DNA from: Methanosarcina sp. MSH10X1
Lineage (GTDB): Archaea > Halobacteriota > Methanosarcinia > Methanosarcinales > Methanosarcinaceae
Reading direction: 5' to 3'
NCBI RefSeq assembly: GCF_004099695.1
Contig: NZ_SCHL01000007.1
Location: 1-64,000, forward strand
DNA length: 64,000 nucleotides
Every line of letters starts with the position of its first letter. The first letter of the stretch is position 1. Positions 1 to 64,000 of the stretch are shown in pieces. The notes beneath the pieces are model-generated. The model was given only the letters and a program-made list of their open reading frames with translations, made no database searches and had not been told where the DNA came from. The position numbers and the translations under genes were made by a program.

Positions 1-1125
1 ACCTGGCTCACGTTTCCGCAGTCGGCACTATAAAATGCTATATAGTTGTCACCTTCACTGCGGGCTTTTATCAGGAAACCGGTATTTGCATATTTGCCGC
101 TGACATACTCTTTTACAAGGTCAGTTACATTTAGCTCACAGTACTTGTTATCTGGCAGGCTATTTGCCTTCAGGGTTAACGTGGCGTATGGAGTACTGCC
201 ATGAAGTACGCCATTCCTGTCATACCAGTCTCCCCCTGCATTGTTCCAGGCAATGCCTTTATCCTTTTTGTTCCAGCTTACATGATTCGGGTTCCAGGCT
301 ACAGGCCGATAGACTTCGATAATAGTATCTGCCTGACGTGTGCTTAAGGGATAATACCAGAAGAGGGAAAGAGTCGCATTGTTCACCTGAGTAGCACTGG
401 TATATCCAGTTAAATTAAATGAAATAACATTCCTGTACTTTCCAACGTTACTCATTCCTCCAACATCGAGAAACAGGTCATTCGAAAAGATACTCTCAGG
501 AGAAGCTTCACGCAGGCGGTTATCTTTTGCGCCAGTAATAGTCGCGTTTGCAGTTATCCTCTTCGTAATATTGAGTTCTGGAACCTGGCTCACGTTTCCG
601 CAGTCGGCACTATAAAATGCTATATAGTTGTCACCTTCACTGCGGGCTTTTATCAGGAAACCGGTATTTGCATATTTGCCGCTGACATATTCTTTTACAA
701 GGTCAGTTACATTTAGCTTACAGTACTTGTTATCTGGCAGGCTATTTGCTTTCAGGGTTAACGTGGCGTATGGAGTACTGCCATGAAGTACGCCATTCCT
801 GTCATACCAGTCTCCCCCTGCATTGTTCCAGGCAATGCCTTTATCCTTTTTGTTCCAGCTTACATGATCCGGGTTCCAGGCTACAGGCCGATAGACTTCG
901 ATAATAGTATCATTTGGCCGTGAACTGGGAGGATAATACCAGAAAAGGGAAAGAGTTGCGTTGTTGATCTCATTAGTACTGGTGTATTCGCTTATGTTAA
1001 ACCATATAAGGTCCCTGTATCTGCCAACACCGCTCATTCCTCCAACGTCGAGAAACAGGTCATTCGAAAAGATACTCTCAGGAGAAGCTTCACGCAGGCG
1101 ATTGTCGTATATTTCTCCAGAGGGA
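1..1125 (-). repeat. Tandem 582-bp repeat inside the disaggregatase-related gene
   Basis: The segment starting acctggctcacgtttccgca at position 1 recurs at 583, an exact 582-bp (194-codon) period. The two copies are almost identical at the DNA level, including silent positions, through most of their length. The frame is preserved, so each copy encodes one complete disaggregatase-related repeat. More copies may lie beyond the left edge. Confidence 0.92.
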
Positions 1126-2882
1126 GAGGTAACTTTTTCTACACTTATTACCGCAACCTCAGAATCGCCGAGTAGCCCATCGCTCACCTCGAAAGATACA
1201 GTGTAGAGTCCTTCCTGCCCGTTTTCAGGCGTCCAGCTAAAGAATCCGGTCTCATCAAAGCTTGCGCCTGCAGGAAGGTTTGAAGCGGAGTATGTAAGGC
1301 TGTCGCTATCTGCGTCAGAAGCTTTTACCAGGATATTCAGGTTCTCTCCTGCCCTAACCGAAATTTCAGGAACAGGATCCATCACAGGAGGATGATTTTC
1401 AAGGATTTTTGTAGAAGCATAGATTGTGTTTCCGTATCTTCCGATGTTGATTCTGTTCCCGTTATCCTCCGGCTCCTTTGAATAGTCAGAATTCGGATAG
1501 CCGGCATCAATGCAGGGTGAACTTACAAGATCTTTTACCCAGGTCTCTCCATTCCACCTTCGACCTGCCGATTTAAGGTGGTAATCTTGATTTTTCCGAT
1601 TTGCAAAAAGAGGGTCTGCATAGATATCGGTTGTCGATATGCAATTTTTATAGTTACCTGCTGAGTTATTATGAAGGCAATTATTTTCCAGCACAAAGGT
1701 ATGTGTCCCAGACAGATAATTAATTACTCCGTATCCTGTTCCGCTGGGGTCCGTTGTACGCGGCCTGGTATTTAGAATTATGTTATTACGGACGATTGTT
1801 GTATACCCGTCACCTGCTGGTGCATAGGTTAAGGAACCGCCATTAGTATTCATGTGGACGATTGCAGAGTGATTTATGCCATCGAATACGTTATTTTCAA
1901 TGAGGGTATCTTCGAATCTATTAGTTACAATGCCCCCTACCCAGGTAATGCTAGGATTAGTGCCTGTGTTATAGAAAATATTATGATGAATATGGACATT
2001 TTTCCCCTGATCCCTGGTATCAGGAGAGGAATCATAGCTGAAAAGCCAGATACCGGGCCCATATGTGTTAGTGATAGTATTATTGAAGACCTCCAGATCA
2101 TCCATAATACCTGCAGACTTCTCTATCTCAATCCCAGGCCCGCCTGCGCTCCAGTGATAGAAGGAATCGATTACATTATCATGGAACTTTACATGGTTCG
2201 AGTTCCAGACCCTGAGAGCACTGTTAGTCCTGCACGTTATTACATTATTCAAGGCTTCTATATTCTGGCATTCGATTGCAAACATACCATCGTGCCCGAG
2301 CTTATAGACCGTATTGTTGTAAAAACGAATGTTTTCGCTATATTTTATCCTTAACCCATCACCGTGCCCGTCGTGCATATACATATCGCATACAGTTATG
2401 TTCTTGCAGTAAATCAAATAGATTACATTGTAATACCCTTTACCTTTAGCAACTTTAGAATTTCCGTCATGGTTTACATTAACTTCGAACCCTCTTACTA
2501 CAATGTTATTATTTCCGGCATTGTTCATCTGCTGGATCAGTGGTTTCATTGTAGGCCAGTCTGCATTATTTACCAGTTTTATCACAGCGGTCGAATCCCC
2601 TTCAAGAATAGTATTGCTGCCGATTAAGAGAGTATCGTCAATAACATACGTAAAAGGTCCTTTGAGATGGACAGTAGTATATTCAGGGTTATCTGCCACG
2701 AATTTTAGTGCCTGATTTATCTGCACGTGGTCGTCTGTCCCATCGCAATTGAAATCCCCACTCCCGTCTCCTGCAACATAAACTATTGGTGCTGTGCTTC
2801 TGCATGAAGCAGTCGGCATACTTGCAAAAATGAGAAAACCTACCAGGAAAAGAATTATGAATTCTCGTTTTATTCTCGACAT
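1..2882 (-). CDS. Disaggregatase-related secreted beta-helix protein (3' end outside window)
   Basis: The reading frame is open from ATG at 2882 to the left edge, about 960 codons without a stop, so the C-terminus lies outside the window. Residues 1-28 are a signal peptide (hydrophobic core then PTASCRS). Residues ~30-510 are a right-handed parallel beta-helix with many short N-rich rungs, followed by a putative Ig/cadherin-like domain (LPAGASFDETGFFSWTPENG) at ~515-585. From ~589 come 194-residue repeats opening DNRLREASPESIFSNDLFLD, which match the disaggregatase-related repeat family of Methanosarcina. In that genus disaggregatase splits cell aggregates by acting on the matrix polysaccharide. 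A matrix-degrading or matrix-binding surface role is inferred here. The N-terminal ~585 residues are closely similar to the next gene, 3825-6116. Catalytic residues cannot be assigned by eye. Confidence 0.88.
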   Translation of the reverse strand, partial: MSRIKREFIILFLVGFLIFASMPTASCRSTAPIVYVAGDGSGDFNCDGTDDHVQINQALKFVADNPEYTTVHLKGPFTYVIDDTLLIGSNTILEGDSTAVIKLVNNADWPTMKPLIQQMNNAGNNNIVVRGFEVNVNHDGNSKVAKGKGYYNVIYLIYCKNITVCDMYMHDGHGDGLRIKYSENIRFYNNTVYKLGHDGMFAIECQNIEALNNVITCRTNSALRVWNSNHVKFHDNVIDSFYHWSAGGPGIEIEKSAGIMDDLEVFNNTITNTYGPGIWLFSYDSSPDTRDQGKNVHIHHNIFYNTGTNPSITWVGGIVTNRFEDTLIENNVFDGINHSAIVHMNTNGGSLTYAPAGDGYTTIVRNNIILNTRPRTTDPSGTGYGVINYLSGTHTFVLENNCLHNNSAGNYKNCISTTDIYADPLFANRKNQDYHLKSAGRRWNGETWVKDLVSSPCIDAGYPNSDYSKEPEDNGNRINIGRYGNTIYASTKILENHPPVMDPVPEISVRAGENLNILVKASDADSDSLTYSASNLPAGASFDETGFFSWTPENGQEGLYTVSFEVSDGLLGDSEVAVISVEKVTSPSGEIYDNRLREASPESIFSNDLFLDVGGMSGVGRYRDLIWFNISEYTSTNEINNATLSLFWYYPPSSRPNDTIIEVYRPVAWNPDHVSWNKKDKGIAWNNAGGDWYDRNGVLHGSTPYATLTLKANSLPDNKYCKLNVTDLVKEYVSGKYANTGFLIKARSEGDNYIAFYSADCGNVSQVPELNITKRITANATITGAKDNRLREASPESIFSNDLFLDVGGMSNVGKYRNVISFNLTGYTSATQVNNATLSLFWYYPLSTRQADTIIEVYRPVAWNPNHVSWNKKDKGIAWNNAGGDWYDRNGVLHGSTPYATLTLKANSLPDNKYCELNVTDLVKEYVSGKYANTGFLIKARSEGDNYIAFYSADCGNVSQ

Positions 2883-3020
2883 TACCTGAAGTTGATCAAG
2901 AATAAATGCATTGCAAGCGTCGTTATAGATATGTTTAGATAGTACCGTAAAGAACCCCCCGCGAAATTTTTTACTGTTTGTCAAAAATCCAATCAAAATT
3001 ATTAGCCTGTTTCCGACATA

Positions 3021-3245
3021 TTGGACAAGATTTTCCAAATAGTATCCACTCTCCGAGACTCAAGGCTATAGAAATTTTGGAAACTATTCATAGCAAAAAG
3101 CTACCGAATCCAATCAATGTTTAATAATAAAGGATTCAGAATAAGTGTCCGATTTTACAGGCCAATTCCTCCAATTCACATGAGTCCCCCCTTAAAGACT
3201 GTGTGAATAAATCGGCGTTCCATTGTGTAATTAAATTTCTATAGT
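3021..3245 (-). promoter_or_regulatory. Conserved upstream block of the first beta-helix gene (copy 1)
   Basis: This block lies ~140 bp upstream of the ATG at 2882 and aligns with 6241-6466 upstream of the paralogue. Shared stretches include ttggacaa, tagtat(c/t)cact, ccgaga(c/t)tca, caattcacat(g/t)agt(t/c)ccccc and taattaaatttctatagt. Read on the minus strand, the last gives an A/T-rich box (AAATTTAATTA) that could be the TATA element, which would make the transcript leader long. The function is inferred from conservation only. Confidence 0.5.
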
Positions 3246-3824
3246 ATCTAATGTAATTTAGAACATTCTGTTATAAAGCTTTTGCGTAACTTTTTAAATT
3301 ATTATTGAATAATTAGATATTAGGAAGAATCAATAAATAACCAATAAATGAGTTGAACGAGAAAAGACGGATTAAAAGCTGATTCGTTTAATTTATGGAA
3401 AAAAATAGGTCCTCCGAAGTAGAATCCCGGATTTCAACTCCCAGTAACAGTTGTGTTTCATTTCAGTAAAAAATGAGATTTCAGTATTATCAATAGTATA
3501 AATGGATACTTTCACAACAAGACAATTTCAAAAAGTGACTCTTATTCAAAACTAAAGTATAAATTAAGGTTCCATAAAAGGATAGGAAAAAACCAGAGAA
3601 AGGAGTGTCAAAAATGGAAATATTATGGAAGTAAGTTTTACCTGTGTGCAGCACAGTATTCATAAGAATACTGTCAATTATATCACTCAAGGACCTTACA
3701 ATTCCATCCTGGTTAGATTCTTAATATATTCCGGTCTTTTCCGAAGTTTTTTGATTTGTCTTAAACTAATTTACCACAGAATACATGATTTTATCAATTC
3801 TCGTAAAACTACCGAATAGATTGC
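3246..3824. other. Gene-free A/T-rich spacer
   Basis: No ORF with family resemblance or a plausible ribosome binding site is visible on either strand. The short ORFs here (3490-3690 minus, 3625-3819 plus) overlap each other and have no coding character. The spacer separates the 3' end of the gene ending at 3825 from the upstream block of the gene starting at 2882. Confidence 0.6.
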
Positions 3825-6116
3825 TCATTCCTCCGGTACAAGTGATAAATTACTTAAATTAAATCCCTCAGGCGGAATTCCGTAAAGGTAGCTGTCATAA
3901 ATTGTGCTGGAAAGGTTTAAAGGAATCTCCTCTTCGGTTATTCCGTCTCCAATTGCGCTTTCTTCATTTAAATCTTCTTCATTTAAATCTTCTTCATTTA
4001 AATCTTCCCCAATTAAATCTTCTTCATTTAAATCCTCTTCATTTAAATCTCCTTCATTTAAATCCTCTTGATAAAAGTCTTCTTCATTTAAATCTTCTTC
4101 ATTTAAATCCTCTTGATAAAAGTCTTCTTCATTTAAATCTTCTTCAGTTATTTCGCCCTCACTTGTATATTCTTCAGTTGTTCCGCCCTTATCTGCGTCT
4201 TCTTCAGTTATGCTTTTTACACTTATCACTGCGACCTCAGAATCGCCGAGCAGCCCATCGCTCACCTCGAAAGATACAGTGTAGAATCCTTCCTGCCCGT
4301 TTTCAGGCGTCCAGCTAAAGAATCCGGTCTCATCAAAGCTTGCGCCTGCAGGAAGGTTTGAAGCGGAATATATAAGGCTGTCACTATTTACGTCAGAAGT
4401 TTTCACTGTAAAGTTCAAATTTTCTCCGATCTTAACCACAGTTTCCGGAATAAATTCGATAATCAGACTCTGTTCAGTATCAACAGAAAGATCTGTTTCC
4501 GAATATGTGGAATTACCCTCATCCGTCTCGAAGACTTCTGTTGTGGAGTTCAGATCTTCTCCAGACTCATTAGTAGCCTCGGAGGTTAATTCCGTTAACG
4601 GCAACTGTACGGTCTTTACTCGTGAAATCGGTGAGAGAGACGCATATATAGTATTTCCGTACCTTCCTATATTGATTTTATTTCCATTATTCTCAGGCTC
4701 TTTTGAATAGTCCGAAGAGGCATATCCGGCATCAATACAGGGAGAAGTCGCTTTGTCCTTTACCCATTTTTTCCCATTCCAGTGGCCTGAGACCGATTGG
4801 AGATGATAATCGTGTTTCTTTTGGTCCACAAACAGAGGATTTACATAGATATCAGATTTCGATGTACATCCTTTATAATTGCCTCCTGCATTATTGTAAA
4901 AGCAGTTATTGTCCAGTATAAATTTGTGATTTTTAGTGAGATAACTGACAACCCCGTACCCTGTTCCACTCGGACTCTTTATACGTTGCCGGGTGTTCGC
5001 AATTATATTATTTCGAACAATAGTAGTGTATCCGGGATTTGATGAATAACTTGGAGAATAACCTTCCGGATACATGTGAACAATAGCAGCATGGTATGAG
5101 CCGTCAAATACGTTATTTTCGATTAAAGTGTCATGGAATCCGCTAGTTACAATGCCACCTGTCCAGGTAATCCCAGTATTGGTGCCTGCATTGTAGAAGG
5201 TATTGTGGTGGATACGGACATTTTTCCCCTTTTCTTTAGTAGCAGAAGAAGTATCATAGTTAAAAAGCCAGATTCCAGGTCCATAAGTATCATGCAATGT
5301 GTTACTGTAGATTTCGATACTATCCATAATACCTGCAGATTTTTCGATCAGAATACCAGGCCCGCCTGTACACCTGTAGTATAAAGAATCGATTGCATTA
5401 TCGTGAATTTTTACTTTATTAGAATTCCATGCTCTAATTCCACTATTAGTCCTGCAGACTATATTATTATTCCAGATTTCTACATTCTTGCATTCACTTA
5501 CGAAAAGGCCATCGTGTCCGAGTTTGGAGATTTTATTATTATAAAGCTGAATATTCTCACCGTACTTTATCCTCACTCCATCTCCATGTCCATCGTGCAT
5601 ATACATATTGTATACTTTTATGTTTTTACAGTGGGTGAAGTACATCACATTGTAGTAACCCTTACCTTTAGCAACTTTAGAATTTCCGTCGTGGTTTACA
5701 TTAACCTCAAACCCTCTTACTACAATGTTATTATTTCCGGCATTGTTCATCTGCTGGATTAATGGTTTCATTGAAGACCAGCCTGCGTTATTTGCCAGTT
5801 TTATCACAGCAGTTGAATCCCCTTCAAGAATGGTATTGCTGCCGATCAAAATAGTATCATCAATAACATATGTAAAAGGCCCTTTAAGGTGAACAGTTGT
5901 ATATTTAGAGTTACCTGCCACAAATTTCAGTGCCTGGTTTATCTGCACATGATCATCTTTACCATCGCATTTGAAATCTCCACTTCCATCTCCTGCAACA
6001 TAAACAATTGGTGGGGCGCTTCTGCATGAAGCAGTCGGTGCGCTTGCAAAGATAAGGCAACCCACCAGGAGAAAAATCCCTAATCTTTTTATTAACATAT
6101 CTATCACCCAAGACAA
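3825..6116 (-). CDS. Secreted beta-helix protein with acidic repeat tail, paralogue of the disaggregatase-related protein
   Basis: 763 residues. The start is ATG at 6116, followed by a signal peptide (basic MLIKR, hydrophobic core, then APTASCRS). Residues ~30-510 are a parallel beta-helix with N-rich rungs, close in sequence to the gene at 1-2882. Residues ~570-655 are the same Ig/cadherin-like domain (LPAGASFDETGFFSWTPENG). The disaggregatase-related repeats are absent. In their place is an acidic tail built of five-residue NEEDL-type units (~665-735), ending in a short hydrophobic-polar segment (YDSYLYGIPPEGFNLSNLSL) with no clear transmembrane anchor. It is probably secreted and attached to, or acting on, surface polysaccharide. 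The sequence shows a paralogue with a swapped C-terminus; the acidic tail may bind cations or neighbouring chains (inference). Confidence 0.85.
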   Translation of the reverse strand: MSWVIDMLIKRLGIFLLVGCLIFASAPTASCRSAPPIVYVAGDGSGDFKCDGKDDHVQINQALKFVAGNSKYTTVHLKGPFTYVIDDTILIGSNTILEGDSTAVIKLANNAGWSSMKPLIQQMNNAGNNNIVVRGFEVNVNHDGNSKVAKGKGYYNVMYFTHCKNIKVYNMYMHDGHGDGVRIKYGENIQLYNNKISKLGHDGLFVSECKNVEIWNNNIVCRTNSGIRAWNSNKVKIHDNAIDSLYYRCTGGPGILIEKSAGIMDSIEIYSNTLHDTYGPGIWLFNYDTSSATKEKGKNVRIHHNTFYNAGTNTGITWTGGIVTSGFHDTLIENNVFDGSYHAAIVHMYPEGYSPSYSSNPGYTTIVRNNIIANTRQRIKSPSGTGYGVVSYLTKNHKFILDNNCFYNNAGGNYKGCTSKSDIYVNPLFVDQKKHDYHLQSVSGHWNGKKWVKDKATSPCIDAGYASSDYSKEPENNGNKINIGRYGNTIYASLSPISRVKTVQLPLTELTSEATNESGEDLNSTTEVFETDEGNSTYSETDLSVDTEQSLIIEFIPETVVKIGENLNFTVKTSDVNSDSLIYSASNLPAGASFDETGFFSWTPENGQEGFYTVSFEVSDGLLGDSEVAVISVKSITEEDADKGGTTEEYTSEGEITEEDLNEEDFYQEDLNEEDLNEEDFYQEDLNEGDLNEEDLNEEDLIGEDLNEEDLNEEDLNEESAIGDGITEEEIPLNLSSTIYDSYLYGIPPEGFNLSNLSLVPEE
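3958..4146 (-). repeat. 15-bp tandem repeats encoding NEEDL units
   Basis: On the plus strand the unit tcttcatttaaatct recurs with a 15-bp period, with variants aatcctcttgataaaagtct and cccaattaaatct. On the coding strand this gives NEEDL, QEDL and NEGDL pentapeptides in frame. The periodicity also produces a spurious HLNLLHLNL-rich ORF on the plus strand (3902-4318). Such a tract should vary in length between strains. Confidence 0.85.
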
Positions 6117-6240
6117 CTATGAAAAATTAATTAAGATTTTGTTGAAGTAAGAGTTAGACAGGGAAGTGACCCCGTGTTCATAGAATTTAAGATTGTTAGC
6201 TTAATAGCTTAGCAAAATTTTTTCCATGTTTTCCTGAATT
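6117..6240. other. Leader between conserved upstream block and the start at 6116
   Basis: About 125 bp with little resemblance to the corresponding ~140 bp upstream of the paralogue at 2882, although the blocks beyond are conserved. No ORF is seen. Confidence 0.4.
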
Positions 6241-6466
6241 TTGGACAAATATCCAGATAGTATTCACTATCCGAGATTCAGGACTATAGAAAATTTCTGG
6301 AGAATATATTCATAACAAAAGTCATTGAATCCAAAAAGATCCAATAACAGGTGATTGCGAATAAATCTCTGTCTTTTTCAGGCTAATTCCCCAATTCACA
6401 TTAGTTCCCCCCATGAAAACATTGCGAAAAGATTTGGAAGTGAGCCTCTAATTAAATTTCTATAGT
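6241..6466 (-). promoter_or_regulatory. Conserved upstream block of the second beta-helix gene (copy 2)
   Basis: This is the counterpart of 3021-3245, in the same orientation and at the same distance from its gene. It shares the ttggacaaa, attcact.tccgagattca, caattcacattagttcccccc and taattaaatttctatagt stretches. Spacing between conserved islands is maintained although the immediate leader differs. It may be a promoter plus leader element co-regulating both surface proteins, or simply a trace of recent duplication. The remaining sequence to 6636 is A/T-rich with no gene. Confidence 0.5.
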
Positions 6467-6636
6467 TATTACTATAATTAGATCATTGGGTTATAAAAAT
6501 ATGTATGTGATGCCCACAAATTTTTTACAAAGTTTTCAAAAATGTAAGATATCATAATAAAGTAAAAGTTGGACATCTACCTGTGAGAAGGAAATTCTTC
6601 CAGAAATAAGGTCAGATACACTGAATAAGAGTAAGA

Positions 6637-7821
6637 TTAGATTATATCTTTGCATATCTCCAGGATCTTTCTTGAAACCCCGTCCCAGCTGTGATTCTCA
6701 ACAACATATCTGCGGCCTTTCTTTCCCATAGAGTCCCGGATTTCTTTATTGGAAAGTAATCTTACTATAGCAGCAGCTAGTTCCTCAGGATCCTCGGGAG
6801 CCACAGATATTCCACCACCTGACGATTCGATCAGGTCTTGTACTCCTGGAATACTGCTTGCCACAATCGGCTTCCCGCATGCAAGATATTCATATGTTTT
6901 CAAGGCCGAGAGCCCTATTTTTGAGTTCCTTTCCTTGATGAAAGGAGCGGCACAGACATCAGCAGCGCTTATGTAGAAAGGAACCTGTTCGTATGGGATT
7001 CTCCCGGTAAAAGTAAATTTATCCGAAATTCCCAGGTCGGAAGCTGTTTCGAGTAGTCTATCCTTCATAACTCCATCCCCAATGATGAGGAAGTGAGCAT
7101 CAGGACACTTATCCAGAATTAAAGGAGAAGCTTGAATCAAGAACTCAACTCCCTGCCAGGCTGCAAGGTGCCCGACAAAGCATACATATTTTTTTGAACT
7201 TTCGAGCCTCAGTTCGGTCCTCATTTTTTCCGGGTCCAACGGCTTGAATACATCGGTATTTGCCCCATTGTTGATAACATGGATTTTATTCTCAGGAACC
7301 GAATATAATCTCACAAGTTCATCCTTGAGCTTATCCGTGACAGAAACAATTCTGTCGCAGTGCCTGTAATTGAACTTCTCGGAGCGAAGTGCCAGATAAG
7401 AAAAGACCCTGTATGCAAAAGACTGTGAATTCGGATTGACCTTTAACTCATCGAGAACCAGCCCATTAACCTCTACTATTGAAGGGATTCTTAAAACTTT
7501 ACATAAAATTATGGGAAAGAAAGGAAAAGAGTTCTGGCGAAGATAAAGCACATCAGGCCTGCTCCTTATGCATGAATATAGAAGATAAAAGGAAAGCATG
7601 AATTCATAAGAAGGCTGTACAAGATATTTGTTGTCTATCACAGGCACGTATTTTGTCCCGGTGAGGGTACGATCTACACTCTTCTGTCCGGGAGCAAACA
7701 GCACTATATCAGTATATTTTTTCAAATTCCTCAGAAGCTCAAGAATATGGACATTCGAGCCTGATTTAGTATTAAAGGAGCCGTAATAAACCAGAAAAAT
7801 GCTATTTACTTTTTTAAACAT
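6637..7821 (-). CDS. GT4-family glycosyltransferase
   Basis: 394 residues, two Rossmann-like GT-B domains. The C-terminal half has the GT4 donor-binding signature: VCFVGHLAAWQGVEFLI, LIIGDGVMKDRL, then ADVCAAPF and an E-x7-E-type segment around KTYEYLACGKPIVAS. Family members transfer a sugar from a nucleotide donor to a lipid-linked or polysaccharide acceptor at the cytoplasmic face. Donor and acceptor are not predictable. It is closely related to the glycosyltransferase at 32803-33984, and each copy lies in a neighbourhood with a large polytopic membrane protein. The start ATG at 7821 is followed by a hydrophobic first strand (SIFLVYYGSFN) typical of the family. Confidence 0.9.
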   Translation of the reverse strand: MFKKVNSIFLVYYGSFNTKSGSNVHILELLRNLKKYTDIVLFAPGQKSVDRTLTGTKYVPVIDNKYLVQPSYEFMLSFYLLYSCIRSRPDVLYLRQNSFPFFPIILCKVLRIPSIVEVNGLVLDELKVNPNSQSFAYRVFSYLALRSEKFNYRHCDRIVSVTDKLKDELVRLYSVPENKIHVINNGANTDVFKPLDPEKMRTELRLESSKKYVCFVGHLAAWQGVEFLIQASPLILDKCPDAHFLIIGDGVMKDRLLETASDLGISDKFTFTGRIPYEQVPFYISAADVCAAPFIKERNSKIGLSALKTYEYLACGKPIVASSIPGVQDLIESSGGGISVAPEDPEELAAAIVRLLSNKEIRDSMGKKGRRYVVENHSWDGVSRKILEICKDII

Positions 7822-8025
7822 AATGGTAGCCGGTTACCAGAATAGTAAAAGTAGTTAATTAGTTTATCCCATAACTTTTGATATTATTTTTCAGAGGTTC
7901 AAGCATGGTATTTCAGTATTAACTCGATAACAGGAATTTAATGCATTCTGGAGAGAATTATTTATAGGATTAACTCTCTCCTCTGTCTGCTTTGAGGCAT
8001 CCAGAGCGAAAAAGGGCAAAAGATT

Positions 8026-9231
8026 ATGAAAGTACTGGAAGCATGTCAGGAATTTCCTAACAGGTATTATCCTCAACTTGGGACATTCATAAAACAGAGT
8101 ATCGACTCAATCGCAGACCAGGGCGTAGATATTACGGTAATTTCTCCAAAACCTTTCGTCCTTCCCTTTTCCACATTTCCTTATCATAACTTTTTTAAAC
8201 TACCGCAGATTGAGCATACTGAAAAATATGACCTTCATTATCCACGTTATATATATGCCGTTCCCAAGAAGTATTTTTATCCCGTGACAGGGATTTCATA
8301 CTCCCACTTCGTTTCCGAATATGCAATTAAGAACATAAAGCCAGAGCCAGACCTTATCCACGCGCACTTTTCATACCCTGATGGGTATGGAATGATGAAA
8401 CTTGCAAAGAAATGGAAAGTCCCTCTTGTAATAAGCGCTCTCGGTACAATCGAAAGAAAAGTCGCTTATGAAGGTTCCTATACCTCAAGACAGATTATAG
8501 AGGCAATGAATTCTTCAGACAGGATTCTTTCTGTCAGCGAGGATCTAAAACTCCACATAGTAAATCTGGGAATAGACAAAAATAAAGTTCATGTGGTTCC
8601 AAATGGTGTTGATACAGAAAAATTCAAACCTGCAGGAAAAGCGCATGCGAGAAATCTGTTAAACCTCCCGCAGGATAAGAATATCGTTCTATTTGTTGGA
8701 GCCCTTCGGAAAATAAAAGGTGTGGACTACCTGATTGAGGCTGCAAGGAATTTTGTTAATAGGGATACTGACCTTTTTATGGTAGGCAGGGATGACGGTC
8801 TGAGAAAAAGTCTGGAAAAAAGAGCACGTGAACTTAAGATTGCAGATTTCATTAAATTTACTGGACCTGTGAACCATGAGGATATCCCACTCTGGATCTC
8901 AGCTTCAGATATCCTGGTATTGCCCTCTCTCTCCGAGGGCAGGCCAAACGTAGTGCTTGAAGCTCTTGCCTGTGAAGTCCCCGTAGTAGCAACTAATGTA
9001 GGCGGGATACCTGAACTCATGGTCAATGGAGAGACAGGCTATCTGGTACCTGCAAAAAGTCCTGGAGAATTATCCGGAAAAATAAATAAATTACTTGAGG
9101 ATAGAAACCGGAGAGAAAAAATGGGCAAACTCGGGCGTAAAAGCATAATCCAGAGGGGGCTTACCTGGGAAGCCCATGCGAAAATGACTGTCAATATTTA
9201 CTCAGAGCTTCTGGAGAAGTCTCTGGAATAA
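8026..9231 (+). CDS. GT4-family glycosyltransferase
   Basis: 401 residues. The N-terminus MKVLEACQEFPNRYYPQLG and internal HAHFSYPDGYGMMKL match the acceptor half of GT4 enzymes. The donor half shows VLFVGALRKIKGVDYLIEAA, ISASDILVLPSLSEGRPNVV, and the E-x7-E region in EGRPNVVLEALACEVPVVA. It is divergent from the minus-strand gene ending at 7821, with ~200 bp between starts, so the two could share a bidirectional promoter. It is a single-gene transcript, because the next gene converges on it. The role is probably surface glycan assembly; acceptor and donor are unknown. Confidence 0.9.
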   Translation: MKVLEACQEFPNRYYPQLGTFIKQSIDSIADQGVDITVISPKPFVLPFSTFPYHNFFKLPQIEHTEKYDLHYPRYIYAVPKKYFYPVTGISYSHFVSEYAIKNIKPEPDLIHAHFSYPDGYGMMKLAKKWKVPLVISALGTIERKVAYEGSYTSRQIIEAMNSSDRILSVSEDLKLHIVNLGIDKNKVHVVPNGVDTEKFKPAGKAHARNLLNLPQDKNIVLFVGALRKIKGVDYLIEAARNFVNRDTDLFMVGRDDGLRKSLEKRARELKIADFIKFTGPVNHEDIPLWISASDILVLPSLSEGRPNVVLEALACEVPVVATNVGGIPELMVNGETGYLVPAKSPGELSGKINKLLEDRNRREKMGKLGRKSIIQRGLTWEAHAKMTVNIYSELLEKSLE

Positions 9232-9412
9232 GCCCGAAACTTTCCAGCTTACTTTTTTGATTCCCGAGCCCACAGAAATTATAAACTCTGAAATCTGCAG
9301 AATAGCACGTCAAAATCTGCAAAAGCTCTATTCCTGTACTGGTGCCTGCTACAACATTTTATCCTGTAAACGAACACAGGCCCGAAACAAGAAGGCCGCT
9401 TTGAACATAGTT

Positions 9413-11392
9413 TCAGGGATTGTTTAATCCCTGATGCGGAATGAAGATATCTGTTGAAGGACTTGAGTAGATTTTATCAAGCCCTGCGAGATTGCTTTCC
9501 AGTTCAAGCTGGTTTTCGGGTAGCCCCTGGTAAAAATAGTTGGAAGTATCTCTCAGGGTACTTTCCTCACTGCCGAAGTATAATCCACTCCGGAGAAATT
9601 CCTTGGTTCTGAGAACTACATAGCCTTTATATTGTGGGAGTTTATTAACATCACCGATTCTGTAGTTGTCATAAGACGAGATATTCATCTCTGCCGACGA
9701 CGCAGGAATCAGAGGGAGATAGAAGAACCTTGAAGAGAAATAGTCAGTGTAAATTGAGGAATCGGTAGGAATATACTTGAAAACATGTTCAAAACCGCTC
9801 AACTCTTCCGAGGTAAAATATTCATGTTTTGCTTCATGCCCAAGAAAATCCGAGTCCCCAATACTGAAGACCGAAGAAACAAGAACGAAGGTCGAGAATA
9901 ATAAAACCACTACCAAAGTTGAATTAAGTTTTTTTGGAGAGTATTTCGCCATATAATTCCAGAATATATACAATCCGTATCCCATTACGAAAGCCATAAA
10001 TGGGCTGACGAAAAGCATAAACCGATCAACTCTAAATAGAACTTTGAACTGCCAGATTGTATTGAGAGGATTGGGGACATAAAATATGAGAGTTAATAAA
10101 GCAAATAATCCTAGCACGGAAGCATAGTTATTCCTGTAGTTTTTCAGGAGAAAGCCTATTCCTATCAAGGCAAAAAATAAAAATATCGATTTATCCAGAA
10201 GCCCTATTAGATTAATAAAACTCTCCTGAAGCACTTCTGCGCCTCCAGCCGTCAGGACTATAGAGTCCAAAAACTGGCTCTGCAAACGGGGAGCCAGGCT
10301 CCTTTGCACAAACACATATGCTACAAAGAACCAGTATGCCGTGAAAATTACATTAAGCAATATAAAGAAAGGTTTGCTGATGTAGTTACCGTTCCCTATT
10401 ATATATTCGGATGCAAGAAGAAGAACGAGCAATAAGACAAGTTGCGGAAGAGAGACGTTATGAACAAGGGTTAGAAAAACCGCAACAATCACTGAGAGGG
10501 TTTTTAAGGAAAGTTTGTTCTTTTTGAAATTGACACTATAAATCAAGTACAACAATATAATGAACATTATGAATGCCATTGTACGTGTAATTACATTTGT
10601 ACCGTAATAAAGTACGACAGAACTCGCAGAGAAGAGGACGCATGAGAGAAGTGAGATCTGCCTGTTGTTGGTTATGTAATTAAAGATGTAGTAAAGGAAA
10701 ACTATGGTTATTGCATAGATAGGTGCGGTTACAAGGAAAAGTGATGTCTTCGTGCTTATGTTCAGGAGTTGAGAAGTTTCTGCGATAAGCACATGATAAA
10801 GAGGGAAGTAGGCATAATCACTTAAGGAAGTAGGAATTGTATGCCCGGACATTGCAGTGACTTCCGAAAGGAAGATATGCGGCAGGATATCTGTAGTACC
10901 GAAATAGAAGTCATAATTTAACGTAACACTATAAATCAGATTAGTCGCAATTAAGAACGATTCTGCCAGAATAAGGGGAGGATTTACCTTTTTAGAGAAT
11001 ATTTGCAGGAATACCGACAGGTAAAGCCCTAAGATAAAGATGAAATAGTACAGCGGTCTGCTACCCTCAGAAAGCAAGAGCACAACTAGGGAACTGATGT
11101 AAAGTATTCCAAACAGGTATGTAAGAGACTTTGTACTCAATGACGGATAGACATCTATGTCATGCAGGCTTACATCTTTCTTGTAAATGAACAGTATGAA
11201 AAGACAGGAAAGTATTGCAGGTATTCCTGTAAATAACCCCCGAAGTGCATAGCCGAGCTTTCCGGCTGCAAACATCCATAAGAACGTAAATATTACTGCG
11301 AAAATTATAGCGAGCGGAAATAAAAAGGAAATAAGCCTCATTAAGCGGTTATTATCCAATTTGAATCCAGCTTCTTTGCTTAATCCGAACAT
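9413..11392 (-). CDS. Large polytopic membrane protein, GT-C-like, glycan locus
   Basis: 659 residues with about a dozen predicted membrane helices in the first ~500 residues and a soluble C-terminal ~150 residues. A loop after the early helices reads NYDFYFGTTDILPHIFLSE, with Asp and His on the non-cytoplasmic side. This resembles the acidic catalytic loop of GT-C glycosyltransferases, an inference from topology only. Its paralogue at 34038-35969 has the same loop (FYFGTTDLLSHIFMSK) and the same C-terminal pattern (GLYFGSEEST..., PENQ). It is the third gene of a probable operon with the two GT2 genes at 12615 and 11579, running right to left. It could be a lipid-linked-sugar-dependent transferase or a polymerase. 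Confidence 0.75.
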   Translation of the reverse strand: MFGLSKEAGFKLDNNRLMRLISFLFPLAIIFAVIFTFLWMFAAGKLGYALRGLFTGIPAILSCLFILFIYKKDVSLHDIDVYPSLSTKSLTYLFGILYISSLVVLLLSEGSRPLYYFIFILGLYLSVFLQIFSKKVNPPLILAESFLIATNLIYSVTLNYDFYFGTTDILPHIFLSEVTAMSGHTIPTSLSDYAYFPLYHVLIAETSQLLNISTKTSLFLVTAPIYAITIVFLYYIFNYITNNRQISLLSCVLFSASSVVLYYGTNVITRTMAFIMFIILLYLIYSVNFKKNKLSLKTLSVIVAVFLTLVHNVSLPQLVLLLVLLLASEYIIGNGNYISKPFFILLNVIFTAYWFFVAYVFVQRSLAPRLQSQFLDSIVLTAGGAEVLQESFINLIGLLDKSIFLFFALIGIGFLLKNYRNNYASVLGLFALLTLIFYVPNPLNTIWQFKVLFRVDRFMLFVSPFMAFVMGYGLYIFWNYMAKYSPKKLNSTLVVVLLFSTFVLVSSVFSIGDSDFLGHEAKHEYFTSEELSGFEHVFKYIPTDSSIYTDYFSSRFFYLPLIPASSAEMNISSYDNYRIGDVNKLPQYKGYVVLRTKEFLRSGLYFGSEESTLRDTSNYFYQGLPENQLELESNLAGLDKIYSSPSTDIFIPHQGLNNP

Positions 11393-11578
11393 ACTATCTC
11401 CATAACCCTAGATAATCATAATTTCATAAATCGAATAAACTACTATCCAAATTTCTGTGTTTGAAAATCGATGAGAGTCCATCAGAGCGGTATTGATTAA
11501 GAAGATTTTGCCCTGAAAAGCCTCCCTATATATTCAAGTGTTTCGGTTGCTTCTCTAGTATTAAATAAACTGTGGATG

Positions 11579-12592
11579 TTAGACATCCGAGCAGGAACTG
11601 GTTTTTGAGATAAGAGGAGAATTTGTAAAGCTGTACAAAAACCCCAGCCCATAGGCAATGTGTTGTACGGGAATAATAAACAGGGCAAAAAGACCATATT
11701 TTGATCTCATTTTATAGGTAACCTGGATTGAGGTAATAATAACAAGAACAAAATATAGTGCCGTGAGTGCAAGAAGAATCAACCCCGGAGTATAGTATTT
11801 GATAGAGGCAATAAGTAAAGTGGCTGCAAACAGGATAGCAATCGAAGGCAAAAATGCATACCAGCGGACAAATTCTCCATGCTTCTTGAAAAGTTCTGCC
11901 ATCCACATACCATATTTAAACATCCTTAAGGAAAAAGATTTGAGAGTACCTCTTCTATGATGCAGAACCTGGGCTTCCGGGATGTACAAGAACCTGTTAC
12001 CTTTCTTACCTATTCTATAGTTCAGATCTCCATCCTGACCCACAACAAATCGTTCATCAAAACCCCCTGCTTCCTGAATTGCAACTTTTTTATACATTGC
12101 ATTGCAGTTCGGAAGAGAGCCGACATAATGCTTTTTGGTGGAGTTTTTGGACTGAGCTGAGCCTCCTGAGCCCAAAAATGATTCCTGAGCGTATCCAACC
12201 ACCCTGCCAAATACAGGGTCAGTATCAAAGATCAGGTTAGGCCCTCCAAAACACACAACGTCATCCGGAGCTTCCTGCATTTCGCGAATAAGAGCTTTCA
12301 ACCACTGTGGATCAACCTTACAATCCCCGTCAGTAAATGCAACAAGCTCTCCTCTGGCGTTCTTCACACCAAGATTCCTCGCCGCAGCAACATTTTTTCT
12401 TTCATTGAGAAGGAGTTTGACAGGATATTTCTGTACTATATCCCGCGTTTTATCTGTGGACATCCCATCAACGATAATAATCTCGTAAGAATCTCGCGGG
12501 TAGTCTAGATTGAGAAGTGACTCGATACATTCTTCAATGAATCTTTCTTCGTTGCGAATGCCTACTACGATTGAAATAAAAGGGTATTTCAT
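11579..12592 (-). CDS. GT2-family glycosyltransferase with C-terminal membrane helices
   Basis: 337 residues. The GT-A fold motifs are in order: ISIVVGIRNEERFIEECIES, IIIVDGMSTDKTRDIV, the DxD-type FTDGDCKVDPQWL, and GGFDERFVVGQDGDLNYRI. The C-terminal ~100 residues contain two or three hydrophobic segments (PSIAILFAATLLIASI, LILLALTALYFVLVIIT). This is the architecture of membrane-anchored processive or single-transfer GT2 enzymes. It lies 22 bp downstream of the stop of the GT2 at 12615-13514 and upstream of the polytopic protein at 9413, so the three are likely co-transcribed. Substrate unknown. Confidence 0.9.
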   Translation of the reverse strand: MKYPFISIVVGIRNEERFIEECIESLLNLDYPRDSYEIIIVDGMSTDKTRDIVQKYPVKLLLNERKNVAAARNLGVKNARGELVAFTDGDCKVDPQWLKALIREMQEAPDDVVCFGGPNLIFDTDPVFGRVVGYAQESFLGSGGSAQSKNSTKKHYVGSLPNCNAMYKKVAIQEAGGFDERFVVGQDGDLNYRIGKKGNRFLYIPEAQVLHHRRGTLKSFSLRMFKYGMWMAELFKKHGEFVRWYAFLPSIAILFAATLLIASIKYYTPGLILLALTALYFVLVIITSIQVTYKMRSKYGLFALFIIPVQHIAYGLGFLYSFTNSPLISKTSSCSDV

Positions 12593-12614
12593 ATAAATTA
12601 ACCCCGTTTTAATA

Positions 12615-13514
12615 TTATTGCCTTCGGATGTGCTCGTTTAAAAATATCATCCTTGATATGGCATGCAGTATTATTCCGGTAAATACCATGAAGGCTCCTA
12701 TAATTGTCAGCATTACCATAAGGAGTGTTGGTCCGAAGCGCAGGGATCCTCCGAGATAGAAATCCTGTAAAAATTTCAGTCCCATCAGAAAACCTGTAGA
12801 TGCCATAATCAGGCCTGGGACTGAAAAATAGTACAGAGGCCGCCTATATTCCATATCCTTAAGGATACGAAACAGGACTCTAGGTCCATGTATGAAAGGA
12901 TGTTCGCTTGAGCAGTCTTCAAGATCATACCTGCAATGGATCTCCACTTCAGTAAACTTCAGTTTATAATCTCTGGCTTGAATGAGAATTTCAGAGCCTG
13001 CGGACATATCTGTGCCATTTAAATTTATATTTTCAATAGCTTTTTTCCCATAAGCTCGAAACCCGCTCTGGGAATCAGTGACGTTCAGACCGCCTGCGAT
13101 GTAAGTTGCGATGTCAAGAACCTTCATCCCGAATTTACGGTAAATAGGGACATTTTTACCGTTGCCATTAACAAACCTTGAGCCGATTACCAGATCAAAC
13201 CCGTTTTTTAAAGGCTCAAGAAGCTGGGGAATTTCGGAGGGGTCGTGTTGACCGTCAGAGTCAATTATGACCATAGCATTTGCATCGAGTTTACGGGCGG
13301 TTTCAAAACAATTCCTTAGGGCTGCGCCATAGCCTTTATTCGTCCCATGACGAACTACGTAGGCACCAAGCGACTCTGCGATATCGACAGTATTGTCGGT
13401 ACTTCCGTCGTCCACAACTACTACTCTGTCGACGTATTTTTTGCAGCCCCTAATAACATCTGCAATGGCGTGGGCTTCGTTATACGCAGGCATGGCTGCA
13501 ATCGTAATGGCCAT
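12615..13514 (-). CDS. GT2 dolichyl-phosphate-sugar synthase-like enzyme
   Basis: About 300 residues. The frame extends to a TTG at 13520, but ATG at 13514 (MAITIAAMPAYNEAH) matches the start of the paralogue at 40522-41418. Motifs: VVVDDGSTDNTVDIAE, catalytic VIIDSDGQHDPSEIP, GSRFVNGNGKNVP and DSQSGFRAYG. Two C-terminal membrane segments follow (~235-290). Family enzymes load a sugar from a nucleotide donor onto a polyprenyl/dolichyl phosphate at the cytoplasmic membrane face. As first gene of the operon 13514-9413 it could prime or supply a lipid-linked sugar to the GT-C-like protein encoded two genes downstream (inference). Confidence 0.9.
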   Translation of the reverse strand: MAITIAAMPAYNEAHAIADVIRGCKKYVDRVVVVDDGSTDNTVDIAESLGAYVVRHGTNKGYGAALRNCFETARKLDANAMVIIDSDGQHDPSEIPQLLEPLKNGFDLVIGSRFVNGNGKNVPIYRKFGMKVLDIATYIAGGLNVTDSQSGFRAYGKKAIENINLNGTDMSAGSEILIQARDYKLKFTEVEIHCRYDLEDCSSEHPFIHGPRVLFRILKDMEYRRPLYYFSVPGLIMASTGFLMGLKFLQDFYLGGSLRFGPTLLMVMLTIIGAFMVFTGIILHAISRMIFLNEHIRRQ

Positions 13515-14417
13515 ATGCAATCATCTACCTCTGTAAAGATAAAAGTAAGGAGTCTCCTTAATAATGTAGTTTATTATAGAAGAATCAGTAAAAATTCCAA
13601 ATTTAGCAAATATATTTTTCAGAGTCATCGCTCCATAATTTTTAAAGGGTTTCAAAATGCCTTCTAAGGCTACACCTACAGAGAATGAATTGGGGGAATT
13701 ATTCTCCTTCTTTTTTTTAAAAGAAGGAATATAAATACTCTGTAAGTGAGTCACAGCATTTAATATAAGACCTGTATCTTTTTTAATATACGAGCTATAT
13801 AAGCATTTAGGCATAAAAAATAATTAATCAGTAATCCCGGTAACGAAAAATAATTAAGTCAACATGAGAAGCCTGTTAGCCGGAATAATGGCTTAAATGT
13901 GTTTATTAGTTACCGAACATTAAGGAATATTGGAAGAAAAAGTTACACTGATACGAAAAATAAAACTCTTTTCTTATTATATGTCAACGTTTACAGACCA
14001 CTGGCTCATCCAGAATACTCCGTAAGAAAAGTTTCACAGAATGGGATTTAAACGGGAGAGATTTCTTCAGAAAGGAAAGAAAAAAAGGGAAAAGTATTTT
14101 AGATACAATGCGGAAAAAGGGAAAGATATTTTATACAACTAGGTAATTGAGTAGATCGGGTTAAAACATCCTTGAAAACGTATAAAATTCAGGAAAATAG
14201 ATTCTGCTAAATCATAGGAAAACCGGGATTCAAACTCGGACAAGTATTCACCTTTCCGGCTTAATGCTTCACAATCGGAGATTAAAGCAGCCGGTAAGAG
14301 GAAGTCGGAAGGTTTCCGAATAGACCTCATGAGGAGACAGAGCAATTGGCAGATTAGCCCGAATAACAAAAAAGCTGGGAAGCCAGAAAAACATAAAATT
14401 GTTTTATGAGGAGTCAT
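13515..14417. other. Gene-free spacer between divergent operons, with a hairpin
   Basis: This ~900-bp region separates the minus-strand glycosyltransferase operon from the plus-strand DUF1616 gene. A 97-codon ORF (13521-13814 minus) abuts the GT2 start but resembles no family and contains a low-complexity KKKK stretch, so it is not called. A perfect 10-bp hairpin, tccttctttt at 13705-13714 pairing with 13719-13728 around a TTTT loop, sits inside it. It may be a regulatory or terminator element. Nothing else is recognisable. Confidence 0.5.
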
Positions 14418-15305
14418 ATGGCCGGAAACCAGAAGTTTCCATCTGACCTGCTGTTGGTAGCAGGCCTTGTAATTCTTACGGATATTTTCGTAATAGTTCC
14501 CGTACTTAACGGAAGTTTTATTCGCACAGCCCTCGGCTTACCCCTGTTGCTTTTCTTTCCAGGGTATGCCCTTATAGCTACACTTTTTCCGGAAAAAGAC
14601 GGGCTTGAAGGAATGGAGCGGATAGCTCTTTCTGTTGCAATGAGCGTATCAATTGCGCCTTTGATGGGGCTTGCGCTTAATTATACACCCTGGGGAATCA
14701 ATGATATATCTCTTCTTATAAGCCTTTCCGCCTTTACCCTGATTATGCTGGTAACAGCATACATTAGAAGAGGGTATTTACCCACGGACAGGACATTTGA
14801 GGTACCTTTCGGGGCTCTTGCCCTTACACTGGTATCAGGGGTTATGGGAGAGCCGGAATCAAAAACAGAGAAAAATCTCAGGATAATTCTAGCCCTTTCT
14901 TTCCTGATCCTGATAGGGACTGGAGCTTACGTCATTCTGGTGCCTCAGGAAGGAGAGCCATTTACGGAGTTCTATATCCTTGGGACTAGCGGGATGGCTA
15001 ATAACTATACGACAGAGTATATACAGGGAGAAAGTGGAACTTACATTATAGGAATAGCAAATAATGAGCACAGAACAATGGACTATACAATGGAAGTAAG
15101 GCTTGAGAATAAATCGCTGCCTCTTCCGGAAAACCTGCAGCATATCAGGCTTCCAGATAATACGACTCTGGAAGAGCCTATTGAGATTACGCCTTCTGTT
15201 GAAGGAGAGAATATGAAACTGGAGTTCCTGCTTTTTAATGAGACCGAAAAGAATGTGCCCTACAAAGACCTGTGCCTCTGGATAAAGGTTAAAGAGGAGG
15301 TATGA
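14418..15305 (+). CDS. DUF1616 membrane protein (cassette 1)
   Basis: About 295 residues. The frame opens at 14406, but ATG 14418 is preferred: GAGGAG at 14408-14413 sits 4 bases before it, and all three paralogues in the window keep M(A/T)GN there. The first ~140 residues hold four membrane segments (LLLVAGLVILTDIFVIVPVL, LPLLLFFPGYALIATLF). One more helix is at ~165-185. An extracytoplasmic beta-rich domain of ~110 residues follows (FTEFYILG, YTMEVRLENKSLPLPEN, MKLEFLLFNETE) with several N-x-S/T sites. It overlaps the next CPBP gene by ATGA. Function is unknown; repeated pairing with a CPBP protease suggests joint action at the membrane. Confidence 0.85.
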   Translation: MAGNQKFPSDLLLVAGLVILTDIFVIVPVLNGSFIRTALGLPLLLFFPGYALIATLFPEKDGLEGMERIALSVAMSVSIAPLMGLALNYTPWGINDISLLISLSAFTLIMLVTAYIRRGYLPTDRTFEVPFGALALTLVSGVMGEPESKTEKNLRIILALSFLILIGTGAYVILVPQEGEPFTEFYILGTSGMANNYTTEYIQGESGTYIIGIANNEHRTMDYTMEVRLENKSLPLPENLQHIRLPDNTTLEEPIEITPSVEGENMKLEFLLFNETEKNVPYKDLCLWIKVKEEV

Positions 15306-16147
15306 AGATGGGAACGTTTGAAAGCCTTAATATGGAGACCCCAGAAGGCATGAGAACAAAGACTCAAAATCTGCAGGGAAGGACACCTGAGGTAAAAAAC
15401 AAACGAATTTACCTGGCAGCTCCGGCTGCAGCAATCGCTTTTGCAGAACTGATGATTTATTCGGGAAGGGAACTTGAAGCCATAGTACTGCATGCATTAA
15501 TTTTGCTTGGGCTTTCCTTTTCCACAATGTTCATAAAAAATGAAGAAATACAGAAAACTTACCAGGCGTTTATTCTCTTACCGATCCTGCGTCTGGTAGA
15601 CCTTTCAATGCCACTTTTCTATGAAGAGAAGCTTTACAACCTTATTTTCATATACGGTCTTATGGCAATTCCTGTAAGCATTGCAGCAACTAACCAGGGA
15701 TTTACTGGCTCCCAGCTCGGGATGACCTTTAAAAAAATCGGGGTATATATCCCCTTCTCAATACTGGTGGGTCTTTTGTTAGGAGCAGGGGAATTCCTCA
15801 TAGTTGGGGAAAATCCTCTCATCAGTGATCTTTCAATTCTTAACCTTCTGGGTCTCACCATAATCATGATCTTTTTCGTGAGCCCTGTAGAGGAAATAAT
15901 TTTCAGATCAATTCTGCAGAACCGACTAGAGATAGTATTAGGCAGCCGGGAAGCGTTGGTAATTACGAGTATTTTATTCGGGCTAATGCACTCAGGATAT
16001 GGGAATATTAGCGAAATTCTCTATATATCCTCTGTTGGTGCTTTTCTAGGCTACTTATTTTACAAAACCCGGAGTCTGCCGCTAGTTACGCTAATTCATG
16101 GGTTCATGAATGTATTCTTTTTCGGGATTATTCCCCTTCTCCTTTGA
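15302..16147 (+). CDS. CPBP-family intramembrane metalloprotease (cassette 1)
   Basis: 281 residues, about eight membrane helices. The CPBP/Abi signature is complete: EEIIFRSIL (EExxxR), FGLMHSGYG (FxxxH) and HGFMNV (HxxxN). The family comprises glutamate/histidine intramembrane proteases such as CAAX prenyl proteases and bacteriocin-immunity proteins. The start ATG at 15302 overlaps the stop of the DUF1616 gene by four bases, so the two are translationally coupled. A plausible role is processing of a membrane-anchored surface protein, perhaps together with the DUF1616 partner; the substrate is unknown. Paralogues are at 46401-47597 and 54505-55380. Confidence 0.9.
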   Translation: MKMGTFESLNMETPEGMRTKTQNLQGRTPEVKNKRIYLAAPAAAIAFAELMIYSGRELEAIVLHALILLGLSFSTMFIKNEEIQKTYQAFILLPILRLVDLSMPLFYEEKLYNLIFIYGLMAIPVSIAATNQGFTGSQLGMTFKKIGVYIPFSILVGLLLGAGEFLIVGENPLISDLSILNLLGLTIIMIFFVSPVEEIIFRSILQNRLEIVLGSREALVITSILFGLMHSGYGNISEILYISSVGAFLGYLFYKTRSLPLVTLIHGFMNVFFFGIIPLLL

Positions 16148-16442
16148 ATTTCCATTTTCACCAAAAATTCGGAAAAATGAAGAAAAAGGATTGGATTAAA
16201 GGTAATTAAGCCAAAAGCGAAATCTGGAATACAGTCGGGAACATACTCCTGACTCATTTCCAATTAAATAATTAGAAAAATTTACTCCGAATTTTATATC
16301 ACGGAAAGCAGAATAGGTAGATATAAGCAGTTCTCCCGGAATCTCTGTATTTTCGTATACATCTTTTCCCAAACCTGCGGGAGCAGGTCATTAATATTAT
16401 ACCCGAGCATAAGCATTGTACTAAAACCGTTGTGCCGCGACC

Positions 16443-16585
16443 GTTGCGCCGGTCGATCACGCCGCTACGTTGTTTTCGCTCAAGCCTTTTTTGAAAAGGC
16501 TTGCGTTGCGCCGGTCGATCACGCTCCGGTTACACCGGTTTAGATAAGCATGAGTTTTTGATCAAACTTTTTTTGAAAAAGTTTG
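16443..16585. repeat. Dispersed hairpin repeats and a duplicated 19-mer
   Basis: The 19-mer gttgcgccggtcgatcacg occurs at 16443-16461 and again at 16505-16523. Two hairpins follow the same design. CAAGCCTTTT-TTG-AAAAGGCTTG is at 16481-16503, and CAAACTTTTT-TTG-AAAAAGTTTG is at 16563-16585. Each is followed by CGTTGCG. A related hairpin is at 52141-52174. This looks like a dispersed REP-type element rather than coding sequence; ORFs across it (16501-16767, 16530-16844) are not believed. Confidence 0.7.
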
Positions 16586-16741
16586 CGTTGCGGCCGTCGC
16601 TACGGACCCAAAAAAAGTTAGGATCAATCAGCCTTCCTGAGCGAGGCAAAAAGGTAAATCCTCCCGAGACGGAACATGGGCGAGATTCGGAAGGGTCCGG
16701 GAGACCCGGGGACGCAACCGTTCGAACTCCGCTTTTTAGAG

Positions 16742-16945
16742 TCAGTAAAAGAGTGCAACTAGTTTGAAGAGAAGGATTGCACAAAAAGAGAACAGCAGGG
16801 GAATAATTCCCATATTTAAAGAAACTCTCACCGCATCTTCCCAATGTTTTGATACAGGAAGGAAATCCCTGAGCAAAAGCAGTAAAAGTAAAACTGCCGT
16901 AGCTACAGATGCACCATCAGGAATTCCTGGTATTACGGTCGCCAT
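16742..16945 (-). CDS. Small two-helix membrane protein (cassette 1 partner)
   Basis: 67 residues from ATG 16945. Two hydrophobic segments, VATAVLLLLLLLRDFLP and LNMGIIPLLFSFCAILLFKL, flank a polar loop (VSKHWEDAVRVS). It is a clear paralogue of the 79-residue protein at 47958-48197. Shared features are PGIP.GAS near the N-terminus, a conserved K/N-W in the loop and LN.(G/A)IIPLLF in helix two. Both genes lie downstream of a DUF1616/CPBP pair on the opposite strand. Similarity to the paralogue continues upstream of the ATG in frame (SSGALS against SSSAIS). No ATG, GTG or TTG exists there before the stop at 17018-17020, so the true start may be unusual. Confidence 0.65.
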   Translation of the reverse strand: MATVIPGIPDGASVATAVLLLLLLLRDFLPVSKHWEDAVRVSLNMGIIPLLFSFCAILLFKLVALFY

Positions 16946-17752
16946 TGAGAGCGCACCTGAAGAAACTGAATTAGAAATAGTTAAACTTGTAAGCGTAATT
17001 AGAACTCCTAGAGTTGATTAGCGTATTTAAGAAACAAATATGCAATATGATATAAAAATCCTCCTCATACCACTGACAAATATTTGAAAGAGAACTATCA
17101 AATTCGGGCTCAGAAGAAAGGGGAAATCGCCTTAATAAGCAACGAGAAATCCTGTAGTCCCAGCTTGCTATCGAGAGAATAAATTCAGATAGTAGAATGC
17201 CTGTGAAAACCTTAAAAGAGGGGAAGATTTCCTATATTAGACAGCTCCTGATCAGGCGGATATCCTTAAAGAAGTACTCGATTTTAAACCGTCTTAAGTG
17301 GGAGCTCTTATTCAATCCTTGAATATCCTCCAGCGTTTAATCACCAGAGACCTGAATAGTATAAGATTATTTTATGTGTTGGAATGATAATAACACTGTA
17401 AATAACAGTTAAAAGGTGTGCTGTAAGGCTCTGAATATGGAAAAGAAAAGATGAATTGAAGAATCTACGAGAAAGGAAAAAAGCGATAGAAAAATAAACC
17501 AAATCACTTAAATAATTACAAAGTATATTCAACTAAAAAATTAAGATAGTTATAGAAGTAAACGGGAGTGAATATCGGAAAGAATAATAACAATCAACCT
17601 TGGGGTTTATTTTAGCGTATGGATTAGCCCGATAATCGGGAATGTGAAAAACGAAAAGCTACGTAAAACTATGCAGAAGAGTAAGCAGATACTTTTATGC
17701 TCCAACGGAAAGTTTTTCTGGCCAATTGGAAACCAGAGAAACGGGGGGAAAA
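16946..17752 (+). promoter_or_regulatory. Spacer with candidate promoter of the diacetamido-uronate operon
   Basis: No gene is seen. At ~17498-17520 the sequence aaccaaatcacttaaataat is closely similar to aaccaagtgttttaaataat at 25868-25887, which precedes an epimerase remnant. TTAAATAATT is a reasonable archaeal TATA box. If used, the operon transcript would have a leader of roughly 200 bases before ATG 17753. The assignment rests on the A/T box and the duplicate only. Confidence 0.35.
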
Positions 17753-18421
17753 ATGAACTCGACTGAATTTAAGATTCACAATTCTTCTAAAATATACGGT
17801 ACTTCTGTAATCGGGAAAGGCACAGTAATAATGGAAAATGTAATTTTAGGATATCCTGAGCACACAATCCTGATGGAGATCTTAAAGCAGAATATCGAAA
17901 TTGAAAATTTTGATTTTCCAGGGTGTAGTATCGGTTCGGATTCGATAATAAGAGCTGGATCAACAGTGTTTTCCAACGTAAAAACCGGAAAAAACTTCAA
18001 AACCGGGCATAATGTAATGATCAGAGAAAATACGGAAATAGGAAACAATGTCCTCATTGGAACCAACGTTATTATAGATGGGCATGTGAAGATAGGAAAC
18101 AATGTAAGCATCCAGGGAAATGTTTACATTCCGACCAATGTGACTATTGAAGATAATGTATTCATCGGGCCCTGTGCAGTTCTGGCCAATGATAAATACC
18201 CTATTAGAAAGAAATATGAACTGAAGGGCCCTGTTTTGAGAAAAGGTGCATCTATAGGTGCGAATGCTACCTTGCTTCCGGATGTAGAAATCGGGGAAGG
18301 GGCAATGGTTGCGGGAGGAGCACTTGTGACAAAAAATGTGCCTGCCTGGAAACTTGCAGTCGGAGTGCCTGCCAGGATACAAGAACTCCCCAAAGATTTA
18401 AAGGAATTGAATCGAATATAA
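17753..18421 (+). CDS. WbpD-like UDP-sugar 3-N-acetyltransferase (left-handed beta-helix)
   Basis: About 222 residues. ATG 17753 (MNSTEFKIHNSS) is chosen because GGGGGG lies just upstream; the frame itself opens at 17726. The protein is built of hexapeptide repeats ([I/V]G.N..I), a left-handed beta-helix, with N-x-[V/I]-I-G rungs at ~85-150. A C-terminal GPVLRKGASIGANATLLPDV segment is typical of WbpD/WlbB acetyltransferases. WbpD acetylates the 3-amino group of UDP-GlcNAc3NA-uronate using acetyl-CoA. The next genes are the aminotransferase, oxidoreductase and dehydrogenase of the same pathway, which supports the assignment. It is the first gene of the operon. Confidence 0.85.
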   Translation: MNSTEFKIHNSSKIYGTSVIGKGTVIMENVILGYPEHTILMEILKQNIEIENFDFPGCSIGSDSIIRAGSTVFSNVKTGKNFKTGHNVMIRENTEIGNNVLIGTNVIIDGHVKIGNNVSIQGNVYIPTNVTIEDNVFIGPCAVLANDKYPIRKKYELKGPVLRKGASIGANATLLPDVEIGEGAMVAGGALVTKNVPAWKLAVGVPARIQELPKDLKELNRI

Positions 18422-18486
18422 ACTTAACAGAAAATCAAGGTTAAGTAAAAATAGGTTTTATTGAGACTATTAAAAGAGGTCCTAAA

Positions 18487-19569
18487 ATGATCCCAATTGC
18501 CAAGCCCATGCTGGGTAAGGAAGAAATTGATGCGGTAACCGAGGTCCTGAGTTCAGGAATGATTGCACAGGGTCCTAAAGTCGATGAATTTGAACTTGCC
18601 TTTTCCGAATATACTGGTTGTGAGTATGCAGTCGCTGTAAACTCTGGCACTGCAGCGCTTCACATTGCGCTTCTTGCCCACGGCATAGGAAAAGGAGATG
18701 AAGTGATTACAACCCCCTTCAGTTTCATTGCGACAGCAAACAGCATCCTTTATACCGGGGCAACCCCTGTTTTTGCAGATATAGAATCAGATACGTATAA
18801 TATAGAACCTGAAAGAATTCAGGAAAAGATTACTCCAAAAACCAGAGCTATCATGCCCGTCCACCTCTATGGGCACCCTGCGGACATGAAAGCGATAATG
18901 GAAATCGCAGATGATAATAAACTTATTGTAATTGAAGACGCCTGCCAGTCCCACGGTGCAGAATGCCTTGGAAAAAGAGTAGGTAGCTTTGGAACAGGAG
19001 CATTCAGCTTTTACCCGACAAAAAATATGACAACCAGTGAAGGCGGAATGCTCACTACAAACGAAAAAGAAATTGCAGAAAAGGCAAAAATGATCCGGGC
19101 TCACGGTTCAAAAGTCCGCTATCTGCATGAAATGCTTGGTTTTAACCTGCGGATGACTGATATTGCGGCTGCAATCGGACTCGTACAACTTGGAAAGCTT
19201 GATGGGTTTACAGCAGCCAGACAGAAAAATGCAGAGACACTCTCAACAGGGTTAAAAGGAATATCCGGAATTGTCCCTCCAGTTACAAAGCCTGACTGTA
19301 CTCATGTGTTCCACCAGTATACCGTCAGAGCAGAAAAAAGGGATCAACTGGCAGCTTTCCTGAAAGAAAAAGAAATAGGAACAGGAGTCCACTATCCTAT
19401 ATCCATTCACAAGCAACCGGTTTACAGGGAACTTGGATACAATGATACCTTACAGGTTTCAGAGAAGGCAGCAGAAGAGGTTCTCTCTCTCCCTGTGCAT
19501 CCCGCATTATCCAGAACCGATTTGAAGGAAATAGTCGAAGCGACCAAAGAATTTTATGCAAAGGATTGA
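18487..19569 (+). CDS. WbpE-like DegT/DnrJ/EryC1 sugar aminotransferase
   Basis: 360 residues, PLP-dependent fold type I. Visible motifs are [11 protein letters not shown] (phosphate-binding turn), [25 protein letters not shown] (Asp binding the PLP pyridine nitrogen), and [15 protein letters not shown] with the Schiff-base lysine at residue 179. WbpE transfers an amino group from glutamate to the 3-keto sugar formed by WbpB. GAGGTCC just upstream of ATG 18487 is a fair ribosome binding site. It sits 65 bp after the acetyltransferase and before the oxidoreductase, an order consistent with UDP-diacetamido-uronate synthesis. Confidence 0.92.
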
Positions 19570-19614
19570 GTAGTTTTCCAGCCACTGCATTCTCAGAACC
19601 AGGAAGTGAGACTT

Positions 19615-20553
19615 TTGATCAGAGTAGGAGTAATAGGTACAGGTGCCATGGGGCAGAACCACGTAAGAATTTATAGTGAAATGAACGACGTGGAGCTCGC
19701 AGGAATCTCAGATGTAGACCAGAAGCGTGTCGAGGCAATGGCTACGCAATTCAGGACAAAAGCCTTTACAGATTATAAGAAAATGTTTGCAGAAGGGCTT
19801 GATGCAGTAAGCGTAGTTGTGCCCACCAAGTTGCATAAGCAGGTTGTACTTGATGCTCTTGACGCAGGGATACATGTCCTTGTGGAAAAACCGATTGCAG
19901 ATACGACCGAAAGTGCGGACATGATGATAGCAGCCGCAAAAAAAGCGGGAAAAATCCTTATGGTCGGGCATATTGAGCGCTTTAACCCCGCAGTCATAAA
20001 ACTCAAAGAGATTATTAATTCAGGAATTCTGGGAAAGATAGTTTCAATCTCTACCAAACGAGTCGGTCCTTATAATCCGAGGATCAGAGACGTAGGAGTA
20101 ATCCTGGACATCGGAGTTCATGATATAGATGTGATCTCATACCTTTACGGCAGGAAAATAAATAGCGTTTATGCAATTGCAGGTGCAGATATTCACTCGT
20201 TTGAAGATCATGCCTCAATTATCCTGCGTATGGACCATAACTTTGCAGGAGTTGTGGAAACAAACTGGCTTACTCCGCACAAGGTGAGGCAGCTGACAGC
20301 AATCGGAGTTAAGGGTGTTGCTTATCTGGACTACATCAATCAGACAGTACAGATACATGATAATGAGTGGATAAGAAAAGCCAAAGTAGAACAGAGTGAA
20401 CCCCTGAAAAATGAACTCAGTTATTTCGTAGATTGTGCTGCGAACGGTAAAAGCCCTAACCCCTGCGGGGAAGACGGAAAGCATGCTCTTGAAGTGGCAA
20501 TGGCAGCCATAAAATCCTACGAGGAAGAAAGGCTAATTGAAGTAGGAATATGA
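19615..20553 (+). CDS. WbpB-like Gfo/Idh/MocA oxidoreductase
   Basis: About 312 residues. N-terminal Rossmann fold: IRVGVIGTGAMGQNHVRIYS carries GxGxxGxxH. The VLVEKPIADTTESAD motif contains the conserved EKP. The later DIGVHDIDVISYLYG is typical of the substrate domain. WbpB-type enzymes oxidise C3 of UDP-GlcNAc-uronate, the step before transamination. Two starts are possible: GTG 19606, or TTG 19615 preceded by an AGTGAG motif four bases away. The latter gives the usual short N-terminus and is used here. It overlaps a tiny ORF at 20550 by ATGA. Confidence 0.9.
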   Translation: MIRVGVIGTGAMGQNHVRIYSEMNDVELAGISDVDQKRVEAMATQFRTKAFTDYKKMFAEGLDAVSVVVPTKLHKQVVLDALDAGIHVLVEKPIADTTESADMMIAAAKKAGKILMVGHIERFNPAVIKLKEIINSGILGKIVSISTKRVGPYNPRIRDVGVILDIGVHDIDVISYLYGRKINSVYAIAGADIHSFEDHASIILRMDHNFAGVVETNWLTPHKVRQLTAIGVKGVAYLDYINQTVQIHDNEWIRKAKVEQSEPLKNELSYFVDCAANGKSPNPCGEDGKHALEVAMAAIKSYEEERLIEVGI

Positions 20554-20642
20554 GCTGGACAAAACGCCTAAGAAATAGAATCTCGAACACCATTGAAAAC
20601 ATTAAAGACTTGAAGAATTTGAAAAAAGATAGTTTAGAGTGA
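20550..20642 (+). CDS. Possible 30-residue basic peptide gene within the sugar operon
   Basis: The ATG overlaps the preceding TGA as ATGA, and the stop TGA at 20640-20642 falls four bases before the ATG of the next gene at 20647. The peptide begins MSWTKRLRNRISNTIENIKD and is rich in K, N and R with an amphipathic-helix pattern. The exact packing between two cotranscribed genes suggests real translation, perhaps only to couple the dehydrogenase to upstream translation. No family is recognised. It may also be chance in a 93-bp gap. Confidence 0.4.
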   Translation: MSWTKRLRNRISNTIENIKDLKNLKKDSLE

Positions 20643-20646
20643 TAAT

Positions 20647-22074
20647 ATGAGTAAATTAGAAAAACTTCTCAAGGAAAGGGGCCCAATCAAAAAAATAGGA
20701 GTGCTTGGAATGGGCTATGTGGGTATTCCTTCAGCTGTTCTTTTCGCAGATGCCCCGTGTTTTGACAAAGTTCTCGGCTTCCAGCGCAACTCAAAAAGTT
20801 CAAGTTACAAAATCGATATGCTCAACCGCGGGGAAAGCCCTCTTAAAGGAGAAGAGCCAGGCCTTGAAGATCTTATTAGCAAAGTCGTAAAAGCTGGCAA
20901 GTTCGAGTGCACTCCTGACTTCTCAAGGATATCAGAACTTGATGCCGTCACTCTTGCAATTCAAACTCCTTTTGCAAATCCCAAAGACCTGGAACCCGAT
21001 TTTTCAGCACTAATTGAAGGTATAAGGAATGTTGGAAAATATCTTAGACCAGGTATGCTCGTAGTTCTTGAATCCACAATCACCCCGGGCACAACCGAAG
21101 GTATGGCAAAACAGATTCTTGAAGAAGAGTCAGGTCTGAAAGCAGGAGAAGACTTCGCCCTTGCCCATGCCCCGGAAAGAGTAATGGTTGGGAGGCTTTT
21201 GAAGAATATCAGGGAACACGACAGGATTGTGGGCGGCATTAATGAAGTAAGCACCACGCGCGCTGTTGAGCTCTATTCTCCTGTACTGACTGTGGGGAAA
21301 GTAATTCCTATGAGTGCAACTGCAGCCGAGGTCACGAAGACTGCAGAGAACACTTTCCGCGACCTCCAGATCGCAGCAATTAACCAGCTTGCCCTGTACT
21401 GTGAGGCAATGGGCATAAATGTATACGACGTCAGGACTGGAGTTGACAGTCTCAAAGGGGACGGTATCACAAGAGCGATACTCTGGCCAGGAGCCGGAGT
21501 TGGTGGCCACTGCCTTACCAAGGATACATATCATCTTGAAAGAGGAATCAAGATAGGAAGCGGGCAGCTTGACTATCCCGAGGGTGCAGATTCGATTTAC
21601 GTACTCGCAAGAAAAGTCAATGATTTCATGCCCGTCCATATGTACAACCTGACTGCTGCAGCCCTTAAGAGGATAGGCAAGGAGATGAAAGGCTCAAAGA
21701 TTGCAATGCTCGGCTGGGCTTTCATTCGGGATTCGGACGATGCAAGGAATACGCCATCAGAACCTTACAGGGAACTTTGCCTGAAAGCGGGCGCGACAGT
21801 CACCGTGCATGATCCTTATGTTGTGAACTATCCAGGGACTGAGATCTCGGATAATCTTGAAAAAGTTATCAAGGATGCGGATGCTGTGATTGTTCTTGCA
21901 GGGCACAGTGCATACTTTGATGTAAAGGCTGACTGGATGAAGGGAGTTTCAGGTAAAGAGAATCCGGTTATTGTGGATGGAAGAAATGTAATTGAACCGG
22001 ATGAGTTTATTGGCAGGGGGTTTGTCTATAAGGGGATCGGGAGAGGCGATAAAAACGAACATGTAATAGTGTGA
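20647..22074 (+). CDS. WbpA-like UDP-GlcNAc 6-dehydrogenase (nucleotide sugar dehydrogenase)
   Basis: 475 residues, in the length range of UDP-sugar 6-dehydrogenases. NAD-binding GVLGMGYVGIPSAV is at ~18-31 and ESTITPGTTEG at ~142-152. The catalytic cysteine is residue 289 in PGAGVGGHCLTKDTYH, and the C-terminal domain carries ARNTPSEPYRELC. The enzyme oxidises C6 of UDP-GlcNAc (or UDP-ManNAc) to the uronic acid with two NAD+. With WbpB-, WbpE- and WbpD-like neighbours it should start the route to UDP-GlcNAc3NAcA. GAGTGATAAT just before the ATG is a weak ribosome binding site. A WecC-type UDP-ManNAc activity cannot be excluded by sequence alone. Confidence 0.92.
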   Translation: MSKLEKLLKERGPIKKIGVLGMGYVGIPSAVLFADAPCFDKVLGFQRNSKSSSYKIDMLNRGESPLKGEEPGLEDLISKVVKAGKFECTPDFSRISELDAVTLAIQTPFANPKDLEPDFSALIEGIRNVGKYLRPGMLVVLESTITPGTTEGMAKQILEEESGLKAGEDFALAHAPERVMVGRLLKNIREHDRIVGGINEVSTTRAVELYSPVLTVGKVIPMSATAAEVTKTAENTFRDLQIAAINQLALYCEAMGINVYDVRTGVDSLKGDGITRAILWPGAGVGGHCLTKDTYHLERGIKIGSGQLDYPEGADSIYVLARKVNDFMPVHMYNLTAAALKRIGKEMKGSKIAMLGWAFIRDSDDARNTPSEPYRELCLKAGATVTVHDPYVVNYPGTEISDNLEKVIKDADAVIVLAGHSAYFDVKADWMKGVSGKENPVIVDGRNVIEPDEFIGRGFVYKGIGRGDKNEHVIV

Positions 22075-22132
22075 ACATAGTTCTCTTTGGGAGATTAGTT
22101 CAGTCTTTCAAATCTGGAAAAAAGGCGAAAAA

Positions 22133-23179
22133 ATGATTGAGAAACTAAAACAAAACGAGGAACTCTGGGATCTGTATACCAAAAAAGAAGAATACAATCT
22201 GGCCTTCTCTGACCAGTACGATAGGTTTCCTTACTATTTAAGCGGTCAGAGGAATGTTTTTGATCCAAGAGTCTCCAGATTTCTGGTAGAAAATGGGTTA
22301 CGCCCTGAGTACCCGGATGGAAAAAAATTTGCTGTTTGCCTTACTCATGATATTGATGTGGTGTACCCGGAAAAACTCTACCCGATAGTCGGGACTGCCA
22401 AGGCATTAATTAAAGGGAATTTAATAGATGTAATGAAAACCCCTTTTTCCAGAATTAACAAAAAATGGAACCCCTGCTGGAACTTCAGAGAAATAATGGA
22501 GCTGGAGGCAAAATACAATGCTAAATCCAGCTTTTATTTTCTTGTCTTGCGCCCTGGAGAGAAAGACTTCAACTATGAAATTGAGGATCTCGAATCCGAA
22601 TTAAAGTTTATATCCTCTCATGGGTGGGAAGTAGGCCTTCATGGAGGGCACGAATCTTATAAGAGCTTTGAAGATATCATGGAAAAAAAGCAAAGGCTTG
22701 AAAAGGTTCTCGGGAAGCAGATTATAGGGTACAGGAATCACTTTTTAAGATTTAAAGTGCCGGGTACATGGGAGATACTGAGCAAAGCAAATTTTAAGTA
22801 TGATACAACGTTCGGGTACGCGGATTGCGCAGGTTTTAGAAATGGAATGTGCCATCCTTTCAGGCCCTATAATATAAATACCGGAAAACAAATTGAGATC
22901 CTTGAGCTTCCTCTCATACTTATGGACCGGACTTTATTAAGAAGCTACATGCGGCTTGACATCAAGCAGGCATGTGAACTCACAAAAAGTCTTATTGATA
23001 AGGTTGAACAATGCAATGGTGTAATTACGGTTCTATGGCATAATAATACATGCATTGAGGAAGATTGCCTCAAATATTATGAAAAGTTCCTCAGATACGT
23101 CTCCGGCAAAAAAGCCTGGATCGCAAGCGGAGAAGAAATATATAACTGGTGGTCCGCTAAGATTGAACCGGAGCATTGA
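22133..23179 (+). CDS. Polysaccharide deacetylase-family protein (NodB-like)
   Basis: 348 residues, no signal peptide, so probably cytoplasmic or membrane-peripheral. The NodB-type metal-site motifs appear as CLTHDIDVVYPEK (TxDxD; His-Asp) and WEVGLHGGHESY (H-x3-H with the preceding HGW). A later ILELPLILMDRT and a closing VLWHNN resemble motifs 4-5 of the family. Family members remove N-acetyl groups from sugars. It follows the UDP-sugar dehydrogenase by 58 bp and is probably in the same transcript, so a step in glycan modification is likely. The long N-terminal ~60 residues before the first motif are unassigned. Confidence 0.82.
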   Translation: MIEKLKQNEELWDLYTKKEEYNLAFSDQYDRFPYYLSGQRNVFDPRVSRFLVENGLRPEYPDGKKFAVCLTHDIDVVYPEKLYPIVGTAKALIKGNLIDVMKTPFSRINKKWNPCWNFREIMELEAKYNAKSSFYFLVLRPGEKDFNYEIEDLESELKFISSHGWEVGLHGGHESYKSFEDIMEKKQRLEKVLGKQIIGYRNHFLRFKVPGTWEILSKANFKYDTTFGYADCAGFRNGMCHPFRPYNINTGKQIEILELPLILMDRTLLRSYMRLDIKQACELTKSLIDKVEQCNGVITVLWHNNTCIEEDCLKYYEKFLRYVSGKKAWIASGEEIYNWWSAKIEPEH

Positions 23180-23682
23180 AAAATTGTCTATATAATCCTG
23201 GCATATTCAACTGATAATTACTGGAGACGCCAGGATAAATTAAATATTTCCGGATAAGTAACGTTAATCAGCTAAAGAAACATTATTAACACCTCAGATA
23301 GGTGTGATTAGATTAATAAACTTTTTCTCAGTTGTGCGCGCCAGATACAGCACAGAAGGATTCATATCAGTTTGTGGATTCTGGGTTCTTCCAAGGTTTA
23401 CAGCGATATTCGGTTCAAACTGTGTATATTACTGGCATCCTGCCAGAAACCATAAAAAGGAACCTATAGTAAAGTAATGTTGGGGGAAGTGAGGAGGATT
23501 TGTATTCTCAATTGTTACCGTATATGTAAATTAAGGAAGCCGACAAATTTATTTAGGGAAGGCTTATTTATAGGGGACTTAGAGGGTGAAAAGCCAGATA
23601 TCCAACATCGGCTTGAGAACGTCATACCCCAAGGAATACATAGAGATCAGCTCTGAAGGAAATTTTTTTTAAGGTACTCGAT
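23180..23682. other. Gene-free spacer
   Basis: The spacer is A/T-rich near 23180-23330 and carries no long ORF. A 28-codon frame (GTG 23586 to TAA 23672) encodes VKSQISNIGLRTSYPKEYIE and ends in a T-run. It could be a degraded acyltransferase N-terminus but is too short to call. AAGGT at 23671-23675 serves as the ribosome binding site of the flippase. Confidence 0.4.
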
Positions 23683-25176
23683 ATGGATGAGACAACAGCG
23701 GATGCAACGAAGAAACGGTCTGGTAATAGCAAGAAGGAAAGCTTTGCTTTCGATGTGCTGACACTTGCCGGCGGGACAACCTTTGCTCAAATCCTTACGA
23801 TTCTATCTGCTCCTGTGTTAACCCGATTATATGAACCTGAGGATTTCGGGATCTGGGCTCTGTATATCTCTATCACCAGTATTATCAGTGTTATTGCATG
23901 TTTGAGGTACGAGTATTCCATAATGCTGCCTGAGTCGGACGAAGAGGCTGTAAACCTGTTAGGGTTGAGTTTTCTGGCGGTGCTGTTTGTAAGTGTTTTA
24001 ACCTTTCCAGCCGTATGGTATTTTAAAGAGCCTATAATCGACATTCTGAATTCTCAACAGATAGGAGATTATCTCTGGCTTGTGCCTCCGTTTATTTTTG
24101 TAAATGGATTATTTCTTGCATTGAATAACTGGAATTCAAGAACAAAACTTTTTAAAAGGCTTTCTCTTTCGAGAGTCTTCAGTTCGGTTTCGAGCGTTAC
24201 AACGCAGGTTGGGCTGGGGCTTGTAGAAAAAGTCGGTGCAGGCGGATTGATAACTGGAAGTCTTGCCGGACAGTCTATTGCATCGTTTGTACTTGGAGGA
24301 CAGATCTGGAGAGATGATAGGAAGCTAATTGTGAAAAGCCTGAGCTGGAAGAAAGTTTATGAGGGATTTAAAAAGTACCGCAAGTTTTCACTTATAGATT
24401 CCTGGGCTGCTCTTATGAACTCCGTCTCCTGGCAGCTTCCTGCTTTCCTTCTTGCTGCCTTCTTCACACCTGCGGTAGTAGGCTTTTATTCCCTTGGTTT
24501 CCGGCTTTTGCAATTGCCAATGAGTTTCATAGGAAGCTCGATTTCACAGGTTTTTTTCCAGCGAGCCTCAAGAGCCTTATCCGAGGGTACTCTTCCCTCT
24601 CTTGTTGAAAACGTATTCAGGATGCTTGTAATTATAGGCATGTTCCCTATTCTGGTTCTGACAATTGTCGGCAGCGATGTTTTTACGGTTGTTTTCGGAA
24701 AAGCCTGGGCAGAAGCAGGCGTTTATGCACAGATCCTCAGCCTGTGGGCTTTTATATGGTTTATCTCATCCCCGCTAACCACTATATATGTGATCGTCGA
24801 AAAGCATCACTTCGGTTTTCATTATAATTTTTTCAACCTGATCACCCGCCTGCTTTCCCTTACGATCGGCGGACTGCTCGGAAGCGCACGACTGGCACTT
24901 ATCCTTTTCTCAGCCTCAGGAATTGTGGTATACGGTTATCTTTGCCTGAAAATGATGTCCTATTCCGGGGTAAAGGTCTCAAGAGCCCTGAAAATCGTAT
25001 TCTCGAATTTTATTCTTTTTATCCCGGCAGGAGTTATGATTGTTGCCCTTAAAATGGCGGAAGTGAATCAAATCCTGCTCGTTGTCATTTCCGGTGTAAT
25101 TATAGGGGTTTATTACCTGTACATTTTGAGAACCGATGAACAGATAAAAAGGATATTCAAAGAGTTCAGGGAATGA
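23683..25176 (+). CDS. Wzx-like polysaccharide flippase (copy 1)
   Basis: 497 residues, about 12-14 membrane helices, MATE/MOP-superfamily polysaccharide export type. Characteristic segments are GGTTFAQILTILSAPVLTRL and PEDFGIWALYISI near the N-terminus, then FYSLGFRLLQLPMSFIGSSI and FFQRASRALSEGTLP centrally. Members flip lipid-linked oligosaccharides across the membrane. The start ATG 23683 has AAGGT seven bases upstream. It is clearly homologous to 26095-27621, but this copy has a higher G+C content, so the two differ strongly at silent sites. It probably exports the glycan made by the neighbouring enzymes. Confidence 0.92.
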   Translation: MDETTADATKKRSGNSKKESFAFDVLTLAGGTTFAQILTILSAPVLTRLYEPEDFGIWALYISITSIISVIACLRYEYSIMLPESDEEAVNLLGLSFLAVLFVSVLTFPAVWYFKEPIIDILNSQQIGDYLWLVPPFIFVNGLFLALNNWNSRTKLFKRLSLSRVFSSVSSVTTQVGLGLVEKVGAGGLITGSLAGQSIASFVLGGQIWRDDRKLIVKSLSWKKVYEGFKKYRKFSLIDSWAALMNSVSWQLPAFLLAAFFTPAVVGFYSLGFRLLQLPMSFIGSSISQVFFQRASRALSEGTLPSLVENVFRMLVIIGMFPILVLTIVGSDVFTVVFGKAWAEAGVYAQILSLWAFIWFISSPLTTIYVIVEKHHFGFHYNFFNLITRLLSLTIGGLLGSARLALILFSASGIVVYGYLCLKMMSYSGVKVSRALKIVFSNFILFIPAGVMIVALKMAEVNQILLVVISGVIIGVYYLYILRTDEQIKRIFKEFRE

Positions 25177-25250
25177 GAGAATGGTTTAAAAATTAGTTAA
25201 TGAAAGAGAACTTTCTTTAGTACGATAGAGAAAGATTCGTTAGCCAGGAG

Positions 25251-25406
25251 TTATTTAGTAGCTGATAAACAATCTTCCTGGTGCCATGAGCGTTTCTGCG
25301 CCTTTACCCAGCATTCAAGATTGCAGTAAACAGCTTTCTCTTTTGCAGTTTTCAAAACAAAGAACTCATTGCCACAGACAGGGCAAACTTTTCGTATATA
25401 TTTCAT
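25251..25406 (-). CDS. 51-residue zinc-ribbon-like small protein
   Basis: A complete small ORF from ATG 25406 to TAA 25251. The peptide begins MKYIRKVCPVCGNEFFVLKT and continues to VYCNLECW, giving two Cys pairs (C-P-V-C and C-N-L-E-C) spaced like a treble-clef or zinc-ribbon metal site. The tail WHQEDCLSATK holds a further His and Cys. Small zinc-ribbon proteins of this kind usually bind nucleic acid or partner proteins; the function here is unknown. It is convergent with the flippase at 23683 and isolated in a spacer. Confidence 0.7.
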   Translation of the reverse strand: MKYIRKVCPVCGNEFFVLKTAKEKAVYCNLECWVKAQKRSWHQEDCLSATK

Positions 25407-25952
25407 AGACAAATCACCAACATAAAGTCCTGGATAAGGAGACCTGTGCTTTCTTGACGCATCAAATAAATTCTGAATTGCGTAGAACTACCTGATAGAT
25501 ATAAATTTTCGAGCTTAATCTCTTATCTTTTTACCAATTTTTTAACAATTACTCCCGCTTTAGATCTTAAATTCTTCATAGTGTCTTTAAATTCTTTTCA
25601 AGTGGCTCAAGATCTAATACCGTAAAACTCCTCAATTCCGAAGCATGAATGGTTTCTCAAAAGCTCAACAGTTTCACACCTTTAGTCTCTCACTGCAAGT
25701 TAAAAGTGTAAATTATTAACACGGTTTTGAAAAACATCTATTGGAAGTAATCCTGAATGTATATTTTGAAGTAAAGTTATAAAGGTTTTTTGTAGGTAGC
25801 GTGAGAATAGAATTATAATTTAGTTGCAGATATTTAAAAAACCGAGATATAGAGATAGTCAAAGTAAACCAAGTGTTTTAAATAATTTAAAGTGTTATTC
25901 AATAAAAATTAATACTGTTCGAGATGTCACCAAAGAAGAATAGGGTAAGAGT
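25407..25952. promoter_or_regulatory. A/T-rich spacer with a TATA-like box before the epimerase remnant
   Basis: No gene is visible. The segment around 25868-25888, aaccaagtgttttaaataat, resembles the candidate promoter region at ~17498-17517, with TTTTAAATAATTT as a TATA-like box ~70 bases before ATG 25953. It presumably once drove the gene now reduced to 25 codons. From about here the sequence becomes richer in A/T than the preceding operon. Confidence 0.35.
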
Positions 25953-26027
25953 ATGAAGATTGCAATTATTCTCGGCACCAGGCCTGAAATCATAAAAATG
26001 AGCCCTGAGAACAGAAAAACAGTGTAG
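25953..26027 (+). pseudogene. Remnant of a UDP-GlcNAc 2-epimerase gene (5' end only)
   Basis: ATG 25953 opens MKIAIILGTRPEIIKMSPEN and stops at TAG after 24 residues. LGTRPE-I-KM-P is the diagnostic N-terminus of WecB/non-hydrolysing UDP-GlcNAc 2-epimerases (compare MKILSIIGARPQFIKCAP at 32696). The rest of the ~360-residue enzyme is missing, and the flippase copy 2 starts 68 bp further on. It is most likely a deletion scar from recombination in the locus. Confidence 0.8.
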
Positions 26028-26094
26028 AAAGAAAAATGGCTCAGAAATCTCATTCTTGGCTGCTGAACTGTAGGTTCATTAGAAGGTATTGACT

Positions 26095-27621
26095 ATGGAT
26101 AAAACGACAGCAGAAATAACAGGAAAATCATCTAACAACGGAAAAAAGGCAAGTTTTGCATCCGATGTACTGACACTTGTAGGTGGGACAGCCTTTGCTC
26201 AAATCCTTATGATTCTGGCATCGCCTGTTCTGACTCGCCTTTACGGACCTGAAGATTTTGGAGTTTTTACTCTCTATCTCTCTATCGTAAGTATTATTAG
26301 TATAGTTTCATGTATGAGATACGATAATTCTATAATGCTCCCCGAATTGGACGAGGATGCAGTAAACCTTTTAGGGCTGAGTCTCCTGGTAGTCCTAGCT
26401 GTAACAGGTTTAACTGTGCCAATTGTTTGGTATTTCAGAATCCCAATAGTTGATCTTCTAAATTCTCCTCAGATAGGTAACTACTTGTGGCTTGTGCCTC
26501 CATTTGTGTTTGTAAACGGAATTTTTCTTGCGTTGAATCAATGGAATTCAAGAACAAAACATTTTAAAAGACTCTCTTTATCGAGAGTTTATGGTTCGAT
26601 CTTAACGACAACAACACAAATTTGTTTTGGATTTTTAAAAATTTCCAGTGCTGGCAGCCTGATAGTTGGCAACCTTGCCGGCCAATTTGTTGCGACACTC
26701 ATTCTGGGATGGCAAATATGGAAAAATGACAAAAAAATGTTTGCGAAGAGCGTGCGTTGGAGAAAAATATATCAGGGACTCGTAAGGTATCGTAAGTTTC
26801 CACTTATGGATAGCTGGTCTGCGCTCATGAACACCGTTTCTTGGCAGCTTCCTGCTTTCCTTCTTGCAGCTTTCTTTTCTCCAGCAATTGTCGGTTTTTA
26901 CTCTCTTGGCTTCCGGCTTCTACAATTGCCTATGAGCTTCATTGGCGTTTCAATTTCACAAGTATTTTTCCAGAGAGCCTCAAGAGCTTTATCCGAGGGC
27001 ACTCTTGATGTCCTTGTTGAGAATGTTTTCAGAATGCTTGTAATTATAGGTGTATTTCCAATTTTAGTTTTGACAATTGTAGGCAGTGATATTTTTACTG
27101 TAGTTTTTGGAGAAGCCTGGAAAGAAGCAGGTGTTTATGCCCAAATTTTGGGTATATGGGCTTTTCTTTGGTTTATCTCCTCTCCTTTAAGCACTCTATA
27201 TACAGTAATGGAAAAACAGCAATTTGGTTTGCGTTATAATTTCCTAAATTTATTTACACGCTTCCTATCCCTTACAATTGGAGGAATTGTTGGAAATGCT
27301 CGTGTTGCGCTAATTCTCTTTTCTATATCAGGAATTGTAGTATATGGTTACTTATGCATGAAGATAATGTCCTACTCAGGAGTTAAGATTTTTAGGGCGA
27401 TAAAAATAGTATATTCTAACTTCCTTCTCTTTATTCCTACAGGAGTTATTCTTATTAGTCTCAAATTTACTGGAGCCAGCGAGATTTTACTCATATTCTG
27501 TTCTTTTCTGGCAATCTGTATTTATTATGCATATATTTTGAAAACAGACGTTGAGATAAATAAACTTATTAACTTGTCTCAAATTACCAAAAGCACTAGT
27601 CGAAAAAGTGGTGGGAATTGA
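26095..27621 (+). CDS. Wzx-like polysaccharide flippase (copy 2)
   Basis: About 508 residues from ATG 26095; the frame also has a TTG at 26089, but the ATG gives MDKTTAEITGK, matching MDETTADATKK of copy 1. AGAAGGT lies ~8 bases upstream. About 12-14 membrane helices with GGTAFAQILMILASPVLTRL, FYSLGFRLLQLPMSFIG and FFQRASRALSEGTLD are in the same order as copy 1. It differs from copy 1 mainly by A/T-ending codons and in the C-terminal 20 residues. Function is lipid-linked glycan flipping (family knowledge). Having two copies may reflect two glycan substrates or a recombined region. Confidence 0.92.
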   Translation: MDKTTAEITGKSSNNGKKASFASDVLTLVGGTAFAQILMILASPVLTRLYGPEDFGVFTLYLSIVSIISIVSCMRYDNSIMLPELDEDAVNLLGLSLLVVLAVTGLTVPIVWYFRIPIVDLLNSPQIGNYLWLVPPFVFVNGIFLALNQWNSRTKHFKRLSLSRVYGSILTTTTQICFGFLKISSAGSLIVGNLAGQFVATLILGWQIWKNDKKMFAKSVRWRKIYQGLVRYRKFPLMDSWSALMNTVSWQLPAFLLAAFFSPAIVGFYSLGFRLLQLPMSFIGVSISQVFFQRASRALSEGTLDVLVENVFRMLVIIGVFPILVLTIVGSDIFTVVFGEAWKEAGVYAQILGIWAFLWFISSPLSTLYTVMEKQQFGLRYNFLNLFTRFLSLTIGGIVGNARVALILFSISGIVVYGYLCMKIMSYSGVKIFRAIKIVYSNFLLFIPTGVILISLKFTGASEILLIFCSFLAICIYYAYILKTDVEINKLINLSQITKSTSRKSGGN

Positions 27622-27758
27622 TTTTTAACATTATTTTTGATCTAAAGCATAGATACAGTTAAAAAAGCAGATCATGATGATAAAACGATAAATTAGTCAA
27701 TATAATATTAAAATCTTATATTCTTACAACATTATCACAAATCGGAATTGTAAATATA

Positions 27759-28388
27759 ATGAGAGATAGAGATACCATGATAAAATCCAAACAGGATTAT
27801 AAATATTATTTAGAGGCTGATCGAATTGCCTTAGGGCGAAAAAAAGAGAAAAAAATTGTTATAGATGAAATTTGGGCATTTCAAAAATTATTAAGAAAAA
27901 TCGAGTATCATCAAAATTGTAAACGATTGAAAAAAAGTAATCCACTTTATATATACTTACACCTTAAATTTTTTATATTGAGTATGCTACTTGGATTTAC
28001 TATTCCTCCAAATGTTTTTGGTCCAGGATTATCTATTGGCCATAGAGGCACTATTATTGTGAATGAGAATGCAAAAGTAGGTGCTAACTGCAGGATACAT
28101 GCCTGCACAAGTATCGGAACTACAGCAGGATATGTTGACGTTGCCCCAAAAATTGGGAACGGTGTTTACATAGGGCCAGGGGCGAAAATATTTGGGAATA
28201 TTATAATTGCTGACGGGATAGCTATAGGAGCTAATTCGGTTGTAAATAGATCGTTTACAGAACCAAATATTGGAATTGCAGGAGTCCCAGCAAAGAAAAT
28301 AAACGATAAGGGATCTGAAAAGCTGATTATAAAAGCAACTGAATTGTTGAATAATTACAGCAATATTGTAACTGTAGCACTTGATTAA
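27759..28388 (+). CDS. Serine-acetyltransferase-like hexapeptide acyltransferase
   Basis: 209 residues from ATG 27759; ATG 27777 (MIKSKQDYKYY) is an alternative. The N-terminal ~75 residues are basic and helical with a hydrophobic patch (FFILSMLLGFTIPPNVFG). The rest is a left-handed beta-helix with GPGLSIGHRGTIIVNENAKV, CTSIGTTAG, IGNGVYIGPGAKIFGNI and GANSVVN. GHRGTIIVN resembles serine O-acetyltransferases and sugar O-acetyltransferases of capsule loci. The context favours O-acetylation of a surface glycan. It is strongly A/T-rich. A 32-bp palindrome lies ~40 bp downstream. Confidence 0.82.
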   Translation: MRDRDTMIKSKQDYKYYLEADRIALGRKKEKKIVIDEIWAFQKLLRKIEYHQNCKRLKKSNPLYIYLHLKFFILSMLLGFTIPPNVFGPGLSIGHRGTIIVNENAKVGANCRIHACTSIGTTAGYVDVAPKIGNGVYIGPGAKIFGNIIIADGIAIGANSVVNRSFTEPNIGIAGVPAKKINDKGSEKLIIKATELLNNYSNIVTVALD

Positions 28389-28429
28389 ATCGTGTTGAGA
28401 TTGTTTGGAAATGTTTCAAAAAAAATTGA

Positions 28430-28461
28430 TTAAATGTCATTTCAATTGAAATGACATTTAA
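28430..28461. terminator. Perfect 32-bp palindrome after the acyltransferase
   Basis: The left arm ttaaatgtcatttcaa (28430-28445) is exactly mirrored by ttgaaatgacatttaa (28446-28461), 16 bp with no mismatch and no spacer. It lies 41 bp after the stop at 28388. It could form a transcript hairpin and act as a terminator, or be a protein-binding site. The termination role is an inference. Confidence 0.5.
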
Positions 28462-29097
28462 AGAATATAATCAACTACCAAGATAAGAAAGTAATTGTCA
28501 CTTGCTAGAAATCGCTGGAAACGTTCCATTCTCAACTAAAATTTCAATTAAGGTAGGAACTATAATTTTGAGCATAATATTAAAACTGTTTTGATCAACA
28601 GGAGAGACGATAACAGTAACCGTGTAAGTGCAAAATTATTTACAAGCTTTTATACAACTCATTAACATTCTCAATGAACAGGGAAATTCATAAAGAGCTT
28701 TTCAGGACTCTAGTTTAGCTAATACCGAAAAAAATGATTATTGGATTCAAACCAGTAAAAAAAGTATTGTTGAAAAAGTGTTTTCAGTAATAAAAAAGAA
28801 ATTTGGAGAAATTCTTAGCCAGGAAGTTCTAAAATCAAGTAAAATGAAGTCTCTTCGCTGTTTTGAGTAAGTGATTCATACCTACTTCTTGTATATTAGA
28901 GTGATACATCTAATAGTTAGAGACATTTATTTTTAGGAACCACAATCAAGCTTGATGTTTTCTATTTTGGCAGGATAACTGTATAATTAAGCAATTATTT
29001 TCAACCCATAAGAAATTGTAAAGAACAGAATAAAGTTATTAATATACATCTGAATGAAAAATTATAACCTTATTTTTACTTAAATTGAAGATTTTAT
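28462..29097. other. A/T-rich spacer with degraded sequence
   Basis: No intact gene. It contains the transposase remnant at ~28700-28870 (separate entry) and otherwise only short frames. It directly abuts the IS element that starts at 29098. Confidence 0.55.
28700..28870 (+). pseudogene. C-terminal remnant of a DDE transposase
   Basis: The frame ending at TAA 28868-28870 reads SIVEKVFSVIKKKFGEILSQ, which aligns with [20 protein letters not shown] of the intact transposase at 29209-30114, including the conserved catalytic Glu region (IVE). The upstream part lacks the first two Asp motifs, and no start is visible. It is a decayed older insertion a few hundred bases from the intact element. Confidence 0.7.
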
Positions 29098-30104
29098 GGC
29101 TCTGTAGAAATCCTCTAAGTTCTATTTTTACCCAAAAATATATAAAAACAAAATTGTAAAAATGCTCCTTATTTTTTGTCCCCACAAAAAACGAAGGAGC
29201 AATTGTTATTGTCATCAAATAAGTATATTAAATTTATCGATCTCAGTCTTAAAACGGTTCAGTCTTGCAGACTGAACCTTTACTCCTGTAAATATTCTAA
29301 ACGCGTTTATACTCAACATCAGCTTCTTGTTCTTGTTTCATTGAAGGAGTATATAAGTACAGACTACCGTGACTTTGTAGAACTTATTGACCTCATGAGT
29401 AATATAAAGGAAAAATTTGACCTTGATAAGGTTCCTCATTACACTACTCTTCAAAAGTTTGTGTCCAGAGTTCCTTCCTCATTGTTTAACCTAATTTTGT
29501 CAAAAACTCTAAAACTATTTTATTCACATGGAGAAAATGCTTCTATTACAGCAATTGACTCAACTGGATTTACGAGTTCATATGCAAGTCATTATTATTC
29601 TAAAAGAACAGGGAAGCTCCGAAGGAGCTTCCTTAAAACTTCAATATCAGTAGACACCATTAAAAAAATAATATTAGGATGGAAAATCAGCCAAAAAACA
29701 GATCATGATGTCAAGCATGCAAAAACTCTGATAAGACAATCAAACAGGTCAAGAAAGTCTCAATGTTATGTAATGGATAAAGGGTATGATTCCGAAGAAA
29801 TTCATACTCTAATAAGAGAAGAGATAAAAGCAGATTCAGTAGTACCTTTAAGAGAAAGAAAAAGAAAGAGAATAAACGGAAAATATAGAAAGCAGTTAAA
29901 AAAAGAGTTTGACAGAATCAGATACAATAGAAGGAATATAGTAGAGACAATAATATCTGTCGTAAAAAGGAAATTTGGAGAAACATTAAGAGCAAGAAAG
30001 GTTAGAAATCAAGTAAAAGAAGTAAAAGTTAAACTGATAGTCTATAACATAAACAAAAAAGTAATAGAAATAATATGGATCGAATTAAGGATTTCTACAG
30101 AACC
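29098..30104 (+). mobile_element. Insertion sequence of ~1007 bp, IS4/IS5-type DDE, with 16-bp TIRs and 8-bp target duplication
   Basis: The left end GGCTCTGTAGAAATCC (29098-29113) and right end ggatttctacagaacc (30089-30104) are 16-bp inverted repeats with one mismatch. The flanks carry an identical 8-bp direct repeat, gattttat, at 29090-29097 and 30105-30112. This marks a clean, fairly recent insertion. The single ORF is the DDE transposase. The 8-bp duplication would suit the ISH1-like group of IS5, but the family is tentative. The element lies between the acyltransferase and the ATP-grasp gene. Confidence 0.88.
29164..29200 (+). promoter_or_regulatory. Hairpin covering the transposase ribosome binding site
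   Basis: GCTCCTTATTTTTTGT (29164-29179) pairs with acaaaaaacgaaggagc (29184-29200) around a CCCC loop, a nearly perfect 16-bp stem with one bulge. The 3' arm contains AAGGAG (29194-29199), the likely ribosome binding site for the TTG start at 29209. In a read-through transcript the site would be sealed, a known way IS elements limit transposase synthesis. The pairing is seen; the effect is inferred. Confidence 0.65.
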
Positions 30105-30114
30105 GATTTTATAG
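29209..30114 (+). CDS. IS transposase, DDE type
   Basis: About 301 residues from TTG 29209, nine bases after AAGGAG; the open frame begins at TTG 29176, and TTG 29203 is too close to the ribosome binding site. The catalytic triad is readable as AIDSTGF (D1), [12 protein letters not shown] (D2) and [17 protein letters not shown] (E) in a basic C-terminus. The reading frame continues through the right inverted repeat. Its TAG (30112-30114) lies outside the element, so the last residues are encoded by target DNA. The gene appears intact and possibly active. Confidence 0.9.
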
Positions 30115-30120
30115 TGTTGG

Positions 30121-31383
30121 TTATTTGGTATTACTATGGTTAAAAATTGAATTCTTGAGAGATCCCGTTACTCTAACTAAGGAACCATATAATAGTCTAA
30201 TTGAGATCATCCAATCTCCAGCATTAAATTCTGCAAAAATTATCTTTTTTGTATTTATGTCATGTATCCACTCAGAAAGAGACATATTCCACTGTGGGTA
30301 ATCTTTTTTATAGTTAAAGTTACAATTAAAGAAATCTTGAATTATTTTTACGTATCTCACAGAACTATCTTTTTGATTGCTTTCAGTAAACGTTACATTT
30401 TGTCCACATGAATCCTTATACGCTATTAAGGGCAGGCTAACTCCACAGGCAGGTGTAATCCCTATCCATGACCAAGATCTAGGGTTTACTTCAATTAACT
30501 TAAATTCACCTGAAATTGAATCTTTTTTGTACTCAAACTCGGCGATTCCCGAATATTTAAGGTCCTTTACTATCCTTCTTGTGTTTTTTATAATATGCTC
30601 AGGAACTTTTACGCATTCGCCAACAACACAATCACCACTGTCTGCTGGATATCCTCTCACCTTATGACCTGTAAATAGTCCTAAGATTTCAGAATGGCGA
30701 TCAGAATAAATACCAACAGTATACATACTGTCTGACATTCCATTAACATATTCTTGAAATATGAGTTTATCAATAAATTCGTTTTCTCTTTTGATGAATT
30801 TAACTAGCTCATTTTTATTTTTAATGATATTAAATCTTAGCCTATCCATATTTTGAGTAATATATTTTAAGTCTTCGTTAGAGGAAGTTCTTCTAAAAAC
30901 TGGTTTTGCTATAATAGGGAAATTTTCTTCATTCAAATTGTTTAAATCATTAATATCCCAAGAGTGAGGAGTTAAATAATTCATTTTGTCTCCAATTTCA
31001 TAAAATAAATTTTTATTAACTAAAATTTTTACTGTTTCCCAGTCCGCTACGACAGGGAGTGAAACTTCAGACAATAACTTTTTATTCTTAGAGATAGCTA
31101 CAGCCCAGTGATCGTTTGTTGGAAAGAGAACCGGCTTATGATTCAGTTTCTTGCAGAAATTATATAAAAAATAAATAAATTCATCTTCATTTTCTAATGG
31201 ATCAGGACACTTCTGGTACTGAGCATATTTCGAAAAAGTTCCGATATCACGGATGCAGTCCATTGCTATACATTTTATTCCATTTTTGCCTAATTCCTGA
31301 ATTATACTTAGGCCATTAAAATAACAGTTGAAAACTATTGCATAAGGCTCCACCGTATTCACCACTTTTTCATAGATAACCAT
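30121..31383 (-). CDS. ATP-grasp domain ligase
   Basis: About 420 residues from ATG 31383 (MVIYEKVVNTVEPYAIVFN); a TTG at 31440 would add 19 poorly conserved residues. The N-terminal Rossmann-like domain (NGLSIIQELGKNGIKCIAMD) is followed by the ATP-grasp fold: FPIIAKPVFRR as the ATP-lysine strand, then FQEYVNG. The magnesium-binding EFEYKKDSISGEFKLIEVNPR holds the typical E...N pair. It resembles carbamoyl-phosphate-synthase-like ATP-grasp ligases seen in polysaccharide loci, which join a carboxylate to an amine. The substrate is unknown; amidation or amino-acid decoration of the uronic acid would fit the locus (inference). Confidence 0.8.
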   Translation of the reverse strand: MVIYEKVVNTVEPYAIVFNCYFNGLSIIQELGKNGIKCIAMDCIRDIGTFSKYAQYQKCPDPLENEDEFIYFLYNFCKKLNHKPVLFPTNDHWAVAISKNKKLLSEVSLPVVADWETVKILVNKNLFYEIGDKMNYLTPHSWDINDLNNLNEENFPIIAKPVFRRTSSNEDLKYITQNMDRLRFNIIKNKNELVKFIKRENEFIDKLIFQEYVNGMSDSMYTVGIYSDRHSEILGLFTGHKVRGYPADSGDCVVGECVKVPEHIIKNTRRIVKDLKYSGIAEFEYKKDSISGEFKLIEVNPRSWSWIGITPACGVSLPLIAYKDSCGQNVTFTESNQKDSSVRYVKIIQDFFNCNFNYKKDYPQWNMSLSEWIHDINTKKIIFAEFNAGDWMISIRLLYGSLVRVTGSLKNSIFNHSNTK

Positions 31384-31625
31384 TCCAGACCTGAATTTTA
31401 GAATTAGGTGAGTAATAGATTGAAAGAAGATTCCTTCCAAAAAAAAGAGCTAATTTTTTTTGGAAATCCCGTAAGCTCTTTAACTGTTGGCCCATTATCA
31501 TTTTGAGTAAATGAAATATATTATACAGATTATTCATCAGTATCGCACTAGACGAATTCATCCTAAATTTTAGTTAAAAAATGTGTTTAAAGATAAAGAT
31601 GAGATATTGCCTTAGTACAGCAATA

Positions 31626-32696
31626 TTATAAATCAAACTCACTATTTAAGATCTTGCAGATTTTTTCACTTGCGTCTCCTGTTCCAAAGACATTTTTTTT
31701 GCTTGTACACCCACAGAAGTTTTTTACGGAATTTACAATCTGTTCATAGTTAGCTCCAACAAGCACATTCCACCCATCTTCTACAGTTTCAATCCACTCA
31801 GTGTTTTCTCTTATAGTTATACAGGGTACACCAAGCATATACGCTTCTTTCTGAACCCCTCCTGAATCTGTAAGGATTTTTAGAGCATTTGCCTCCAGTT
31901 TTAACATATCGAGATAGCCTACAGGTGGAATAGCTATAATTTTTTGTGTCAAAGTTTCCCAGAGCCCATATTGTCTTAAATATTTTTCAGTTCTTGGGTG
32001 GATCGGAAAGACGATAGTTTCATTTACATCAAATAATGCATTAACAATTGAAATCAAATTCTCTCTAGAGTCAGTATTTGCAGGTCTATGTATAGTTGCA
32101 AGCAAATACTTCTTGGGCGAGACCCCCAACTCTTTCAAAATATTGGATTTTTTTTCTGCCTGGCGCTGGTTGTACACAATAGAATCCAGCATTATATCCC
32201 CTACATTGTATACTCGTTTACAGATTCCCTCTTTTTTTAAGTTCTGTACAGCAGTTTTAGTCGGACAAAAGAGCAGGTTTGAAACATGATCTGTGAGCAC
32301 GCGGTTTATTTCTTCTGGCATACTGCGATCAAAAGAACGAAGGCCTGCTTCCACATGTATAAGTTTCAGTTGAAGCTTTGCTGCAGCAAGTGAACCTGCA
32401 AGTGTAGAGTTTGTATCTCCGTAAACAAGTACCATGTCTGGTTTCTCTTTTAAAAGAATTTTTTCGATTTCTAAGAGCATTTTTCCCGTTTGCTCCCCAT
32501 GCCGACCTGATCCTATACCTAAATTGTAATCAGGTTCTGGGATTTTAAGTTCTTTTAAAAAAATCTCAGACATATTGATATCATAGTGTTGACCTGTATG
32601 TACAAGTATTTCTTTGTGTTCTTTACGAATTGCACGGGAAAGAGGGGCGCATTTTATAAACTGAGGACGAGCTCCGATGATTGAGAGTATTTTCAT
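31626..32696 (-). CDS. UDP-N-acetylglucosamine 2-epimerase, non-hydrolysing (WecB/WbpI-like)
   Basis: 356 residues, the normal family length. Motifs: MKILSIIGARPQFIKCAPLS, VLVHTGQHYDINMSEIF-type segment, VYGDTNSTLAGSLAA, HVEAGLRSFDRSMPEEINR (catalytic acids), DSGGVQKEA and GVPCITIRENTEW. Family enzymes interconvert UDP-GlcNAc and UDP-ManNAc; WbpI acts on UDP-GlcNAc3NAcA to give UDP-ManNAc3NAcA. The operon at 17753-22074 would make exactly that substrate, so a WbpI role is attractive, but WecB activity is equally compatible with sequence. Minus strand, upstream of the ATP-grasp gene. A remnant of a second such gene is at 25953. Confidence 0.92.
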   Translation of the reverse strand: MKILSIIGARPQFIKCAPLSRAIRKEHKEILVHTGQHYDINMSEIFLKELKIPEPDYNLGIGSGRHGEQTGKMLLEIEKILLKEKPDMVLVYGDTNSTLAGSLAAAKLQLKLIHVEAGLRSFDRSMPEEINRVLTDHVSNLLFCPTKTAVQNLKKEGICKRVYNVGDIMLDSIVYNQRQAEKKSNILKELGVSPKKYLLATIHRPANTDSRENLISIVNALFDVNETIVFPIHPRTEKYLRQYGLWETLTQKIIAIPPVGYLDMLKLEANALKILTDSGGVQKEAYMLGVPCITIRENTEWIETVEDGWNVLVGANYEQIVNSVKNFCGCTSKKNVFGTGDASEKICKILNSEFDL

Positions 32697-32802
32697 AGTT
32701 ATTTCCTTTCGTTGTTTATCTTAGAATAAATTCTTACGTTACAGCGAATATCACACATTGTAGGTTATAGAAACTAATAAAAGGAATTAGTTTTCCAAAA
32801 GA

Positions 32803-33984
32803 TCAGATTTTATGGATTTTTGTTTCATTACATACACCTAATACTTTTCTTGCAACACCGTCCCAACTGTGATTTTCGGCAACGTATTTACGACCATTTT
32901 CACCCATACTGTTCTTCACTTCAGGATTATCAAGTAATAAAAGGACAGAATTTGCAAATTCTTCGGAATTTTCAGGATTAATTAATATCCCAGCATTCAC
33001 TTCCGCTAATATTTCGAATCCGCTAGTATTCGTTGCAACAATTGGTCTTCCACACGCCATATACTCATATAATTTTAATGGAGAGTATCCTGAATTTAGA
33101 GGTTTTTTTGGGACGACACAAATATCCGCAGCATTAATATACGTCGGAACCATCTTGTAAGGAACACTCCCTGTAAAAATAAACTTGTTTAATACTCCTA
33201 AATTCTCTGCTAATTGCAACCACTCCTCTTTCATAACACCATCCCCAACTACTAAAAAATGTGTTTGAGGAGATTCAGTTAAAATTAAAGGACTCGCCTT
33301 AATAAGGTACTCAACTCCCTGCCAAGGAGCTAAATTACCAACAAAGCAGACGTAAAAATAAGAAGAATCTAGATTTAGTCTATCCAATGATTCTTGCTTA
33401 ACTAGAGGTCTGAATAAATCTGTGTTTGCCCCATTGTTAATTACTACAACCTTATTCTCTGGAATCTTGTATACATTAATAATCTGCTTTTTAAGATTTT
33501 GAGTAACAGATACGATTTTATCGCAATGATTATAATTGAATTTCTCAGATGCTACAGATAAAACATAATATATACTACGTGTAACAGATATTGAGGAAGC
33601 TTTCATCAAAGCCTCATCACGAATAAACCCATTTATTTCAATAATACAGGGAATTTTGAAAAATTTACATATAAATACAGGAAGAAAAGAAAAGGAATTT
33701 TGTCTTAGATAAATTACATTAGGTTTGTTTTTTAAGCAGTAATAAAGTAAATAGAAAAATAAGGAGAGTTCGTAAGAAATACCTATAAACAAAGTTTTAT
33801 TTATATGAGGAATATATTTTATATTTTTCAGTTCTAATCTCTTCTGACTTTTTGGAGCAAATAATGTTACATCTACATATTTGGTCAAATTATAGAAGAG
33901 CTCTAAAATATGGGTGTTTGAACCGGTATTAGAGTCTAAGTAGTCATAATAAATTAAGAAAATTCTAGCATTTTTAGATATCAT
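32803..33984 (-). CDS. GT4-family glycosyltransferase (paralogue of 6637-7821)
   Basis: 393 residues, GT-B fold. Donor-site motifs are VCFVGNLAPWQGVEYLI, LVVGDGVMKEEW, ADICVVPKKPLNSGYSPLKL and LYEYMACGRPIVATNTSG. It is closely similar along its whole length to the protein encoded at 6637-7821, including the N-terminal FLIYYDYLDSNTGSNTHILE. This copy is much richer in A/T. It lies 53 bp downstream of the polytopic protein at 34038, as if the glycosyltransferase/membrane-protein part of the left locus had a diverged second copy. Donor sugar not predictable. Confidence 0.9.
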   Translation of the reverse strand: MISKNARIFLIYYDYLDSNTGSNTHILELFYNLTKYVDVTLFAPKSQKRLELKNIKYIPHINKTLFIGISYELSLFFYLLYYCLKNKPNVIYLRQNSFSFLPVFICKFFKIPCIIEINGFIRDEALMKASSISVTRSIYYVLSVASEKFNYNHCDKIVSVTQNLKKQIINVYKIPENKVVVINNGANTDLFRPLVKQESLDRLNLDSSYFYVCFVGNLAPWQGVEYLIKASPLILTESPQTHFLVVGDGVMKEEWLQLAENLGVLNKFIFTGSVPYKMVPTYINAADICVVPKKPLNSGYSPLKLYEYMACGRPIVATNTSGFEILAEVNAGILINPENSEEFANSVLLLLDNPEVKNSMGENGRKYVAENHSWDGVARKVLGVCNETKIHKI

Positions 33985-34037
33985 AGCATTTCTCCTCCGA
34001 AAGAATAATATTGATTCCCTATATCGAAGTCAATTCT

Positions 34038-35969
34038 TCAATTATAATAAACAGAAATTGCAGAGTTTGAATAAACTTTATCGTTCATTTTTAGTTTTGA
34101 ATATAGCTTCATTTGATTTTCTGGAGTGCCTACATATAAATAGTTAGGTGCGTCCCTTGATTCTAGTTCATTTTCTCCAAAATACAGCCCATTTCTTGCT
34201 AATTCTCGCTCGCGTATTACTATATAACCATTATAAGAAGGTAGAGAGTCTACGTTTTTAATTTTCTTAGACCGGTAATATGAGACGCCTAAAGATTGGG
34301 AATATTCGAATTTACCAGGGAAATATCTCATTGCATGATAATCAGAATAAAGAATAGATCCAAACGGAACTTTATTAGAAATATAGTTAAAACCATTCAA
34401 TTCTTGATTACTGAAATACTCATGTTGAGGATTTATCCAGAGATCATCCGAGTCCGACACACTAGAAACTAGCGAAACAAATGAAAAAATAAAGATTAAA
34501 GTAAAAACTGAAATGAATTTACTTTTAGACAACTTGGGAAAAGTTTTTGAACCAGTTATTAAATACAAATAAATCCCAACTCCCATAACAAAAGCCATAA
34601 ATGGGCTAACAAGTAACATGATACGATCGAATCTAAAAAGCACCATAAATTGCCATACAGAATTTAATGGGTTTGGAATGTAAAATATAAGTGTAAATAG
34701 CGCAACTAGCCCAAAAACTGATGCATAATTGTTTTTATGGCACTTCAAGAGATAGCCAATTGAGATCAAAGCGAAAAATAAGAATATGGAGTCATCAAAA
34801 TATCCGAGTATTTTCATCCATTCACTCTGAGATATCCCGGAACTTCCACCAAACAGCACTACTGAATCTAAATAATTTAGCTGCAACCTCGAACTTATAT
34901 CTTTTGTAATGAATATATATGCGACAAAGATCCAATAAGAGATGAACATAACATTTATTAGCACATAATAATTCTTACTTAGGAAATTTTTATTACCAGT
35001 GAGCCACTCTGAGATAAATACGATTGAAAGTAACAATACAATTTGAGGAATTGAAACTTGATGGACCAAGATTAAAGATATGGAAATCAGAATGGAAAGA
35101 ATTCTGAATCTCATACTGTTCTTTCCTTGGCTACTTGAATAAACAAAGTATAATATGATGATAAAATAAATGAAGGCCATTGTTCTTGCAATTAAATTTA
35201 CACCGTAGTATATTACAACTGAGCTTAATGAATACAGAGAAGAAGATAAAAGAGCAATCTGTTGATTATGGGATGTTTTTAAGAAAATAGAATAAATAAA
35301 AACTACTGTGATTCCATATATTGGTGCCGTTATTAAAAAAAGAGATGTTTTCATATCGAGATTCAATAGATAAGATGCTTCAGATAACAAGATGTGATAT
35401 AGAGGAAAATATGAATAATTGCTAAGAGAAATAGGGATCACATGTCCAGAAAGATAAGTTATTTTAGACATGAATATATGAGAAAGTAAATCAGTTGTTC
35501 CAAAATAGAACCCATAATTCATGGTGACACTATAAATTAAATTTAGCATGATAAAGAATAGCTCAGTAAGTATCAATGCAGGCTTTTTGATATTAGAAAA
35601 TATTTGGACAAATATAATTAAGTAAGAAAATGAAATTAAAAGAAAATAATACCACGGTCTGCTTTCATGCATAAATAAAACTACTATCGAAAAAAAATAA
35701 ATAGCCCAGAACAAATAATTAAAGATATTGCTATTTGGAATAGAGATATATATATCCTTTTTTAGATCTACTTGCTCATTTTTTAAATTTAGAGTATAGT
35801 GACAAGAGATCAGTGCCGGAATTGCGATTACTAGCCCGTTGAAAGCTGAATTAAATCTACCAATAATAAGCATACATAAACATGCACCTAAAACAACAAG
35901 TAGTATGAAATAGGGAAAAGCGATGGAGAAAGTATGCATACCGTCTTCTATATAATCCTTAATCTTCAT
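34038..35969 (-). CDS. Large polytopic membrane protein, GT-C-like (paralogue of 9413-11392)
   Basis: 643 residues, about a dozen membrane helices then a soluble C-terminal ~140 residues. The loop NYGFYFGTTDLLSHIFMSKI is shared with the paralogue, as are NPLNSVWQFMVLFRFDRIML and the C-terminal ARNGLYFGENELESRDAPNY. As for that protein, the acidic loop suggests a GT-C-type transferase or polymerase acting outside the cytoplasm (inference). It is encoded between two GT4 genes on the minus strand. Base composition is clearly A/T-richer than in the 9413 copy. Confidence 0.75.
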   Translation of the reverse strand: MKIKDYIEDGMHTFSIAFPYFILLVVLGACLCMLIIGRFNSAFNGLVIAIPALISCHYTLNLKNEQVDLKKDIYISIPNSNIFNYLFWAIYFFSIVVLFMHESRPWYYFLLISFSYLIIFVQIFSNIKKPALILTELFFIMLNLIYSVTMNYGFYFGTTDLLSHIFMSKITYLSGHVIPISLSNYSYFPLYHILLSEASYLLNLDMKTSLFLITAPIYGITVVFIYSIFLKTSHNQQIALLSSSLYSLSSVVIYYGVNLIARTMAFIYFIIILYFVYSSSQGKNSMRFRILSILISISLILVHQVSIPQIVLLLSIVFISEWLTGNKNFLSKNYYVLINVMFISYWIFVAYIFITKDISSRLQLNYLDSVVLFGGSSGISQSEWMKILGYFDDSIFLFFALISIGYLLKCHKNNYASVFGLVALFTLIFYIPNPLNSVWQFMVLFRFDRIMLLVSPFMAFVMGVGIYLYLITGSKTFPKLSKSKFISVFTLIFIFSFVSLVSSVSDSDDLWINPQHEYFSNQELNGFNYISNKVPFGSILYSDYHAMRYFPGKFEYSQSLGVSYYRSKKIKNVDSLPSYNGYIVIRERELARNGLYFGENELESRDAPNYLYVGTPENQMKLYSKLKMNDKVYSNSAISVYYN

Positions 35970-36056
35970 TTTAAGATCACTAAACCAGATGAAATATTTT
36001 TAGATATAGAGACATAACTGATTTAATTTGCATTATTCATTTATTTTAACCTTTGA

Positions 36057-37187
36057 TTAATAACATGAATAAAGGACTCTCTCATAATTTTTAACCGCCG
36101 AATCATAGCTAAACTCAGATCTTACTTTTAGAACTGTATTCGTAGAAATTTCGTTTAATATAGGAGATTCCATAGCCCTAGTTATATTCCTGAAAATAGA
36201 TTCGGGTGAATTGGTTTCAATGATAAAGCCCGTTTTTCCATCTTTTACGAAATCAGGGACTGCTCCAACTGATGTTGCCAGTACTGGCGTACCGCAAGCC
36301 ATTGCCTCAAGAATCACATTTGGAAGCCCCTCAGAATAAGAAGGCAAAATCATCAATTTCATCTGATTAAAATACTTTGGAAGCTCATCATGAGGCACCC
36401 ATCCAGAAAATATAACATAATCAAGGATATCATTTTCAATTAAATACGCTTCAATTTCATTACGTAGTTTTCCATCACCAATAATTAAAAATTTTATATT
36501 ATTATTCCATTTAATTATTTCAGGAATCGCCTTTATCAAATTCAAAATACCCTTTTCTTCGCTTAAACGTCCAACATAACCAATTAAATTTTGCCTTTCT
36601 TTATATTCAGATGTTAGAGAAAAAGTTGAAAAATCCAGAAAATGCTCATGAGCTATAGAGATTTTATAATGGTATTTCTCCAAACCCCATTCTCCGATTA
36701 AAATATTTGAATAAATAATTATTTTATCTGCCAACAATAAATTTATACACTCTAATGTTTTTACAACCATATAAAAGGGGTCCTTTGCATATTTAAGTGC
36801 TTTTGAAGATCCGGGTAGCATTAGTATTACTTTTTTCCTAAAGAGTTTCGCAGTAAGTATCGGAATCAATAAAGTCCCAGATCCATGAAAAAAAATCCAG
36901 ACCTCAGCATTGTCTTTAATCTTGAGAAACTTCCAAGAAATCCTAAATTGTAATAACATATATGCTACGATTTTTAGAAATGTATTTTTCTGTATCGTAT
37001 ATTTTACTGGATATAAATGAACTTTTTTATCGTTTTCAAAGATATTAGTTCCAGCGTTTCCGGTAATAAAAAATATGCTGTCTGAAATAGAATATAGAAT
37101 ACTTGCCAAATTTGCTAATTGGTTTCTATTAGCAAGAGATATTGGAGAAGTTATAAGACCAATGTGTGTATACCTTTTATAATCCAT
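36057..37187 (-). CDS. GT4-family glycosyltransferase
   Basis: 376 residues. Donor-half motifs are LIGYVGRLSEEKGILNLIKA, FLIIGDGKLRNEIE, MKLMILPSYSEGLPNVILEA (E-x7-E region: EGLPNVILE) and MACGTPVLATSVGAVPDFV. The N-terminus HIGLITSPISLANRNQL is an atypical acceptor half. The start ATG 37187 lies inside the 3' end of the upstream GT4 gene (overlap 11 bp), so translation is probably coupled. It is part of the minus-strand run 38286-32803. Linkage specificity is unknown. Confidence 0.9.
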   Translation of the reverse strand: MDYKRYTHIGLITSPISLANRNQLANLASILYSISDSIFFITGNAGTNIFENDKKVHLYPVKYTIQKNTFLKIVAYMLLQFRISWKFLKIKDNAEVWIFFHGSGTLLIPILTAKLFRKKVILMLPGSSKALKYAKDPFYMVVKTLECINLLLADKIIIYSNILIGEWGLEKYHYKISIAHEHFLDFSTFSLTSEYKERQNLIGYVGRLSEEKGILNLIKAIPEIIKWNNNIKFLIIGDGKLRNEIEAYLIENDILDYVIFSGWVPHDELPKYFNQMKLMILPSYSEGLPNVILEAMACGTPVLATSVGAVPDFVKDGKTGFIIETNSPESIFRNITRAMESPILNEISTNTVLKVRSEFSYDSAVKNYERVLYSCY

Positions 37188-38286
37188 TAGAGTCCACCAA
37201 AATTTTAAAGTTTTTCTGATACTCTGTTCCTATGGCTTTCCAATTGAGAAACTTTTCAGCGAATTTCCTTGCATTATTTGAATAATACTCACTGTCACTA
37301 AGTAAAAGATCAGCAATAGAATTAGCTGAGTCTTCAATATTATTAAAGTCTAAGACTATTCCTGCGTTGATATCTGCAATAAATCTCAAGTTTGGAATAT
37401 CTGATACTATACAAGGTAATCCAGAAGACATAGCTTCTGCAACTGCTAATGTAGGTCCTCCGCCCTCATATCTTGAGGCTGTAATGTAAAAATCTGAACA
37501 AGAGTAAAGATCAGGTAAGTTTTCTTTGATATGACCTAGAAAAATAACATCTTTTATATTATTTGTATAAACATATTTTTTTAAGGGTTCGAGTAATTCT
37601 CCGTCTCCAGCAACAACAAGCGTTACATTTTTTATATTTGATTTAAGTCTTTCAAAAGTTTGTATCAGTTTTAAAGGTTGCTTTAGTTTTATCAAACGGC
37701 CTACACTTAAAAGGATAATGTTTTCTGCTGGGAACCCGAACTTATTCCTGAGTATTTTCTTATTAAAAGCAGGCTTAAAAACAGAAGTATCAACTCCATT
37801 TGGAATATAAATGATTTTGTGAGTTACACCTGAATCTCTCATTTCATCCAAAACGGAGTATCCTACAGCGGTAAAGATAGTATGACTGCTAACTTTATTC
37901 AGACAATATTTCTCAATTCTAGATACGAAAAGATTATAATGAAGAGGATGTAATTTCTGAGCTGACTTTCCGTAATAAGTTGAATTTAAAGTTATTAAAG
38001 AACTACCGAACGGATTTTTTTTTAAAATAAAAGGATTATGTAACCATGCTATATCATAATCGTTATTCTTAAAGTGACTAGTTACTTTGTACCAGTAATA
38101 AATTAATCCAACTATGCCAAGTTTTCTAATCAATTTTGAGCTACCGAGCTTAATATCTGGACCAGTTGGAGAGCAAACACTGCAATCAATATCCATTGAT
38201 TTTAACTGTTCTACAACTCTATATGCTACGTTTGCTATCCCAGATCCATAGGGATAATATTCTGAAGCGCAAACCAAAACTTTCAT
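37177..38286 (-). CDS. GT4-family glycosyltransferase
   Basis: About 369 residues from ATG 38286 (MKVLVCASEYYPYGSGIANV); ATG 38295 would add three residues. Motifs: YIPNGVDTSVFKP, LLSVGRLIKLKQPLKLIQTF, VVAGDGELLEPLKKY, and SDFYITASRYEGGGPTLAVA with GLPCIVSDI. This is a complete GT-B donor site (EGGGPTLAVAEAMSSG). It overlaps the next GT4 gene by 11 bp. A/T-rich, in the same minus-strand cluster. Role in surface glycan assembly is inferred from context. Confidence 0.9.
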   Translation of the reverse strand: MKVLVCASEYYPYGSGIANVAYRVVEQLKSMDIDCSVCSPTGPDIKLGSSKLIRKLGIVGLIYYWYKVTSHFKNNDYDIAWLHNPFILKKNPFGSSLITLNSTYYGKSAQKLHPLHYNLFVSRIEKYCLNKVSSHTIFTAVGYSVLDEMRDSGVTHKIIYIPNGVDTSVFKPAFNKKILRNKFGFPAENIILLSVGRLIKLKQPLKLIQTFERLKSNIKNVTLVVAGDGELLEPLKKYVYTNNIKDVIFLGHIKENLPDLYSCSDFYITASRYEGGGPTLAVAEAMSSGLPCIVSDIPNLRFIADINAGIVLDFNNIEDSANSIADLLLSDSEYYSNNARKFAEKFLNWKAIGTEYQKNFKILVDSNGL

Positions 38287-38383
38287 GAAAATCATTCACA
38301 ATATTATTTTTAGCTCTTATGGCTGATTGTATGGATTTCTATTAAGTCTGTTATAATGACGATGTCAAATTAAATCAAATAAG

Positions 38384-39394
38384 TTAAGTCACTAATTTTT
38401 GCGAACCTGATGAAGTAACGTTAACTTGTTTAATGACCCCATGAATATCTCCCTCATCTTTAAACCAATCTACAAATTTGTTCAGGCCTTTAGTTATATT
38501 GAATAATGGCATGTATCCGATCATTTGATTTCCCAGATCAACGTCTGCAAGCGTATCCTCAGTATCTCCTTTTTGCTTACCGGCGTTAATTACCTCGGAC
38601 GTTGAGCCGGTAATGGACTTCAAGTTATCAATCAAATCATTTACACTGATCCGATTTCCGCCGCCAATATTCAAAACCTTTCCATCAGTTGCTTTATTGT
38701 AAAGGAGCCTTTTGTTTGCTTCTACAACATCTTCAATATAAGTGAAATCTCTAGTCTGTTCTCCATCACCAAAAACAGTAATAGGCTCATTTGCGAGCAT
38801 TTTGCGTGTGAATATTGAAATTGCAAGGTCAGGCCTCATTCTTGGCCCATATACTGTAAAATAGCGTAATGAGGTGGTTGGAAGCCCATAGATCTCATAA
38901 AATACCCTGCAGTAGTGTTCTGCAGCCAATTTACTAACACCGTATGGAGAAACCGGCTCTGTAGGATGTTGCTCATCAAAAGGAAGGTATTTTACTTTTC
39001 CATAAACCGAAGATGAAGAGGCATTAATAACCTTTTTTACACCAGCATCAAGAGAAGCTTTAAGCACGTTCAAAGTGCCCAGTACATTTACATCATTTGG
39101 CTTAAACGGGTCTTGAACTGAAATTCTAACGCCTGCCTGGGCAGCTTCATGATAAACGTAATCTACTGTGCTGTCAATTATCTGCTTCATTCTAGTAAGA
39201 TTAGTAATATCGGCATTGATAAAAGTGGCATCTCCACTGTTAAGGACAATATCCAGATTTCTCATCTTCAGGTCAGTAGAATAATAAGGATCAAGATTAT
39301 CGACAATAATAATTTCATGACCGTTTTTCGCAAGATTTTCGGCAATATGAGAACCTATAAAACCTGCACCGCCTGTGATCACGATTTTGGACAT
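38384..39394 (-). CDS. NAD-dependent sugar epimerase (extended SDR, UDP-glucose/glucuronate 4-epimerase type)
   Basis: 336 residues. NAD-binding ITGGAGFIGSHIAENLA opens the protein, followed by VDNLDPYYSTDLKMRNL, a signature close to UDP-glucuronate 4-epimerases. The catalytic ASSSSVYG and YGVSK (Y-x3-K) are intact, then LRYFTVYGPRMRPDLAI. The family interconverts C4 epimers of UDP-hexoses or their uronic acids; which sugar is not certain. It begins at 39394, immediately next to the stop of the GT4 gene at 39395, so the two are cotranscribed with the GT2 at 40522. A second, more WbpP-like epimerase is at 52277. Confidence 0.88.
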   Translation of the reverse strand: MSKIVITGGAGFIGSHIAENLAKNGHEIIIVDNLDPYYSTDLKMRNLDIVLNSGDATFINADITNLTRMKQIIDSTVDYVYHEAAQAGVRISVQDPFKPNDVNVLGTLNVLKASLDAGVKKVINASSSSVYGKVKYLPFDEQHPTEPVSPYGVSKLAAEHYCRVFYEIYGLPTTSLRYFTVYGPRMRPDLAISIFTRKMLANEPITVFGDGEQTRDFTYIEDVVEANKRLLYNKATDGKVLNIGGGNRISVNDLIDNLKSITGSTSEVINAGKQKGDTEDTLADVDLGNQMIGYMPLFNITKGLNKFVDWFKDEGDIHGVIKQVNVTSSGSQKLVT

Positions 39395-40498
39395 TTAGAT
39401 CAACTCTTCGTAAAGCTGGACTGTTTTATTCACAGTATCTTTCCAGGAGTAGTTCTCAACCACATTTCTCCTCCCGTTTTCCCTGAATTTCTTTGCGAGA
39501 GAGTGATCTGAAAGAACCTCAGAAAGTATATCTGCCAGAGCTTGAGGATCCTTTACAGGTACAAGTGTTCCACCGCCATCGACAATGTCAATAAGTTGTG
39601 GTAAATTTGAGCATACAACCGGCACACCGCAGGACATAGCTTCCAGAACGGTCCTTGGTACGCCCTCCTCAAGACTTGGGAGTACAAAAACGCTTGAATT
39701 TTGGTACAAACTTACAATTTCAGAATTTGGAATGAAGTCCTTCATTACGATGTTACTTTCTAGGTTCAAATCACGTATTTTTTGAAGAATCTGGTTTTTA
39801 TCCGGTCCCTTGCCAACCATTGTAAGAGTAGCATCGGGATGCTTGAGCCTTAAAATATTAAAAGCGTCGATAAGATAATCTACACCTTTTCCGGGAGCAT
39901 ATCTCCCTATCCATAACAATTGTTTTTTATCAAAACAGGACTCTTTAGCTGGAACGAACAGATCAGTGTCAATTCCATTATGTATTACATCGACCTTTCT
40001 AGACTTCACTCCCAGATCGACAAGTTCTTTTTTTTCGGTTTCTGTATAACAGATGACTTTATCCGCTGATGCAAAAGTGAGTTTTGCACCGGTAGCTGTA
40101 TAAAGATTTTGGAACCATTTAGGAGCGGTTTGGGAGTTTAATCCGTGATCGGTAATGACAAGAGGAGATGAGCCCATTTGTCGAACTGTTGCGCAAAGAT
40201 TAGTTGAAAAATAAAGGTGAGAATGAGCATGGATAATATCGTACTTTGACTGATTTTTCATCAGACCAAAAAACATGTTTGGTAGGATAGAGTTCCCAAG
40301 TATTTTTATAAATGGTTTAAAATTATGGATATAATAACCATAAGCAGATCTATATGTACGGTTACAATTTTCGCATGCTGTATAAACAGTCACATTATGC
40401 CCCAATCTGGTCTGGTCTTTAGACATTTCATGGGCATGAAGAGCGGCACCTCCTACTACAGAAGGATATAAGTCAGCAGCAACACGTAATATGTTCAG
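39395..40498 (-). CDS. GT4-family glycosyltransferase with probable CTG start
   Basis: About 368 residues. The frame is open to a TTG at 40525, but the family-like N-terminus is NILRVAADLYPSVVGGAALH. GGGAGGT lies upstream, with GGAGGT (minus strand, 40510-40505) six bases before CTG 40498, which would give MNILRVAADLYPS. No ATG, GTG or better-placed TTG is available, so a CTG start is proposed. Motifs: VIHNGIDTDLFVP, LLWIGRYAPGKGVDYLIDAF, SVFVLPSLEEGVPRTVLEAM and CGVPVVCSNLPQL. It overlaps or nearly abuts the GT2 gene ending at 40522. Confidence 0.85.
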   Translation of the reverse strand: MNILRVAADLYPSVVGGAALHAHEMSKDQTRLGHNVTVYTACENCNRTYRSAYGYYIHNFKPFIKILGNSILPNMFFGLMKNQSKYDIIHAHSHLYFSTNLCATVRQMGSSPLVITDHGLNSQTAPKWFQNLYTATGAKLTFASADKVICYTETEKKELVDLGVKSRKVDVIHNGIDTDLFVPAKESCFDKKQLLWIGRYAPGKGVDYLIDAFNILRLKHPDATLTMVGKGPDKNQILQKIRDLNLESNIVMKDFIPNSEIVSLYQNSSVFVLPSLEEGVPRTVLEAMSCGVPVVCSNLPQLIDIVDGGGTLVPVKDPQALADILSEVLSDHSLAKKFRENGRRNVVENYSWKDTVNKTVQLYEELI

Positions 40499-40521
40499 AA
40501 TATGACCTCCCAATAAGAAAT

Positions 40522-41418
40522 TCAAATCCCACCTAACTTAATTTCTTTAATCATCCTCGCCATTGCATGAAGGATAATCCCCGTAAACACCATGAACATC
40601 CCAACGATAATCAGCAGCGCCATCAAAAAAGTCGGCCCAAAACTCAAACTCCCTCCATAATAAAAATCATGTAATAGCTTCAGCCCCAGAGACAGCCCAA
40701 TTGCACTCATAAGCATTCCTGGAGCTGTGAAATAGTACAGAGGCCTTTTGTATTCCATATCCTTTAAAAGCCGTAACAGAACCTTGGGCCCGTGTACGAA
40801 AGGATTCTGGCTGGAAGTGTTCTCCAGATCGTACCGGCATCGAATTTCGACTTCGGTATATTTCAGCTTGTGATCCTTTGCCTGAATAAGAATTTCAGAG
40901 CCTGCGGACATGTCGGAGTCACTCAAGTTTATTTTCTCAATGGCTTTTTTGCCGTAAGCCCGAAAACCGCTCTGGGAATCTGTGACATTCAGACCGCCTG
41001 CAAAAGAAGTTGCCATATCAAGGACTCTCATACCCACTTTTCGGTATGCTGGAACGTTTTTTCCATTTCCATTGACAAACCTTGAGCCTATTACAAGGTC
41101 GAATCCGTTTTTCAAAGGCTCAAGCAGCCTGGGGATCTCATGAGGATCGTGCTGGCCGTCAGAGTCTATTATGACCATGGCACTTGCCCCAAGTTTTCTA
41201 GCTGTTTCAAAACAGTTCTTAAGAGCTGCCCCGTATCCTTTATTGGTTTCATGACGGACCACGTAGGCACCAAGGGATTCGGCTAGCTCGGCGGTGTTAT
41301 CGCAGCTACCGTCATCAACGACCACGACTTTGTCAACGTATTTCCTGCAGCCCAGGATTACGTTTGCTATTTTATTGGCTTCGTTATAAGCTGGCATTGC
41401 GGCAATTGTCAGGGTCAT
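40522..41418 (-). CDS. GT2 dolichyl-phosphate-sugar synthase-like enzyme (paralogue of 12615-13514)
   Basis: 298 residues from ATG 41418 (MTLTIAAMPAYNEANKIAN). Motifs are VVVDDGSCDNTAELAE, VIIDSDGQHDPHEIP (DxD), GSRFVNGNGKNVPAYR and DSQSGFRAYGK, then two C-terminal membrane helices. It is very similar to 12615-13514 throughout, and its base composition is like that copy rather than the A/T-rich genes to its left. It is the first gene of the minus-strand set 41418-38384. It probably makes a polyprenyl-phosphate sugar. Confidence 0.9.
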   Translation of the reverse strand: MTLTIAAMPAYNEANKIANVILGCRKYVDKVVVVDDGSCDNTAELAESLGAYVVRHETNKGYGAALKNCFETARKLGASAMVIIDSDGQHDPHEIPRLLEPLKNGFDLVIGSRFVNGNGKNVPAYRKVGMRVLDMATSFAGGLNVTDSQSGFRAYGKKAIEKINLSDSDMSAGSEILIQAKDHKLKYTEVEIRCRYDLENTSSQNPFVHGPKVLLRLLKDMEYKRPLYYFTAPGMLMSAIGLSLGLKLLHDFYYGGSLSFGPTFLMALLIIVGMFMVFTGIILHAMARMIKEIKLGGI

Positions 41419-42022
41419 AAATGGACATCTCTAAAGAAGGACTGTTTAATATTGGAAACAGTAGAAATTTTTTAACCAACAATTAGAATGAGACTATATA
41501 ACTTTTTTGCTTAAGATGTGTAATATTATATAAACAAATTAATAAAATCATCGTCCGCGGCTTCAATTCAATAAATATAAGAATTTACAATTAGACTAAC
41601 ATTAAGGGGAAGAAACTGCTGTATAAGAAAATATAGAAATGGGATTGAAAAGAGAATGAAAAAATGAGTCAAAAAAGACAGCGTAAGAGCATAGTACACT
41701 TTTCTCACATATAAGACAAAATTCTTTGAATCTTTTAGAGAAACTCTAAAAAAAATTGCTTTGCAGGGCAAATCTTTCTGACAGACACACGCCGCATTTT
41801 TTGAAAGATGCTCGGAGAGAAAAATTTTTTTAAAATTGATAATTTAGCAGTAAATTAGTTTAATTCTTTAATTATGAGCGATACCGATGATTAACATAGT
41901 TAAGAAGGTTAGCCAATTAAGTAAAAAGCAAAAATAATTACAGACATCACAGATAAAAAAGAGGAATAAGAGATAGGAAAAGATATAATTTGACTGCCCA
42001 AATCGGGCACACTTAGAGTAGA
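41419..42022. other. Gene-free A/T-rich spacer
   Basis: No ORF with recognisable features; the 67-codon frame at 41568-41771 is hydrophobic by composition and unsupported. It presumably contains the promoter of the 41418 gene and the 3' end of the 42023 gene transcript. Nothing else is seen. Confidence 0.5.
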
Positions 42023-43000
42023 TTATTGAACAGACTTGGCTTGCTTTATTAATCCTGCCATTGAATACATTACGATTCCAGTTACGGTCATAAAAATCCC
42101 TAAAAGAGCCAGAAAGATCATCAGGAAAGCCAGACCGAAACTTACGCTCTCCACGCCAAGATAAAAGGATTCAAAGAGCCTGACTCCCATGTATAAAGCG
42201 ACTGTTGCAAGGGCGAATCCCGGTACGGAGTAAAAGTACAGAGGTCTGTTAACCTCTAGATCTTCCATAACTCTTAAAAGTATTTCAGCGAAGAACTTTA
42301 TCGGGTTCCTGAAGTTACTATTTATATCGTAACGGACCCCGATTTCAACTTCTTTTATGCGAAGGCCGGATTTGCCTGCATCTGCAAGCATTTCGCTTTC
42401 TATTGCCATGCCCTGGGCGTTGAAACGGAAGAGATCTTTTGTAGAGGCTGCAAACGCACGGAACCCACTCTGAGAATCAGTAATTGTGAGGCCCGAGCTC
42501 AGGTTGGTGAACCTGTCCAGAATTGTCTGCCCTACACGGCGGTAGACGGGGGTGTTTCTGTCCAGGCCATTCAGGTAGCGGCTGCCGTTAACCAGATCTG
42601 CGCTGCCTTCAATGATCGGAGCGACAAGTTTAGGGATATCAGCCGGGTTATGCTGGCCGTCCGAATCCATTGTCACGATCACGTCGGCACCAAGATCGGC
42701 TGCGGCTGTAAAGCCGGTCTTTAAGGCTCCCCCTTTTCCCTGATTAACTTTATGGACAATCACTTCGGCTCCGGCTTTTCTGGCAACTTCAGCGGTCCGG
42801 TCAGAGCTTCCGTCATCGACAACAATTACATTATCGGCATAGAACCGAGTAAGGAGGACTATACTTCCGATGGAAACTTCTTCATTATAGGCAGGAAGGA
42901 TAACAGTGATATTTTGGGGAGATGTGCTGCTTTTGCACGCTTTTTCTTCATACTTTCTCATTTGCGTTTCACTTTTGCCCGCAAGCAATCTATTGCCCAT
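42023..43000 (-). CDS. GT2-family glycosyltransferase with C-terminal membrane helices
   Basis: 325 residues. NITVILPAYNEEVSIGSIVL opens the domain at ~30, then VIVVDDGSSDRTAEVAR, VTMDSDGQHNPADIPKL (DxD) and SGLTITDSQSGFRAFAA. Two C-terminal hydrophobic segments (~235-320) anchor it. It is a normal, apparently active polyprenyl-phosphate glycosyltransferase-type enzyme. It is followed at 43137-44105 by a diverged paralogue on the same strand that has lost these motifs. The N-terminal ~28 residues are polar and poorly conserved; an in-frame ATG is at residue 14 (MRKYEEK). Confidence 0.9.
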   Translation of the reverse strand: MGNRLLAGKSETQMRKYEEKACKSSTSPQNITVILPAYNEEVSIGSIVLLTRFYADNVIVVDDGSSDRTAEVARKAGAEVIVHKVNQGKGGALKTGFTAAADLGADVIVTMDSDGQHNPADIPKLVAPIIEGSADLVNGSRYLNGLDRNTPVYRRVGQTILDRFTNLSSGLTITDSQSGFRAFAASTKDLFRFNAQGMAIESEMLADAGKSGLRIKEVEIGVRYDINSNFRNPIKFFAEILLRVMEDLEVNRPLYFYSVPGFALATVALYMGVRLFESFYLGVESVSFGLAFLMIFLALLGIFMTVTGIVMYSMAGLIKQAKSVQ

Positions 43001-43136
43001 TTTGAATAACCCCAGTGCTACTTTGTAGAAATATTTTATTTAAATCGCAGCCATTCAGACATCTTCATAACAAGATTAAAAAATCTCAACTTGCCTTTTT
43101 TTCAGTGCAGATGCCTGAGCAGCTAAAATTAGATAC

Positions 43137-44105
43137 TTATACAGTCTCTGTTTGAGTAGCCACCTCTACAAGAGAATGAATCACAATTCCTCTCATTGTC
43201 ATGTAAACGCCGGCAACTGACAGAAAGACCATCAGTGATAGCGACCAGAGATGTAAGCTTCCTATTCCAAGGATAATGGCTCCAAGAAATTTCAAACCCA
43301 TGTAAAAACCGCAAGTAGCAAGGGCAAAACCTGGCACAGCATAGAAGTACAGGGGCTCATTGACCTCGATATCCCTCGCGACATCTCTCAGAGCGCCAAG
43401 AATATACCTGATAGGATATTTCACCTGATCTCCAAAATTACGATGGGTGCCTAGTTCAACCTCTTTTATGCGGAGGCTGGACATGCCTGTGTCTGCAAGT
43501 GCTCCATCTTCTATTGCCATGCCCTCGGCATCGAAATGAATGATGCGACTTGTAGAGGCTGCGCAGGCCCGGAAGATTGTCTGAGAATATTCGTTCTTGC
43601 GCGGATTTTTGTTGCCAAGCCTGCCAAGGATGGTCTGCCCTACACGACGATACACGGGAATTGTCCTATCCGGGCTGTTAAGATACAGGCTCCCATTAAC
43701 TATGTCTGCGCTACCTTTAATAATAGGGGCGACAAGCTTAGGGATATCTGCAGGGTTATGATGGCCGCTAGAACTCATTGTCACAATTATATCGGCACCA
43801 AGAGAGGCTGCAGCTGCAAAGCCGGTTTCGAGAGCTGCACCTTTTCCCCTGTTAGTATGGTGTATGATTACTTCAGCGCCGGCCTTTTTTGCAATTTCCG
43901 CTGTCCGATCTGAGCTTGCATCATCGACCACGACGACATTATCGGTATAAAGCCTCGTTAGAAGGATAATACTTCCAATAGAAGTTTCTTCATTGTAGGC
44001 AGGAAGTACTGCAACTATATTTTTAGAGATATTGTCCATAACACATTTGGTTTTCTTGTTTACTGTGGACCGGATACAATTACCCGTAAACAATTGATCA
44101 CTCAC
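43137..44105 (-). CDS. Degenerate GT2 paralogue, catalytic motif lost
   Basis: 322 residues from GTG 44105. It aligns along its length with 42023-43000: IVAVLPAYNEETSIGSII, VVVVDDASSDRTAEIAK, PVYRRVGQTILGRLG, and the C-terminal two-helix membrane anchor. The metal-binding MDSDGQHNP has become MSSSGHHNP, removing both aspartates of the DxD site. TITDSQSGFRAF is replaced by NEYSQTIFRACA. The frame is still open over 320 codons. It is probably an inactive pseudoenzyme, perhaps regulating or partnering its neighbour, or a gene early in decay. Confidence 0.85.
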   Translation of the reverse strand: MSDQLFTGNCIRSTVNKKTKCVMDNISKNIVAVLPAYNEETSIGSIILLTRLYTDNVVVVDDASSDRTAEIAKKAGAEVIIHHTNRGKGAALETGFAAAASLGADIIVTMSSSGHHNPADIPKLVAPIIKGSADIVNGSLYLNSPDRTIPVYRRVGQTILGRLGNKNPRKNEYSQTIFRACAASTSRIIHFDAEGMAIEDGALADTGMSSLRIKEVELGTHRNFGDQVKYPIRYILGALRDVARDIEVNEPLYFYAVPGFALATCGFYMGLKFLGAIILGIGSLHLWSLSLMVFLSVAGVYMTMRGIVIHSLVEVATQTETV

Positions 44106-45038
44106 TCTGGATGACCCCCTTAAATATTTTAGTTATTTTATCGCGTAACTCTATGTATTAATAATTTAAAGCACGTGGATATATGAAGGCCTTAAGAACT
44201 AATTAATCCAAAAAGGATAAATCCGTTAGTTTCTTAATCTGTTTAATCACGATACAGTTATATTTTTTTTAATTTGAATTTAGAAGAAAGATATATAAAT
44301 TTATTGACAGTTGTACTATCATAAAATAATAATTAAGAAATAACAACACCTAGAGAGTCTGTATCAATATGGACATAAAATTATACGATTGAAATAACAG
44401 TTTTTGAAAATTCGTATTAATCCAATGAACTAAAAATATAATAATTAATCAATAGAAGGATAAGTTTCAAAAACAGTATCTAAGAACCTCAGCTCGTCCA
44501 AAATTTCAGTTCCGCATACTTATGGATTTTCGCAAGAACCTATTTCACAGTATCTATAATTTCAAGCTCTTATTATTGCTTCTACCACTCGCCGCACTTC
44601 CCTAGGAAAAAGTAAAAGAAGGAAAAGTAAAATCAACAAAATTAGGGTAGTTAACTGTATTTGAGTGAACTAAAGGGGAAAAAGTATAAAGAAGAAGTAT
44701 GAAGAATAAACAGTATCAAAAAGGCTGGCGTCAGTAAAGAATCAGGTTTTCGCTCAGGAAAATAATCAAGAAATGGCTTAAAAAATATTCAGGAAAAAGC
44801 AGAAGAAAAGCTATAAGAAAGACAGGGGAGTCTGGGCGAAAATTAATAGAGAAAATGATGTAGGATAAAGAGAAAACAAGTACAAGAAATGGAAAGGAGA
44901 GCTTTTTAAGATTTTTATCCTTGAAAAATAGAGCGAAAGAGTAAAATGCATTAGAAAAATATTTACTTTGCTCAAAGAAAGGATTCGCTTTCTTGAGAAA
45001 AACAAAATATAATTTTGACTTAGAGCCGGATGACCTAC
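44106..45038. other. Gene-free A/T-rich spacer
   Basis: About 930 bp without a credible gene; purine-rich near 44590-44900 (aaaagtaaaagaaggaaaag). The 64-codon minus frame at 44811-45005 arises from this composition. It separates the divergent GT2 pair from the DUF1616 gene. Confidence 0.55.
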
Positions 45039-45914
45039 ATGACCGGAAATAAAGTTTCCTCAGATCTTTTGATTGTCACGGGGCTTATGCTCCTTACAGA
45101 TATCTTCGTGCTAACTCCCGGAATAAGTGAAACAATGGTCCGGAATGCGCTTGGACTACCTTTCGTACTTTTCCTGCCAGGATATGCTCTGATTGCAGCG
45201 CTCTTCCCTGCAAAATCCGATCTTGACGGAATCGAGAGGGTGGCTCTTTCTTTCGGATTGAGTCTCGCAGTTGTGCCCCTGATAGGGCTCGGCCTCAATT
45301 ATACACCCTGGGGGATCAGGCCCCTTCCAATTCTTGTAAGCCTGTCTACTTTCATTATTATCATGTGTGGGATTGCGTATTTCAGGCGGATAAAGCTTCC
45401 TGTAGCTGAGACCTTCAGTATTTCCTTCAGCTCAGCCGCACTTTCACTCAAAGCTGGAGTTCTGGACGGATCGGAATCGAAACTGGATAAAACTCTCACG
45501 GTTTTTCTTATTTTCTCCATTCTGCTTTCTGTCGCAACCCTTGGGTATGTAGTTGTGAGCCCAAAAGAAGGAGAACATTTTACGGAGTTCTATTTACTTG
45601 GACCGCAAGGAAAAGCCGACAATTATACTACAAATTATACGCTCGGACAGAGTGGGACAGTAATTGTTGGCGTTGTAAACCATGAGTACAGGCTCATGAA
45701 TTACACAATGGAACTAAAACTTGCAAATAAGTCACTGTCCCTTCCGGAGAATGTGAGGTATATTACCCTCGCCCATAACGAGACCTGGGAACAACCAGTT
45801 ATTTTTACACCTGCCTTTGAGGGCGAAGATATGAAACTTGAGTTCCTGCTCTTTAATGAGACTGAGAAAGAAACACCTTACAGGGACCTCAATCTCTGGA
45901 TAGATGTACAATAA
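45039..45914 (+). CDS. DUF1616 membrane protein (cassette 2)
   Basis: About 291 residues from ATG 45039 (MTGNKVSSDLLIVTG); the frame also has ATG 45030, but the M-x-G-N start is shared by the other two copies. Four N-terminal membrane helices are visible (LLIVTGLMLLTDIFVLTPGI, LPFVLFLPGYALIAALF). A fifth lies at ~165-185, then an outside beta-domain (HFTEFYLLGPQGK, YTMELKLANKSLSLPEN, MKLEFLLFNETE). It is not overlapping the CPBP gene this time, with a 486-bp gap. The function of DUF1616 is unknown. Confidence 0.85.
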   Translation: MTGNKVSSDLLIVTGLMLLTDIFVLTPGISETMVRNALGLPFVLFLPGYALIAALFPAKSDLDGIERVALSFGLSLAVVPLIGLGLNYTPWGIRPLPILVSLSTFIIIMCGIAYFRRIKLPVAETFSISFSSAALSLKAGVLDGSESKLDKTLTVFLIFSILLSVATLGYVVVSPKEGEHFTEFYLLGPQGKADNYTTNYTLGQSGTVIVGVVNHEYRLMNYTMELKLANKSLSLPENVRYITLAHNETWEQPVIFTPAFEGEDMKLEFLLFNETEKETPYRDLNLWIDVQ

Positions 45915-46400
45915 AAATAACTGGTTTTTTGAAAGTCCAGAAAATGAAAAGGCGATTGTAATAGGCAGCTTTTAAATCTGCCAATGATTTTTTGCACAGG
46001 CTTTTAAGTAGCTTGCCAGCTGTCGATAAATATTTATGTATATTATTCAGTAATCCAGATGAACTCCTTTCCTTAAAAATCTCAAATAGTCATATAAAGT
46101 TTTTATATTGGCATGGAATTCATTCGGGAGTTGAACTTTTTTAATAATTTAATACATTGAATATTCTGTGTTTTAAAAACGTGATTAAATTTTTAACCTT
46201 GTCAATATAAAGAACTCATGTGAATTTAGTAGCCAATTGAGCAAATACTATCAAAAAAAATTTATATGATATTTGAGTTAGAGATTGTATAGTATTTGGA
46301 ATTTTTGATATTTGACAATCTATTGTAAGAAATTTTAAAACTTTTATTCAAGGCGGATACGTGATAAACCTAAATCGCTCCATTAAAAAGGAGTTATTCC
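45915..46400. other. A/T-rich gap between DUF1616 and CPBP genes of cassette 2
   Basis: No ORF. In cassettes 1 and 3 the two genes overlap or are 2 bp apart, so this gap probably houses a separate promoter for the extended CPBP gene. AAAAAGGAG (46385-46393) lies ~8 bases before its ATG. No specific promoter box can be chosen among the many A/T runs. Confidence 0.45.
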
Positions 46401-47597
46401 ATGCAAAAGTCAACTAATTCTCATAAGAGACGAAACAAACTAAATTTCCTGATCTTCGCATCATTTTTAGTTTTGATTCTACTGGCAAGTTTTCTTGAAA
46501 CCGGATATTGTGGTGGTTTTGAGTCTTCCACTCAGGAAACGGGATCTGATACCGAGCAGATGCCTTCCAGAACCTTTGAAGAAGCCAGGGATTCGAGAGT
46601 TACCTCAACTTCATATGAAAATTTGAGTCTATTTAATAAGATCAGACTATATCTGGATGTATATAAAGTTGGAGGAATAGTAACAGCGCTTGTGATCCTT
46701 TTTATATACCCTCGCGTGACATGGAGAGAAAGCAACCTTACAAAGAATTCCCTGAAAACCCTATATCCATTTAAAACCCGGAAAGTAGCCGGGACTGAAG
46801 GAACAATTCAGGAAAATTTTGAGTTAAGAAAACGCAGATTCCTTACTGCAATACCGATCCTCTGTATCGCCCTTGCCGAAATGCTGATATTTTTAGGGGC
46901 AATAAAAATCGCTATCTTTATACACATTGGAAGTTTGATTGCACTTTCTCTTTCTAACATATACATTCATAATCCAGAAACTCAGAAAATCTACCAGGCA
47001 CTAATGCTTCTCCCTATCCTGAGATTGATAAATCTTTCAATGCCTGTCTTTTTTGAAACAACCCTTTATATTTTTATATTCATCTACGGTTCCCTTGCAA
47101 TCCCTGTGGCAGTTATAATACTCCATCAGAGGCACTCACTTGAGCAAATAGGGATTTCGATGAAGAATATAGGAGCATATATGGTTCTTTCCATTCCCCT
47201 GAGTTTTATTCTTGGATTTGGAGAATACCTGACCATAAGATCAGAGTACTTAATCCCGGACCTTGGTTTTGAAAACCTACTTAAGCTCACAGTTATTATG
47301 GTTTTCTTTGTTGGTTTAATAGAAGAGCTTATTTTCAGGTCAATCCTCCAGACAAGGCTCGCGAAGGCACTAAGTATCAGTGAATCACTGATAATTACAA
47401 GTATCCTATTCGGACTTATGCACTCAGGATATGGAACCACTTATGAAATACTTTATACAACTTTTGTAGGATTCCTGATGGGGCTCCTTTTTTACAAAAC
47501 AAAAAGTTTACCCTTTATTGCTGTTTTGCATGGCTTTATTAATGTTTTCCTCTTCGGGATTTTTCCCCATTATCTAAGTGGCTGGACAGGTTTCTGA
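46401..47597 (+). CDS. CPBP-family intramembrane metalloprotease with N-terminal extension (cassette 2)
   Basis: 398 residues, ~115 longer than its paralogues. The extension has a signal-like helix at ~14-33 (LNFLIFASFLVLILLASFLE), ~50 polar S/T/E-rich residues and a second helix at ~83-102 (KVGGIVTALVILFIY). The core from ~140 matches cassette 1: VGLIEELIFRSILQTRL (EExxxR), FGLMHSGYG (FxxxH) and HGFINVFLFG (HxxxN). The extension probably adds an extracytoplasmic loop. AAAAAGGAG precedes ATG 46401. It is likely an active protease with an unknown membrane substrate. The convergent small protein at 47958 lies 360 bp downstream. Confidence 0.9.
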   Translation: MQKSTNSHKRRNKLNFLIFASFLVLILLASFLETGYCGGFESSTQETGSDTEQMPSRTFEEARDSRVTSTSYENLSLFNKIRLYLDVYKVGGIVTALVILFIYPRVTWRESNLTKNSLKTLYPFKTRKVAGTEGTIQENFELRKRRFLTAIPILCIALAEMLIFLGAIKIAIFIHIGSLIALSLSNIYIHNPETQKIYQALMLLPILRLINLSMPVFFETTLYIFIFIYGSLAIPVAVIILHQRHSLEQIGISMKNIGAYMVLSIPLSFILGFGEYLTIRSEYLIPDLGFENLLKLTVIMVFFVGLIEELIFRSILQTRLAKALSISESLIITSILFGLMHSGYGTTYEILYTTFVGFLMGLLFYKTKSLPFIAVLHGFINVFLFGIFPHYLSGWTGF

Positions 47598-47957
47598 ACT
47601 CTTAGAAACCAGTTTCACAAAACTGATTCTAATTTATCAGACTTTTCTCCATTTTTCTTATTAATCTTTAATGAGTCTTGTTAATCTGATTTTTTCAATT
47701 TCTAAGAATCCATATCTCTTAATTTTCTAGCTGCAGGGAAATCTAAAAAAATGCCATCTTAAACGGTTGGATAATTGGCTTTAGAGATTAAAAACCCTGT
47801 AAGAAAATTAAAGGAGGTTAAAATTAATTTATATTAGAGATTGGATGAAATTATGAAAGAAGAGCGGGTAAGCGATCCGAATTAAATGGATAAAAAGTCA
47901 TGAAGAAATTAATCTGTGGGAAAAATTAAATTAAAAAGTGAATTATGAAAACTGGGA
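47598..47957. other. Gene-free convergent spacer
   Basis: A/T-rich, no ORF with support. It lies between the CPBP gene and the 3' end of the small membrane protein gene on the opposite strand. A T-rich stretch right after the CPBP stop (~47640-47700) could terminate transcription. Confidence 0.4.
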
Positions 47958-48197
47958 TTAGATAGTCTCCAGGACTTTGCAAAAGACTATACCTCCAAAA
48001 ACAAAAAGTAATGGTATAATTGCCAGGTTTAACGAGCTATTAAGCGAATTGTTCCACTTATCGGATGCTGAAAGGACTTCTTTTATGGAAAGAAGCGCTA
48101 TAAGCCCGAAAACGACTGAGGCTCCATATTGCGGGATTCCAGGAGTCGTAACCATTGAAATTGCACTTGAAGAGATAATGCTCAATAACATATTCAT
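47958..48197 (-). CDS. Small two-helix membrane protein (cassette 2 partner)
   Basis: 79 residues from ATG 48197 (MNMLLSIISSSAISM); ATG 48191 is also possible. Helix one spans ~27-42 (GASVVFGLIALLSIKEV) and helix two ~58-78 (NLAIIPLLFVFGGIVFCKVL), with loop LSASDKWNNSLNSS between. It is paralogous to 16742-16945 (PGIP.GAS; DKWNNSLNSSLNLAIIPLLF against SKHWEDAVRVSLNMGIIPLLF). Both copies lie convergent to and downstream of a DUF1616/CPBP pair, so this is a recurring third component. No function is known to me. Confidence 0.75.
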   Translation of the reverse strand: MNMLLSIISSSAISMVTTPGIPQYGASVVFGLIALLSIKEVLSASDKWNNSLNSSLNLAIIPLLFVFGGIVFCKVLETI

Positions 48198-48762
48198 GCC
48201 CCCATAAGATACAGCAGACTTGCCCTATTTGTTGGGAAGGTATTTTGTAAAAAGAACTGCAACATATAAAAAACTTTTGTCGGGTATTAATGTTTGATAG
48301 TACATACCAATCAGATAAACAATAAGGAAAGTAGAATTAGAGCCTTTCTAACATGCGGAAGTAACCCTAGTGTGTCTGCTACAAAGACTAAGAGTTATTT
48401 TGGGATCTTCAATAGAAATATCTGAAAGATTAAAAAATGAGAAAGTGATATAAACTTTAGCTACCTTTTAAATAATCATAAAAACTTGTGACCGCGCAAA
48501 TAATAATTTATCTCGGGTTCAGGACATCAGCGACCCGCAAAGGCCAAAATATATTTTAACGTTCAAATTTTAAACAAACCTTTTTTCTATTTAATAGGTC
48601 CATTACAGTAGATAAAAATTTATACTATGATTATAGAAAAGTTTGCATGTGTATTCTAAAAGCATAAAGCTTTGATAAATTAACTCTCTAAATTAATTTA
48701 GACAAAATAGTCAATACATATTTAAAAATATATCAGAAATCGTTTGAAAAGGAGAAACTCCG
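48198..48762. other. Gene-free spacer between divergent genes
   Basis: A/T-rich, about 560 bp, carrying upstream sequences for the small membrane protein (minus) and the surface protein at 48763 (plus). No ORF is supported; GGAG at 48751-48754 is the ribosome binding site of the latter. Confidence 0.45.
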
Positions 48763-49719
48763 GTGTATAGATTAACTAATTTCATCAATAAGAGGAAAGA
48801 ATTTATTTTTATAGCTGCTTCCCTTTCAATCCTGATTTTAATGTTAACTTCTCCTGCAGCTGCGTCCGTTGATAACTGGGAGTTTTCCCCTGAAGAGCCT
48901 GTTTGTGGAGATACCATTAGCATAAAAGGGAGTACATCTCCTAAAGAAAAAGTTGATGTATATGTGACTTTTGAAAAAACCGTTCCGGTCTCAGAAGGAA
49001 AGTTTGAATACATTCTTGAAGACGTAAAAATTCCAGCGGGTTTGAATAACTTTTTCACAGTTGAGGCCAGGGGAGCCAAAGATCTCAATGTAAGGGTAAA
49101 AATGATTATATGGGTAACAAAAAGTTCAGAAGCTTCGGGAGGACTTTCCACCGTATCTCAGTCGAGTGTTCCTCCGGGTACTTACATAATAAAGATCGAT
49201 GGGGATGCTAATGAAGGAACTTCAGACGTAGATTTGAAAATTACGGCGTATCAAGGTATAGAAGCCGATTCGAAAGGGGATTTTAGCTATTCCTATGATA
49301 CAAAAGCTGTTCCTGCCGGGGATTTTGAAATAAAAGTGGGAAGCATAATGAAAGAGGTAATCATTCAGCCTGAAAGAGGTTCAGATTCGAATTCAGGCTT
49401 GTCTTCCGGACATTCTTCTTTAGCCAGTTCATCCTCTGAAAAGATAAGACTGTCTCCATCAGCAGAAAATGCTTCTTCTTTACTGTCAGAGACTGAGTCC
49501 TCTTCAGAACCAGTGGTCTCCAAAACCCCGGTAGAAAAGAACGATTCTATGGTATTGAGTTCAGAAGAAAATCCGGAAGAAAAAGAATTTCAGGCACAAC
49601 CCTTGGAAAAGAGTACTTTGAAGTCCGAATTTTTCAGGTTGTTTATGGATGAATTTTATCTACTTACGGGAGTGGGAGCAGCAATTCTAGTCCTGGTTAT
49701 ATACTTAAGAAAAAAGTGA
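48763..49719 (+). CDS. Membrane-anchored surface protein, Ser/Glu-rich stalk
   Basis: 318 residues from GTG 48763, GGAG nine bases upstream. A signal peptide lies at ~12-36 (FIFIAASLSILILMLTSPAA). Two beta-rich segments follow (DNWEFSPEEPVCGDTISIKG and GTYIIKIDGDANEGTSD). A ~90-residue stalk is rich in Ser, Glu and Pro (~205-285). The C-terminal helix LLTGVGAAILVLVIYL ends in RKK. This is the layout of a cell-surface protein anchored by a C-terminal helix, with a probable glycosylated stalk. Ser-rich stalk and signal are seen; the family and the ligand are not recognised. Confidence 0.75.
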   Translation: MYRLTNFINKRKEFIFIAASLSILILMLTSPAAASVDNWEFSPEEPVCGDTISIKGSTSPKEKVDVYVTFEKTVPVSEGKFEYILEDVKIPAGLNNFFTVEARGAKDLNVRVKMIIWVTKSSEASGGLSTVSQSSVPPGTYIIKIDGDANEGTSDVDLKITAYQGIEADSKGDFSYSYDTKAVPAGDFEIKVGSIMKEVIIQPERGSDSNSGLSSGHSSLASSSSEKIRLSPSAENASSLLSETESSSEPVVSKTPVEKNDSMVLSSEENPEEKEFQAQPLEKSTLKSEFFRLFMDEFYLLTGVGAAILVLVIYLRKK

Positions 49720-49816
49720 AATAAGAAAACAGCTTCCTCTGGAAGCCAGGATAGAAACTTTACTACTACTCGATGGAGTTGGTAAAAAATATTTGATAGA
49801 GAATGGGGGTATTTAT

Positions 49817-51814
49817 TTGAAGAAAAGTTTACTACTAATTGCACTAACTCTATTTATATTAGCCTCTGCAACAGCGATTGCAGGCGATAATGGAAAAAAT
49901 GTAAGCACTATTGGCAGTATGAACTTTACTGATAGAATGATTTATGTTCTGGATCACACCAGCAACCCTACTGAAGGAAACTGGATTACAATGGAACGTG
50001 CGTTCCAGGAAGGGAGAATTCAGCTTCCCAGTCCAATAAAACTCACATATTGCGGCCCGGAAGAGATCGAATATTGTAGAGCCTCCGGAACCTTATACAA
50101 ACTCCAGGATGAAAATTACACAATAACCTATCCATCAAATCCTACCTATCTCTCCCATCCCGTCTACCTGCCGGGGGAGAAAGTAAACATGTCTTTCCAC
50201 GGAGAATCGGAGCTGGAAGGCGTAGTGGAAATCTATCTTTTCAATATAACTTCAGATTCTGCTTGCGAAATCTGTGATATTTTCACGGCAGAAGATATAA
50301 GGAATTTAGATGTCTTATTTCACGATAGCCTGGACGGGAAGTACAGGAGATACTCTACTGTTCTCGGAAAGGATGGCGATATATTAAATTATAGCTTCGG
50401 GTCGCTTGAACCAGGCCAGTACTGCGTAGTTATTGTCCAGAAAAATCGAGATGACAGCGTGACAATCTTTTCTGCGACTGTTTTTGTAGTTACGGAATAC
50501 AAGCTGCGCATTTCAGCCCCTGTAAATATAACAAAAGGGGAGGATCTTGACATAGAAATGAACCTTGAAAATGCCCCCGATGAAGATAATTGCACCTATG
50601 GCGCTCTACTGATCAGGGAGCAGGCGTATAAAGCAGACATAGAAATAAACTCTGATGGTACCAGAAACGGCACATCGGTAATAATAAACGAAGTCGATCT
50701 TATTAATGAATTCGGCATCAACTCCTCAAATTACATGTCAAAACTTACCAGAGACGAACTGCAGACAGAAATCCAGACTATGATAGGGGAAGGTAAAGGC
50801 TCCATAGCAATAGGAGAGAAAGGTCAGAAAATGCTGTCACTTACAGCTTTTGATCTACCTGCAGGACATTATTATCTTATTTCCGGAGCATATATTCCGG
50901 GAAAAGGGGTGGTAGGGCTAGCTCAGACTGACTTGAAAATTAAATCGAGCGATAGCTCAGAAAATAACGACAGTTCCGGAAATGGAGGAAATAATGGCAA
51001 TGGAGGAAATAACGGAGGAAATAATGGCAATGGAGGAAATAACGGAGGAAATAACGGAGGAAATAACGGAGGAAATAACGGAGGAAATAACGGAGGAGGC
51101 AATGACGATGGAAGGAGTCAAGGCGGAGCAGGAGGGTCGCCTGAGCCTTCTAAGAATGTCAAATCAAAAGAACTCTGCCAGCAGTTCATTTCAAACGGCA
51201 GACAGATAAGCTTCAAATTCGTACAGGGAGCAACTGCTATCGACTACGTGAACTTCAATGCCAGGAAGAATGTCGGAAAGATTACAGCCATTGTTGAGGA
51301 ACTTAAAGCGAGATCTTTACTGGCACTCTCCGCACCTGAAGGAGAAGTTTACAAATATATAAATATCTGGATAGGAAATGGGGGTTTTGCAAATTCCAAC
51401 AATATCGGGAATGCTGTTGTAGGATTTAAAGTAAACAAAGACTGGATAACTGAGAATGACATTAATGCTAACTCGCTAGCCCTCCAACATTTTAACGGAA
51501 ATGCTTGGACTTCCCTTCCTACAAAGAAATTGGACGAAAGTGAAGGATATATCCATCTCGAAGCTGAGACTCCCGGTTTTTCTCCTTTTGCAATAACGGC
51601 CGAGAAAAGCTCAGAGGTGATGGAAAAGAAAACCGGAGAAACTCAGATATCTTCAGAGATAGAGCCACAAAGCGAAACCGATCTGACAACTAACTCCGGT
51701 ATACATTCCAAAGAAAACATTAATCCAGGCATCTCAAAAATTGCAAGATTCTTTCTATCATTCCTGATAGTCATCCTTATAGGAACGATTGTAAAGAAAA
51801 AACATCAGTCCTAG
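49817..51814 (+). CDS. Surface protein with TIGR04279-like and PGF-pre-PGF domains
   Basis: About 665 residues. TTG 49817 is chosen: GGGGGT lies six bases upstream and the result is MKKSLLLIALTLFILASA, a proper signal peptide. The frame opens at 49793. Residues ~25-380 form a beta-rich extracellular region typical of methanogen surface proteins (YTITYPSNPTYLSHPVYLPG). Then comes a Gly/Asn-rich linker (~385-435). A PGF-pre-PGF-like domain follows (~445-615: KFVQGATAIDYVNFNARKNV, LQHFNGNAWTSLPTKKLDES, PGFSPFAITAEK). The C-terminus has a helix FFLSFLIVILIGTIV and basic KKKHQS, but no PGF-CTERM tripartite end. It is probably membrane-anchored. Confidence 0.8.
   Translation: MKKSLLLIALTLFILASATAIAGDNGKNVSTIGSMNFTDRMIYVLDHTSNPTEGNWITMERAFQEGRIQLPSPIKLTYCGPEEIEYCRASGTLYKLQDENYTITYPSNPTYLSHPVYLPGEKVNMSFHGESELEGVVEIYLFNITSDSACEICDIFTAEDIRNLDVLFHDSLDGKYRRYSTVLGKDGDILNYSFGSLEPGQYCVVIVQKNRDDSVTIFSATVFVVTEYKLRISAPVNITKGEDLDIEMNLENAPDEDNCTYGALLIREQAYKADIEINSDGTRNGTSVIINEVDLINEFGINSSNYMSKLTRDELQTEIQTMIGEGKGSIAIGEKGQKMLSLTAFDLPAGHYYLISGAYIPGKGVVGLAQTDLKIKSSDSSENNDSSGNGGNNGNGGNNGGNNGNGGNNGGNNGGNNGGNNGGNNGGGNDDGRSQGGAGGSPEPSKNVKSKELCQQFISNGRQISFKFVQGATAIDYVNFNARKNVGKITAIVEELKARSLLALSAPEGEVYKYINIWIGNGGFANSNNIGNAVVGFKVNKDWITENDINANSLALQHFNGNAWTSLPTKKLDESEGYIHLEAETPGFSPFAITAEKSSEVMEKKTGETQISSEIEPQSETDLTTNSGIHSKENINPGISKIARFFLSFLIVILIGTIVKKKHQS
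50980..51108 (+). repeat. Gly/Asn-rich coding repeat (linker)
   Basis: Nine-base units ggaggaaataac and relatives (aatggcaatggagg) repeat in frame, encoding GGNNGGNNG. The tract forms a flexible linker between the two extracellular regions and also makes a spurious EEITEEI-rich frame at 50982-51209. Slippage could vary its length. Confidence 0.85.
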
Positions 51815-51886
51815 ATAATCAGTCCTAGATAATCAGTCTTAGATAATCAGTCTTAGATAATCAGTCTTAGATAATCAGTCTTAGAT
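51807..51886 (+). repeat. 14-bp tandem repeat overlapping a stop codon
   Basis: Unit agtcctagataatc occurs twice (51807-51820, 51821-51834). It is followed by agtcttagataatc at 51835, 51849 and 51863, plus a partial unit to 51886. The first unit contains the TAG (51812-51814) that ends the surface protein gene. The period is not a multiple of three, so the array lies outside the coding frame. Confidence 0.9.
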
Positions 51887-52276
51887 GCTAAGAGTATAAT
51901 GTCATAAAAACCAAAGCGAGATCGAATATAAATGATATTGCATACGTTTTCGGTTAGAACCCTATTTTTTAATGATTTTATTATTTTAGAGACTGGGAAA
52001 TTGAAAATACGAGAACTAACAACCGATCATCTGCTTGAACGTAACTTTTTCGTCAGTAGATAACAACGCACTACCAGGTTTTCGATCCAACCTTTTCTCA
52101 AAAGATTTGCGGTTGAACTCTTTCTGAAAAAAGGCTCGGTCAAGCCTTTTCGGAAAGATTTTTGAAAAGGCTTGCGTGTATCCAACGAAATGAGTCGAAC
52201 TAATTCAAGAGATTAAGAAATCAGTTACAGATATCCGACGAACTCTGCTAATTCTCAATGATAAAATATTAATTGG
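51887..52276. repeat. Spacer with REP-like hairpin
   Basis: No gene. At 52141-52150 CAAGCCTTTT pairs with AAAAGGCTTG at 52165-52174, with a 14-base loop and followed by CGTG. It matches the hairpins at 16481-16585. A weaker related hairpin (ccttttctcaaaagatttgc) precedes it at ~52091-52110. This looks like the same dispersed element inserted twice in the window. Confidence 0.6.
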
Positions 52277-53173
52277 TTAGATGAGATCCTTTAATCCATT
52301 TTTTAATTCAGTCTCTCCTCTCCACCAGCCGGAGATTTTTGAAACATCAGCTTTTGAATCTTTAACATCGCCTGCTCTTGGGTCAGCATGTACAATCCTG
52401 CTAGAGGAGCCAGTCAATTTAATGATATTCTCCGCGAGTTCCAGAACTGTTACACTTTTTCCCATAGCCACGTTAAAGACCTGACCATCACCATACTCGA
52501 GAGCCGCAACATTTGCTCTGACTACATCTTTGACATGCACGAAATCCCGACTCTGAAGTCCGTCGCCATAAATAATGAGGTCCTTTCCTAATTTTGCTCT
52601 CTCAATAAAAATTGGAATAACAGCCGCATATGGGGATTTTGGGTCCTGCCGAGGGCCATACACATTGAAATAACGCAGGCAAGTGGTACGAAGCCCATGG
52701 TTGTCATAGAACATCCTTGCAAGATACTCCCCATCAAGTTTAGAGATAGCGTAAGGAGAAGCAGGCTCAGGATACATATCCTCACATTTTGGGAGGATTG
52801 GATTATTTCCGTAGATAGCAGCTGAAGATGCTGTCACAAATTTATCGACCTCGGCTTTAACGCAGGCATGCAGTAAATTAAGGGTTCCAAGAGTGTTAAT
52901 CCGGAAAGCCTCGGCGGGTCTGTCACAGCTTAAAGGTACAGACACAAGGGCGGCTTCATGAAAGACATAATCCATGTCTGAAACCGCCTTTTCTACTGAG
53001 GGAAAGTCGCAGATATCTCCTTGAATGAACTCGATATTGTTATTCTGTGGAATGTTTCTGAGAAAACCCGTGGCAAGGTTATCCAGAATCCTGACTGTGT
53101 GCCCAGCTTCCGCAAAATATTCAGCTATATGGGAGCCTATGAAACCTGCTCCTCCTGTAACCAGTACTTTCAT
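52277..53173 (-). CDS. NAD-dependent UDP-sugar 4-epimerase (extended SDR, WbpP/GalE-like)
   Basis: 298 residues. VTGGAGFIGSHIAEYFAEAG carries the GxxGxxG; ASSAAIYG (S-S-x-x-x-Y-G) and YAISKLDGE (Y-x3-K) form the catalytic set. LRYFNVYGPRQDPKSPYAAV and GDGLQSRDFVHVKD are typical of UDP-GlcNAc(A) 4-epimerases. The C-terminus is slightly short against the ~310-340-residue family. It probably supplies a C4-epimer for the glycan; whether the acid or the neutral sugar is used is not settled by sequence. It stands alone on the minus strand. Confidence 0.88.
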   Translation of the reverse strand: MKVLVTGGAGFIGSHIAEYFAEAGHTVRILDNLATGFLRNIPQNNNIEFIQGDICDFPSVEKAVSDMDYVFHEAALVSVPLSCDRPAEAFRINTLGTLNLLHACVKAEVDKFVTASSAAIYGNNPILPKCEDMYPEPASPYAISKLDGEYLARMFYDNHGLRTTCLRYFNVYGPRQDPKSPYAAVIPIFIERAKLGKDLIIYGDGLQSRDFVHVKDVVRANVAALEYGDGQVFNVAMGKSVTVLELAENIIKLTGSSSRIVHADPRAGDVKDSKADVSKISGWWRGETELKNGLKDLI

Positions 53174-53614
53174 GCTTGCATAGAAGGGAAAAATACAAAA
53201 TAAAATTTTCTATGCAAGCCCGGAGATACACAAGAGAAGTTAAAACATTCATAGTATATGCAAAATAGAATGCCGGTAAGTAAAGGTCTTTTAGAAGAGG
53301 GAAAAATATTTCACACAAAGAGATCTTATCAATAAGGGGAGTCAAAAACCGGGAAATCAAGGACACTTTTCGAAGAAAAACCGAACCTGAAAAAGAAGTA
53401 TATCATATTCGAAATTGGGGGTTCGAAAATAGAGAATAATCCCAGCAGAAATTAGTTAGAGCTGTAAAGACATTTTTCCTCAAGGTTCTGCAGAGAACCA
53501 CCTGAAAAGATAAATCTTACGTGGAAAAAAGTGCAATGAGAATGAGTTGATGAAGGATTACATAAGTATAAATTCAAAGAAGTAGAATATAAAAAGATTT
53601 TACCAGTGGTAAAA
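53174..53614. other. Gene-free spacer between divergent genes
   Basis: About 440 bp, A/T-rich near the DUF1616 gene. No ORF is supported; small frames here (53452-53688 minus) overlap the real start. It probably holds the promoters of the epimerase and the DUF1616 gene, but no box stands out enough to name. Confidence 0.45.
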
Positions 53615-54502
53615 ATGGCCGGAAATAGAAAACTTCCTCTGGACCTGCTAATTGTTGCAGGTTTTGTACTTATTACTAACATTTTCATACTCGTGCCTGT
53701 ACTTAGCGACAGTTTCCTGCGTACATGCCTGGGTATTTTTCTGGTGCTCTTCTTGCCAGGCTACTCCCTCGCTGGAGCTATCTTTCCGGCAAAAAAAGAT
53801 CTTGAGGAGATTGAGAGAGCTGCTATCGCCTTGGGACTGAGTATTGCAGTCGTCCCGATAATAGGACTCAGCCTTAACTACTCCATCTGGGGAATCAGTG
53901 AAACTCCTGTGCTGCTAGGATTTTCAGTTTTTATTCTCCTGATGTGTGCAGTTGCATACTACAGAAGGAGATTGCTGCCCGAAGACGAAGTATTTGAGAT
54001 TTCATTCAAGACCTATTTCCTGAGCATGAAGACGGAAATTCTTGAGAAATCCGAATCAAAAATTGATAAAACAATTACATTTATTTTAGTCCTTTCTATT
54101 CTGGCTTCTATGGGTAGCCTCGCCTACATAATAGGAAATCCTAAAGAGGGAGAACATTTCACCGAATTTTATATCCTTGGGAAAAACAGGACAGCAGAGA
54201 ACTATCCTACAGAGTTTATACGGGGAGAAGAGGGAACAGTTTTTATAGGAATCATAAACCACGAGTATAGACCCGTAGATTATACAATGGAAGTAAGGCT
54301 TGAAAACCAATCTCTATCTCTCCCGGAAAGTCAAAAACATGTAACTCTTGGGCATAATATGTCATGGGAAGAACCGATTAATTTTACGCCGCCTTTTGAG
54401 GGGGAGAATATGAAGTTAGAGTTTCTGCTTTTCAATGAGACTGAAAAAACTGAACCTTACAGGAACCTGCACCTGTGGATTAATGTTACTCAGGAGGTCT
54501 GA
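53615..54502 (+). CDS. DUF1616 membrane protein (cassette 3)
   Basis: About 295 residues from ATG 53615 (MAGNRKLPLDLLIVAG), with GTG 53606 as an unlikely upstream start. Helices are at LLIVAGFVLITNIFILVPVL, LGIFLVLFLPGYSLAGAIF and two more before ~140. A fifth is at ~165-185. The outer domain is FTEFYILGKNRTAENYPTEF, YTMEVRLENQSLSLPE, MKLEFLLFNETE. The CPBP gene starts 2 bp after its stop; GGAGG in the last codons serves as ribosome binding site for that gene. Together with cassettes 1 and 2 this shows a strong, repeated DUF1616-CPBP link. Confidence 0.85.
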   Translation: MAGNRKLPLDLLIVAGFVLITNIFILVPVLSDSFLRTCLGIFLVLFLPGYSLAGAIFPAKKDLEEIERAAIALGLSIAVVPIIGLSLNYSIWGISETPVLLGFSVFILLMCAVAYYRRRLLPEDEVFEISFKTYFLSMKTEILEKSESKIDKTITFILVLSILASMGSLAYIIGNPKEGEHFTEFYILGKNRTAENYPTEFIRGEEGTVFIGIINHEYRPVDYTMEVRLENQSLSLPESQKHVTLGHNMSWEEPINFTPPFEGENMKLEFLLFNETEKTEPYRNLHLWINVTQEV

Positions 54503-54504
54503 AA

Positions 54505-55380
54505 ATGGCAACTCCGGACTTTCCACCCTCAGATCTGGAGGCAGGGAAGATCTCTCTGCCAGTTCTCGGGAAAATGTTTAAAATACAAACTGAGGAAAAA
54601 ATCGGATTTCTGAAAAAGATATTCTATACAGGCTTTCCTGTGACTGCAATTACTCTCATAGAATTACTAATCTTCGGAGGAAAGCTGAAAGAAGCCTCAA
54701 TAGCTTATACTTTACTGCTGCTGGCACTTTCATTTTCAATAGCAGTTACCAAAAGCCACGATCTAAGGAAGATCTACCAGGCTCTTCTGCTTCTGACAAT
54801 TTTCAGATTGATAAACTTTTCTATGCCAGTCTTTTTAGAAAGAAATCTTTATTCATTCGTATTTATCTATGCGCCTCTGGCAATTCCAATAACTATTGCT
54901 GTCACTCATCAGAAAGTTTCATACGAAAGAAAAAGAGACACCCTGAGGAGAATATGGATCTACCTTCCTCTATCTGTCCTTACGGGTTTTATTTTCGGGC
55001 AAGCAGAATATGTGCTGATCGGGGCAAGAGAGCTTATTCCGGATCTGTCACCAGCAAATTTGCTTGCACTCATAATCATAATGGTCTTCGTCGTCGCACT
55101 GGTGGAAGAACTGATGTTCAGGGCAATTCTCCAGACGAGCCTGGAGGAATTCCTGGGCCCGGCCGGGGGAATTTTCATTTCAAGCCTCCTTTTCGGAATA
55201 ATGCATTCTACTTACGGCACTTTCTACGAAATGTTGTATACTTTTTTCGTAGGAGGTTTTCTAGGATATCTATTTTATAGAACCCGAAGTCTTCCCCTCC
55301 TGGTAATGATCCACGGTTCGATAAATATATTTTTGTTTGGGATAATTCCGTATGCAGGTCCGGGACTCGGATTGATATAA
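54505..55380 (+). CDS. CPBP-family intramembrane metalloprotease (cassette 3)
   Basis: 291 residues, about eight membrane helices. VALVEELMFRAILQTSL (EExxxR), FGIMHSTYGTF (FxxxH) and MIHGSINIFLFG (HxxxN) are all present, so it should be catalytically competent. The start ATG 54505 follows the DUF1616 stop by 2 bp with GGAGG just upstream. It is similar to 15302 and the core of 46401. No small two-helix gene is recognisable downstream here (55381-55796). Substrate unknown. Confidence 0.9.
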   Translation: MATPDFPPSDLEAGKISLPVLGKMFKIQTEEKIGFLKKIFYTGFPVTAITLIELLIFGGKLKEASIAYTLLLLALSFSIAVTKSHDLRKIYQALLLLTIFRLINFSMPVFLERNLYSFVFIYAPLAIPITIAVTHQKVSYERKRDTLRRIWIYLPLSVLTGFIFGQAEYVLIGARELIPDLSPANLLALIIIMVFVVALVEELMFRAILQTSLEEFLGPAGGIFISSLLFGIMHSTYGTFYEMLYTFFVGGFLGYLFYRTRSLPLLVMIHGSINIFLFGIIPYAGPGLGLI

Positions 55381-55796
55381 ACAATGTAGAAAGATTAGAA
55401 GAAATTTATGAAAAATTAGCATATTCGATATTTAACAGAAGTGGTACAAAAATTCGTCCTGATCACTTATCATATTCCTTTACTCTCAGCGATAACTTTT
55501 TTCCTGCTGCAAGAAGAATCATCTGACAAATCTCCTCAGAACTCGAATATGGGATGCTGGTAACCAGCGAAATGCTCTGAAGCTACCCTGGTTGTAAATT
55601 TCAAACTTTCTGGATTGAAACTAACTGAATAGTAAAACTAATTTTATTTATTGACTAACCGGCTCCCAATGTCAATCAACGAGAAAAGGATAATAGACAT
55701 TCTCCCCTTCAACGCGGACACAAATTATAAATATATATCTTAAAGAAGATTGCTATTCTTTATAAGCAGAATTTACGCGCTTCGGAGAAAAAAACT
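55381..55796 (+). promoter_or_regulatory. Spacer with TATA-like box for the DUF1624 gene
   Basis: No ORF. AAATTATAAATATATA (~55722-55737) is the best TATA-like box, ~60 bases upstream of ATG 55797, and preceded by a purine stretch. The promoter call rests on composition and distance only. The rest of the spacer holds nothing recognisable. Confidence 0.3.
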
Positions 55797-56561
55797 ATGA
55801 CCAGGTATACAGGCCGTTTCTGGGAGATTGATTGTCTGCGAGGATTTGCCGTCCTCCTGATGCTTCTATACCACTTTCTTTATGACCTGGATTTTTTCGA
55901 ACTTGCGGATATTCAGCTCAGATCCGGCCTTATACTTTATGCAGGCAGGTTCTCAGCTTTACTTTTCATCCTTATCTCAGGAACTGCCCTTTCTATAAGC
56001 CACTCAAGAGCCCTTAATAAAAAATTCAGCGGAACTGGAACAGAAAACTTCTCAAAATACCTGAAAAGAGGGCTCAAACTTTATTTAATGGGGCTTTTGC
56101 TCACAGGTATAACCTGGATCTTTTTACCTGAAGAGTACATTGCCTTCGGAATCCTGCACTTTTTTGGAGTTTCGGCAGTACTTGTATATCCCTTCCTGAA
56201 ATATGGGAAAGAAAATTTATTCTTCAGCCTGTTCTTCGGCTTTTCGGGGCTTTATCTGAAGAATATAACTTTTGGGTTTTCCAGCCTGCTCTGGCTAGGT
56301 TTCACTCCCGAGAACTTCAAAACCCTTGATTACTTTCCTATATTTCCCTGGTTTGGAGTACTGCTCGCAGGAGTTTTCCTGGGAAACTATCTGTACACAG
56401 GCGGGAAAAGACAATTTGAAATCCCCTATACCGGGAAAAACCCTCTTTTCAGGCTATTTTCCGGAGTAGGGCGGTATTCTCTGGTTATATACTTCATTCA
56501 TCAGCCAGTCTTTCTCGGATTGCTATTCCTGAGCGGGCTACTAAGTCCGGACATAATATGA
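55797..56561 (+). CDS. DUF1624 / heparan-alpha-glucosaminide N-acetyltransferase-like membrane protein
   Basis: 254 residues, about seven to eight membrane helices. The N-terminus RFWEIDCLRGFAVLLMLLYH has the R-G-(x)-A/V...H pattern of acyltransferase-3/DUF1624 membrane enzymes. LISGTALSISHSR and, near the end, YSLVIYFIHQPVF (H at ~240) match the rest of the family pattern. The human family member acetylates the glucosamine of heparan sulphate across a membrane. By analogy this could acetylate a surface sugar, but a substrate cannot be read from sequence. It is a stand-alone gene. Confidence 0.8.
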   Translation: MTRYTGRFWEIDCLRGFAVLLMLLYHFLYDLDFFELADIQLRSGLILYAGRFSALLFILISGTALSISHSRALNKKFSGTGTENFSKYLKRGLKLYLMGLLLTGITWIFLPEEYIAFGILHFFGVSAVLVYPFLKYGKENLFFSLFFGFSGLYLKNITFGFSSLLWLGFTPENFKTLDYFPIFPWFGVLLAGVFLGNYLYTGGKRQFEIPYTGKNPLFRLFSGVGRYSLVIYFIHQPVFLGLLFLSGLLSPDII

Positions 56562-56826
56562 GAACTACTTAAAATTAGATTAAAGAATATCTTTTTGCCG
56601 ACTTATCTTTGAGATTTCATCTCAACTCTAAATTGCCAGTATATCTAAAACCTGCTGGTTTTATATATCATCTAACCTACGTATTTGCATATTTGCTTGC
56701 ATGTACTGATATGCTGATCAATTTTAACCTGCTCCCCAAAAATGATTAGGATATATAGTCAGAAGTAAATCGACCCCTATTTTCAACCCGATAAAAGATC
56801 AGGAAGCACAAAACCAAAAACAGAAG

Positions 56827-57141
56827 ATGGAGAAAAGAATGTATCTGGAAATTGCGATGTTTGCTTATTTTGTAGTTCTTTTCCTTACACTCCGGGACAT
56901 CCGGATCTTTAAAAGAACAGGTTATCGTTCTTACAGGAAAGGAGCCATGAAGGGACTTGCAGCTTCTTCCCTGGTATTAATAGGAGCAATCATTGTTGGG
57001 GCAAAACCGGAGCTTGGGCTGCTCTTTGTATTACTAGGACTGTTTATCAATCGTAAAGGAGTAAGAAGAGAGCGTGTTTTTACTGGCGCAGGAACTCTTG
57101 ACCGGTTTCTTGGGAAAACAGATTATCTAAAGAGGAAATAA
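56827..57141 (+). CDS. Small membrane protein, function unknown
   Basis: 104 residues from ATG 56827; ATG 56839 (MYLEIAMFAYFVVLFLTL) is an alternative. Three hydrophobic segments lie at ~7-22, ~46-60 and ~65-78 (LEIAMFAYFVVLFLTL, ASSLVLIGAIIVGA, LGLLFVLLGLFIN). Basic K/R stretches border them (RTGYRSYRKGAMKG, RKGVRRERV). The coding character is good but no family is recognised. Its relation to the neighbouring DUF1624 and ribosomal genes is unclear. A 14-bp palindrome (tatgcttaagcata, 57146-57159) follows a few bases downstream. Confidence 0.65.
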   Translation: MEKRMYLEIAMFAYFVVLFLTLRDIRIFKRTGYRSYRKGAMKGLAASSLVLIGAIIVGAKPELGLLFVLLGLFINRKGVRRERVFTGAGTLDRFLGKTDYLKRK

Positions 57142-57576
57142 AATATATGCTTAAGCATAAGAATATATTTAAACCCATGATATATTAATTGTCATATAAT
57201 GAGATTATACTCAAAATGTAACTATTGACGCTCCAACAATGCTGCGAGAAAACATATTTAAAGGAGAATTGTCAGCACCTGTTACACGCTAAACTAAATG
57301 AGAGAAAGAATGATAAGCACCACAGCTTTAGACGGGATTATCGACCCCAAAACTTATAAATCTCAAGTGACCTATTAGTCGACAAAATCATTATCAACCA
57401 AATTTTTACATCCAGTTTCCGCTAAACCAATCAATTCGAGAGAAGGAAATAGACATTAAAGTTATTTTCTGCCTCGGCTTCACGTTAACCATAATTCACA
57501 GGAAAACATGTGAGATAAACTAGAAGTAGAATTGAATAACTGGACTAAAAAAGTAAATTATCCAAGAGGAGATACA
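57142..57576. other. Spacer upstream of the rps17e operon, with palindrome
   Basis: Contains the palindrome TATGCTTAAGCATA (57146-57159) just after the 56827 gene, which could be a terminator. An A/T box aatatatttaaa (57162-57173) could be a TATA element, though it is ~400 bases from the ORF start. GAGGAGAT (57567-57574) is the ribosome binding site of rps17e. No additional gene is seen. Confidence 0.4.
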
Positions 57577-57771
57577 ATGGGAAATATAAGACAGACAAAC
57601 ATAAAAAGAATAGCATTCGGATTGATTGAAAACCACGGAGATGTCTTCACAAAAGATTTTGAAACCAACAAGACGCTTGTAACAAAATACACAACCATTG
57701 AAAGCAAAGTAATAAGAAACAGAGTTGCAGGGTATGTTACAAGAAAAGTTGCACGCATGAAAGTATACTGA
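57577..57771 (+). CDS. rps17e: 30S ribosomal protein S17e
   Basis: 64 residues: [20 protein letters not shown] is a near-complete match to the archaeal S17e N-terminus, and the C-terminal [18 protein letters not shown] is also typical. ATG 57577 follows GAGGAGAT by two bases, so the ORF beginning at 57532 ([13 protein letters not shown]) is extended wrongly. S17e is a small-subunit ribosomal protein of archaea and eukaryotes. It is followed 41 bp later by dapA, a common methanosarcinal order, so ribosome and lysine synthesis genes are cotranscribed here. Confidence 0.95.
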
Positions 57772-57812
57772 GTAGAGGATTTACTTCCGGGACACAGGTG
57801 GGGATATCTGAC

Positions 57813-58688
57813 ATGTTTGAAGGAGCAATGCCTGCCCTGATAACTCCTTTCACGAAGGATGACAGGATTGACAGGGAAGGCCTACGAAGGAATATTGAAT
57901 TTGTTGAAGAGGGAGGAGTTGCAGGAATTGTGCCCTGTGGCACTACCGGAGAATCCGCAACTCTTTCCGCATCTGAGCATCAAGAAGTAATAGATATTGC
58001 GGTAGAGTACTCAAAAGTTCCTGTGATTGCAGGAACAGGCTCAAACAATACAGGAGAAGCTCTCCTGTTTACAGAACACGCTGCAGATGCGGGTGTTGAT
58101 GGTGTGCTTCTTATTTCTCCCTATTATAACAAGCCAAATCCTGCAGGCCTGCTTGCACACTTCAAGAAAATTGCAGAATCAGTAGATATTCCCATGATTC
58201 TTTATAATGTCCCCTCTCGTACAGGGCAGGACATGCCAGTAGAGGTCATTGTTGAACTTGCAAAAGTTGAAAATATCGTGGGAATTAAGGAAGCCAGCGG
58301 AAACGTTGGCAAAGTTTCCCAGATTCTGGAAAGTACTGTAGATGAGGATTTTGTGGTTCTTTCAGGTGAGGATAGTTTGACTCTTCCGATTCTTTCTGTA
58401 GGAGGTCAAGGAGTCATTTCTGTTGCTGCAAATATAGTACCTGATAGGATGTCAAGAATGGTAAATGCAGCTCTTTCCGGAGACTACGAAACAGCGCGAA
58501 AGATCCATTTTGAGATTGCCCCTCTGATTCGTGCCCTTTTTCTGGAAACGAACCCGATCCCAGTTAAAAAAGCTGCAGAACTTGCAGGCCTTGCAAGCGG
58601 GCACCTGAGACTTCCACTCGCACCCCTTAGCGAGACAAACGCCAATAAGATCGTAGATGAACTCAGGAAACTGGAGGTTATGGAATGA
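57813..58688 (+). CDS. dapA: 4-hydroxy-tetrahydrodipicolinate synthase
   Basis: 291 residues from ATG 57813 (MFEGAMPALITPF), with GGTGGGG nine bases upstream; GTG 57798 is less likely. TIM barrel with Schiff-base lysine in VGIKEASGNVGKV and GTTGESATLS (Thr, Tyr loop; the catalytic tyrosine lies in LISPYYNKPN and LYNVPSRTG). The enzyme condenses pyruvate with aspartate semialdehyde in lysine/diaminopimelate synthesis. It overlaps dapB by four bases (ATGA). The length is normal for the family. Confidence 0.97.
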   Translation: MFEGAMPALITPFTKDDRIDREGLRRNIEFVEEGGVAGIVPCGTTGESATLSASEHQEVIDIAVEYSKVPVIAGTGSNNTGEALLFTEHAADAGVDGVLLISPYYNKPNPAGLLAHFKKIAESVDIPMILYNVPSRTGQDMPVEVIVELAKVENIVGIKEASGNVGKVSQILESTVDEDFVVLSGEDSLTLPILSVGGQGVISVAANIVPDRMSRMVNAALSGDYETARKIHFEIAPLIRALFLETNPIPVKKAAELAGLASGHLRLPLAPLSETNANKIVDELRKLEVME

Positions 58689-59476
58689 TTAATGCAGCAG
58701 TACTCGGAGCCTGTGGTAGGATGGGCTCTTTAATCATAGAAAATATTACCACCTCTCCGGATATGCAGCTTGTTGCTGCTTTTGATATCAATAATTTTGG
58801 AAAGGATGTGGGAGAATTTGCCCATACCGGGAACCTGGGAGTTCAGATCTCGGACGTTAAGGATCTTGAAGCTGTCCTGGAAAAAAGCAAGGCTGATGTT
58901 CTTATTGACTTCACGGCTGCCGGCGCAACCGTAGTTAACGCTCCAATCGCAGCCAGAACCGGAGTAAATCTAATAATAGGTACTACAGGACTAACTCCAG
59001 AGCAGCGATCAGTAATTGATGACGCTATCCAGAAAGGCCAGGTAAGTGCCGTTATCTCGCCAAATTACTCAGTAGGCGTTAACGTCTTTTTCAAGATAAT
59101 CAGAGAAGCTGCAAAATACCTTGCAGACTATGACATCGAAATTATAGAAGCTCACCATAACCAGAAAAAAGATGCCCCAAGCGGAACAGCACTTAGGGCA
59201 GCTGATGTTATAAGTGAGGCTCTGGGTGGAAAGGAGTACGTCTACGGCAGAGAAGGTATTGCCCCACGCGGAAAAGAAATCGGAATCCATGGAGTCCGTG
59301 CCGGAGATATCACAGGTGACCACACTGTCCTTTTCGCAGGCAATTCCGAGAGGATTGAGGTAAGGCACATGGCTCACTCCCGCCAGATCTTTGCCAAAGG
59401 TGCAGTGCGTGCAGCCGAATGGGTCTGCAAGCAAAACCCTGGAATTTATTCCATGGATGATGTGCTCGGTTTATAA
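58685..59476 (+). CDS. dapB: 4-hydroxy-tetrahydrodipicolinate reductase
   Basis: 263 residues. The N-terminal INAAVLGACGRMGSLIIENI holds the GxxGxxG NAD(P) site. DFTAAGATV, IGTTGLTPEQ and the catalytic EAHHNQKKDAPSGTALRAAD (H-H and K-D-A-P-S-G-T) are present. It reduces the dapA product to tetrahydrodipicolinate. Its start overlaps the dapA stop (ATGA), so translation is coupled. The window contains no further lysine genes downstream. Confidence 0.97.
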   Translation: MINAAVLGACGRMGSLIIENITTSPDMQLVAAFDINNFGKDVGEFAHTGNLGVQISDVKDLEAVLEKSKADVLIDFTAAGATVVNAPIAARTGVNLIIGTTGLTPEQRSVIDDAIQKGQVSAVISPNYSVGVNVFFKIIREAAKYLADYDIEIIEAHHNQKKDAPSGTALRAADVISEALGGKEYVYGREGIAPRGKEIGIHGVRAGDITGDHTVLFAGNSERIEVRHMAHSRQIFAKGAVRAAEWVCKQNPGIYSMDDVLGL

Positions 59477-59674
59477 AACAACATTTAAACAGGCACTTTG
59501 AGAAGCTTTAGAATACAGGTATGGGTGCTGAATTTCCGGATCAGACCCATCTGCATTTCCAATCTAAGACAAAATTATTTACTTTCTTTTTTCTAGTCAT
59601 GTTTAACTTGACCCAGATCAGACTTATCTTTAGAACATTAATAATGAAGATAGGATCGCTCAATTAAGGTAGGA

Positions 59675-60094
59675 TCACTCACGGCTGAAGATTAGTCCTG
59701 AACTCAAGTTTTCAATCCTGTCCCCAATAACGACATTTCCCTGTATTCCCAGCTTTTTTCCCCTGTACCAATTTCCATGAATACGGAGCCTATCCCCTGC
59801 TGAGATGAGGCAGAGACCGTGATAAAGCACAACTACGATTTTTCCTTCGTATTCAATCGAGAAGATACTTTCATATTTGCTTCCGATGCCTCCAAAGACG
59901 ATAATAAAAGGTATACCAAGAAAAAAGGATGGACGTTCATAGATTCTGGAATCAACACATGCTTTGACTTCATCTCCAAACTCCTCAGTATCTTTTTTCA
60001 TTTTTCCCTCTTCATTTTTGGTTTTTGAATCCTCAGAAAGATATATAACATCAATAACGTCAGGATTAGTTTCAAAATCACCTTCTTTTCGCAT
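59675..60094 (-). CDS. Uncharacterised protein with OB-fold-like C-terminus
   Basis: About 139 residues. ATG 60094 (MRKEGDFETNPDVIDVIYLS) is preferred: GTGAGG lies six bases upstream, whereas GTG 60106 would start within it. The N-terminal ~60 residues are charged. The C-terminal half (LCLISAGDRLRIHGNWYRGK) has the strand pattern and G-rich turns of an OB-fold, suggesting nucleic acid or ligand binding (inference). The gene stands alone on the minus strand between dapB and the Tfx gene. No family is recognised. Confidence 0.6.
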   Translation of the reverse strand: MRKEGDFETNPDVIDVIYLSEDSKTKNEEGKMKKDTEEFGDEVKACVDSRIYERPSFFLGIPFIIVFGGIGSKYESIFSIEYEGKIVVVLYHGLCLISAGDRLRIHGNWYRGKKLGIQGNVVIGDRIENLSSGLIFSRE

Positions 60095-60339
60095 AAAAAG
60101 CCTCACTGGTCCTGCAGTTTAAGTTTATGTTTCTTAAATTAATTTAAGACTTAACTCTTAAAAAATATTAATTTATTGGGCAATTTTTAATGCTTCTATA
60201 TATTTTTTACGGACAGGTCATTAAATTATTCCTGGGAAACATTTATAATTTTTTAAAAAGAAGATCTTTTTAAAACAAATAGTTCTAAAAAACTTTCGGA
60301 GCAGAAACCTATAAATAGTCAACATTTAGATGTTTACTT

Positions 60340-60789
60340 ATGTTCCTTCCGGCAGGCGAAAAACAGTTTGAATTCTGGGTTCTGCGCCGAAATGGGCTTC
60401 CGAATATCAATATTGCAAAGCGTTTCGGAGTCTCCAGGCAGGCAGTCTCGCGAGCCCTTCTTAGTATGGACAAGCGCATTGAAGAAGTCCTGTTTGAAAT
60501 GGCCAGAGCAAACAGGATCGAAGTCGAAAAATTGGACCCAAAGAAAGGGATACTCTTCGGAAAATCGATACCCTTCAAAGCCAACGCAATAATTTTTGTC
60601 TCGGTAAAACATGGAATGCAGGTCTGGTATGAACACGAAGGAGAATGCAGGTCTTGCGAGAGGTACAGAGAATGTATCGAACTTCTCTGGGACTTTGCAG
60701 ATGAAATGCAGCTCAAACTCCATAGCACGAATGATCCCACAAAAGTAGCTGATGAGCTCTTTAAGAAATTAAAAGAATCGATCGAATAG
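60340..60789 (+). CDS. Tfx-family DNA-binding protein
   Basis: 149 residues. The N-terminal helix-turn-helix is of sigma-region-4 type (GLPNINIAKRFGVSRQAVSR). The C-terminal Tfx domain contains HEGECRSCERYRECIELLWD with Cys pairs that may bind a metal. Tfx was described as a DNA-binding activator candidate at the molybdenum formylmethanofuran dehydrogenase operon of Methanothermobacter. It sits 21 bp upstream of a tandem DUF1673 array in the same orientation, so control of that array is possible. The start ATG 60340 lacks a clear ribosome binding site and may be leaderless. Confidence 0.9.
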   Translation: MFLPAGEKQFEFWVLRRNGLPNINIAKRFGVSRQAVSRALLSMDKRIEEVLFEMARANRIEVEKLDPKKGILFGKSIPFKANAIIFVSVKHGMQVWYEHEGECRSCERYRECIELLWDFADEMQLKLHSTNDPTKVADELFKKLKESIE

Positions 60790-60810
60790 GCCTGACTAAA
60801 GGCAGGTACA

Positions 60811-61530
60811 ATGGGGGAAATGGTAGCAGTGAACATAGTCATAAAGAGTATAAGGAAACTGATGGGATGGTGCCCGAATGTAAAAGCGCTTGAAACCCAA
60901 CATTCCATCTGCTCTGAATATTTGGAAGCGAATAGTCAATCAAGGGGGAAAGATGCCGAAAATTCACCGATTTCATCTCCCAGCTGGTGGAACAAACGAC
61001 ATAATAGGGTATTAATAATGTCCTCCGGGCTTACCCTCTTTTCCATATATTTGATTATATTTCAGGGAGTCCGTCCCATGGATAAAGGTTTCATGTTTGG
61101 GTTAATTATCGGAACTATTTTTAATCTGCTCTTTTGTATCTGGAGCTGGCATTATCTGGATAACATAAAGAACTCAAGCAGAAAAATAAAAATAATAACT
61201 GTATCATCAAAATGGAGAGTTATAAATCAAATACTATCCTTGGCATTACTGTATCTCTTATTTTCACAATTTAATTGGGGATTCATTTTGTTTTTAATCT
61301 CTGCTTTTTCTTTGATAGTTTTGTTGTACTACTTTAAGTTTGATTTATCGCCTCTAATGTTACTTCTTTACTTCGGTTCGCGCAACATGGCACTTATATC
61401 TGGACTTTGTTTGACAGCTTATCTGTATTATTTTACAGATATATACTGGGAAAAGAAGAATAAAAAAACCGTGCTTATTTACGGGCGTAACATGCCAGAG
61501 ATCCACATTGTAAATATGGGGATGGAGTAA
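60811..61530 (+). CDS. DUF1673 membrane protein (array copy 1)
   Basis: 239 residues. The N-terminal signature IRKLMGWCPNVKALETQ is the DUF1673 hallmark, with W-C-P in a short basic amphipathic segment. After a polar stretch of ~40 residues, four to five hydrophobic segments follow (SSGLTLFSIYLIIFQG, FMFGLIIGTIFNLLFCIW, FILFLISAFSLIVLLYY). The last ~25 residues (DIYWEKKNKKTVLIYGRNMP) are shared with the next copies. Function is unknown; the family is best known from Methanosarcina. Alternative starts at ATG 60820 or nearby cannot be excluded. Confidence 0.85.
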   Translation: MGEMVAVNIVIKSIRKLMGWCPNVKALETQHSICSEYLEANSQSRGKDAENSPISSPSWWNKRHNRVLIMSSGLTLFSIYLIIFQGVRPMDKGFMFGLIIGTIFNLLFCIWSWHYLDNIKNSSRKIKIITVSSKWRVINQILSLALLYLLFSQFNWGFILFLISAFSLIVLLYYFKFDLSPLMLLLYFGSRNMALISGLCLTAYLYYFTDIYWEKKNKKTVLIYGRNMPEIHIVNMGME

Positions 61531-61535
61531 CGACT

Positions 61536-62135
61536 ATGATCATGAAATACATCAAAAAGCTAATGGGATGGTGCCCGAACACCAAAACATATGAAGCTGA
61601 AGCCAGAAGACATTTTAGCCTTGGAAATTTTGATTCCGATATTCCAGACAGAGCAAGGGGAGAAAACGGAGATTTAAAGAACTCTGGATGGCTCCAGAGA
61701 GAAAGCAATCAAATTCTTCTATTTGCTATTTTTTTAACATTTGTTCATCTCCTTATATACAATCACATGGGCCTTCTCCCATCCCTTTTCTCATCATTAC
61801 CTCCCCTATTTTATTTTGTATTTTACTGGAATAAGCGGATTCAACGGTTCAACGACATTGCAAGAAAACCTATTGTCCGTTATGTCTCTAAAGTATCATA
61901 TCTTTGGGTTTTGATAATCATGATTTTTATTGCTCTGCTTCTGTTGCTCAGTTATATGATAAGGCAATCCTGGCACTCAGTCTTATTCGGACTTTCAATT
62001 CTTTTGTTCTTTACATGGGGTTTCTATATTCAGTTAATTTACTGGGAAAGGAGAAATCACATGAAAATTTATGTAAAACATGAAAATAGCCTCGAGAAGA
62101 TGTATGCTGTTGGGGAAAAAGAGGGAGAACTATGA
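61536..62135 (+). CDS. DUF1673 membrane protein (array copy 2)
   Basis: 199 residues from ATG 61536 (MIMKYIKKLMGWCPNTKTYE), 5 bp after copy 1. The signature is followed by a charged linker (IPDRARGENGDLKNSGW) and four membrane segments (ILLFAIFLTFVHLLIYN, LFSSLPPLFYFVFYW, LWVLIIMIFIALLLLLSYM, SVLFGLSILLFFTW). The tail IQLIYWERRNHMKIYVKHEN is shared with copies 1 and 3. Its 3' end overlaps copy 3 by ATGA. Membrane protein of unknown function. Confidence 0.87.
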   Translation: MIMKYIKKLMGWCPNTKTYEAEARRHFSLGNFDSDIPDRARGENGDLKNSGWLQRESNQILLFAIFLTFVHLLIYNHMGLLPSLFSSLPPLFYFVFYWNKRIQRFNDIARKPIVRYVSKVSYLWVLIIMIFIALLLLLSYMIRQSWHSVLFGLSILLFFTWGFYIQLIYWERRNHMKIYVKHENSLEKMYAVGEKEGEL

Positions 62136-62725
62136 GCCTTAAAGTCGAAACCATAAAAAGACTGATGAGCTGGTGCCCAAATGCAAAAGCACATGAGGCA
62201 AGACAACCTATTAACTTTGAAAGTTTTGAATCTGGTATTTCGAGTAGATCAAGTGGAGATGACGAAAAACAGAAAAATCCTGGATGGTTTCGGAAAACAA
62301 GTATCCGAACTTTTTTAATTACCACATTTTTTACACTCACATATCTCCCAATAATTAAGCAATTAGGTGTAAACCTGATTTTTCTACTTGCCGGATCTTT
62401 AGTTTCTTTGTTTTTCATTATATTTGACTGGAATGCTCAAATGCAAAGATATGATATTCTGATAAAACAACCAGTAATCGATTATTCAGGTAAGAAAAAC
62501 CTGTATTATATACTCGCATATACGTTCATGATTGTGATTTTCTACTTTAAAGGTCAAGAACTCGCTATGCAAGCAATATTTTCACTATTGGGAGGTTCTC
62601 TGGTTGCTATGTGGCTTAGTTATTTCCAGCTAATATATTGGGAGAAAAAGAACCACAAAACTATTTATTATGGCAAAAAGCATGGGACCTGGAAATCTTC
62701 GTATCTCATTATGGAGAAAAAATAA
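62132..62725 (+). CDS. DUF1673 membrane protein (array copy 3)
   Basis: 197 residues from ATG 62132 (MSLKVETIKRLMSWCPNAKA), overlapping copy 2 by four bases, with GGGAG upstream. It has the same order as copy 2: signature, polar linker (SSRSSGDDEKQKNPGWF), four hydrophobic segments, then FQLIYWEKKNHKTIYYGKKH. A Gly in the signature is replaced by Ser (SWCP). The polarity and spacing of the linker are conserved although residues vary, as expected after tandem duplication. Confidence 0.87.
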   Translation: MSLKVETIKRLMSWCPNAKAHEARQPINFESFESGISSRSSGDDEKQKNPGWFRKTSIRTFLITTFFTLTYLPIIKQLGVNLIFLLAGSLVSLFFIIFDWNAQMQRYDILIKQPVIDYSGKKNLYYILAYTFMIVIFYFKGQELAMQAIFSLLGGSLVAMWLSYFQLIYWEKKNHKTIYYGKKHGTWKSSYLIMEKK

Positions 62726-62833
62726 ATGCCTACTAAAGCTGCTACTTTTGAACAAATCAAAAGTTCATGTGTTGGTGCCCAGCCTGTAAGAAAATGGTAC
62801 GATATAAGTTGGACTCTTACTACTCATAATTAG
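62726..62833 (+). pseudogene. Frameshifted DUF1673 remnant in the array
   Basis: ATG 62726 begins at the stop of copy 3 and reads FEQIK, like other DUF1673 N-termini. The signature KKFMCWCPACKK then appears only in another frame. One extra A in the AAAA run at ~62758-62762 would join the two (ATC-AAA-AAG-TTC). The rest of a DUF1673 protein is absent; both frames stop within ~110 bp. It is a truncated, frameshifted fifth copy. Confidence 0.75.
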
Positions 62834-62893
62834 ACGAAATCTCGGCTGCCGAGATAAAATCACTCATTGTAAGGCATTGTGAGGGTGCATGAA

Positions 62894-63643
62894 ATGGTTT
62901 TTGAGGAACACTTCAAAAAGCTGTTGGGCTGGTGCCCAATGAAAGGTTATCTTAAGAAAGATGGGCAGGAAGGCTGCTTCCCTGAATTTAAATTAGAAAA
63001 TAGGAATATTCAGTTAGTACCATCATCCCTGGGTCTGCACGAAAGTGGAATTCTTAAGGTGAGGGCTAGTCTCTTTGACGGGAGATGGATATTATGGATA
63101 TTAATAATCACTTTTTTCACAATAATAGTCTCATTATTTTTCTGGACATATAGTCCTGAAGGCTCTTATTTAGTCATTTTTTCAGGCCTTATTATGTTCC
63201 TTATGCCTCTCATGATATTTCTTAACCATCCAAATACTGCTTCAGTAATGCCCGGAAAAATCATGATTAAGAAACCTATGCGTAAGTTAGTTGTGATCAA
63301 AAAAGAGGAGATTAAACAAATCTCAGTAAAAAGGATAGGGAATCGTTTCGGTTGCTGGCTGATACGCCTAGTTTGCGTAATCTGGATACCATTTTACTTT
63401 AAAAAAGAGATAATGACAACTTTGTACGATCTGAAAATGTCATTTCCAGACTACATCGAACTCAGTCAATTTCTGAGACAGCTTGCATTACTAACAATGT
63501 TCTTTATAATGTTTTACAACAACGAACTCATGGCGCCTTATCAGCAGGCTCTTGAAGTAACCACAAACTCAAACCTGAGAATCTGGTTGTATACCGAAGA
63601 ACCTGAAAAACTTACCACGATCCTCAGAAACGAGAGTGAATAA
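62894..63643 (+). CDS. DUF1673 membrane protein (array copy 4, divergent)
   Basis: About 249 residues. ATG 62894 (MVFEEHFKKLLGWCP) has GAGGGTG six bases upstream; GTG 62879 is a weaker alternative. The LLGWCPMKGY signature is kept. The polar linker is longer (~60 residues). Four or five membrane segments follow (GRWILWILIITFFTIIVSLF, YLVIFSGLIMFLMPLMIF, LIRLVCVIWIPFYF, LALLTMFFIMFYNN). The C-terminus ends in RIWLYTEEPEKLTTI, unlike the YWE..N tail of copies 1-3. It is a more divergent or chimeric family member, last intact gene of the array. Confidence 0.82.
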   Translation: MVFEEHFKKLLGWCPMKGYLKKDGQEGCFPEFKLENRNIQLVPSSLGLHESGILKVRASLFDGRWILWILIITFFTIIVSLFFWTYSPEGSYLVIFSGLIMFLMPLMIFLNHPNTASVMPGKIMIKKPMRKLVVIKKEEIKQISVKRIGNRFGCWLIRLVCVIWIPFYFKKEIMTTLYDLKMSFPDYIELSQFLRQLALLTMFFIMFYNNELMAPYQQALEVTTNSNLRIWLYTEEPEKLTTILRNESE

Positions 63644-63716
63644 GAAAAGAGATAGAAAGGGAAAAGAAATTGTAATTCTCTGGAGACTTAATTATCTGGA
63701 AAATACAATTAAACTC

Positions 63717-64000
63717 TTATTTCAAACTTTTAATAAGCTCCTGCCAGCGTTTTTCTTCAATAAGCTTCTGGGCATTTAGCATCCTTTTAAACTCATCAAC
63801 ACTCTTCTCGCCGCCCTTTCCTTCAAGCCTGTCCTTTAATTCCATTGCAGCTCTTAAAAGCCCGGTAGCTTCTTCGTATAAAGCCTCAGCCTCAGTCGTT
63901 GTAAGTTCTTCGGTTTCCAGCAGTTCCTCATCTGCTTCTGCCTTTGCTTTGAGTTTCGGAATAAGAGCCCTTACTTTGGCAACTTCATTCGGATCAGCGA
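63717..64000 (-). CDS. Coiled-coil protein, C-terminal part only
   Basis: A frame open from the right edge to TAA at 63717, so only ~94 C-terminal residues are visible. The sequence is rich in A, E, K and L (KLKAKAEADEELLETEEL, EFKRMLNAQKLIEEKRWQEL), strongly suggesting long helices or coiled coil. No family can be named from this fragment. It converges on the DUF1673 array. Confidence 0.75.
   Translation of the reverse strand, partial: ADPNEVAKVRALIPKLKAKAEADEELLETEELTTTEAEALYEEATGLLRAAMELKDRLEGKGGEKSVDEFKRMLNAQKLIEEKRWQELIKSLK

Follow-up and report, generated by a model that had tools for sequence, protein, structure and literature searches.

A regulator gene and the array of membrane protein genes behind it, located in the 64-kb stretch of DNA analyzed here (hereafter the window), probably form an autoregulated signaling module of methanogenic and methane-oxidizing archaea, most likely for the response to envelope stress or antimicrobial peptides, in which tagged membrane sensors would capture an autorepressor; we put the chance of this reading at about 55%. 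The preliminary description of the locus as a regulator heading four DUF1673 genes plus a remnant on one strand, with 21-bp, 5-bp, and ATGA junctions, agrees with the ORFs and the Pfam scores (Table 1). All four proteins passed the gathering cut-off of PF07895 (30.4 bits) with 82 to 200 bits. Down the array, 21 bp separate the regulator from gene 1 and 5 bp separate gene 1 from gene 2, genes 2 and 3 overlap by 4 bp (ATGA), and 153 bp before gene 4 hold the remnant. The start of the remnant resembles that of intact 'MPAKAAAFEQIKKLMGWCPACKK' genes in relatives, and its frameshift lies within the tag. A GTG at 62879 is an alternative start for tagged membrane protein 4 (the ORF is then 62879-63643). 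The WCP signature followed by membrane helices was likewise borne out: the tags lie within residues 11 to 19 (GWCP, GWCP, SWCP, and GWCP, respectively), and the predicted transmembrane (TM) segments come after the tag, from residue 65 in protein 1 and residue 56 in protein 2.

Table 1 Features of the regulator and tagged-gene array in the window
Feature	Position	Strand	Basis or remark
TATA box (tataaata) of the regulator-array promoter	60310..60317	+	read from sequence
Putative palindromic operator GTCAACATttagATGTTTAC	60318..60337	.	between TATA box and start codon, 2 bp 5' of ATG
Regulator, 149 aa, probable autorepressor	60340..60789	+	ORF
Tagged membrane protein 1 (DUF1673), GWCP at 60865-60876	60811..61530	+	PF07895, 199.6 bits
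Tagged membrane protein 2 (DUF1673), GWCP at 61566-61577	61536..62135	+	PF07895, 135 bits
Tagged membrane protein 3 (DUF1673), SWCP at 62168-62179	62132..62725	+	PF07895, 191.3 bits
Frameshifted tagged-gene remnant, 'MPTKAATFEQIK...', WCPACKKM in the next frame	62726..62878	+	sequence compared with relatives
Tagged membrane protein 4, PH-like, GWCP at 62927-62938	62894..63643	+	PF07895, 82.3 bits

The neighborhood of regulator and DUF1673 is more than chance: of 61 family genomes, 23 have DUF1673 and exactly these 23 have the regulator, and wherever the two share a contig they sit side by side with their order unchanged. Across the phylum sample, the regulator was present in 37 of 38 DUF1673-positive genomes, and the sole exception held a tag-less partial match. 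A survey of 80 named loci placed a tagged gene directly 3' of 71 of 83 regulators; two regulators were at contig ends, and about seven adjoined untagged genes. The linkage of regulator and tagged genes is near-complete across several orders.

The regulator consists of an N-terminal helix-turn-helix (HTH; residues 7-40), a long helix, a beta sheet, a cluster formed by H99, C103, C106, and C112, and C-terminal helices; the three cysteines are invariant among 30 diverse homologues. It had been called a Tfx-type protein, a label that does not hold. Against the curated Tfx model TIGR00721 (cut-off 60.25 bits) it scored 16.1 bits over residues 7-38 only, its own genome has no TIGR00721 match at E 0.001, and a true Tfx occurs side by side with the regulator in two other genomes (G104 and G110). 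A profile comparison using hhalign (probability 92.7, E 4e-7) aligned residues 5-59 (55 columns), that is, the HTH alone, and no alignment with Tfx was found past residue 59. The regulator and the Tfx/EnfR proteins (TIGR00721; MTH0916, TON_1525) are alike in an N-terminal HTH that resembles region 4 of sigma-70 and has a similar sequence in both, and in the predicted order of HTH, long helix, beta sheet, and helices. By contrast, the C-terminal half of the regulator, with its conserved HxxxCxxCxxxxxC cluster, cannot be aligned with theirs, and the targets differ. EnfR, a dimer that binds a pseudo-palindrome and for which an anti-repressor has been suggested, was the top but weak Foldseek match (E 0.04, TM 0.30-0.35).

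The candidate regulator-binding palindrome can be written as GTCAACAT-N4-ATGTTTAC. Upstream of all 125 non-identical regulators examined, GTCAAC-N8-GTTGAC or a variant of it lies between TATA box and start codon at a fixed offset of -22 to -3 from the latter (shifted by 1-2 bp in four of them), and the aligned upstream regions contain a TATA-like octamer, also at a constant offset, at approximately -30 to -23. The operator was detected in 25 of 31 Methanosarcina genomes, and the reversed control pattern in none of the 31. The 3.56 Mb genome of the window has one perfect match, at 60318..60337; a wider regulon there was rejected, as the two-mismatch sites inspected fall within or next to housekeeping genes and have no TATA context. 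Autoregulation is therefore well supported, because the operator precedes all 125 regulators and has one perfect copy in its own genome, and the position of the operator suggests that it is probably autorepression. We regard it as very improbable that the regulator is instead an activator that recruits RNA polymerase and that the tagged proteins are anti-activators: although the distantly sigma-4-like HTH would suit such a role, a protein bound at this site, past the TATA box and ahead of the start codon, would obstruct the polymerase instead of recruiting it, and for EnfR, the nearest characterized relative, the role described is that of a putative repressor. The proposal of an undescribed, autoregulated membrane system is well supported by the operator, the linkage, and the literature; the name Tfx is not supported, and DUF1673 is too narrow a term for the membrane part.

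What stays constant downstream of the regulator is an N-terminal tag of approximately 12 residues plus GWCP (for example, MIMKYIKKLMGWCPNTK). The tag is cytosolic and consists of an amphipathic helix and GWCP on a flexible linker; the distance from tag to first TM segment has a median of 39 residues, and a TM segment was present in 319 of 319 tagged proteins. Invariance of the tag cysteine is partly built into the search pattern, and the 100% figure is not used here; rare exceptions are GWCL (L240) and GWFP (L253). All four window proteins do match PF07895, but the label DUF1673 does not cover the arrays as a whole: once the tag is removed, the C-terminal parts of the partners split into approximately 12 or more clusters that are mutually unrelated by BLAST. 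The domains joined to the tag are DUF1673, PH-like, SdpI/DUF1648, Yip1, polysaccharide flippase, DUF6159, and AglB-core-like. SdpI and DUF1648 domains are found on tagged array members of other genomes (e.g., L077 and L066), and a Pfam scan detected no SdpI domain in the four window proteins. For tagged protein 4, the structural model predicts an N-terminal helix (residues 2-10), a disordered stretch (16-51), TM helices, seven strands, and a C-terminal helix, with a PH-like domain interleaved with the TM helices; Foldseek matched several PH domains, all with E not below 0.1.

Regulators of a second class come with a separate operator and with GLC(R) tags. Regulators with the HTH motif 'TRQG' were accompanied by GLC tags in 10 of 10 cases, and nine of these 10 are preceded by the operator GTAAATGT-N4-ACATTTAC; 'SRQA' regulators have GWC tags and never GLC. 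The GWCP and GLCR classes can reside in one genome. Basic residues occupied tag positions +3 to +5 in 23 of 24 tags accompanying regulators with E108 and in 38 of 318 accompanying those with R108, a correlation that rests on two clades not formally forced apart, E108 representing two changes in the regulator tree. Residue 108 sits beside the Cys cluster, and its covariation with the charge of the tag suggests that the tag docks onto the regulator, as do the sharing of the tag among domains and the matching of classes; residues 108 and 115 are predicted to be specificity positions. Alternatively, the regulator could autorepress and sense metal or redox state by itself through H99/C103/C106/C112, the tag having an unrelated role in targeting to a membrane site or in assembly of array members. 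The invariant cysteines are a plausible metal or Fe-S site, and tandem paralogues with a common terminal segment could form hetero-oligomers. We nevertheless consider this unlikely, as tagged DUF1673 proteins in the survey genomes are confined to the vicinity of the regulator or its relics, with none found elsewhere in the genome of the window, the tag type shifts together with regulator class and residue 108, and the domains carrying the tag have no reason to co-assemble.

Additional operators precede Yip1-ABC-MacB operons in a minority of genomes, namely some Methanosarcina and Methanoregula-like ones; the genome of the window lacks both the trans operator and the Yip1 operon. In Methanosarcina, the operator lies 390-800 bp from the Yip1 start, and Yip1 homologues with at least 78% identity (n = 4) coincide with operator matches, whereas those with 45-56% identity in other Methanosarcina do not. 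Several further Methanosarcina operators were discarded as new targets since they precede degenerate regulator copies (L169, L176, and L181).

In the mechanism that we propose, the regulator, presumably as a dimer, would bind the palindrome through its sigma-4-like HTH and repress its own operon. A membrane sensor that meets a toxin, a peptide, or membrane damage would then capture the regulator by its tag, through the face bearing the Cys cluster, and pull it off the DNA, so that more sensor and immunity proteins would be made and, in some genomes, the operator-bearing Yip1-MacB-type ABC exporter operon would also be switched on. The module would thus resemble SdpR/SdpI of Bacillus subtilis or a membrane anti-sigma factor in its action, except that the tag would allow many different sensors to report to one regulator.

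The stimulus is suggested by domain content, which parallels the sigma-W antimicrobial-peptide regulon of Bacillus. SdpR, an ArsR-like repressor of Bacillus subtilis, belongs to a different repressor family from the array regulator. It is likewise an autorepressor cotranscribed with a polytopic membrane immunity and sensor protein, SdpI, with the operator in the promoter of the shared operon (here at -22 to -3 in the 125 regulators), and SdpI plus DUF1648 domains recur on some archaeal array members. SdpI sequesters SdpR at the membrane (PMC1626106), but this system has a single membrane partner and neither a common N-terminal tag nor an array of unrelated membrane domains. The sigma-W/RsiW regulon of B. 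subtilis has a similar inventory (PMC8144471), in which YknWXYZ (Yip1 and a MacB-type ABC transporter), the SdpI paralogue YfhL, and YdbST are antimicrobial-peptide defenses (PMC8144471, PMC4887032). Sigma-W resembles the proposed model in having a sigma-4-like HTH controlled from the membrane; the archaeal regulator, however, would bind a palindrome and does not belong to the sigma factors, neither RsiW nor proteolysis was seen, and many tagged partners take the place of one anti-sigma factor.

A polymorphic immunity or conflict locus, in which a tandemly duplicated array under a plain local repressor would act against membrane toxins of rival archaea or bacteria, seems rather improbable to us. 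SdpI-type domains are indeed immunity proteins, relatives have between 1 and about 10 copies together with fragments, the proteins have been reported to be a 'dark matter' island family, and such a locus would fit the effector half of the envelope-stress explanation. It leaves unexplained, however, why one invariant cytosolic tag is borne by unrelated domains and why regulators and tags match by class, and no PADLOC family was matched. A known anti-phage defense system was rejected on the same search (eight proteins, E 0.01), and a mobile or viral origin was rejected on a pattern scan of IMG/VR that found nothing and on the absence of PHROG matches.

The same membrane proteins, with their 'MGWCP motif', were noted in 2014-2015 as arCOG06827/SC.00027, expanded in Methanosarcina (PMC4158269, PMC4390880); the passages found give no regulator, operator, cross-domain tag sharing, or function, and in the literature searched a single paper mentions the motif, without a function. 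Nothing relevant was found in the literature on how Methanosarcina responds to antimicrobial peptides. Tentatively, at somewhat short of even odds, the module may represent a novel class of signal transduction in archaea, in which a universal N-terminal docking tag (GWCP or GLC[R]), interchangeable and unrelated membrane sensor and immunity domains, and one dedicated palindrome-binding autorepressor make up separately evolved, insulated tag-regulator-operator classes within one genome, as a functional counterpart of the Bacillus sigma-W response. Little is known of how archaea perceive damage to the envelope or an attack by membrane toxins, and DUF1673 has been an abundant, unexplained 'dark matter' family since 2014. 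The present analysis gives this family a testable circuit, comprising a putative operator, a proposed docking motif, the predicted specificity residues 108 and 115, and a predicted Yip1-MacB exporter output. The natural orthogonal pairs, GWCP and GLCR in one genome, permit swap experiments, and sensor design would also profit from a short tag by which varied membrane domains can be connected to a single regulator.

ORF calling and the Pfam cut-off bear out the preliminary description of the locus as a regulator gene, four genes of the DUF1673 membrane family (PF07895) and a remnant on one strand. Searches of the window's own Methanosarcina-type genome (G000) found DUF1673 genes in the window array only and no paralogue of the regulator. 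No Pfam or NCBIfam model matched the small divergent gene upstream above cut-off; other Methanosarcina encode a similar protein at the corresponding position (e.g., L142; L numbers are loci from wider scans), and dapA-dapB adjoins the regulator locus there too. Because both neighbors recur, gene order points to vertical inheritance of the locus at a fixed site.

Features of the window and of regulator loci in other genomes
Feature	Position	Strand	Basis or remark
dapA-dapB	57798-59476
Small divergent gene	59675-60106	-
TATA box	60310-60317		upstream alignment
Operator	60318-60337		upstream alignment; regulator ATG at 60340
Regulator	60340-60789	+	ORF calling
DUF1673 gene 1	60811-61530	+	ORF calling; above Pfam cut-off
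DUF1673 gene 2	61536-62135	+	ORF calling; above Pfam cut-off
DUF1673 gene 3	62132-62725	+	ORF calling; above Pfam cut-off
Frameshifted copy of 'MPAKAAAFEQIKKLMGWCPACKK'-type gene	62726-62878		intact 'MPAKAAAFEQIKKLMGWCPACKK' genes in relatives
DUF1673 gene 4	62879-63643	+	ORF calling; above Pfam cut-off
Homologue of small divergent gene	L142:1139-1555
Secreted Ig-like/S-layer-like genes	L077:7395-8372, L070:18152-19003, L076:5308-6219, L078:9424-10512, L079:8072-9829		class-B operator exactly 2 bp before start
Double-tagged protein	L243:7160-8158
WWDY/WWDF domain proteins	L061:6665-7585, L062:5360-6136, L069:5852-7012, L230:6767-8035
Second regulator copy with tagged polysaccharide flippase, beside ABC exporter with own operator	L097:6396-8946 and L138:4003-5835
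Regulator followed by ABC ATPase	L233:1654-2253 and downstream
Regulator homologue and bPH_5 protein	L067:867-1839

The regulator had been called Tfx-type, a label that does not hold. It scores 16.1 bits against TIGR00721 (Tfx; curated cut-off, 60.25 bits), a profile–profile comparison with 17 true Tfx proteins aligned only the HTH (residues 5-59) and left its C-terminal half unaligned, and the two coexist in survey genomes G104 and G110; membership is not supported. No true Tfx was found in G000 at E 0.001. The C-terminal half carries a conserved H99-x3-C103-x2-C106-x5-C112 cluster, whose H99 is almost invariant. AlphaFold predicts an HTH, then a long helix, a sheet, and further helices, with a mean pLDDT of 82 for this model against only 46-62 for the other four. 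The model's top Foldseek match, a weak one, was the Tfx-family EnfR, and a distant fold shared with Tfx is possible on the model.

Among 61 genomes of the family, the same 23 carry DUF1673 and the regulator (Fisher p 3e-17, relatedness ignored). Across 345 genomes of the phylum, the regulator is present in 37/38 DUF1673-positive genomes, the exception having a partial, tag-less hit, and in 15 further genomes with no Pfam DUF1673 match. In most of these 15, the next genes bear the same N-terminal tag (about 12 residues and GWCP) on other membrane domains. A scan of 84,980 species gave 162 loci, of which 80 were kept; among the kept loci are those of Methanosarcina, Methanolobus, Methanococcoides, Methanoperedens, ANME-2- and ANME-3-labeled genomes, Methanoculleus, Methanoregula, Methanospirillum, Methanolinea, and one Archaeoglobales MAG; a pattern scan of viral contigs found none. 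A tagged gene directly follows 71 of the 83 regulators at the kept loci; outside Methanosarcina, the two genes most often overlap by 4 bp or 1 bp. Two regulators lie at contig ends, and of the remaining 10, three (L247, L240, and L253) come down to a variant tag or a problem with the start site. The proposed regulator–DUF1673 neighborhood stands, but its constant element is the tag, which also occurs on non-DUF1673 domains. In an ANME-2 genome (L233), the regulator directly precedes an ABC ATPase of the lipoprotein/peptide-exporter type rather than a tagged gene. A weaker homologue from another class of the phylum (L067) precedes an untagged bPH_5 membrane protein, possibly an ancestral form of the system.

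With the tag removed, the 319 distinct proteins encoded downstream of regulators formed 15 clusters (singletons counted) that shared no BLAST similarity. Domains identified by Pfam among them were DUF1673, DUF1648+SdpI (L077 and L066), DUF6159/GPDPase_memb (L070 and L088), polysaccharide flippase (L097), and Yip1 (L235), with weak Pfam matches to the AglB core in L069 and L230. The tag consensus, approximately -7E..I-[RK]-K-L-M-G-W-C-P-N, is alike across the clusters, and only W-C-P is invariant in 35 divergent PH-type members (identity down to 14%). A TM segment is present in 319/319, at a median of 39 residues after the tag. In the model of array protein 4, a short helix at the N-terminus is followed by a disordered stretch (residues 16-51) and by TM helices with seven strands interspersed, and the chain ends in a helix; Foldseek matched several PH domains, none with E < 0.1. 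This layout, a short common motif on a flexible tether ahead of unrelated membrane domains, is that of a docking site. The earlier literature found on DUF1673 lists an expansion of uncharacterized membrane proteins with an MGWCP motif and nothing further. One array protein (L243) has two tandem tags, apparently a fusion of adjacent tagged genes. The WWDY/WWDF soluble domain of four tagged proteins resembles the C-terminal core of the archaeal oligosaccharyltransferase AglB, without its catalytic TM part. In a 4.6 Mb Methanosarcina genome, a second regulator copy heads the GWCP-tagged flippase, and an ABC exporter with its own operator adjoins it (L097 and L138).

Upstream of all 125 non-identical regulators, the alignment showed an AA-nn-TATA-like octamer, the palindrome GTCAAC-N8-GTTGAC (variants, GTMAAC/GTTKAC), 2 bp, and the start codon, with the same palindrome displaced by 1-2 bp in four. 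G000 contains a single perfect match to this pattern, which occurs in 25/31 Methanosarcina genomes (reversed control, 0/31). The suggested autoregulation is thereby strengthened, and the regulator very probably acts on its own gene through this palindrome. With the operator placed after the TATA box and ahead of a start presumed to be leaderless, where a repressor would be expected, repression is the likely sign, rather than activation. In Methanosarcina (L137, L175, and L183) and in Methanoregula-like genomes (L135 and L136), extra perfect operators stand before an operon for Yip1, a secreted protein, an ABC ATPase, and a MacB/FtsX permease; in Methanosarcina L172, such an operator precedes Yip1 only.

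A second class of regulator, comprising 10 distinct sequences with TRQG in the recognition helix, heads GLC[RP]-tagged arrays without exception; its operator is GTAAATGT-N4-ACATTTAC in 9/10, the tenth being intermediate. Secreted Ig-like genes within GLC loci also have an extra perfect operator (class-B), here too placed 2 bp before the start codon, and 'MSIHLHM' in their long ORF calls is this operator translated. Regulators of the main class (SRQA) are found at the head of GWC arrays, never of GLC arrays, and both classes occur together in G221, G291, G314, G216, and G338, as well as in L267 and L281. The classes differ, among other positions, at 32, 35, and 38 (recognition helix) and at 108, 115, and 116 (next to the Cys cluster). 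A basic residue at +3 to +5 was present in 23/24 tags that go with E108 regulators vs 38/318 that go with R108 regulators. Two clades have E108: one is the GLC class, the other L061/L062 (tags GWCPKK/GWCPRK). E108 requires two changes in all bootstrap trees, strong branches being compatible with one. This covariation suggests, without being proof, contact between the tag and the Cys-cluster face; docking of the tag on the regulator is somewhat favored.

YdbST of Bacillus subtilis contains PH domains. YknWXYZ (a Yip1 protein and a MacB-like ABC transporter), YfhL (an SdpI paralogue), and YdbST belong to the sigma-W regulon, and all protect against antimicrobial peptides (PMC8144471, PMC4887032); the Yip1/MacB-like ABC and SdpI-paralogue contents of this regulon recur among the archaeal operons and tagged proteins. 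The SdpI protein is a toxin sensor that sequesters its autorepressor SdpR at the membrane (PMC1626106). In the archaeal system, the autorepressor would be captured by tagged membrane sensors, an outline to which we assign a probability of roughly 0.55, the stimulus being its least certain step. A function in envelope stress or against antimicrobial peptides has about an even chance of being correct.
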